Part shown: piece after piece, positions 1 through 28,723 of the stretch | Layout: every line of letters starts with the position of its first letter | Numbering within the stretch: the stretch's first letter is position 1 | Virus record (IMG/VR): IMGVR_UViG_3300025732_000201 | Location: 1 to 28,723 of that record | DNA: 28,723 bases | Reading direction: 5' to 3' (one strand) | DNA from: a virus | Translations under genes and position numbers: made by a program | The notes under the pieces: model-generated | What the model was told of the DNA's origin: nothing | Seen by the model: only the letters and a program-made list of their open reading frames with translations | Database searches by the model: none

Positions 1-473
1 CGCCGTTGCCCAGCGGCTTTCTTGCCCGTGGGCGGCGTGAGGATGGCCTTGTTGACATTCGTCGGTCCCCAGTTGTAGGCCATCAGGGCTTTTTTGGTGT
101 CGCCCCCGTAGCGATCAATCAATTTTCGGAGATAGCCAAGACCGCCATGCAGGCTTTGTTCGGGGTCTGCCCGATTGGTGACGCCCATCTCCACGGCCGT
201 CTCTGGCATGAGTTGCGTCAGCCCCAGTTCACCCGAGGTCCCCCGCGCCATGGGATTGTAGTTCGACTCGGCTCGGACCAGCCGGTCCGCCATGCCCGGA
301 TCAATCCGGTGAAGACGGGCAATCGTCTCAATCTGGCGCTCCATCTCAGGTGTCCATGTGGGAGCGGGTTTGGTGCCGGGGAGCACAATATCTCCGGGGA
401 GTTGAGATTGGGGCTCGGGGGCGGTGCCCAGCATCTGCTGAAGGAACTGATAGAAAGAGGGAGTGGTCGGCAT
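1..473 (-). CDS. Lytic transglycosylase (SLT domain), 3' end cut by window edge
   Basis: The frame is open from the ATG at 473 to the window edge (157 codons, no stop), so the protein is incomplete at its C terminus. I translated it by hand. Residues about 43-157 carry the lytic transglycosylase family 1 signature: RAESNYNP with the presumed catalytic Glu69, GELGLTQLMPETA at 81-93, and ALMAYNWGPTNV at 129-140. Enzymes of this family cleave the MurNAc-GlcNAc bond of peptidoglycan without water. In phages they usually sit in the virion and open a local hole for DNA entry. The start overlaps the stop of the upstream gene (TAATG), which indicates translational coupling. Residues 1-42 are Pro-rich with no clear domain. 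Family assignment is firm; a virion location rather than a lysis role is inferred from the presence of a separate endolysin at 11.5-12.0 kb. Confidence 0.88.
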   Translation of the reverse strand, partial: MPTTPSFYQFLQQMLGTAPEPQSQLPGDIVLPGTKPAPTWTPEMERQIETIARLHRIDPGMADRLVRAESNYNPMARGTSGELGLTQLMPETAVEMGVTNRADPEQSLHGGLGYLRKLIDRYGGDTKKALMAYNWGPTNVNKAILTPPTGKKAAGQR

Positions 474-1045
474 TAGACAACGGGGACCATAGGCAGCGTC
501 GTGTCGGTGCTGCCCCCGGCAATCAGCCGGTAGGGACGGGCCATGGTGAGTTCAATGAGGCCCATGCGCAAGACCCGGACGCCATACTTGCGGCCCAGCA
601 ACAGTTGGGCTTTCCGGCGCATGTCTTCGTCAAGGGTCTCGTGGCGAAAGGCGGTCAGGAGCGATTCCTTGTTGTGCTGGGCGACCGTGTAGGCCACGAC
701 CATCAGGGCCTTGTCCCGGACACTGTCGTCCGGGTCGGCCGTGGTGACGGCCATCTTCTCCAGATCTTCGTATTCGTAGACGATCACGCCACGCACCGTG
801 ATGGTGGCGGCATCGTGCGTCATGAGCGACTGGGGCTCCAGCTTGATGGTCTGCTCAGCGACCGAGTGGATCTCGACCTTGGTGACCACGGGCCACCAGA
901 TGACGATCCCGCCCCGCCCGCAACTGTGGAGCTGGCCCCGCCGGAACTTCATCCATGCCAGCGTGGGGTCTAGCACCTCCCACTTGGGGATGAACTGGGC
1001 CACCCAGCTGGCGATCCAACTGAGCCACGAGAGGGCCCCGTCCAT
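473..1045 (-). CDS. SPFH/band-7-like membrane-associated protein
   Basis: 190 residues. The N terminus (about 1-22) is rich in Trp, Ile and Ala and could be a membrane-inserted or amphipathic hairpin. Residues about 30-150 resemble an SPFH (stomatin/prohibitin/flotillin/HflK) domain: a glycine-rich turn before IVIWWPVVTKVEIHSV, then a strand ending in PQSLMTHDAATITVRGVIVY, followed by a helix with regular charges. SPFH proteins assemble on membranes and often control proteases or membrane domains. I recognise the fold by pattern only. The protein lies between a Cys-rich protein and a lytic transglycosylase, with 1-4 base spacing on each side, so it is expressed with late genes. A role in membrane remodelling at entry or lysis, or in excluding other phages, is possible but not shown. 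Confidence 0.6.
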   Translation of the reverse strand: MDGALSWLSWIASWVAQFIPKWEVLDPTLAWMKFRRGQLHSCGRGGIVIWWPVVTKVEIHSVAEQTIKLEPQSLMTHDAATITVRGVIVYEYEDLEKMAVTTADPDDSVRDKALMVVAYTVAQHNKESLLTAFRHETLDEDMRRKAQLLLGRKYGVRVLRMGLIELTMARPYRLIAGGSTDTTLPMVPVV

Positions 1046-1049
1046 GGCC

Positions 1050-1391
1050 TTACGCCTTGGGCGACGGCTTCTTGCCCATCGGCATCAGGATGGAGATGCT
1101 GACGCGGCGCATCCCCTTCATGGGCAGGGCGCCAAACGGGCCCGTGCCCTTCGGGCGGGCGCCATATTCGGCGGCGTCTTCGGCTGCATCCGTGTCTCGC
1201 TCGTCGGATGCCGACTCGTCGTCGTCCTCCTCGTCGCACTGGCAGGGGCTGTGGCCGCAGTCGGGGCAGACGTCGGCTCCGGCCTTGGCCGAGAACAGGG
1301 TGCGGAGCATCTCCGCCAAGTGATCGAACGGATCGCCCGCCTCCATCTTCGTGGGGGCGGGGGGAGCGGGACGGACAGGCGCTTTAGCCAT
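1050..1391 (-). CDS. Small acidic protein with a Cys-rich motif
   Basis: 113 residues. I do not recognise a family. The N terminus is Pro/Ala-rich. A helix at about 20-35 is followed by CPDCGHSPCQC (residues about 42-52), which holds four cysteines and a histidine and could bind one zinc ion. A strongly acidic stretch of Asp/Glu/Ser follows, and the tail is basic with Gly, Met and Pro. The ATG is preceded by AAGGA about 10 bases upstream. It follows the metallophosphoesterase after 34 bases and precedes the SPFH-like gene by 4. A metal-binding accessory protein is a guess from the cysteines only. Confidence 0.6.
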   Translation of the reverse strand: MAKAPVRPAPPAPTKMEAGDPFDHLAEMLRTLFSAKAGADVCPDCGHSPCQCDEEDDDESASDERDTDAAEDAAEYGARPKGTGPFGALPMKGMRRVSISILMPMGKKPSPKA

Positions 1392-1425
1392 GGTAGGTTA
1401 TTCCTTGTGAGGGCAGCATTGCGTG

Positions 1426-2196
1426 TTAGCCGACATAGGTCTTACCGTTTGCGGTAAACCTGCCGTTTACGATGATGGGGGTGTAGTCCGTAAATGTCCC
1501 GTCATCGTGGATGTATCCATAGTTGAACCCCATACTCCATTGGTTGGGGCGGCCATCGAGATAGTTCGGGTTGCGGCGGCACAGGCCCGGCACCGCCACG
1601 CCGGTCTTGACATCCTTGGCATCCAAGGCGCTATACTTCGTGGCGGCTTGGAACGTGTGAAAGTGCCCGAAGCGAATCGAGTGCTCGTAGCGAATGACGG
1701 CCTGCTCGGCCATGCTCTTCGTGTTCGGCAACGTATCGCCGTGGATAAAGTACAGCTTCCCGAGTTTGACGTGGCCGCCCTGTGGCACCACCGTCCAGTC
1801 CCGCAAGTCCAAGAGGCTCTGAACGCTCAGGACGCGCTGGATACCCGGGTGTTTCTCGGCCAGCTGGGTCAGCCACATTTCGTGGTTGCCAATCAGCCAA
1901 TACCGCTGCTTCAGGCTCGTGAGCTTCTGGAGCGGCTGGAGCACCAGCTTCGTATACTCGGTCGTGTCTCGGCTCAGGTCCAAGTTGCTCAGGCTGAGCT
2001 TCTTGTCTTGGAGCCAGTGCGAGACCGGGCCACAATCGAGATTGTCGCCACCTTCAATCCAGACATCGGGCTGGAAGTCGGCCGCGAACTTGAGGAGCGC
2101 CCGAATGCTGCGGGCGTCGTGGATCGGGATGAGCTTCTTGTTGCCGCGCTCCCACCCGATGTGCTTGTCCGGACTGAAGATATAGCGTTGGGGCAT
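1426..2196 (-). CDS. Calcineurin-like metallophosphoesterase
   Basis: 256 residues, the usual size for a single-domain metallophosphoesterase. All signature motifs are present in order: D10-x-H12 (SPDKHIG), GGD51NLD, GNHE at 103-106, HGD at 152-154 and GHFH at 177-180. These residues normally hold two metal ions, and the set looks intact, so an active phosphodiesterase or phosphatase is expected. The substrate (nucleic acid, nucleotide or phosphoprotein) cannot be read from the sequence. The GNHE form of the motif is shared by many families in this clan. It lies in the late region next to virion-type genes, unlike many phage enzymes of this clan that sit in early or replication regions. An AGGGG lies just upstream of the ATG. 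Confidence 0.88.
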   Translation of the reverse strand: MPQRYIFSPDKHIGWERGNKKLIPIHDARSIRALLKFAADFQPDVWIEGGDNLDCGPVSHWLQDKKLSLSNLDLSRDTTEYTKLVLQPLQKLTSLKQRYWLIGNHEMWLTQLAEKHPGIQRVLSVQSLLDLRDWTVVPQGGHVKLGKLYFIHGDTLPNTKSMAEQAVIRYEHSIRFGHFHTFQAATKYSALDAKDVKTGVAVPGLCRRNPNYLDGRPNQWSMGFNYGYIHDDGTFTDYTPIIVNGRFTANGKTYVG

Positions 2197-2207
2197 ACGC
2201 CCCTAGT

Positions 2208-2414
2208 CTACCCGATCCGTCGCTCCGCGTCAAGGGTCTGGCCCAGCCGGGCCGTAATCTCGCCCGTGTCCCGGTGAGCCGTCACGGTCAGCACATACGG
2301 CTGGCCACGTCGGTCCTTCCCCACCACCAGCTGCTGCACGACCACATCCTCCGACGGATGGACCCGCACCACGGGCAGCCCCGGCGCCTCGTCAGGCTCA
2401 GGACTATTGGGCAT
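2208..2414 (-). CDS. Small acidic hypothetical protein
   Basis: 68 residues from the ATG at 2414. This start overlaps the end of the upstream 972-residue gene by 11 bases, as is normal in this compact block; the longer open frame to 2486 would overlap that gene by 83 bases. The first 12 residues are Pro/Glu-rich. The rest looks like a small beta-rich domain (VVVQQLVV, YVLTVTAHRDTGEI). No family is recognised. It is followed after 11 bases by the metallophosphoesterase. Confidence 0.55.
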   Translation of the reverse strand: MPNSPEPDEAPGLPVVRVHPSEDVVVQQLVVGKDRRGQPYVLTVTAHRDTGEITARLGQTLDAERRIG

Positions 2415-5322
2415 AGTAGCTGGCCTGCTTTTGTGCAGTCTGCGCCTCTCGCGCCTTCCGCTGCAGCTCCTCGTAGGCCTGTTCAAGCACCTCTGGTGTA
2501 ATGACGCGGGGAGATGCCCCTACGCCACGCAGGAGCAATTCGGTGATCGGAAGGCCGCCGAACTGTCGCTGCACGGCTTCGGTGTCTTCAGGCGGGAAGA
2601 AGGAGCGCAGCACCGCACCAAACGGAATCGGGATGGCCCCAGTGACCTGCTTCGAGGCGGCGCTTTGTTGCAGCCCTTTCTCCGTCTCGACCGCTCCACC
2701 CAACTGCGCTGGGAGTATTCGCCCAAGGAAGTCTGGCCGTCGCATCCCTTCGACCTGCTGCCCCGTCACCGGATCCACGCCTGTAATGAGCGCATAGGGC
2801 ACACGGGCCAGTGGGTTGAAGCGTTCCGCCAAGGTGCGGGGAATGTTGGCCGGATCAACCGCCCCGACGTCAAACCACGGGAGGCGGGCACGCATCATCA
2901 CGGGCGACCCTTCCTCACCTTGCAGCGGGAGGGCCGTATATTCGCCCGTTTGCATGTAGGTTGGCAACTGCGCGAGCTGCGGCACATCGCCCCCGCTCAA
3001 GCGCGTCCACTCATTCAGTGCATTCAGGAACTGGCCCTGATGGCTCAGCTTGGCTGGGCGTTCGACCATTGTGGCCAGCTGCAGCGGGATGTTCTTGCGC
3101 ATCCATGTGTAGAACGGAATGAAGGTGCGCACTTTCCGTTCCGTGTCCGACAGTTCATCGTAGTCAAACAGCACCTTGCGCACGGTGACCGACGCCTGCT
3201 CGGCCGACTTGCCCTTCCGCAATTCGTGGACAAACAAGGCCAGCTTGGCAGGGTCCTCAATATACTGCTGGTTGGCACTCCGCAGCTTCTGGTAGGCCTG
3301 CCAGTCAGGATTGAGCACTTGCAGCGGGCCAGCCTCGGCCCCCAAGAGTTTTGCGGCCCCCGTCGGAGTGGCCTTGCCAATTTCCGCTCCAAACGATCCT
3401 GCCTGCCCGCCAATTGCGCCATAGGACCGCGCCAAGTCAATCAACTCAGCATCCGTCTTGTAGACCTTGTCGCCCACCTTGACGGTGCCCAACAGATTCC
3501 GCGTGGGCGCTTGTCCCGTCATGGCGCGGGTGCTGTTCCAAATCCCCGTCATCACCTCCGTGGGCGACATGTCAGCCCCGGCATACATGTTGACGCTGTT
3601 CCCAATGAAGTTATTGGCGTAGAACGACGGAATGCCCAGCGACGTGGCCATCGTCTTGAACAACCGGGTACCCCGGTTAAACAAACCCAGCAGGCCGTTT
3701 TCGACGTCCGGCTTGATAACGCGAACCATGAAATGTTCCAGCTCGTCCACGACGGCGTCCGGTAAATGCACCGACTTAAATGTGCTGGCCAGCTCCTCTG
3801 GCATCCCCCGTAGTGTCGTGGCGCTCAGGGTCCGATAGCCTTTGGTCGGATCTGCCGTGCCAAACTCGGCCGCGTAGGTCTGCAGTCGTTTGGTATTCGC
3901 TTGAGCGCGGACGCTCTCATACAGGCGGTCCCGGAGCAACACGGCTGCATCGGTTTCCGCCCCCAGTCCGGCCGCTTCAGCAAACGTCTTTGACTTCGCC
4001 TTCTCTGCATCCAGTGTATAGCGGGCGCGGGTGGACATAATGCCGGACGACGGCTGCGGCACGTCCGTGGGCAAGTAGTTCTTGAGCCGCTGTGCGACCT
4101 CAACCTTGCCGCCCTCTAGCAAGGAGACGGTCTCGGGATCTGCGAAGTAGAACGTGCCCAACCCTTCCTCAGAACGCACCATCGTGCGCTCCAATTTGCG
4201 GGCCAGTTGCTGCAGCTTCGTTTCGCCCGTCTGCGCCACCATCCCGTGCCGGGGGTCGGCCAGATACTCCAGCACCGACGGATCAACATCGGTGCCTTCC
4301 CGCAACGCCTTTTCCAGCATCGCCCGGTCCGTCTGGCTCAACGCCTTCAGGTCCTGCTCTAGCTGGGTGCCGACGTTCAAGGGCCGCATTTGCGGCATGA
4401 TCCCCGCCGCCTGCTCCGCGGCAAGGGCGCTCTGATAGGCGTCCTGACTGGCCGTGAGTGCTTTCGACAGACGCGGATTCGCCGCGACCTCTGCCGCCTG
4501 CGGACTCTCCGCATACACCGTCGCCCACGACACGAGACGGCGTTCGTCTGGCGTCAAGTCCTTAAATGTCTGTTCGACGAGCGTATCCACGGCATCCCGC
4601 GCCGCTCGCTCTTGAGCGCTGATGGTCTGGCCCACCTGCTGCCCTGTGAGGCCCGCATAGCCAGCCGTCGCGTCCGTGCGCCCCGGTGCCGTCAGAGCCC
4701 GCATCCGCAAGCTGGGGAAGGTCTCGCCCAGCTTGGACTCAGCCAAGGCCTTGGTCAGGGCGGTCTTACCGGGCGCCACGACCCGAGCCTGAAACGCTTC
4801 GCCCACCGGTACCAACATCGCCCGCTTGGCCAGCTGCTCACTGGCCCCCAATCCCTTCAGCGCCGAGATGCCTCCCTTGCGAAGGATGCCAGCGCCCCCC
4901 AACAGGTTCTGGGGGTCCGTGACAACGTCCAGCCCAAAGCCTGCGCCCGCCGTCAGCAGTGGGTGGGCCTTGGCAAACTCCGGCGCCTGCTCCTCAATGA
5001 CTTTGGACATGCTTTCGCGAATCTGGCTGTCCACCAGATTCGGTTCCAGCAAAGCTGCGGTGCCCCGCTTCAAGCCCTCGGCCAGACTGCCCGTCTGCAA
5101 GGCCCCACCGACGGTGCCCGAGACAAATTCGCCCGGACGGCCCAGCAACTCCAGACCACCCACACCCAGATTCTTCAGGCCTTCCCACGCCGCCCCCAGA
5201 TAGCTCGGTGCCTCAGCTTCCGGTACATCGAGCGTCGAGAGGGCCTGTGCCATGTCCTGTTGGGACATGCCGTCCGGAAATTCCACGATGCCCCGGCCGG
5301 GGACCTGTACGCGAATGGGCAT
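2404..5322 (-). CDS. Large polyvalent/internal virion protein (972 aa)
   Basis: Start taken at the ATG at 5322, which forms a TAATG overlap with the upstream stop; the frame is open 14 codons further but that would lengthen the overlap. The N terminus (IRVQVPGRGIVEFPDG, then a short helix) is a motif I know from the start of phage internal or transglycosylase-type virion proteins. The middle is long and helical. Residues about 555-580 (LFKTMATSLGIPSFYANNF) and 718-749 (FDYDELSDTERK and FIPFYTWMRKNIPLQL) match the pattern of a large polyvalent protein associated region (LPD38-like), found in very large phage proteins delivered with the genome. The likely role is an ejected or capsid-internal protein acting early in infection. 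The exact function is unknown, and no catalytic motif is evident. Confidence 0.75.
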   Translation of the reverse strand: MPIRVQVPGRGIVEFPDGMSQQDMAQALSTLDVPEAEAPSYLGAAWEGLKNLGVGGLELLGRPGEFVSGTVGGALQTGSLAEGLKRGTAALLEPNLVDSQIRESMSKVIEEQAPEFAKAHPLLTAGAGFGLDVVTDPQNLLGGAGILRKGGISALKGLGASEQLAKRAMLVPVGEAFQARVVAPGKTALTKALAESKLGETFPSLRMRALTAPGRTDATAGYAGLTGQQVGQTISAQERAARDAVDTLVEQTFKDLTPDERRLVSWATVYAESPQAAEVAANPRLSKALTASQDAYQSALAAEQAAGIMPQMRPLNVGTQLEQDLKALSQTDRAMLEKALREGTDVDPSVLEYLADPRHGMVAQTGETKLQQLARKLERTMVRSEEGLGTFYFADPETVSLLEGGKVEVAQRLKNYLPTDVPQPSSGIMSTRARYTLDAEKAKSKTFAEAAGLGAETDAAVLLRDRLYESVRAQANTKRLQTYAAEFGTADPTKGYRTLSATTLRGMPEELASTFKSVHLPDAVVDELEHFMVRVIKPDVENGLLGLFNRGTRLFKTMATSLGIPSFYANNFIGNSVNMYAGADMSPTEVMTGIWNSTRAMTGQAPTRNLLGTVKVGDKVYKTDAELIDLARSYGAIGGQAGSFGAEIGKATPTGAAKLLGAEAGPLQVLNPDWQAYQKLRSANQQYIEDPAKLALFVHELRKGKSAEQASVTVRKVLFDYDELSDTERKVRTFIPFYTWMRKNIPLQLATMVERPAKLSHQGQFLNALNEWTRLSGGDVPQLAQLPTYMQTGEYTALPLQGEEGSPVMMRARLPWFDVGAVDPANIPRTLAERFNPLARVPYALITGVDPVTGQQVEGMRRPDFLGRILPAQLGGAVETEKGLQQSAASKQVTGAIPIPFGAVLRSFFPPEDTEAVQRQFGGLPITELLLRGVGASPRVITPEVLEQAYEELQRKAREAQTAQKQASYYAQ

Positions 5323-6284
5323 TAGCCGCCCACCTTCTGGAACGTCTTTGTCGCCGGATCCCACACCAGATCCGCTTGCGCAGCGGAGGCGGGAGCCGTC
5401 GGTGCGATGCCAAATGCCGCGCCCAGCCGTTCAAGCCCGGTGCGCTGTATCGCTGTGTACTGATCTAGTTGCTGTTGGTCTTCATCAATCTTTTTTTGTA
5501 ACGCTTGCCGTTGTGCTTTGATGGCTGGAGTCGAGCCAAACAACTTTGTTAGCTGTTCTTTATCTGTCCTAATCCTGCTTGATAAAGCAGAGATTGCCGT
5601 TGTGGCGCGGCCGACTACGTCTTCCAGCTGTGTCCCTGCGCCTGTTGGGCGACTGGCCGAAATCTTGGCCGTCGTCACTTGCGTGTTACGCGCCTGTCGG
5701 GCGCGTTCGTCTTCGGCCAGAATTTCTGCAGCTTTATCCGCGGAGATGATGCTCGTTAAAAATGAACGATTCTTGTCGGCGGGTAAAGGGCCAATCCCAG
5801 ACAGCACTTCGCGCTGATCCATGCCTGCCGCCACGGCAGCAAGGCCTCGCCGCATCCGCTCGTCCGGTGGCAGAGCCTGAAATTCAGGTGTCGCAAATGC
5901 CGTCCGGAATGATGTTCGTTGTTCGGACTTCTGTGCCTTGTCTTGCAGGTCTGCCAGCTTGACGGAGTCCATCCGCAGCGTCACGTTGCCCGTCTGTGGA
6001 TTGACCGCGAAATAGTTCTTGGCATAGTCCGGATACGCCGCCGCAAAATTCTTGTCGATGTTCAGCGGATCCTGCATCGACAGCAGCTTCATAAACTTAT
6101 TTTCGTTTTCCTCAGCGATCTGTCGTTGGGCGGCCTCCCCCGCCCGTCTTTCTTGGGCCTGCTGAATTTCCAGCAACGCCTGCTGCCGCGCCTCGACCTT
6201 CTTGGCCTGCTGCGCCTGCTGGAGCTGGCTGAGCCCTTGCTGCAGGCCCCCGGCCACCCCCCCGACAATATCAAACCATGCCAT
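5322..6284 (-). CDS. Helical internal virion/ejection-type protein
   Basis: 320 residues. The N terminus MAWFDIVGGVAGG is a short hydrophobic Gly-rich segment. It is followed at about 15-65 by a Gln/Glu/Ala-rich coiled coil, and further long helices lie at about 190-300 (for example KIDEDQQQLDQYTAI). This composition is typical of phage ejection proteins that leave the capsid ahead of DNA. It sits between two other large proteins of the same kind. Its DNA is visibly richer in A and T than its neighbours around 5440-5800, suggesting a recombined segment. No enzymatic motif is seen. Confidence 0.65.
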   Translation of the reverse strand: MAWFDIVGGVAGGLQQGLSQLQQAQQAKKVEARQQALLEIQQAQERRAGEAAQRQIAEENENKFMKLLSMQDPLNIDKNFAAAYPDYAKNYFAVNPQTGNVTLRMDSVKLADLQDKAQKSEQRTSFRTAFATPEFQALPPDERMRRGLAAVAAGMDQREVLSGIGPLPADKNRSFLTSIISADKAAEILAEDERARQARNTQVTTAKISASRPTGAGTQLEDVVGRATTAISALSSRIRTDKEQLTKLFGSTPAIKAQRQALQKKIDEDQQQLDQYTAIQRTGLERLGAAFGIAPTAPASAAQADLVWDPATKTFQKVGG

Positions 6285-6295
6285 CGCGTGATCCC

Positions 6296-8377
6296 TTAGA
6301 ATTTTACGCCAGACTTCAGCAGTTGCGCCCGCAGCGACGGAGGCATCTTGCTCAAGATTTCTGCCGTCTGTTGTGGCATTCTCGCCGCAATGTTCGACAG
6401 CGTTTGTGCCGCCTGCGCATTTCCCTGTGCGGCACTGGAAATGACATTATTCAATTGTTGCGTGGCCATGCCGCTGGGGCCAAACCACAACTCGGCCATG
6501 AAGGGAGCCGCAAACGGGGCCCCGGTGACAGCAGCGGTCACAAACGGGGCCGCATTACCGAGCACCTGTGCGCCACGGAGGTAGTTCTGTTGCGACGGCG
6601 TCAAGGCCGCAGGCATCTGGTCTAGGAGTGAGGTGTTCCCACTTGTCGCCACGTTGGCATACATCCGATCAAATGCCGCAAACGGGGACACACGTGGCGC
6701 GGCGACCGGGGACGGGGCGGAGACTGGTGCCGCGTTCTGACGACCCACTCCCAACCGCTGCTGGAGAAGACGCGCAGCATCCAGTTGCGCACGAATACCC
6801 TGTTGCTCCGGAGTTGTCGTCGTGAAATTCACATTCGGTAACGGCACAGCAGTCTGTTCAAACATGCTCCATTGGCCATTTGGCAAACGGCCCTCAGACG
6901 GTGCCAGCGGAGGACGCGGACCAAAGAGGCGAACGTCGGAACGGCCAAATTGTGATGCCGGAATTGTCAGTGTGGTGACCGGACCCGCTTGCGGAGCGGC
7001 CGGGGCTGCTGGTGAAGTCAGCTGCGACTGGATACCCGGAGTCTGCATCGGGATAAACGGTTGCTGAGCCTGTGCTGGTCCCATACCCGGGAACAAATTT
7101 CCGGCCCGACGGAATCCGCCCAGTGTCCCAGACCCCGTGGGTGTTGGCGTGCGTCCGCTCAAGTCAGGGGGCGTGACGCTGCCCGTGGGTGACAAGGACT
7201 GCCCGGCAGGGCCAATGCGATCATACAGAGGCGACGAGACGGTCGCTCCGGGGCCCATCGGTTTGGGGCCCGTCTGTCGTGGCACGTAAGCTTTGGCGCC
7301 GGGCAGGAAGGGCGCGATCATCTGCGCCACTTGTTCGGTCTGTCCGCCCACAGCGGCGCCACCCAACTGGGTCAGGGCTCGCGGATTCAGGATGGCCCGC
7401 TTGATGGCCGCCGAGGCCGACTCCTTGACGCCCTCGCTGATGCCCCGCTTGGCGGCTTCACCGGCCGCACCCCCACCGATGGCGGAGGTGGCGGCTCCCA
7501 TGGCGGCTCCGGTCAGGGCGCCTTTGGCGCCACCGCTCAGGGCGCCTTTGAGCGCCCCTGAGCCTGCCCCAATCAGGGCGAGGGAAGTGCCGCCCGTAAA
7601 GGGCGCGGCCACAATCGGGGCCGCCGTGGCCGCCACGTTCAGGACCTTCTTCCACCACGACGTCTTCTTGGGCTGCGCGGCGGCGCTGGACTGGGTGGGC
7701 GGGATGCCCTGCGTGGGCTGGGGCTGGCTCAGGGCGTTGGCCGCCTGCATCTGTGTGGTGAGCAGGTTGAGCAGCTGGTTCTCGCGGCTGAGGCGGTCGG
7801 CCGCCACACCTTGGGCGTAGGTGGCCACTTCCTTTTCAAGGTTGGGCACCCCGTAGTCGGCCATCGAGCCAAATTGGAAGGTGGGGTCCACGCCCGCCTT
7901 GGCCTTGCGCCGCTCGGCCAGCGACCGGGCCGTCGTGCCGACGGAGGCCGCCTGCTGCATGTCCGGCGTCGTGAACGCGCCCAGCACATTGCTGGTCGGG
8001 CGAATCAGCCCGGCAATGTCGGCGGAGGCCGGAGCCAGCGGCTGGAAGTTCCCCATGACGCCCATGAGGCCCCGGCGCAGCGCCTGCTTGCCGACATACT
8101 CCTGCTCCTCTCCCAGCGGAGAGGCATTCAGGAGGGCCTGCCGTCCTGCCGCTCGGGTCGCATTCAGCTGATCGTAGTAGGCCGCCAGCTGATTGCGGGC
8201 GGCCATCTGCGCATTGTATTGCTGCAGCAGACGATTCCATGCGTCCTGCTGCGACGCCTGCTCGGCCGAGCGTTCGGCCGCTTTGCCACTGGCCACCCCG
8301 CCGACCACATTTGTCGCAAGCTGGCCCAGATTGATCCAGTCGCTCGCCTTCAGCTGCTCAAGAAATTTGTTTGCCAT
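6296..8377 (-). CDS. Putative internal virion/ejection protein with membrane-active Gly/Ala segment
   Basis: 693 residues. The N-terminal about 215 residues are helical and Gln/Ala-rich. Residues about 245-310 form a Gly/Ala-rich hydrophobic region with repeats of the type GALKGALSGG, AKGALTGAAMGAA and SAIGGGAAGEA, which resembles glycine-zipper membrane segments. It is followed by a long Pro/Thr/Gly-rich linker (about 350-500) and a C-terminal helical part. Ejection proteins of short-tailed phages carry such membrane-inserting segments to build a channel through the host envelope. Function is inferred from composition and neighbours; there is no recognised family motif. The start ATG at 8377 lies 12 bases after the upstream stop. 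Confidence 0.65.
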   Translation of the reverse strand: MANKFLEQLKASDWINLGQLATNVVGGVASGKAAERSAEQASQQDAWNRLLQQYNAQMAARNQLAAYYDQLNATRAAGRQALLNASPLGEEQEYVGKQALRRGLMGVMGNFQPLAPASADIAGLIRPTSNVLGAFTTPDMQQAASVGTTARSLAERRKAKAGVDPTFQFGSMADYGVPNLEKEVATYAQGVAADRLSRENQLLNLLTTQMQAANALSQPQPTQGIPPTQSSAAAQPKKTSWWKKVLNVAATAAPIVAAPFTGGTSLALIGAGSGALKGALSGGAKGALTGAAMGAATSAIGGGAAGEAAKRGISEGVKESASAAIKRAILNPRALTQLGGAAVGGQTEQVAQMIAPFLPGAKAYVPRQTGPKPMGPGATVSSPLYDRIGPAGQSLSPTGSVTPPDLSGRTPTPTGSGTLGGFRRAGNLFPGMGPAQAQQPFIPMQTPGIQSQLTSPAAPAAPQAGPVTTLTIPASQFGRSDVRLFGPRPPLAPSEGRLPNGQWSMFEQTAVPLPNVNFTTTTPEQQGIRAQLDAARLLQQRLGVGRQNAAPVSAPSPVAAPRVSPFAAFDRMYANVATSGNTSLLDQMPAALTPSQQNYLRGAQVLGNAAPFVTAAVTGAPFAAPFMAELWFGPSGMATQQLNNVISSAAQGNAQAAQTLSNIAARMPQQTAEILSKMPPSLRAQLLKSGVKF

Positions 8378-8389
8378 GTGCGTAGTGCC

Positions 8390-9607
8390 CTAATACTGGG
8401 GGAACAGGCCCGCGAGGCCCATCTGCTGGGTCCAGCCGAACTTGCCGTAGTCGAAGGCCAAATTTTCATTGAACTGGCGGATCATCTCGTTCAGCTGGAG
8501 TTGGCGCAGGTATTGGTCAAACGACTGGCCCTGTTCGCCAAGGGCCATCTCGCGCTGGGCCAAGAGGTTCTGGGCCACGAGCGCCACGTTGCCCCGCTCC
8601 AGTTCGGCCGCCTGCATCTGCAGTTGGTTGTAGATCTGGTTCGCTTGGAGCTGCGTCTGGTAGGCCGCTTGGGCCCGGGCAAAGTCGCCCTGCGTGACCG
8701 CATCGGCCATCTCGACCGCAGCGGTGCGGCTGGCGCGATTGGCCTCGGCCGCCTTCATGGAGACATCGCGGCGGGCTGACAGGAGGCTATTGATGAAGCC
8801 TTCCTCCACGCCCGCTTGGCCCAACAGCTCTTGACCCCCTGCGGCACTCAGGCCCCGGGCTGCCGTCGCTTGGCTCAGCCGCGCTCGGGCCTGCTCGGCC
8901 AGCTGGGCCTGCTGTTCCTTCTGCTGTTCGAACAGCTGGTCTTGGAACGTCTGCCCCATCACATCGGGCTGGGCCAAGATCGCCTGCACGATCTTGTTGC
9001 GATCTTCCAATCCGACTGGCGGAGGCGGCGTAAAGGTGCCCGGCTTCAGAATCTCGGGCGCCGACCCAAACAGTTGCTTGGCCTGCGCGGCGGCTTCAGC
9101 CAGCGTCGGGATCGAGCCCGCGATGGGCGACGCCGCGAACGATCCCGCTGAGGCGCCTACGCCCCCACTGCTGCGGTAGGACGCTGGCACGCCACTGACG
9201 GTGGGCGTGGAGGTAGGTGTGGGGGTGGGGGTGGTCTTCGTTGTGGTCGTGGTGGTGGTGCGGCGCCGATAATCTTCGGCCTCTCCGGACGTGGAGATGC
9301 CCTGAATCATGGCATCCACGCCTCCCTCACCCATGCCCCAGCCGTAGCTGCCGCTCAGCCAGTTGCGAATTTCGTCATCGCTGGCATCTCGGCCCAGATA
9401 CTGCTTGTAGGCTGCGCGGAGACGCTGGGCTCCCGCCCCATTCAGGTTAACCGCACGGTCAACCGGCGACTCTTGTTTTTCTGGAGCGTCCGTGCCTCGA
9501 CGATCAGGTTCATCTGGCAACCCTCCAGTTTCTGGCTCGCGGCTCTCAGGCGGAAGAGGCCAAAATGGATCATCTGGGCGGGGCATCCGCTCTTCAGCTG
9601 GCACCAT
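8390..9607 (-). CDS. DUF4214-like domain protein with long helical C terminus
   Basis: 405 residues. After a Pro-rich leader, residues about 60-115 form a DUF4214-like domain (YKQYLGRDASDDEI, then NWLSGSYGWG and a final SGEAEDY). A Thr/Pro-rich linker (about 117-138) follows, then about 230 residues of long Gln/Ala/Glu-rich helices (about 170-390). The same domain occurs once in each of the next two upstream genes (9620-10447 and 10451-10984). In other proteins this domain accompanies surface-layer or exported proteins and may bind sugars or act as a spacer. The helical tail resembles internal virion proteins. AAGGA lies 9 bases before the ATG. Confidence 0.7.
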   Translation of the reverse strand: MVPAEERMPRPDDPFWPLPPESREPETGGLPDEPDRRGTDAPEKQESPVDRAVNLNGAGAQRLRAAYKQYLGRDASDDEIRNWLSGSYGWGMGEGGVDAMIQGISTSGEAEDYRRRTTTTTTTKTTPTPTPTSTPTVSGVPASYRSSGGVGASAGSFAASPIAGSIPTLAEAAAQAKQLFGSAPEILKPGTFTPPPPVGLEDRNKIVQAILAQPDVMGQTFQDQLFEQQKEQQAQLAEQARARLSQATAARGLSAAGGQELLGQAGVEEGFINSLLSARRDVSMKAAEANRASRTAAVEMADAVTQGDFARAQAAYQTQLQANQIYNQLQMQAAELERGNVALVAQNLLAQREMALGEQGQSFDQYLRQLQLNEMIRQFNENLAFDYGKFGWTQQMGLAGLFPQY

Positions 9608-9619
9608 GTCTTCGTGTCC

Positions 9620-10447
9620 TTAAATAGAGTATGGGGCGAAGGGCTGCTGCCCTCGTCGTTCCTGCGCATCGCGCTCAGCTTGCGCCAAGTAGGCCGCCAC
9701 CAGTTGGTAGTAGCGGGCCAGCTCGTCGCCCCCGTCAACAGTGCCCACTGCGGTGGGCGTGACCGGCCCCGTCACGGCCGTGCTCGTGGTGGTCGTGGGG
9801 CGGGGGACGCCGACGATGGCGTTCTGGGTCTGGTTGTAGGCCGCGTTGGCCGGGCCCCCTTCCGCCACGTCCTCGGGCAACCACTGCCAGCCCGTCGCCG
9901 TATTGCGCGTGGGGTCGGAGGCTTGGAGGACGTCGACGACGCCCACCTTGGAGCCCGTTTCAAAGTCAGACAGGACGCCGCCAAAGTCAATCTTGTCGCC
10001 TGCCCCACCCGGCACCTTGCGGGCGTTGGGGAACAGCGCCTTGAACTCGGGGTCGTTCATCACCGCATCCAGCTGGTCGGGCCGGTTCGCGTAGCGGCTG
10101 GCAATGCGCCCAAACATGTTCTTGACGCTGGTGCGGGCCTTGACGTCGCCGCCATAGTCGCCCGTGTTGAAGCCCAGCATCGTGCCTGTGGTGCCCCGGC
10201 GCAACTGGTCGCGGCCCGTCAGGCCCAGCACGGCCTGCTGCGTCTGGCTCTGGCCCCCTCCGGCCTGCCCCGCTCGGTAGCCTTGGGCCTCCCCCGACTG
10301 CCCAATCGCGCTCAGGATCGGGGCGATGTTGCCCGCTTGGCCCCAGCCATACGCGCCACTGAGCCACTGGTTGAGTTCGTCTTCGGAGGCGGCCCGGCCC
10401 AGCTGCTGCTGGTAAGCGGCGGCAATCTGTTCACGTTCGGTCGGCAT
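9620..10447 (-). CDS. DUF4214-like domain protein
   Basis: 275 residues. Residues about 5-58 are a DUF4214-like domain (IAAAYQQQLGRAASEDELNQ, then WLSGAYGWGQ and SGEAQGY), very close to that of both neighbours. The centre (about 80-185) looks globular, with aromatic residues and a WLPEDVAEGG stretch. A Thr/Pro linker (about 205-230) is followed by a short helical tail. GGAG lies 9 bases before the ATG. The function is unknown; the domain triplication and genomic position suggest a virion component. Confidence 0.7.
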   Translation of the reverse strand: MPTEREQIAAAYQQQLGRAASEDELNQWLSGAYGWGQAGNIAPILSAIGQSGEAQGYRAGQAGGGQSQTQQAVLGLTGRDQLRRGTTGTMLGFNTGDYGGDVKARTSVKNMFGRIASRYANRPDQLDAVMNDPEFKALFPNARKVPGGAGDKIDFGGVLSDFETGSKVGVVDVLQASDPTRNTATGWQWLPEDVAEGGPANAAYNQTQNAIVGVPRPTTTTSTAVTGPVTPTAVGTVDGGDELARYYQLVAAYLAQAERDAQERRGQQPFAPYSI

Positions 10448-10450
10448 AGT

Positions 10451-10984
10451 TTAGAACTCCGGCACGCCGAGAATGGCTCGGCGCATTCGCTGCACATCTT
10501 GGCCCCCCAGCGGCTTGGCGCTCGGGCCACCCTGCGGGCGCTGTGGCACTTGACCCATGTTGCCCACGAATCCACGCGGACCTGCAAGGGCTCCGGGCTG
10601 GTCCATCCACGACATATCATTCCCTGCGGCCTCGCCTTGCGCCCGATACTGACGAGCCTGATCGGCCCACTGATTGGGCGAGGGGCCCATGGGCCGGTTG
10701 ACCGGGGGGCGCTGCTGGGCTTCGGGCGAGGTGCGGATGGCCTCGAAGATCGGCATCAGGTTGCCCGACTGGCCATGGCCGTAGGCGCCACTGAGCCAGC
10801 CCTGTATCTCTTGCGGGGAGGCGGCACGGCCCAGAAACTGCCGGTAGGCCCGCTGCAGCTGCTGGGCCTCGTCGGCCGGAGACATCTGCGGGCCGCCGCC
10901 TCCGGCGGGCGGCCTCGGGAATTTCTGTCTCGGATTAGGGCCGTCGCTGTTGGGGATCGGCGCGAAGTTCGGATCGAACATCAT
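10451..10984 (-). CDS. DUF4214-like domain protein
   Basis: 177 residues from the ATG at 10984. The open frame extends 31 codons further upstream into the preceding gene, but the Pro/Arg-rich sequence there looks like a shadow. A Pro/Gly-rich leader precedes a DUF4214-like domain at about 40-92 (LQRAYRQFLGRAASPQEIQG, WLSGAYGHGQ, SPEAQ). The C-terminal half is Gly/Pro/Gln-rich and probably unstructured. It is the first of three tandem genes carrying this domain. The second codon is also ATG, so the start could be 3 bases later. Confidence 0.65.
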   Translation of the reverse strand: MMFDPNFAPIPNSDGPNPRQKFPRPPAGGGGPQMSPADEAQQLQRAYRQFLGRAASPQEIQGWLSGAYGHGQSGNLMPIFEAIRTSPEAQQRPPVNRPMGPSPNQWADQARQYRAQGEAAGNDMSWMDQPGALAGPRGFVGNMGQVPQRPQGGPSAKPLGGQDVQRMRRAILGVPEF

Positions 10985-10989
10985 GGGGG

Positions 10990-11499
10990 TTAGCTCAGGG
11001 GGCTGAGGATCGCGGACTGGATGGGGGAGAGGGCGTTGGCGGCGGCCGAGGGCTGGCCCGTCTGCTGCTGGAGCCACTGGCCAAAGGAGGCCATGGCTTC
11101 ATCGACGCTCTGAACGGGGCCCACAATCTGCTGGACGTCCATCGCGGACAGCGGTTGGCCAAGGACCTGCTGGCCCGCCCGGGCCAAGAGTTCAAAGGGG
11201 TTCTGGGAGTGGCGGTTGGCCCAGACAATCTGTTCGGCCGTCTGGACGGGCGTCGTGGGATAGAGGGGCCCGGGTCCCGGCGTGCCTGCGCCGGGAGCGC
11301 CCATCGGCGCTTGGGGCGCTTGGGGCGAGGCGGCCATGCGCATCGGGGCACGGGGCTGCCCAAAGCCGCGAGGCCCCCCATTGTTGGCTTGGGTCAGGGG
11401 CGCCGGACGGGACGTGGGCTGGCTCGACCCGGGCGAGAAGCCTCGGGGGGCGCCGGTCTCTCGGCTGGACGAACGGTAGAGCGGGAGTTGAATGGCCAT
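10990..11499 (-). CDS. Pro/Gly-rich hypothetical protein
   Basis: 169 residues from the ATG at 11499, which overlaps the endolysin stop by one base (TAATG). The longer frame to 11532 is rejected. The first about 90 residues are Pro/Gly/Arg/Ser-rich and probably disordered. The last about 75 are helical (AEQIVWANRHSQNPFELLAR and QSVDEAMASFGQWLQQQTG). No family is recognised. It links the lysis genes to the DUF4214-like group and is likely a minor virion protein. Confidence 0.6.
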   Translation of the reverse strand: MAIQLPLYRSSSRETGAPRGFSPGSSQPTSRPAPLTQANNGGPRGFGQPRAPMRMAASPQAPQAPMGAPGAGTPGPGPLYPTTPVQTAEQIVWANRHSQNPFELLARAGQQVLGQPLSAMDVQQIVGPVQSVDEAMASFGQWLQQQTGQPSAAANALSPIQSAILSPLS

Positions 11500-11960
11500 T
11501 ACAGTCCCAGTTGATAGAGGCGGTGGACCCACCCCTTCAGGAAGGGATGGGACGCGATGGATACGTAGTAGTCCAGCCGGGCCCGCAGCAAGGTGCGGGC
11601 GTCCGCCCCATCAATCGCCGTCAAGGTGTTCGGGCCGATCACGCCATCAGCCGTGACGCGCAGGGCCTGCTGCAACGGCTTGATGGCCAGCGGCCCACTG
11701 TTGACAAGCCAGTCGCACACGATTTCCGCATTGGTCACCGACTGCAGCTGGTGCAAGTTATACTTGCGGAGGTAGTCCCGCAAATAGAGGGTGACGGCGT
11801 CGGCCTTGGTCAGGTTCCGAATGTCGAGGTCTGGGTAGGCGCGGCGGCTAATGCCGTATTTGGTCAAGCCCCCGGGGTCCTTGGGATGCTCGACCATGCC
11901 CCCCTCGCGCTCAATAATCCCATACACGATGGCGAGCTGCTGGACCTGTGTGAGTGCCAC
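11499..11960 (-). CDS. Endolysin: GH108-type N-acetylmuramidase with C-terminal peptidoglycan-binding domain
   Basis: 153 residues. The N terminus has the GH108 signature: EREGG with the presumed catalytic Glu19, followed by HPKDPGGLTKYGIS at 25-38. Residues about 75-150 match the companion domain of this family (PG_binding_3-like: NSGPLAIKPLQQALRVTADG, VIGPNTLTAI). The protein should hydrolyse the MurNAc-GlcNAc bond of the host wall during lysis. There is no signal peptide, so it needs a holin to reach the wall; two candidate membrane proteins lie directly upstream. Length and motif order are normal for the family. Confidence 0.9.
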   Translation of the reverse strand: MALTQVQQLAIVYGIIEREGGMVEHPKDPGGLTKYGISRRAYPDLDIRNLTKADAVTLYLRDYLRKYNLHQLQSVTNAEIVCDWLVNSGPLAIKPLQQALRVTADGVIGPNTLTAIDGADARTLLRARLDYYVSIASHPFLKGWVHRLYQLGL

Positions 11961-12197
11961 TTATTTGCCAAAGACTTGCTGGAGTAACGCCAAGAGGGCA
12001 CCCGCCGCGGTGCCACTGGCGGCCCCCACGGCGGCAGCGGCCCGGGTCGGGGCCCGATCTTCGAGGATGCCCACGCGGGCATCCAGCTTGAAGACGCGCC
12101 CATTTTGCTCGCGTTGAAGCTTGACCAGCTCTTGCACGTCTTGGCGAATCGGTTCGATATGGGCGAGGAACTCCTCGCGGCTAATCGGGTCGGACAT
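11961..12197 (-). CDS. Small coiled-coil membrane protein, holin-like or lysis accessory
   Basis: 78 residues. Residues 6-50 are a charged amphipathic helix or coiled coil (EEFLAHIEPIRQDVQELVKL, then a heptad-like QREQNGRVFKLDARV). The C terminus (about 52-76) is one Ala/Gly/Leu-rich hydrophobic segment (AGALLALLQQVFG). This tail-anchored layout occurs in XhlA-like and other phage lysis accessory proteins. It abuts the muramidase start directly and lies 6 bases after the end of the proposed frameshift extension of the gene upstream. The function is inferred from topology and position. Confidence 0.7.
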   Translation of the reverse strand: MSDPISREEFLAHIEPIRQDVQELVKLQREQNGRVFKLDARVGILEDRAPTRAAAAVGAASGTAAGALLALLQQVFGK

Positions 12198-12203
12198 GGA
12201 CGG

Positions 12204-12712
12204 TTACCAGCTCCAGCGCATCGTGCCCTGAGCCCCCCAGCGCCCCGTCCATGTCCGGGAGGCCATGGCCTCGACCGTCAGGTGGGGAGTCCGGGGCGTC
12301 CACTGCACGCCTGCCTGTACGCCTACAGAGGTGACCCCGGCGAGGAGTTCGCCCCGGCGACCGGGGCGCTGGGAAAATTTGACGACGCTCCCAGTCCCAC
12401 TTCGGGCAGGGTGGCTTTGATGCGGGCCTCGGTCTCCTCCGGACTCAGCCCAAACTGGGGCGACACGGCCTCGATGGCCCGTTCCAATTTCTGGTAGGAG
12501 GTCGCGGGCAGCTTGGCCTTGAGGCGCGCCGCCCCCCATTCTTCTGCCTCAAAGATGGCCCGGCGAATGGCGGCATCGAGCGCCGCCTGCTGGGCCTCCG
12601 ACAGTTGGATGTGAAGCCGCCGCAACAGCTGCACGGCTCCGGCCACGAGGATCGGCACCAGCGCCGCAATCCCGGCCTGCACAATCGTCTGGACAATCTG
12701 TTCCATCGCCAT
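12204..12712 (-). CDS. Proposed -1 frameshift product of the holin-like gene (about 169 aa)
   Basis: If ribosomes slip back one base on A_AAT_TTT (12374-12380), translation leaves the holin frame after Phe113 and reads 56 more codons (SQRPGRRGELLAGVTS to the end at MRWSW), stopping at TAA 12204-12206, 6 bases before the next gene. Counting third positions by hand, this extension has about 84% G or C, like real genes here. The same frame upstream of the slippery site has only about half. The extension alternates polar and hydrophobic residues and ends in an aromatic, resembling membrane beta-strands. No ATG, GTG or TTG lies between 12536 and the heptamer in that frame, so separate initiation would need the ATG at 12539 deep inside the gene. 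Confidence 0.6.
12323..12712 (-). CDS. Holin-like membrane protein (zero-frame product)
   Basis: 129 residues. A single hydrophobic helix at about 5-30 (IVQAGIAALVPILVAGAVQL) is followed by a charged helical region with Ala, Glu and Arg, including an AIFEAEEWGAARLKAKLP stretch. This resembles the one-TM LL-H-type holins that sit next to endolysins. The last 16 residues after Phe113 are Pro/Ser/Ala/Gly-rich and unstructured. The gene ends in TAG at 12323, leaving 125 bases before the next gene in a block where gaps are otherwise 0-11 bases. A slippery site and hairpin lie at codons 111-118 (see the frameshift entries). No good Shine-Dalgarno is seen; an in-frame ATG two codons downstream is an alternative start. 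Confidence 0.7.
   Translation of the reverse strand: MAMEQIVQTIVQAGIAALVPILVAGAVQLLRRLHIQLSEAQQAALDAAIRRAIFEAEEWGAARLKAKLPATSYQKLERAIEAVSPQFGLSPEETEARIKATLPEVGLGASSNFPSAPVAGANSSPGSPL
12350..12380 (-). promoter_or_regulatory. Programmed -1 ribosomal frameshift signal
   Basis: Minus-strand heptamer AAATTTT (12374-12380) lies in the phase A_AAT_TTT relative to the holin frame, the canonical X_XXY_YYZ arrangement. After a 5-base spacer (CCCAG) comes a perfect 8-bp stem CGCCCCGG/CCGGGGCG (12361-12368 with 12350-12357) closed by TCG. Heptamer, spacer length and GC-only stem all match known -1 frameshift stimulators. An A/T run of seven is rare in this GC-rich block. Confidence 0.7.
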
Positions 12713-12715
12713 CGG

Positions 12716-13360
12716 TTACTGTGGGGGGAGGCCGAGGGCCGCCCGCCATTCCTTTCGAGACTGGGCCACGCTGGCGTCAAGGGACATTCCCTCCGCGATG
12801 TGGCGCCACAGGGTGCGGGCCACCCATGTGATGGCCCCGGCATTCAGGGTCTGGCCCGCCTGCGCATAGTCGGCAGCCAGCGGCCCCCCCAGCTGCTCCA
12901 CGAAAAACACATCGCCCGGATACGGTTTGGGCGCAGGCGCCGGGGGCGGCACCGGCACGGGGGCCGCCTGCGGCAAGGGGTAGATGGGCGGATTGTTCGG
13001 CCGGTGGTGCGCCGCCGGAATTTCATTGGCCACCGGCAGCGCCGGGATGCCCAGCGGCTCGGGCCCATCGTTGGCTTGCCCGATCAGGTCGAACTGGCGC
13101 TCCGCCACCCAGATGGCATCGTGGGAGACACCCGTACAGCGATGGGGCCCGATGGTGACCGGGAATCCCTGCGGAGGCGTGTATTGCGCCTCCCCGCTGG
13201 TCTTGCCCATGAACGACGCGGGCAGTCCCTGCTCGCGCAACAGGGTGATGACGCGGGTCACATGCGCCACGCAATCGCTGACACGATTCGTCTGCAAGCG
13301 GGCCGGAGTTTCCCGGTCGGCTTGGCGACTCGCGGCGAGCACCTGCTGGGGGAGGGTCAT
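12716..13360 (-). CDS. Hypothetical late protein with Pro-rich linker
   Basis: 214 residues. The N-terminal half (about 1-110) looks globular: a helix with VSDCVAHVTRVITLLREQG, then SHDAIWV and QFDLIGQANDG. This vaguely recalls a small phage family in which a helical part precedes a conserved 'D..' and 'DVIGG'-type ending, often found near lysis or tail genes. A Pro/Ala/Val linker (about 130-150) leads to a C-terminal helical domain (about 155-214) with several Trp. The function is unknown. It lies directly before the holin-like gene. Confidence 0.6.
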   Translation of the reverse strand: MTLPQQVLAASRQADRETPARLQTNRVSDCVAHVTRVITLLREQGLPASFMGKTSGEAQYTPPQGFPVTIGPHRCTGVSHDAIWVAERQFDLIGQANDGPEPLGIPALPVANEIPAAHHRPNNPPIYPLPQAAPVPVPPPAPAPKPYPGDVFFVEQLGGPLAADYAQAGQTLNAGAITWVARTLWRHIAEGMSLDASVAQSRKEWRAALGLPPQ

Positions 13361-13364
13361 ACCG

Positions 13365-13793
13365 TTACCCGTTGGCCAACGCTTGCAGGTCGCTCAGGAT
13401 TTGCGCCGAGCGATCCGCCGCGATAATGCCTTTGCCGACGAGCGCCGCGAAAATCTGGTTGAACCTCGGGTCAGCCAGATCGACGTAGTCGGCGGTGGTG
13501 AACTGCGCCATGCCCCACACGACGTCGGCGTCGGTGCTGCTGTTGGCGCTCGCCCACTCGGTCGGCGTCAAGACGCTGATGACCTGCGACTTGGTCACGC
13601 GGGTCTTCTGCGGCACGGGCGCGGGTGAAAACGTGTCACTCGCGGCATCGTAGAGCATCCCGACGGTCGGGTTATCGGGCCGGTCGGTCACGTCAAGGAA
13701 CGTCCACGAATCATTGGGCGGGATCGGCATTCCGCCGCTGCCTTGCCACTCGCTCTGTGCGATACCGTTCTTGATTTGTAATTGTCGCTTCAT
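13365..13793 (-). CDS. Hypothetical protein, probable minor tail or fibre-associated
   Basis: 142 residues. The start (MKRQLQIKNGIAQ, then WTFLDVTDRPDNPTVGMLYD) resembles short tail-fibre-associated proteins that describe a 'what comes in, what comes out' beta segment. The C-terminal half is helical (QVISVLTPTEWAS, NQIFAALVGKGIIAADRSAQ). The stop of the upstream gene abuts its ATG. A family name is not secure. Confidence 0.55.
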   Translation of the reverse strand: MKRQLQIKNGIAQSEWQGSGGMPIPPNDSWTFLDVTDRPDNPTVGMLYDAASDTFSPAPVPQKTRVTKSQVISVLTPTEWASANSSTDADVVWGMAQFTTADYVDLADPRFNQIFAALVGKGIIAADRSAQILSDLQALANG

Positions 13794-14378
13794 TTAGAAG
13801 AACTCCACTACACAAAAACCCACTGTCGGGCTACCGCCAGCGGCCCAATACTCGCCGCGCTGCGCCGTGACGGTTGTGCTGTTTGTGAGGATCACAGAGC
13901 ACATATTGTTGTTGCCTGCTGGGTATCCGCCTGTGTTGTCATTGGAGGTCGTCCCCATGAACAACACCACGCTCTTTGCGGTATCCACCGCCGTGATCGT
14001 GCCGGTTTTGGTCGGCGTCTCCGTGGTGAAAGCAATGGTGCTGTATTGAATTGACTTAATCACCCCGGGCACAAATTCGAGCACAGACGCCTTCGCGACT
14101 GCTCCGCCACCGCCCGTATTGACCGTGAACGTCACACTCGTTGGGCTGATGGCGCTCACACGCGCAAACCAATACTGCTTCGTGTCGTTATACGCAGAAA
14201 AACTATTGTTCCCGAACAACACGATCGTGTTGGCTGTATCAACGGCGGCAATGGTTACGGCGGCGGACGCGGTACCCGAAGCCGTTTGCGCTGACCGAAT
14301 GAGCGACGACGCGCCCCACTGGGCAATAACGCCGCTCGATCCCAGCGGCCCGATGCGATTTGCACCACGTCTATTCAT
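13794..14378 (-). CDS. Beta-rich presumed tail/fibre protein with internal repeat
   Basis: 194 residues, almost all predicted beta. Two related halves are visible: residues about 41-103 and 127-194, with AAVDTANTIVLF (44-55) matching TAVDTAKSVVLF (129-140). Both are followed by a Thr/Ser/Val-rich strand set and a Gly-rich turn. The protein ends in aromatic residues (VVEFF). Such repeated small beta-domains are typical of receptor-binding or decoration proteins. Its DNA is poorer in G+C than neighbouring genes, with more A/T-ending codons, suggesting acquisition by recombination. Confidence 0.6.
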   Translation of the reverse strand: MNRRGANRIGPLGSSGVIAQWGASSLIRSAQTASGTASAAVTIAAVDTANTIVLFGNNSFSAYNDTKQYWFARVSAISPTSVTFTVNTGGGGAVAKASVLEFVPGVIKSIQYSTIAFTTETPTKTGTITAVDTAKSVVLFMGTTSNDNTGGYPAGNNNMCSVILTNSTTVTAQRGEYWAAGGSPTVGFCVVEFF

Positions 14379-14389
14379 GATGCAATGCC

Positions 14390-14737
14390 TTAGCCGATGC
14401 GGTTGACGTAGCCATTAATCAAGATCACGTTGGCCGTTGCGGCGAACGCCTTGACCACCAGCGAATTGGTCAGCACCATGCCGGGGATGACGAGCATGTA
14501 GCCCGATTCCGCGGGGATCGTGACCTCGACGTTGCCGTCGGGTGCGGTGGCTTCACCCCACTCGATGGTCAGCTTGCGAGCCGTGGTATCGCTGTTGACG
14601 GCCCAGAGCCAGATTTCATCCAGCGAGGTGGCGTGCGCGGTGTGGATCGTGGTACCGGCCGTGGCGGTCGCCGCGACCTTGATCTGCTTGCCGTCGGTCG
14701 AGCCGCTGAGTTTGAGTTTGGTAAAGGAAACAGCCAT
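14390..14737 (-). CDS. Small beta-rich presumed virion protein
   Basis: 115 residues in a pattern of short strands (QIKVAATATAGTTIHTAH, EIWLWAVNSDTTARKLTIEW, then VEVTIPAESGYMLVIPGMVL). This pattern is common in small phage proteins that coat the head or tail and describe a jelly-roll-like domain. There is no signal peptide. It sits within a run of five small genes of similar type. No precise family is assigned. Confidence 0.6.
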   Translation of the reverse strand: MAVSFTKLKLSGSTDGKQIKVAATATAGTTIHTAHATSLDEIWLWAVNSDTTARKLTIEWGEATAPDGNVEVTIPAESGYMLVIPGMVLTNSLVVKAFAATANVILINGYVNRIG

Positions 14738-14746
14738 GAAATCCTC

Positions 14747-15124
14747 TTAGCTAAAGACTTGCGTGGACAGAATGTTCTGGTCGGAATCGACCGCTGCACC
14801 CGTGGCCCCGACCGTGGCGGCTTTTTGCCAGTTGGTGCCGTCGCAGACGAAGGTGGCGCTATCGTATTGGGCGGTCAGGGTTGCGGTGGTAGCTCCGTCC
14901 AGCGTTTCGCTGGCGTTGCCGTCGAGCGTGACGGCGTTCGCGCTGCTATCGGTCTTCTTGACCGTGATGATCTTGCCCGCGTTGCCCGACGCGGCATAGA
15001 AGGTGATGGTGACGGCGCCGCCCGAGGCGCTCGTGTTGACCTGCACGTTGTCGCCGTCGTTGGTGCTGACGGTGTAATTGGCGGTCTTGCTGAGAACGGC
15101 GGGAATGGCTTTGATGTAGGACAT
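14747..15124 (-). CDS. Beta-domain virion protein, paralogue of 15128-15649 and 19140-19508
   Basis: 125 residues. Residues about 10-95 hold a domain shared with two other genes in this window: LSKTANYTV, then DGDNV, YAASGNAGKIITVKK, ASETLDGATT and DGTNWQ. This 'TVKK...SETLDGA...DGTNW' pattern is common in phage tail-fibre and decoration proteins. The C-terminal about 25 residues are a Thr/Ala/Gln tail not found in the paralogues. No signal peptide is present, unlike the other two copies. Confidence 0.7.
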   Translation of the reverse strand: MSYIKAIPAVLSKTANYTVSTNDGDNVQVNTSASGGAVTITFYAASGNAGKIITVKKTDSSANAVTLDGNASETLDGATTATLTAQYDSATFVCDGTNWQKAATVGATGAAVDSDQNILSTQVFS

Positions 15125-15127
15125 AGG

Positions 15128-15649
15128 TTAGACCAGATGCCAGTTGGTGCCATCCGAGATGGCGGTGAGGGACTGATACTTGGCGCCAATGACGACGGTC
15201 GCGGCCCCATCCAGCGTTTCACTCGCGTAGCCGTCGATGGTGACGGCGCCCGTGCCGATGTTCTTGACCGTGACCGTACGCCCCGCATTGCCCGAGGCGG
15301 TGTAGAGGGTGACGGTGTACGTGCCGTTCATCAGGACGGTGACGTGGGCCCCATCGTTCGTCGTGACGGTGTAGTCGGCCGTCTTGCTCAGGAGGGTGGA
15401 CGGGATGCCGACGCTCAGGTCGACGCCATCAATGGTGACGCCCGCCGACGCGGCAATATTGCCCGTGAGCGTGCCCCCCGTCCGGTCCAGCGCGTTGGAG
15501 GACAGCTGGGCAAAATTGGCGTTCACCTCGGCGCTATAGATGGTGCCGCCGGGGCTGAAGCTGTTCGGGACGTTGATTTGGGCCGAGGCCGCCCGAGGGA
15601 CCAACAGGGCCACCAGTAGGACGAACAGGGCAGACAGCGCAAAGGTCAT
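15128..15649 (-). CDS. Beta-domain tail-type protein with signal peptide
   Basis: 173 residues. The first 23 are hydrophobic (LSALFVLLVALLVPRAASA) and end in an AxA-type site before QINVPNS, so they look like a Sec signal peptide, though the n-region lacks a positive charge. Residues about 25-75 (FSPGGTIYSAEVNANF, then LDRTGGTLTGNI, GVTIDGVDLS) are typical of tail-fibre N-terminal regions. Residues about 85-173 carry the shared beta-domain (LSKTADYTV, GNAGRTVTVKN, SETLDGAAT, DGTNWHLV). A signal peptide on a presumed virion part is odd. It may instead mark a protein exported to the host envelope. Confidence 0.65.
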   Translation of the reverse strand: MTFALSALFVLLVALLVPRAASAQINVPNSFSPGGTIYSAEVNANFAQLSSNALDRTGGTLTGNIAASAGVTIDGVDLSVGIPSTLLSKTADYTVTTNDGAHVTVLMNGTYTVTLYTASGNAGRTVTVKNIGTGAVTIDGYASETLDGAATVVIGAKYQSLTAISDGTNWHLV

Positions 15650-15655
15650 GGGTCG

Positions 15656-16021
15656 TTAGCTCCGCTCAAGAAACACAAGGAGGCGTGTCGAATAGTTCGC
15701 CACCGTCGAGCGTAACACCAGATAGGTCGCGCCAAACGGCATCCGGTTCGGGGCCGAGGAGCGGTAGACTGAGGCTCTGGCGTCCGTTCCAGTATACACG
15801 GTTCCGGGGGTAATGTCAAGCCACCGCAGGGTTTCCGGATCTTCGGGCCGGAGGACGGTAATGGGAATGACGGTATCCGTGTCGGCCGCCGCGAAGGTGG
15901 CCGTCACATACTCAAACTGCCGCATGGGCAGCTGGCGGCGCAGGGCCGCGTCATTGATGGTGACACTGGCACTGGCGGTCTGCCAGCTCGCCTCGCGTGT
16001 CGGCGTCTCCTCAGTTGCCAT
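15656..16021 (-). CDS. Small hypothetical virion-type protein
   Basis: 121 residues. It overlaps the end of the large tail-hub-like gene by 11 bases. The sequence alternates beta-type stretches (FEYVTATFAAADTDTVIPIT, then YLVLRSTVANYSTRLLVFLE) with Arg/Pro turns. No family is recognised. Position between the hub-like protein and the beta-domain genes suggests a small structural or assembly protein. Confidence 0.55.
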   Translation of the reverse strand: MATEETPTREASWQTASASVTINDAALRRQLPMRQFEYVTATFAAADTDTVIPITVLRPEDPETLRWLDITPGTVYTGTDARASVYRSSAPNRMPFGATYLVLRSTVANYSTRLLVFLERS

Positions 16022-18200
16022 AGACGCGATCCGATTGGGCCCGGGCCAGCACGCCCACGCCGTTCACCACAATGTCCCGATTGGTCTGGAAGTGGAACAG
16101 GGCGAGGCGGAGCGCATGGGCCGTCCGCAGCAGGGGTAGGCGCTTCTTGAGGAGCCCTTGGCCCGCCCAGACGCTGGTGTCCCAGAGGCTGGTGCTGTCA
16201 TCCCATATGTCGCCCACCACGTCAATGATGTTCTTGGCGGCCCGACTTTCATTGGTAAAGTTGACTTGGGACGTCAGGTAAAAGCCCGAGGTGTTGCCCG
16301 CCGACTCCAGCTGGAGGTAGGCCCGGTCAAACCGCTTCCGAATGAAGATCTGGTCGAGGTCCAGCCACTTGGTGTAGAGGCGGAAGTCCGGGCTGCCCAG
16401 ATAGCAGGTGTAGGTCGCCCCCGCCGTCAGGCCCGTCAGGGTGGCGGTCAGAGTCAGCTCGGTGCTGGTATTGCTGGCAATCTGGACTTTGGCGATGGGG
16501 CGATTGTCGCTGTCGGTGATGACGGCCATGCGGGCGGTCAGCCCCGACCCCGTCGTATAGAAGCCCGTGCCGTCGATGGTGGTGATGCTGGAGGTGACCG
16601 GGACGAAGGTGGTGCTGACGGTGCCGCTCGGCACGGCGTCGTTATGGGTGTCTTGGTCGAAGTAGAAGACTTGGCCCTCGGTGCCCCCCACAAAGCAGCG
16701 CTGGCTCCCGTCCGCAATGTAGCCAAGGGCAAGGGCGCCCACGGGCATGGGATTCCAGCGCGTGGCCTCCCACTGCTCCACGACGTAGTTGTAGGGGAAC
16801 AGGATGTCGAGCGTGTCCTCGTTGAGCAGGCTCGGGGCCGCCCAGATGACGCGGCTGCCTTGGGGGTCATGGCCCGCCCAGATGCGCGACAGGCGCGACT
16901 GCTCGATCTGATCGACGACGAGCGGGCGCCCCAGCTTGGTCAGGGCGAGGGGCGTGATGCGCTGGCCATCAAAGCTGACCGGCCCCTCGGCGTTCGACCA
17001 CCACGCCACCGCCCCGTTGAACTCGACGATGCTGGTGTGGCTGGCACAGCCAATCGTATGGTCGATGGCTTTGAGAGTCCATGTCTGGGGGTCGTTGCCG
17101 AAGATGCCCCAGACGGCCGTGGTCGTGAAGACGAGGAGGAGTTCGTCGCTGAACGGATAGAGGCTCGTAATCTGGTCGCCCTCCCCCGTCTCGATGGGCT
17201 CGTAGTTGAGCGGCGGGAAGTTGTCGGGCTTGTCCTGCTTGGACCAGTAGATCTTGCGGGTGTCGGCCACGATGAGGCGACGGCCATACGTGGTCACGAA
17301 CCGGGCACTGGACGGCGGCCCATTGTTCTCGGTGGTGGTGGGGGCCACCGTGGTCAGGTTGGCAATCTGGGCGGCCGACAGGTCAATGTAGACCGTGGTG
17401 GTGCCCACGGGAATATTGCCATCGGTGGCGATGGGGGACCCGGACACATCCTCGAACGTCAGGACTTGGTAGAGGCTGGCTTGGGTCGTGGTGCGGCGCA
17501 GGTAGACGCGCCAGTAGGGATAGCGGGCCGTCTCGGCGGCAGTCGGGCTGATGGTGACCGTGAGGCGGCGATTGCCACCCCCGGGCGTCCCGGACTGATA
17601 GGTGGCGAGGCTGGACTCGGCCCCGGTCACGACGTCGTAGGTGGTGATGGCGACGTCGTAGGTCTCGTTGGGCATGGCGCTGGTGCCCGTCGCATCGTTG
17701 CCCAAGGTCCAGCTGGCGTAGGGGGCGAGCCCCCACATGTGATAGGTGCTGCCCGTCAGGGCGCGTTGGTCACCCGCGCTGCTGAGGAGGAAGAAGCGAT
17801 TGGCAAAGACGGTCGCATCGACCGTGACGTCGCCTGCCGTAATGGCCGTGCTGGGCGAGGGGAAGTTGGCCGGGGGCGCAATGGCGGCACTGAAGACGTC
17901 GGCATTGTCCTTGAGGCGCAGGGTGCCATCGTTGGCGATGGCCACTTGGTAGTTGGTGTAGCCGCTGCCGGTATTGTAGCTGTAGAGGCGGAGGAACTGG
18001 ATGTGGGGATTGGTGCTGAAGGCGGTCGTGTTCACGACCTTCAGCCCCGGCCGCACGCCCAGCTGCGCCAGCCCCTCGCCAATATTGCGGAAGGCGGTGT
18101 TGTAGGCCAGCGGGGTGCTGTTGAGCGGAATGCGGTCCGGCGGGGAGGCCGCTTGGACCCCCTTGCTCCAGTCCGTGATTTCTTGGTAGAGGTCGCCCAT
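16011..18200 (-). CDS. Tail hub/nozzle-like structural protein
   Basis: 729 residues, mostly beta. The N terminus (DWSKGVQAASPPDRIPLNST, followed by AYNTAFRN and LGVRPGLKVV) is a common opening of large phage tail-hub proteins. Residues about 300-420 (RRLIVADTRKIYWSKQDKPD, then YPFSDELLLVFTTTAVWGIF and NGAVAWWSNAEGPVSFDG) have the blade-like repeats of a beta-propeller. The nozzle proteins of short-tailed phages (T7 gp12, P22 gp10) are built this way, and they also follow the adaptor gene as here. The start overlaps the adaptor stop (TGATG). The specific equivalence is inferred from position, size and beta pattern. Confidence 0.65.
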   Translation of the reverse strand: MGDLYQEITDWSKGVQAASPPDRIPLNSTPLAYNTAFRNIGEGLAQLGVRPGLKVVNTTAFSTNPHIQFLRLYSYNTGSGYTNYQVAIANDGTLRLKDNADVFSAAIAPPANFPSPSTAITAGDVTVDATVFANRFFLLSSAGDQRALTGSTYHMWGLAPYASWTLGNDATGTSAMPNETYDVAITTYDVVTGAESSLATYQSGTPGGGNRRLTVTISPTAAETARYPYWRVYLRRTTTQASLYQVLTFEDVSGSPIATDGNIPVGTTTVYIDLSAAQIANLTTVAPTTTENNGPPSSARFVTTYGRRLIVADTRKIYWSKQDKPDNFPPLNYEPIETGEGDQITSLYPFSDELLLVFTTTAVWGIFGNDPQTWTLKAIDHTIGCASHTSIVEFNGAVAWWSNAEGPVSFDGQRITPLALTKLGRPLVVDQIEQSRLSRIWAGHDPQGSRVIWAAPSLLNEDTLDILFPYNYVVEQWEATRWNPMPVGALALGYIADGSQRCFVGGTEGQVFYFDQDTHNDAVPSGTVSTTFVPVTSSITTIDGTGFYTTGSGLTARMAVITDSDNRPIAKVQIASNTSTELTLTATLTGLTAGATYTCYLGSPDFRLYTKWLDLDQIFIRKRFDRAYLQLESAGNTSGFYLTSQVNFTNESRAAKNIIDVVGDIWDDSTSLWDTSVWAGQGLLKKRLPLLRTAHALRLALFHFQTNRDIVVNGVGVLARAQSDRVYGN

Positions 18201-19138
18201 CAGACGCGGGGAATGTAGCGGGTGTAGGTGGGCCGTCCGCCCATGGTGCGGGCCGCCCGGAACGTCATTTGCAGCGTGTCGGTCAGCTTCCGGATTTGCG
18301 CGGCCCAGAAGTCCAGTTCGGTCGAGGTGGCGCGGGTATAGCCCTGCATGGCGATGAGGGCCGTGTAGACGAGGATGTCGCCAAAGCCTGCGGGCACGTC
18401 CGGAATGTCGTTATCGTAGACCAGCTGGCGCGGACGCCGATAGAAGCGATAGAGCAGGGACGTGGCCGTGGTGGGTGATTCCACTAGCTCGCACATCCGG
18501 TATTGCTGCCCATAGCTGGTGGCCCCGAGGACGAGCAGGGTCTGGCTATTGGCCGTGAGGGTCACGGTGCGCGACCATGTGGCGCCCAGCTTGGTGATGT
18601 CCGTAATGACATCAAAGGACTGGCTGCCCGTCAGGGACGCCCAGCTGCTGCCACTGGTCAGGGTCTCGGTGACGATGACGCCGTTGGAGATGCCCGTGAT
18701 GAGGAGGCTGTTGGCACTGGACTCTGTGCCCCCCGTGGTGGTCGCGGTGACCACACTGGCCGCACTCGGCTGCGTGAGGACTTTGGACAGGCCCGTCAGC
18801 ATGAAACGGTCGGGCTGATCCGTGGTGCCGTCATTCCAATCGGCCTCGGACTCCATGAGGCCCTTGGGCGCCACCTCTTCGAGGTACTCGTCGGTGGTGG
18901 GATTGTAGACGAAGAGGAGCTGGCTGAGCTCGGGGTGGAGGGCATACACCTTCTGGCCCGCCGTGACGCTCAGCGTCTCGGTGCGGGGCCACAGGAGAAA
19001 GTCGTAGCGGTCGTCGTTGAGGAGGTTCTGGTGCGCCCGGTTCAGGGCGTCCTTGACGAGGGTGCGGAGGAGGCCCGTGTCGCCACTATCGGCCATCCAC
19101 TGCAGGACCGCGTCTTGCAGCTCCTTGTAGGTGCGCAT
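18200..19138 (-). CDS. Putative head-tail adaptor (connector) protein
   Basis: 312 residues. The N terminus (TYKELQDAVLQWM, then LVKDALNRAHQNLL and FLLWPRTETLSVTAGQKVYAL) and the C-terminal helices (GFGDILVYTALIAMQGYTRA, ELDFWAAQIRKL) match the pattern of phage adaptor proteins that bind the portal and join it to the tail. A beta-rich insert (about 125-205) separates the two helical parts. The gene ends in a TGATG overlap with the large hub-like gene, which fits assembly coupling. Confidence 0.7.
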   Translation of the reverse strand: MRTYKELQDAVLQWMADSGDTGLLRTLVKDALNRAHQNLLNDDRYDFLLWPRTETLSVTAGQKVYALHPELSQLLFVYNPTTDEYLEEVAPKGLMESEADWNDGTTDQPDRFMLTGLSKVLTQPSAASVVTATTTGGTESSANSLLITGISNGVIVTETLTSGSSWASLTGSQSFDVITDITKLGATWSRTVTLTANSQTLLVLGATSYGQQYRMCELVESPTTATSLLYRFYRRPRQLVYDNDIPDVPAGFGDILVYTALIAMQGYTRATSTELDFWAAQIRKLTDTLQMTFRAARTMGGRPTYTRYIPRV

Positions 19139-19139
19139 G

Positions 19140-19508
19140 TTAGATCAGCACCCATGCCGACCCCGTGCAGACCAGCGTCAGGCTCTGGTTGGCCGCACTG
19201 ATGGTTTGGGTGAGGGCCCCGTCGATGGTCTCGCTGCCACTGGCATCAATGGTGATGGTGCCCGCGCCCGCGTTCTTGACGGTGATGGTCTTGCCTGTAT
19301 TGCCCGCCACCGCATAGAGGTTGATGGTGATGGTGTTGGAGGCGAGGACGAGGACGTTCTGCCCGTCCGTGTCGGTCACCGAGTAGGTGGCCGTCTTGGT
19401 CAGGATCGTGTAGCTGTAGTCGGTGCCGCCTCCGGCCCGACGGACATCTTGGGCCGCGACGGGGGCGATGAGCGTGACGGCCAGCAGGAGCGGAAGCCAG
19501 CGGCGCAT
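19140..19508 (-). CDS. Beta-domain protein with signal peptide
   Basis: 122 residues. A clear Sec-type signal peptide covers residues 1-19 (MRRW, then LPLLLAVTLIAPVAA, cleavage before Q20). The mature part is one copy of the beta-domain shared with 14747-15124 and 15128-15649: LTKTATYSV, GNTGKTITVKN, SETIDGALT and GSAWVLI. The gap to the next gene is a single base. Phage head or tail parts normally assemble in the cytoplasm, so the signal peptide is unexpected; the protein may be exported to the host periplasm or surface. Confidence 0.7.
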   Translation of the reverse strand: MRRWLPLLLAVTLIAPVAAQDVRRAGGGTDYSYTILTKTATYSVTDTDGQNVLVLASNTITINLYAVAGNTGKTITVKNAGAGTITIDASGSETIDGALTQTISAANQSLTLVCTGSAWVLI

Positions 19509-19510
19509 GG

Positions 19511-19873
19511 CTACTCCTTGTAGTAGGTGATGTTGGCGGTGGCGTCCGAGGCTCCGGATCGCACCATCTTGAGGTTGGCGATTTTCTGCGTGCCCGCCAG
19601 CGTCAGGACATCGCCCGACCCCAGACGGCTGCCATTGGTGCTGGTGGGCGTGGACCCGTCCAGCGTGTAGATGAGGCCATTGCTGCCAATGACTTCGACC
19701 ATCGCGGCCGTCGCGGGGAAGGTCACGGCCCAGCGGACGGGTGTGGACCCATCCGTGTAGCCCCCGGCGCTGTTGGTCACTTTGCTGCTGGTGGGGGTGG
19801 CCACTGACGTGGAGACGGTCACCTGTTCGGTGGCGTAGGGTTTGCGGCGAACAAAAAAGGATGCGTCGGCCAT
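19511..19873 (-). CDS. Small beta-rich hypothetical protein
   Basis: 120 residues: MADASFFVRRKPYATEQVTV opens a mostly beta protein with Ser/Thr/Gly turns (AMVEVIGSNGLIYTLDGS, then DVLTLAGTQKIANLKMV). It ends in Tyr-Tyr-Lys-Glu. There is no signal peptide. It lies between the zinc-ribbon gene and the signal-peptide beta-domain gene with 2-4 base gaps. A minor capsid or tail component is likely, but no family is recognised. Confidence 0.6.
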   Translation of the reverse strand: MADASFFVRRKPYATEQVTVSTSVATPTSSKVTNSAGGYTDGSTPVRWAVTFPATAAMVEVIGSNGLIYTLDGSTPTSTNGSRLGSGDVLTLAGTQKIANLKMVRSGASDATANITYYKE

Positions 19874-19877
19874 ACTC

Positions 19878-20441
19878 TCACTTTACTGGGGCATCAGCCC
19901 ACATCGGGGTGTCGCCGGTATAGCCCACGTTGGGGATTCCGGCAATACGGTTGAAGTCGTCCGCGCCCGCCGCGTAGGTTTTATCCAGCACGCTTTGGCG
20001 CTGGGCCTCGGTGTGGCGGGCATTATGGGCGTCGATCTTGGCCCGGAGTTCCCGAGAGGCGCCCCGCAGGGGATCAATGGACTGCAGGTGGGCGATCAGG
20101 GTGTCGTCCAACGGGAAGAACCCGGCGGCCACGCGATGTTCGAGCCCATTGGCCCGGCACCGGTCGCAGCTCAGTTCTTTGACCTCGCGGACGGGGACGC
20201 GCAGGGTGGCCTCGCAGCGGGGGCAGGGCATCCGGTCGCCCGTGCGCACCGACATGACGTAGAAGTAGCCATCGCGCAGGCGAATGTGTTCGTCGTCGGT
20301 CAGGGCGGCGGGGAAGTTGATGAGCCCGCGTGCGACCCGCTGTTCAATCTGAAATTCGTGGGCCGCGTTCGACCAGCGAATGCGCAGACGCCCATCAAAG
20401 GCGTCCTGTAAGCGTTCTGTAAATGCGCGTGGGGCCTCCAC
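19878..20441 (-). CDS. Zinc-ribbon hypothetical protein
   Basis: 187 residues from the GTG at 20441, which has AGGAGG 5 bases upstream; the GTG at 20447 would leave no spacer after the same motif. Two Cys pairs, CPRC (73-76) and CDRC (92-95), separated by 15 residues, form a probable zinc ribbon in the middle. The N-terminal part (about 15-65) is mixed helix and strand (LRIRWSNAAHEFQIEQRVAR, YFYVMSV). The C-terminal half is helical. It sits between capsid-side and adaptor genes; what it does there is unknown. Confidence 0.65.
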   Translation of the reverse strand: MEAPRAFTERLQDAFDGRLRIRWSNAAHEFQIEQRVARGLINFPAALTDDEHIRLRDGYFYVMSVRTGDRMPCPRCEATLRVPVREVKELSCDRCRANGLEHRVAAGFFPLDDTLIAHLQSIDPLRGASRELRAKIDAHNARHTEAQRQSVLDKTYAAGADDFNRIAGIPNVGYTGDTPMWADAPVK

Positions 20442-20461
20442 CGCCACCTCCTCAGACGAAC

Positions 20462-20495
20462 GACACCGCTCGGGCGTGTGGGCCCAAGCGGTGTC
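20462..20495 (-). other. Intergenic hairpin before the zinc-ribbon gene
   Basis: A perfect 9-bp inverted repeat GACACCGCT/AGCGGTGTC (20462-20470 with 20487-20495) lies just after the stop of the 133-residue gene. Inner GGG/CCC can extend it. No T-run follows on the minus strand, so it is not a standard intrinsic terminator. It may slow polymerase, protect an mRNA 3' end, or tune access to the ribosome site downstream. Confidence 0.5.
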
Positions 20496-20501
20496 TGGGA
20501 A

Positions 20502-20903
20502 TTATGCTTCTTGCGAGATCGTGCCGTTCAGGAAGATCAGGTGCCAGCCGTCCACGCCGTCCGAGACGAGGCGGAAGCCGTTGCCCACCGCATCGCCCGC
20601 GGTCGCAAAGTAGATGTCCTTGTCATCCGTGGCGGTCACGCCCGGCGCAAAGATCTTGTCGACGGCGGCGGGGGACACCCCGTGGCCCGTGCCACCCGTG
20701 GCGGCCGTCTGGATGATGAAGTCGAAGAAGACGCCCTTGAGGGCCTTCTGGACCGGGGGCAGCGTGAAGTTGAACGCCGTCGCCGAGTTCCACTTGTAGA
20801 TCGTGCCCGAGTCACTGGACTTGAGGGTGTAGGCGGCGGTCTTCGCCGCGTAGTCGCCGCGCTCGCGACGGGGGGATTTGATGCGCTTGGAAATATCAGC
20901 CAT
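20502..20903 (-). CDS. Small beta-domain protein, probable capsid decoration
   Basis: 133 residues. After a basic leader (KRIKSPRRERGDYA) comes AKTAAYTLKSSDSGT, a strand set with FNFTLPPVQ, and a closing LVSDGVDGWHLIFLNG. This is a divergent member of the beta-domain group found at 14747-15649 and 19140-19508. As the first gene after the major capsid protein, it may decorate the head. TAGGAG lies 6 bases before the ATG. Confidence 0.65.
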   Translation of the reverse strand: MADISKRIKSPRRERGDYAAKTAAYTLKSSDSGTIYKWNSATAFNFTLPPVQKALKGVFFDFIIQTAATGGTGHGVSPAAVDKIFAPGVTATDDKDIYFATAGDAVGNGFRLVSDGVDGWHLIFLNGTISQEA

Positions 20904-20922
20904 GGGAGACTCCTAATGAACA

Positions 20923-21000
20923 GGCCACGCTGGTGCATGTGGCCCAGTTAGGGAGAGACCCCCTAACCGCGGTGGCTAGGGGGTCACTCAGTTAGCGTGG
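20923..21000 (-). promoter_or_regulatory. Competing hairpins downstream of the major capsid gene
   Basis: This 99-base gap holds several inverted repeats. A perfect 9-bp stem GACCCCCTA/TAGGGGGTC (20957-20965 with 20977-20985) can form. One arm can instead be taken up by GTTAGGG/CCCTAAC (20947-20953 with 20961-20967). GGCCAC/GTGGCC (20923-20928 with 20939-20944) forms a third, and CCACGCT/AGCGTGG (20925-20931 with 20994-21000) could span the whole region. No T-run follows on the minus strand. It may be a pause or attenuator that sets capsid protein above downstream genes. Confidence 0.55.
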
Positions 21001-21002
21001 GC

Positions 21003-22241
21003 TTACTGCCATACTTCATTAAGGCCCTTGAGGAGGCCGTTCTGGTTGCGGGCCTTGCAGCCCAGCTCCTGATAGACGAACGCGGTCGCGCCGTAGGCAT
21101 CGACATCGCCGCCCGAGATGCGGTAGAACACCGAGCCGTCCTTGTCCATGAAGTCCAAGGGGGCCATCTGCATGAGGGACAGCGAGGACGGCGCAATCGC
21201 GAAGATCGCGTTGCGACGGCACTGCGTGTCGGCCACGATGGGCTTGCCGTTGTAGGTCACGGCTTCCCAGCCGCCATCGAGCTTCATGACGTTGTAGAAG
21301 ACGCGCTCGTCTTGGCACAGCTTGACGTAGGTGTCGCGCATGGCCGGGTGGCAGTGGAACATCTTGAGTTCCGACTCGTCAATGGCCGACTCGCTCACGA
21401 TGCGCGAGACCAGCTGCTGGAGGAGCGGGAAGGTCAGATCAACCTTGGCGCTGTCGTCACCGATGACGATCGCCTTCCAGTCCGGGTAGGTTGCCACGGG
21501 CAGGCCGTGGAGACCGCCCGTCAGGAGGGTCGGGTTGGCATCCGAAATGACGCCCTGAATGCCCGTCATCTCTTCGCCCAGCGTATCTTCGAGGACGAGG
21601 TAGTCGCCGTCCGCCGAGCCGCTGACCGTGCCCGTCCAGCTGACCGAGGTGGTCGCCGTCGAGACCGCGCCACGGGTCACCACGATGGAGTTGCCCACCT
21701 TGGTGCTGTTGTCCGAGGCGTCGATCAGGTCGCAGGTCACCGCGCCCACACCGAGCTGCGTGGTGCCGTTGCCGAGGTTGTCATCGACCGTGGCCGGGCT
21801 GGTGTCATCCGCGCCGGTCCAGTACGCGAGGGCGCCCGTGCCGTCGCCGTTGAGCTGACGGTTCAGGCCGCGCTTGGTGTCGGTCATCACGTACTTCATT
21901 TCCGCTTCGAGGGCCCGGAGGAACGCGCCCTTGTTCGAGCGGGTGGCCGCGATGGCCTTGCCGGACACGTTGATGCGGCTGTAGAGCTGCTTGACCGGGA
22001 CGATGGCCCGGACGTAGCCCTGCTGACCCGCGGTCGGCAGCGTGCTGTTTTCCGAGCGGCCAATGGCCGCCGCGTTGTTGCGGGTGCGGTGGATCGAGAT
22101 GACAAAGTTGCCACCTTCGACCGGGACGATTTCCTTCTCCATCGAGGCGAGAAGGGGGGTTGCATTGTTGAGCAGTTCCTGCAGCGCCGGAAGGTAGACT
22201 TCCTTCAGGATGGGGGACGCTGCGGTGTAATCAAACGCCAT
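21003..22241 (-). CDS. Major capsid protein
   Basis: 412 residues. It directly follows the scaffold gene, the standard position for the coat protein. The N-terminal arm (YTAASPILKEVYLPALQELL) leads into a probable HK97-type fold with a long spine helix (FLRALEAEMKYVMTDTKRGL, about 107-126) and a C-terminal P-domain-like part (SELKMFHCHPAMRDTYVKL and later AFVYQELGCKARNQNG). A Gly/Thr/Ser-rich stretch (about 140-225) could be an inserted beta-domain. GGAG lies 9 bases before the ATG. I assign this by position, size and pattern; the N-terminal pattern is common in podovirus coat proteins. Confidence 0.85.
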   Translation of the reverse strand: MAFDYTAASPILKEVYLPALQELLNNATPLLASMEKEIVPVEGGNFVISIHRTRNNAAAIGRSENSTLPTAGQQGYVRAIVPVKQLYSRINVSGKAIAATRSNKGAFLRALEAEMKYVMTDTKRGLNRQLNGDGTGALAYWTGADDTSPATVDDNLGNGTTQLGVGAVTCDLIDASDNSTKVGNSIVVTRGAVSTATTSVSWTGTVSGSADGDYLVLEDTLGEEMTGIQGVISDANPTLLTGGLHGLPVATYPDWKAIVIGDDSAKVDLTFPLLQQLVSRIVSESAIDESELKMFHCHPAMRDTYVKLCQDERVFYNVMKLDGGWEAVTYNGKPIVADTQCRRNAIFAIAPSSLSLMQMAPLDFMDKDGSVFYRISGGDVDAYGATAFVYQELGCKARNQNGLLKGLNEVWQ

Positions 22242-22275
22242 TGCGCAATACTCCGAGAGGGGATATCCGGCGGCC

Positions 22276-23289
22276 CTAGCCCATCATTTGCTCGGCGCGG
22301 GCCCGAAGGGCATTCCAGTCAAACCCGTTCTTGCCAAAGGCGGACCCGGGTTTGTAGGCTTGCGTCGGCGCGGGCGGGGAGCCTGCCGGGGGTTCAAGTT
22401 TAGCGCGTGCTTGCGCCACAGACTGCCGAACCTGCAGATCTTGCGTGGCGGCCCGGAGCGTGTCCACGTAGCCCTTGGCCACCTGTTCGGTGAACGCTAA
22501 GGCTTGGTCGATGGACTGCGGGTCCATATTCGCCACTTCGTAGCGAATGGTCTGCTCCGCGTAGGGCAGCGCCTTGGTCAAGGCCGCATATTCCGGCTTG
22601 CTCAAGACGCTCTGGAGCCCCTTGCTGTAGGCTGAGGCATCCCGCTGCAACGCCACATCTTCTTGGACGCGCTGGGACGCTTGCCCCAAGGCGCTCACGA
22701 ATTGTTGTTCGCGCTGCTGCTGGTACTGCGACAGCTGGGCCACGGCCTGCTGGATCTGCGATTGCACGTCACCGACGGTGGCGAGGTCTTGGAGCTGCGG
22801 CATCGAGGCCGCTGAGGTCTCGGGAGTGGTCTGGGCCGGAGCATACGCCGCTTGCGCCTGCTGGTGCAGATAGGCTTGGGCCTGTTCAAGGGCTTGGGCC
22901 TGCTGCTGCAGGTAGGCATACTGGGCGGCCAGCTCAGTTTCGGCTGAGCGGCGCTGTTCGGCCAGCGTCTGCATCCGTTTGGTAAAGACCGCTTCTCGGG
23001 AGATCCCGTCCTTAAACTCGTGGACCGGGAGCAGCTGCTCCTGTCCATCCACCTTCACCCGCACATGCCCATCCTCGGGCAAGTCCAGCACCTTGAGGTC
23101 GGCCGGGCTCAGCGAGGGTGTCGCCGCTGGGGCGGCCTCGGGCACGGGACTGGCGCTGACGGGGGCGGGGGCTGACTCCGCGACGACCGGGGCAGTAGGC
23201 TCGGTGTCGTTGCCAGCGGGATGCGCCATCGCTTGCTCCCGGAGGGAGGTGAAGTCAATGGTCGCGGGGTTCAGTGCGGATTCTGACAT
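22276..23289 (-). CDS. Scaffold protein
   Basis: 337 residues from the ATG at 23289 (MSESALNPATIDFTSLREQA). The frame is open 32 codons further to a TTG inside the terminator hairpin, which is rejected. An acidic Ala/Pro-rich leader is followed by VRVKVDGQEQLLPVHEFKDG and EAVFTKRMQTLAEQRR. Long Gln/Ala-rich coiled coils come next (about 105-200), with a basic helical C terminus (FDWNALRARAEQMM). This layout is typical of scaffolds that shape the procapsid and then leave. It sits immediately before the coat gene. No good Shine-Dalgarno is seen, so expression may depend on the leader upstream. Confidence 0.85.
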   Translation of the reverse strand: MSESALNPATIDFTSLREQAMAHPAGNDTEPTAPVVAESAPAPVSASPVPEAAPAATPSLSPADLKVLDLPEDGHVRVKVDGQEQLLPVHEFKDGISREAVFTKRMQTLAEQRRSAETELAAQYAYLQQQAQALEQAQAYLHQQAQAAYAPAQTTPETSAASMPQLQDLATVGDVQSQIQQAVAQLSQYQQQREQQFVSALGQASQRVQEDVALQRDASAYSKGLQSVLSKPEYAALTKALPYAEQTIRYEVANMDPQSIDQALAFTEQVAKGYVDTLRAATQDLQVRQSVAQARAKLEPPAGSPPAPTQAYKPGSAFGKNGFDWNALRARAEQMMG

Positions 23290-23380
23290 ATGTGGCACGG
23301 GCCAAACTCTCGGCAGAGAGGTCTTTGGCAAAAACGCGGGTCTCTGGCGGTGCGAGCCGTGGAGTCGCGTGATTCCGAGG

Positions 23381-23422
23381 GGCAAAAGACCAGCCCCCCA
23401 TCGGCATCGCGTAGGGGGCTGG
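23381..23422 (-). terminator. Intrinsic terminator between portal and scaffold
   Basis: On the minus strand a 9-bp stem CCAGCCCCC/GGGGGCTGG (23414-23422 with 23390-23398), with a 15-base loop, is followed at once by TCTTTTGCC (23381-23389). This is the form of a rho-independent terminator. It lies only about 30 bases downstream of the promoter at 23458-23486. Confidence 0.75.
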
Positions 23423-23423
23423 A

Positions 23424-23439
23424 CGCTGACACGTCAGCG
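23424..23439 (-). repeat. Palindrome in the scaffold leader
   Basis: CGCTGAC and GTCAGCG form a 7-bp inverted repeat with a 2-base centre (23424-23430 with 23433-23439), starting about 12 bases into the predicted transcript and directly before the terminator stem. It could be an operator in DNA or a first hairpin in RNA. Confidence 0.6.
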
Positions 23440-23457
23440 AACGTACGAGATAGCGGT

Positions 23458-23486
23458 ATTATACACTATTTTGTGGGCGCCGTCAA
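23458..23486 (-). promoter_or_regulatory. Sigma70-type promoter upstream of scaffold
   Basis: Minus strand TTGACG (23481-23486), a spacer of exactly 17 bases and a perfect TATAAT (23458-23463). The -35 box overlaps the last codons of the portal gene. This is the best promoter match I found in the window. Only about 170 bases separate it from the scaffold start. Confidence 0.8.
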
Positions 23487-25729
23487 CCTTGCGGCCCTTG
23501 CGCCATGAGGGCGGCGAGGACCTCAGGCGGAATCGCGGGCGGCGGGGCCTCCGGGAAGCCTCCCAGTTCCGGCGCGGGCGGCGCGGGTGGGCCGGGTGGG
23601 GGCATCGGGGGCGGAGGTGGCGCTGGTGGCGCGGGAGCTCCCCCGCCTTGGGGTGGTGCGGGTGGCGCGGGCTCCGGCGCTGGGGCCGGGGGGTGGCGCA
23701 GGGCGAGGAGTTGTTCCAGTTTGTCGCGCAGGCCAAACTCGCCCGCCATCTTGAGGGCATCGTCCTCGGAGAGGTAGGAGAGGTGGATGAGGGCGTGCCA
23801 TGCGTAGGCCACGCGGAGGGGCTCGGGCCAGTCTTGGGACTGGGGCGACTTGAAGAGATCGACGTGCGACTCCCAGTGGATGCGGTGGTCTTCCCAGACT
23901 TGGGGCTTGGCGAGCGGTTCGCCCCGGCCCATCTGGATGTTTTCGAGCTGGGCCTGCTCTTGGTCGCGCTGCTCGCGGTCGATCTCGAAGTCGGCGTAGC
24001 CGCCCATCCGGATCATGTCGAGGACGCGCTTGCGCGTGACGGGGTCCTTGGGGTCGCCAAAGAGGCCATCGCCAAACAGCCCCCGGATCATATCGACGCG
24101 GGCTGAGCGGAGCATGGGCATCAGGCTGTCGGGCTCGATGCGGACGTCGGCCTGCTCGTCAATGGAGTCGCTGGTGAACTCGTAGATCTCGGGGAGGTTG
24201 TTGGCCCCGAGGACGCTGATGAGGCGCGGCTCCGTGTAGTGGAGCTTCATCAGGTGCCGCAGCTTGTAGTAGGCCTCTTCGAGCGCCATGGCGTTGCGCT
24301 GGATGGCGGGCCCGTGGACTTGGTCTGCGGCCTCTTGGAGAAGGTTGGTCTGGAAGCCGCTGGAGGCGCCCCCAGCCCCACCCATCACGGACGGGTAAAT
24401 GAGGGAGACGTCGTCCATCTCGCGCTTGATGGTGTTGAGGACGTTCCACGCATCCCCGATGACGCTGGACGGCTGCAGGAAGTTGGGCATCGGGATGCCC
24501 GGCACATAGTTGACGTTCAGACGCTCGCCCGCCTCGGACGTGTAGGCGTCTTCGGCAAGGTTGAGCTGCTTGGCGACCACGAGCTTGGGGAAGAAGTGCA
24601 TGGCCAAGTTCTCGGCCATCTTGGAGCGGTATTCGTTGTATTCGGACTGGAGGCCCACCATGCGCTCAATGAAGGCGTCGGGCCAGAACTGGCCCGGCGC
24701 CGCATCGTCGCAGAACTCGACGCACGGATAGGGGTTGCGGTGGACGTGCTGGAACTGGCCCGGCAGCTCCATGTAGGCGCGGAGCAGTTTGTGCCCGGCC
24801 ACGACGGCATAGCGGCCCTGCGGGTATTTGGCACAGGGGGCCGTGAAGCATTCGATCTGGAGGGCGTAGCCGTCACTGATATCGTCGCCCATGGCCGTGA
24901 TGGCCCGGGACGCCATGCCCTGCTGGCGGGTGCCGAGGTCGGCAATCTGGCGCTGGTAGAAGAAGAGGTCGGCGTCGTTCGATTCTTTGGGGATGGAGCC
25001 GGGCTCCAGTCCGAAGCGCTGCTCGATGTCGCGGCACTTGACCATGCGGACGCGCATGATCTCGGGCTGGTCGGCCAGCACCTCGATGCCGGGGTCGGCG
25101 GGCAGGAACTCGAACGCGGAGCCGTAGTCCACTTCGATGTCGCCCATAATGGGCTGGCGCTCCCCGTCGAGCAGGGTGGGCGCATAGGCCACGCGGTCTT
25201 CGTCGTAGCGGAACCACCAGAAGGCTTTGCCCGTCACCGGCACCCACTGCATGACGCGCATCCACTGGCTGCGGAGGTTGGTCTTGCGCGTCAGGTATTC
25301 GAGGGCTTTTTGGGAGGCGCGGGCATTGAAGATGTCGTCGCGGTCCGTGGTGGCCGGGAGCACGGTGGGCGCCGGAGGCGTCTTGGTGTATTTGGCCACG
25401 CGGGCCACGTATTTGGCCTTGATGTGGTTGATGCGGTGGCGCTTGCGGTGGGCCGGTTCCCGCTTGATTTCGAGGCGGTTGAGTTCGGCATTCCAGCGGA
25501 CGTCGGGGAAGCCCCGGAGCGCACTGGCATTGAGATACCACTGGACTTCGTAGGGACGGCGCATCTGCCGCCGGATGTCGTATTTGTGGTAGATCTCGGC
25601 CACCAGCTGTTCGGCCGAGAGGCTCTCGTTGGCGGCGGCGTCGGTGGCCGGGACGGGGGGCGCCGTGGTCCCCGCCGCTGACGGCGACGGGGCGGTGCTT
25701 TGGTCAGCGGGAAAGGTGGATTCGATCAT
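23483..25729 (-). CDS. Portal protein
   Basis: 748 residues, the size of large podovirus portals. It lies between large terminase (with one small gene between) and scaffold. The N-terminal core (QWYLNASALRGFPDVRWN, HRINHIKAKYVARVAKY, then LRSQWMRVMQWVPVTGKAFW) is a typical portal wing/stem opening. Further parts (FIERMVGLQSEYNEYRSKMA, DDVSLIYPSVMGGAGGASSG) match portal cores. Residues about 679-748 are a Pro/Ala/Gly-rich low-complexity tail. The start overlaps the upstream stop (ATGA). The portal ring is the DNA entry channel and the packaging motor docking site. Confidence 0.88.
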   Translation of the reverse strand: MIESTFPADQSTAPSPSAAGTTAPPVPATDAAANESLSAEQLVAEIYHKYDIRRQMRRPYEVQWYLNASALRGFPDVRWNAELNRLEIKREPAHRKRHRINHIKAKYVARVAKYTKTPPAPTVLPATTDRDDIFNARASQKALEYLTRKTNLRSQWMRVMQWVPVTGKAFWWFRYDEDRVAYAPTLLDGERQPIMGDIEVDYGSAFEFLPADPGIEVLADQPEIMRVRMVKCRDIEQRFGLEPGSIPKESNDADLFFYQRQIADLGTRQQGMASRAITAMGDDISDGYALQIECFTAPCAKYPQGRYAVVAGHKLLRAYMELPGQFQHVHRNPYPCVEFCDDAAPGQFWPDAFIERMVGLQSEYNEYRSKMAENLAMHFFPKLVVAKQLNLAEDAYTSEAGERLNVNYVPGIPMPNFLQPSSVIGDAWNVLNTIKREMDDVSLIYPSVMGGAGGASSGFQTNLLQEAADQVHGPAIQRNAMALEEAYYKLRHLMKLHYTEPRLISVLGANNLPEIYEFTSDSIDEQADVRIEPDSLMPMLRSARVDMIRGLFGDGLFGDPKDPVTRKRVLDMIRMGGYADFEIDREQRDQEQAQLENIQMGRGEPLAKPQVWEDHRIHWESHVDLFKSPQSQDWPEPLRVAYAWHALIHLSYLSEDDALKMAGEFGLRDKLEQLLALRHPPAPAPEPAPPAPPQGGGAPAPPAPPPPPMPPPGPPAPPAPELGGFPEAPPPAIPPEVLAALMAQGPQG

Positions 25730-26046
25730 GAGGCAAAGGTCTCGTCAAAGAGGTCAGAGAGGCGGGGGGCCAGCACCGGCTCCCAGTCGGCCTCGGCGGC
25801 GGCCCGGATGGCCTCGCGCTGGTCGGCCGTGGTGGACGGTGTGGGGGTGGCAGGGGGCGTCATCAGCCGCATCCATGTGGTGAGCAGTTCGGTCTGGCTC
25901 TGCTGAGCCAGCGCCAACTGCTGGAGGATGTGCTGTTGCTGGGTGAGGGTGTCGCGGACCACGCCCACCAGCTCGGTGAGGAGCTGGGCTTCGTGGACCG
26001 GTTTGCGGGGACGGCCCCGCTTGGGAGCCTCGGGCGTTACTGCCAT
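25726..26046 (-). CDS. Small AT-hook protein
   Basis: 106 residues. KRGRPRKP at 9-16 is a consensus AT-hook, which binds the minor groove of AT-rich DNA. A Gln/Leu-rich helix or coiled coil follows (about 20-60), then a Thr/Pro linker and an acidic helical tail. It overlaps the large terminase by 10 bases and the portal by an ATGA, so it is co-translated with the packaging machinery. A role in DNA packaging or genome-end recognition is possible; no family is recognised. Confidence 0.65.
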   Translation of the reverse strand: MAVTPEAPKRGRPRKPVHEAQLLTELVGVVRDTLTQQQHILQQLALAQQSQTELLTTWMRLMTPPATPTPSTTADQREAIRAAAEADWEPVLAPRLSDLFDETFAS

Positions 26047-27677
26047 GCGACTTCGGCCTCCAGCCGACGGCGTTTGATGCAGGCCAGCCCCTCGTCAAAG
26101 AGGCTGGGCGTTTTCGGTTCGACGGTGCGGGCGGGCGCCTGCATCACGGCCACGCTGGTGGCAAGGGCAATGACGCTGGCCACGTCATCGTGCCTGCCCG
26201 GGGGCGCCGCAATCTGCACATGGCCCATCGGGTTGAGTTTCTTTTGGAGCTGGGTCAGCTGGGTGAGGATGACCGGGATGTCCAGCAGGTGCAGCTTGTG
26301 GGTGCGCAGCAGGTGGAGCAGGGAGCCATACATCTTGGCTTTGGACTGGCCCGTGAAGTCCCGCCCGATGATCGTGAAGTGGTATTGGAGCGCCAGCTGC
26401 TGGAGGGCTTCGAGCTGATACTGGTCGCTGTAGACCATGCTGATGCCCCATGCCTGCGTGAGGGCCCCGATCTGGCTCATGATGCTCGCGGGGTCGAGGC
26501 GCTGCTTCAGTTTGCTGTCGGGCGTCCATGTGCGCAGGACGTCTTGGACGACGCGACCCTCGGCATCCATGTGGCAGATGGTGAAGGCGAAGGTGTCGTG
26601 GCGGAACGCGGGGTCCATGGCCGCCACATAGGTCGGCTTCCAGCCGTCGGCTTCGTTCTGGTTGCGGGTGCGTTCGGCCCCATGGCCCACGCACGCCCCA
26701 TGGACCAGATCGGCGGGGAGGAAGCCCGAGAGGCTGCTGACGAACTGGGCCAAGGATTCGCGCACAAAGGCTTCGGCATCGTCCCGCTGCAGCTTTTCGA
26801 GGCGGCGCCGGGTCACGCGGGGGTTTTCCATGCAGGCCGTGGAGGCTTGCAGGACGAGCGTCTCGGCGTATTCGGCCCGGTCCTCCGGGCTGAGTTTGGC
26901 GCCCCCGGTGCCTGCGCGGTGGTAGTCCCAGAGCAGGCCCTCCTCGGTATAGGGGGTCGAGATCAGGAATTGTTTGGCCCGTGGGAACTGGAGCTGGGCG
27001 TAGGAGACGGCGCGTTGGACTTCGTAGTCCGGGTTGGCCGCCTCAGCCGTGCGATACCAGAAGCCCACCTCATCGCCAATGACGACGGGCATGGCAAAGC
27101 CGCGCCCCGTCTTGATGGCGGGGGGTTCGGGCAGGATGGTGAGGCCGTTCTTCAGCTCGATTTTGTCGCGGGTCGCCGAGACCAGCTGCTTGGCCAGCAA
27201 GGGCACCTGCTGGGCCATCAGGGCGATGGCGATCATGTTGGCCTTGGCGGTGGCCAAGTCCTGCGCAATGTAGGGCACGACCACATCTTGGCCCGGCATC
27301 ACATGCGCCATGTGCCCCCCGAACAGGACTTCGTAGAGGGTGGCAAACGCCGTGATGTGGGAGGACTTGCCACTGCGTCGGCCCAAGATGCCCACGAAGA
27401 CGTCGTATTCTTTGGGCGTGTAGGGGATGGGCGTCACCTCGATGGGGTAGCCGAGGGCATCGACGCGGCACGACCCCTGCAAGATGGCCCACGCCCGCTG
27501 TTCCGCGTCGCTGTGCAGCGGGAGGCCATAGAAGGCTTTGAGGGCCACTTGCTGGGGGAGGCTCAGGTCGGCCCAGAGCGGTTGCATCAGCTGCGGGTCG
27601 GCAATGACGTCCGCAAACGGGACGTAGCCGATGTCGCTGGTGCGGGCCGTCGAGACGGCCGTCTTCTTCGGGGGCAT
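26037..27677 (-). CDS. terL: Terminase large subunit
   Basis: 546 residues. The ATPase has Walker A GRRSGKSS (99-106), Walker B PVVIGDEVGF with Asp202-Glu203, and a coupling motif ISTPY (239-243). The RNase H-like nuclease has the three expected acidic sites: Asp355 in AAMDPAFRHD, Asp418 in VYSDQ, and Asp497/498 in GRHDDVAS. All key residues are present, so the enzyme should pump DNA into the procapsid and cut it. It follows small terminase after one short gene. The start ATG is 3 bases after the upstream stop. Confidence 0.93.
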   Translation of the reverse strand: MPPKKTAVSTARTSDIGYVPFADVIADPQLMQPLWADLSLPQQVALKAFYGLPLHSDAEQRAWAILQGSCRVDALGYPIEVTPIPYTPKEYDVFVGILGRRSGKSSHITAFATLYEVLFGGHMAHVMPGQDVVVPYIAQDLATAKANMIAIALMAQQVPLLAKQLVSATRDKIELKNGLTILPEPPAIKTGRGFAMPVVIGDEVGFWYRTAEAANPDYEVQRAVSYAQLQFPRAKQFLISTPYTEEGLLWDYHRAGTGGAKLSPEDRAEYAETLVLQASTACMENPRVTRRRLEKLQRDDAEAFVRESLAQFVSSLSGFLPADLVHGACVGHGAERTRNQNEADGWKPTYVAAMDPAFRHDTFAFTICHMDAEGRVVQDVLRTWTPDSKLKQRLDPASIMSQIGALTQAWGISMVYSDQYQLEALQQLALQYHFTIIGRDFTGQSKAKMYGSLLHLLRTHKLHLLDIPVILTQLTQLQKKLNPMGHVQIAAPPGRHDDVASVIALATSVAVMQAPARTVEPKTPSLFDEGLACIKRRRLEAEVAWQ

Positions 27678-27680
27678 GTG

Positions 27681-27896
27681 TTAGCGGCCTAAGCTAATGG
27701 TGCCCTTGAGGACGCCCTCACGAATCTGGTCGGTGCAGCGCCGATTGGCCTCGGACAGCGAGGTGTCGGTGGCGCTGTAGCGGTCGCCACTGGGCGCCGT
27801 CCAGCTCACCTCGTAGTCGCCATTGGCGGTCTGGGTGGCGTCCAGATGGAGGGGGAAGTGGCCCTCCATGAAGCTTTCTTTGAGATGGTCAAACAT
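27681..27896 (-). CDS. Small hypothetical protein between terminase genes
   Basis: 71 residues, overlapping the end of the small terminase by 8 bases. A short helix (MFDHLKESFMEG) is followed by two strands (HLDATQTANGDYEVSWTAPS) and a C-terminal helix (ANRRCTDQIREGVL). No family is recognised. Small genes of this kind between terminase subunits are common and usually uncharacterised. Confidence 0.6.
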   Translation of the reverse strand: MFDHLKESFMEGHFPLHLDATQTANGDYEVSWTAPSGDRYSATDTSLSEANRRCTDQIREGVLKGTISLGR

Positions 27897-28608
27897 TTAG
27901 GTCTCCGGGGCGGCCGTCAGCGTGGGGCGCCACTGCTGGATGAGCGTCCGGGCCAGCAGGCGTCGTTGGCGCCGGGGCAGGGCGGCCGGATTCAGGCGCT
28001 GCAGCAACTGTCGGCGTATCTGGGCCCGCAGCTGTTGGCGGGAGAGCGGCGGGGTCGGTGGGGTCGGCGTCAAGGGTCTCCTCCAAGAGCTGCGAGTGGG
28101 CCCGTTTCTGGGCAATGTAGCGGCTGAGGGCATCTTCCTCGGCCACTTGGGTCTGGGTGCGCGTGTGGGTGCTGCGGAGCAGCCCCACCCCCTTCAAGAC
28201 TTCGAGGGCGACTTTGGCATTGCCCTCCATCAGGGCCATCTTGGCGGCGGTCTGGGCCAGCGGCACCAGATCTTTGAGGAGGGTGTCCTCGAAGCCGACG
28301 ATCAGGTCGCCCTTGGCGGCAAAGGAGAGGGCCCGTTGCGCCGTCTGGGTGCTGACATTAAATTCTTGGGCAATCTGCGGCACCGTTTTGCCCTCGATGA
28401 CCCGTTTTTCCAGCATTTTGAGCGCCCGCGCCTTCTGTTGCTGTGGATTTTGCAGGCTGGTGCGCTGGGGACGCTTCCGTTTCACACCTTTGGTGTGAAA
28501 CGGAGGGGGGGTGGGGGCCTGCAACGACGGCACCGGCTCCTGTGGAGGAGGGGCGTCCCCGGCGGGGACGGCAGGAGGGGCCCATTCGGAAGCCCCCACC
28601 CCTTGCAC
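27889..28608 (-). CDS. terS: Putative terminase small subunit
   Basis: 239 residues from the GTG at 28608, which has AAAGGAG 6 bases upstream. The GTG at 28626 has no ribosome site and lies right at the predicted transcript start. After a Pro-rich leader and a basic stretch (KGVKRKRPQR), residues about 62-96 hold a helix-turn-helix (KTVPQIAQEFNVSTQTAQRA). A helical part (about 105-145) and an Ala/Pro/Thr-rich tail follow. The HTH plus helical core and the position two genes before terL fit a DNA-recognising small terminase. Sequence families of TerS are very diverse, so the call rests on fold pattern and position. Confidence 0.75.
   Translation of the reverse strand: MQGVGASEWAPPAVPAGDAPPPQEPVPSLQAPTPPPFHTKGVKRKRPQRTSLQNPQQQKARALKMLEKRVIEGKTVPQIAQEFNVSTQTAQRALSFAAKGDLIVGFEDTLLKDLVPLAQTAAKMALMEGNAKVALEVLKGVGLLRSTHTRTQTQVAEEDALSRYIAQKRAHSQLLEETLDADPTDPAALPPTAAGPDTPTVAAAPESGRPAPAPTTPAGPDAHPAVAPHADGRPGDLNV
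28476..28504 (-). repeat. 13-bp inverted repeat inside the small-terminase gene
   Basis: TCCGTTTCACACC and GGTGTGAAACGGA are perfect reverse complements (28476-28488 with 28492-28504) around a TTT centre. They lie at codons about 35-45 of the small-terminase frame. No T-run follows. In P22 and SPP1 the packaging start site lies within the small-terminase gene, so this is a candidate recognition site; an mRNA hairpin is the other reading. Confidence 0.7.
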
Positions 28609-28634
28609 TTCGATCTCCTTTGGCACGTCGGGAC

Positions 28635-28662
28635 ATTATACCACATTTTGCACAAAAATCAA
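28635..28662 (-). promoter_or_regulatory. Extended -10 promoter for the packaging operon
   Basis: Minus strand TTGATT (28657-28662), 16-base spacer, and TATAAT (28635-28640) preceded by TGG, giving an extended -10 (TGnTATAAT). The predicted start lies about 20 bases before the GTG at 28608. The region is much richer in A+T than the genes it serves. Confidence 0.75.
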
Positions 28663-28696
28663 GCGTCATTTTGCCATAAATCTGGCCTATTTTTGC
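28645..28696 (-). repeat. Three direct repeats overlapping and upstream of the promoter
   Basis: On the plus strand ATTTTGC occurs at 28645-28651 and 28668-28674, and TTTTTGC at 28690-28696, spaced 23 and 22 bases. The first two copies extend to a shared CATTTTGC...AAATC. The first lies in the -35/-10 spacer. The spacing, about two helical turns, suggests sites for a dimeric regulator on one face of the DNA, or part of a terminase-binding site. Confidence 0.5.
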
Positions 28697-28723
28697 GTAT
28701 CTTGTGATATATGCTGGATTTAT

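Follow-up and report, generated by a model that had tools for sequence, protein, structure and literature searches.

A probable programmed −1 frameshift, conserved in two relatives, in a holin-like membrane protein gene next to a phage endolysin

The question raised by this locus is whether a small membrane protein gene located near a phage endolysin is read in a single frame, or whether some ribosomes are directed into the −1 frame near its end to give a second, longer protein. The window, i.e. the whole stretch of DNA analysed, is the 28,723-nt IMG/VR virus record IMGVR_UViG_3300025732_000201, which contains phage head, portal and terminase genes, all on the minus strand, as are all the features of the locus. 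The gene at 12323..12712 encodes in its zero frame a protein of 129 aa with an N-terminal membrane helix (about residues 5-33) and a helical domain, and is a candidate for an LL-H-like holin. The sequence around the site reads in the zero frame ...GGA GCG TCG TCA AAT TTT CCC AGC..., and because the codons are TCA AAT TTT, the heptamer A_AAT_TTT (12374..12380, codons 111-113) lies in the X_XXY_YYZ phase, as the initial annotation had proposed and as re-reading of the minus strand bears out. The 5-nt spacer CCCAG (12369..12373) and the perfect all-GC hairpin described there were likewise confirmed, the latter being a probable stimulatory stem-loop CGCCCCGG-TCG-CCGGGGCG (12350..12368) with 8 G-C pairs and a 3-nt loop. 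From codon TCC at 12374 the −1 frame remains open through the extension SQRPGRRGELLAGVTSVGVQAGVQWTPRTPHLTVEAMASRTWTGRWGAQGTMRWSW (12204..12373), which comprises, in agreement with the earlier description, 56 codons and the stop TAA at 12206-12204, 6 nt before the start of the next gene at 12197. Translation of the two frames reproduces the predicted lengths of 129 and 169 residues, and G+C at third codon positions of the −1 frame, described earlier as high only downstream of the heptamer, is 0.81 there against 0.46 upstream. The next gene (11961..12197) encodes a 78-aa protein with a C-terminal membrane-like segment, followed by an endolysin gene (11499..11960) whose product contains a glycoside hydrolase 108 and a peptidoglycan-binding domain (PF05838, E = 2.6e-19; phrog_315 endolysin, E = 2.2e-36).

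The arrangement suggests that two proteins would be made from the one start at 12712. Most ribosomes would reach the zero-frame stop and release the 129-aa membrane protein, while a minority would pause at the GC stem and slip back by one base on A_AAT_TTT, with tRNA-Asn re-pairing from AAT to AAA and tRNA-Phe from TTT to TTT. The product of such a slip would be a fusion of 169 aa with the junction ...GLGASSNF-SQRPGRRGE... and the predicted junction peptide ATLPEVGLGASSNFSQRPGR, in which the 56 added residues form a conserved, probably beta-rich domain (hereafter the tail). The sequence shows the signal, its phase and spacing, the open frame, conservation in two relatives and purifying selection on the −1 frame, whereas the slippage itself and its frequency are inferred. 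The features that characterize programmed −1 frameshifting, namely an in-phase X_XXY_YYZ heptamer, a stem at a distance of about 5-9 nt and a conserved coding −1 frame, are all found at this locus.

Conservation of this layout could be followed in a small number of relatives within a group of uncultivated phages. The holin-like protein is rare: a plain search with that of the window gave no match in viral and bacterial collections and no usable one among named phages. About 20 related contigs were gathered by searching with two other proteins, the major head protein and a conserved structural one, to which profiles of the holin-like protein added only L079 (the same contig as L078), L080-L084 and L097, the last being a contig of a GenBank metagenome-assembled genome (MAG). 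A holin homologue is present on seven contigs, with its C-terminal end preserved in six. Its identity to the window protein is 64% in L097, 41% in L078 and about 33-38% in L070, L071, L080 and L082 (33-34% for L071 and L070); the tail is found in L097 and L078 and is lacking in the other four. In L097, the heptamer AAATTTT (6327-6333) occurs within GCA AAT TTT at a codon identical to that of the window and is followed by the 5-nt spacer TCCCG and a 9-bp stem GCCCCTCGC/GCGAGGGGC, whose sequence is unlike that of the window stem. L078 contains at the identical codon AGT TTT TTA, hence T_TTT_TTA (TTTTTTA, 14567-14573), then a 6-nt spacer and the 5-bp stem GCGGC-CAAG-GCCGC. Thus, with spacers of 5, 5 and 6 nt and stems of 8, 9 and 5 bp in the window, L097 and L078, respectively, the stem arms differ in sequence and the layout is kept. 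In all three genomes homologous tails are reached via the −1 frame and are followed directly by a gene for a membrane protein of 78-81 aa, which is 79% (L097) and 49% (L078) identical to that of the window. The same rule as in the window predicts fusion lengths of 165 aa for L097 and 209 aa for L078. Conversely, the tail-less homologues (L070, L071, L080 and L082) end in ...GASWALRRKDLADASVK and the stop, or similarly, and have no heptamer. The comparison across related phages that the initial annotation had proposed therefore finds heptamer, stem and extension all retained in L097 and L078. The feature is carried by only three genomes; no additional relative was obtained with a profile of the neighbour gene (which matched only the contig of L078), with a tighter two-sequence profile (no match) or among 384 genomes of the class of the MAG (only the L097 MAG itself). 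The window and L097 are closely related and part of their common signal reflects shared descent; L078 is nearly independent. As a separate observation, the region 6327-6390 of L097 can form two competing stems, one of 9 bp at 5 nt from the heptamer, whose loop contains the zero-frame stop, and the other of 8 bp at 1 nt.

A first alternative is that the heptamer arose by chance in a GC-rich gene and that the open −1 frame is a remnant that is not translated, or the result of faulty assembly. In its favour, a G+C content of 64-65% makes stop codons rare and open frames common. However, purifying selection on the tail (see below) speaks against it, as does the occurrence of the same frame relation in independent assemblies, the window from IMG/VR and L097 from a GenBank MAG, and we regard it as the least probable of the accounts considered. 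The heptamers themselves are infrequent. The coding regions of the window, L097, L078 and L071 contain 11 in-phase heptamers of any kind in 25,479 codon positions, and the three that consist entirely of A and T are precisely the sites at issue; a wider set of relatives, many of them richer in A+T and with some contigs counted twice, contains 22 such heptamers scattered over 86,191 positions. When each protein was held fixed and codons were drawn from the usage of its own genome, a heptamer fell within the last 25 codons in 1.6% (window), 1.9% (L097) and 1.1% (L078) of random recodings. The heptamers are built from rare codons, with TCA accounting for 5% of Ser, GCA for 5% of Ala and TTA for 3% of Leu codons. 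Concerning the stem, the 25-nt segment of the window has a minimum free energy of −17.3 kcal/mol, and no equally stable fold at that distance was found when 1,500 codon positions were sampled; the corresponding folds lie in the lowest 0.9% in L097 (50 nt) and in the lowest 1.7% in L078 (25 nt). For each genome, three window lengths were tried and the most favourable rank is given. In these GC-rich stretches, z-scores from dinucleotide shuffling are weak (−0.81 for the window, −1.52 for L097 and −0.20 for L078). Because of these weak scores and the choice among three lengths, the stem is taken as supportive rather than strong evidence.

That the tail evolves as protein is well supported by the pattern of substitutions, which points to purifying selection. 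Between the window and L097, the tail has a dN of 0.28 and a dS of 1.45 (dN/dS about 0.19, Fisher P = 1.4e-4), resembling the holin part of the gene (dN 0.26, dS 0.95), and past the zero-frame stop the differences are distributed as 9, 8 and 21 over the three codon positions of the −1 frame. Tail identity to the window is 57% in L097 and 39% in L078. The plain similarity of the window and L097 tails is not decisive, since the +1 frame also scores; the argument rests on the dN/dS ratio and the comparisons with L078. The window and L097 tails are homologous to the gene of L078, with none of 5,000 shuffles scoring as well.

A conserved coding tail could also be expressed as a separate small gene, from its own start or by ribosomes that reinitiate once they have passed the holin stop, with the heptamer being incidental. 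The starts considered for such a gene are the ATG of the TAATG overlap in which the zero frame of L078 ends and a GTG within the tail (offset +72 in the window, +63 or +69 in L097). This overlap favours independent translation, as does the presence of the GTG in both the window and L097, the first GTG of L097 being preceded by GAGGGG 6 nt upstream. However, the GTG of the window lacks a clear Shine-Dalgarno sequence, initiation at the GTG would yield only about 35 residues, and it would omit the conserved preceding stretch, although this stretch before the first possible GTG also matches the gene of L078 (P = 0.013 for the window and 0.005 for L097). In neither the window nor L097 is there a conserved start codon (ATG, GTG or TTG) from which the whole tail could be translated: the −1 frame of L097 has none of these codons between the upstream stop and the conserved tail, and in the window the only candidate over the corresponding interval is the non-conserved ATG at 12539. 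In L097, separate initiation would therefore give no more than a truncated tail; in the window, it would give either such a tail or a long unconserved product. The start at ATG 12539 (111 aa in the −1 frame, with GAGG upstream) was rejected, because in L097 and L078 the −1 frame is interrupted by stops between this position and the heptamer. A separate gene also leaves unexplained why all three genomes have a heptamer at an identical codon and why the tail-less relatives have none, so that we consider it unlikely. The initial annotation had held against a frameshift any relative that keeps a separately started downstream gene and lacks the heptamer or hairpin; L078 presents the first half of this combination, a downstream gene that can be started separately at TAATG, but it retains heptamer and stem beside it and hence does not refute frameshifting. 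In L078, the tail could thus also be made separately, by reinitiation, in addition to a shift.

A shift of frame might also arise during transcription, by slippage of RNA polymerase on the A/T run. Short runs do occur at the sites (AAATTTT, AAATTTTT and TTTTTT), but they comprise only 4-6 identical bases, and transcriptional slippage usually requires longer homopolymers. A phase-correct heptamer with a 5-6-nt spacer and a stem is moreover the design of a ribosomal site, which makes polymerase slippage very improbable. A programmed −1 ribosomal frameshift giving a minority long form is thus very likely, because the relatives keep the signal, their tails are homologous and under purifying selection, and no conserved start for the whole tail is present; the claim of the initial annotation is well supported by the comparison with the two relatives. 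As to the strength of the sites, A_AAT_TTT permits slippage for tRNA-Phe, and T_TTT_TTA, the heptamer of L078 and of HIV, does so less well; in E. coli, slippage at U_UUU_UUA is weaker than at A_AAA_AAG (PMC5009743).

The nature of the membrane protein is less firmly indicated. Its N-terminal membrane helix reaches a hydropathy of 2.12, and the GH108 endolysin is encoded two genes further on. The phrog_6918 holin profile matches with E = 5.7e-4 in L097 and 0.012 in the window, and holin and LL-H entries are among the weak fold matches of a fair structure model; with Holin_LLH (PF09682), the best score was 15.8 bits in L097, below the cut-off of 24.9, and the window protein gave no match. The description as holin-like given in the initial annotation thus stands for the position beside the endolysin and the weak phrog_6918 match, but not at the level of the PF09682 cut-off, and weakly designates the product of 12323..12712 by position and by weak profile and fold matches. 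Membership in a lysis system is suggested by endolysin adjacency together with this weak holin similarity, and since the holin assignment is weak, a lysis role rests on position. For a tail assembly chaperone, no match was found, and the neighbours are the 78-aa membrane protein and the endolysin; Rfam and tRNA scans found nothing. The endolysin has been exchanged beside a conserved module, being of the GH108 type in the window (11499-11960) and in L097 and of the TIGR02594 type in L078 (15098-15541). Holin-like gene, tail and neighbour gene can therefore be regarded as one module, because they are kept together while the endolysin is swapped.

What the long form may do can be approached only tentatively. 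The leading guess, made by analogy with two-form holins and given somewhat less than even weight, is that the short form acts as a holin-like protein and the long form as its minority partner, which would associate through the shared N-terminal part and alter the timing or mode of lysis; the initial annotation had likewise suggested that the two forms could time lysis. It is rather unlikely, even if the frameshift is real, that the long form is instead an envelope effector whose beta domain contacts the outer membrane or cell wall in a spanin-like or anchoring manner. Such a role would agree with the prediction of four beta-strands in the tail (low confidence, pLDDT 53) and with its C-terminal residues, which in each of the three tails alternate between hydrophobic and polar up to a final Trp, an aromatic-ended alternating pattern present in 3 of 1,039 other ORFs. 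Sub-threshold matches of the tail to the outer-membrane families IAT_beta (E 0.11) and TIGR03016 (E 0.021) point the same way, as does the lack of a convincing spanin candidate in lipobox scans of the window: the strict scan found none and the relaxed scan one short plus-strand ORF around 18,700, in a record not known to be complete, and neither a lipobox o-spanin with an i-spanin nor a lipoprotein with a C-terminal transmembrane domain was found in the window. However, every one of these matches is weak, and Arg or Lys residues directly after the membrane helix suggest, by the positive-inside rule, a cytoplasmic C-terminal part. Profile searches with the tail gave no family above cut-off, a PDB profile search gave chance-level matches only, and its structure model was too poor for a fold search. 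It appears quite improbable that the beta domain of the minority frameshift form of a single-helix protein extends to the outer membrane, with a single gene encoding both an inner-membrane form and an outer-membrane-disrupting form; if true, it would represent a new kind of lysis protein with the ratio of the two forms fixed by the ribosome.

Among known systems, the frameshift of tail assembly chaperones, exemplified by lambda gpG/gpGT (Xu, Hendrix and Duda 2004; reviewed in PMC5009743), resembles the present case in having a slippery heptamer late in the upstream ORF, one start and a minority −1 fusion. Unlike a chaperone gene, the gene studied here lies beside an endolysin, encodes a membrane protein with an unrelated beta-rich tail and is not followed by a tape-measure gene. 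T7 gene 10A/10B and the T3 capsid gene likewise yield, by a −1 shift near the gene end, a short form and one with a C-terminal extension, but their product is a capsid protein rather than a membrane protein of the lysis region. With the lambda S105/S107 holin/antiholin pair, the locus shares the predicted production of a major and a minor form with a common membrane domain from one lysis gene; there, two start codons create a 2-residue N-terminal difference, whereas here a frameshift would add 56 C-terminal residues. LL-H family holins (PF09682, phrog_6918) are similar in size, N-terminal membrane helix and helical C-terminal part, but the window and L097 proteins score below the Pfam cut-off and a frameshift tail was not found described in the literature for this family. 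For Streptomyces phages of cluster BI2, frameshifts have been predicted by a gene finder in genes near predicted holins (PMC9671017); these differ in their hosts, and the source is an announcement in which no signal or conservation is reported. The open-access literature search returned frameshifts of tail chaperones, capsids and transposases and no description of a holin made by frameshifting. The locus may thus represent a known mechanism in a new gene setting, a conserved frameshift in a membrane protein of the lysis region, with the novelty being provisional because the search covered open-access papers. Such a case would join phage frameshifting, as in tail chaperones and capsids, with the two-form control of holins, as by dual starts. 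If the gene serves lysis, the ribosome would set a ratio of forms on which lysis output depends, and one gene with one heptamer constitutes a small, testable cassette for how phages set lysis. Tails of this kind are missed in annotation because they have no start codon.

Some further observations concern the remainder of the window and its relatives. Another contig of the L097 MAG, L104 (G001:C267:1263-2498), encodes a head protein 95% identical to that of the window; a phage of this group was therefore binned with that MAG, from which no host assignment follows. An in-phase G_GGT_TTT occurs at 13821-13815 (minus strand), some 9 codons short of the end of a 194-aa gene, and is probably due to chance, because its −1 frame closes after only about 36 codons and runs into the next gene. 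This 194-aa gene (13794-14378) shares no more than about 40% identity with its counterpart in L053 (11768-12355), while its neighbours are 98-100% (14390-18200) and 82% (the next gene) identical, which would fit a local replacement or rapid evolution of this one gene within the virion region. The adjacent genes at 14747-15124 and 15128-15649 have a related region in common, with about 53% identity over 95 residues as judged from cross-matches in L053, which suggests a tandem duplication; L053 contains a third copy at 6773-7039.
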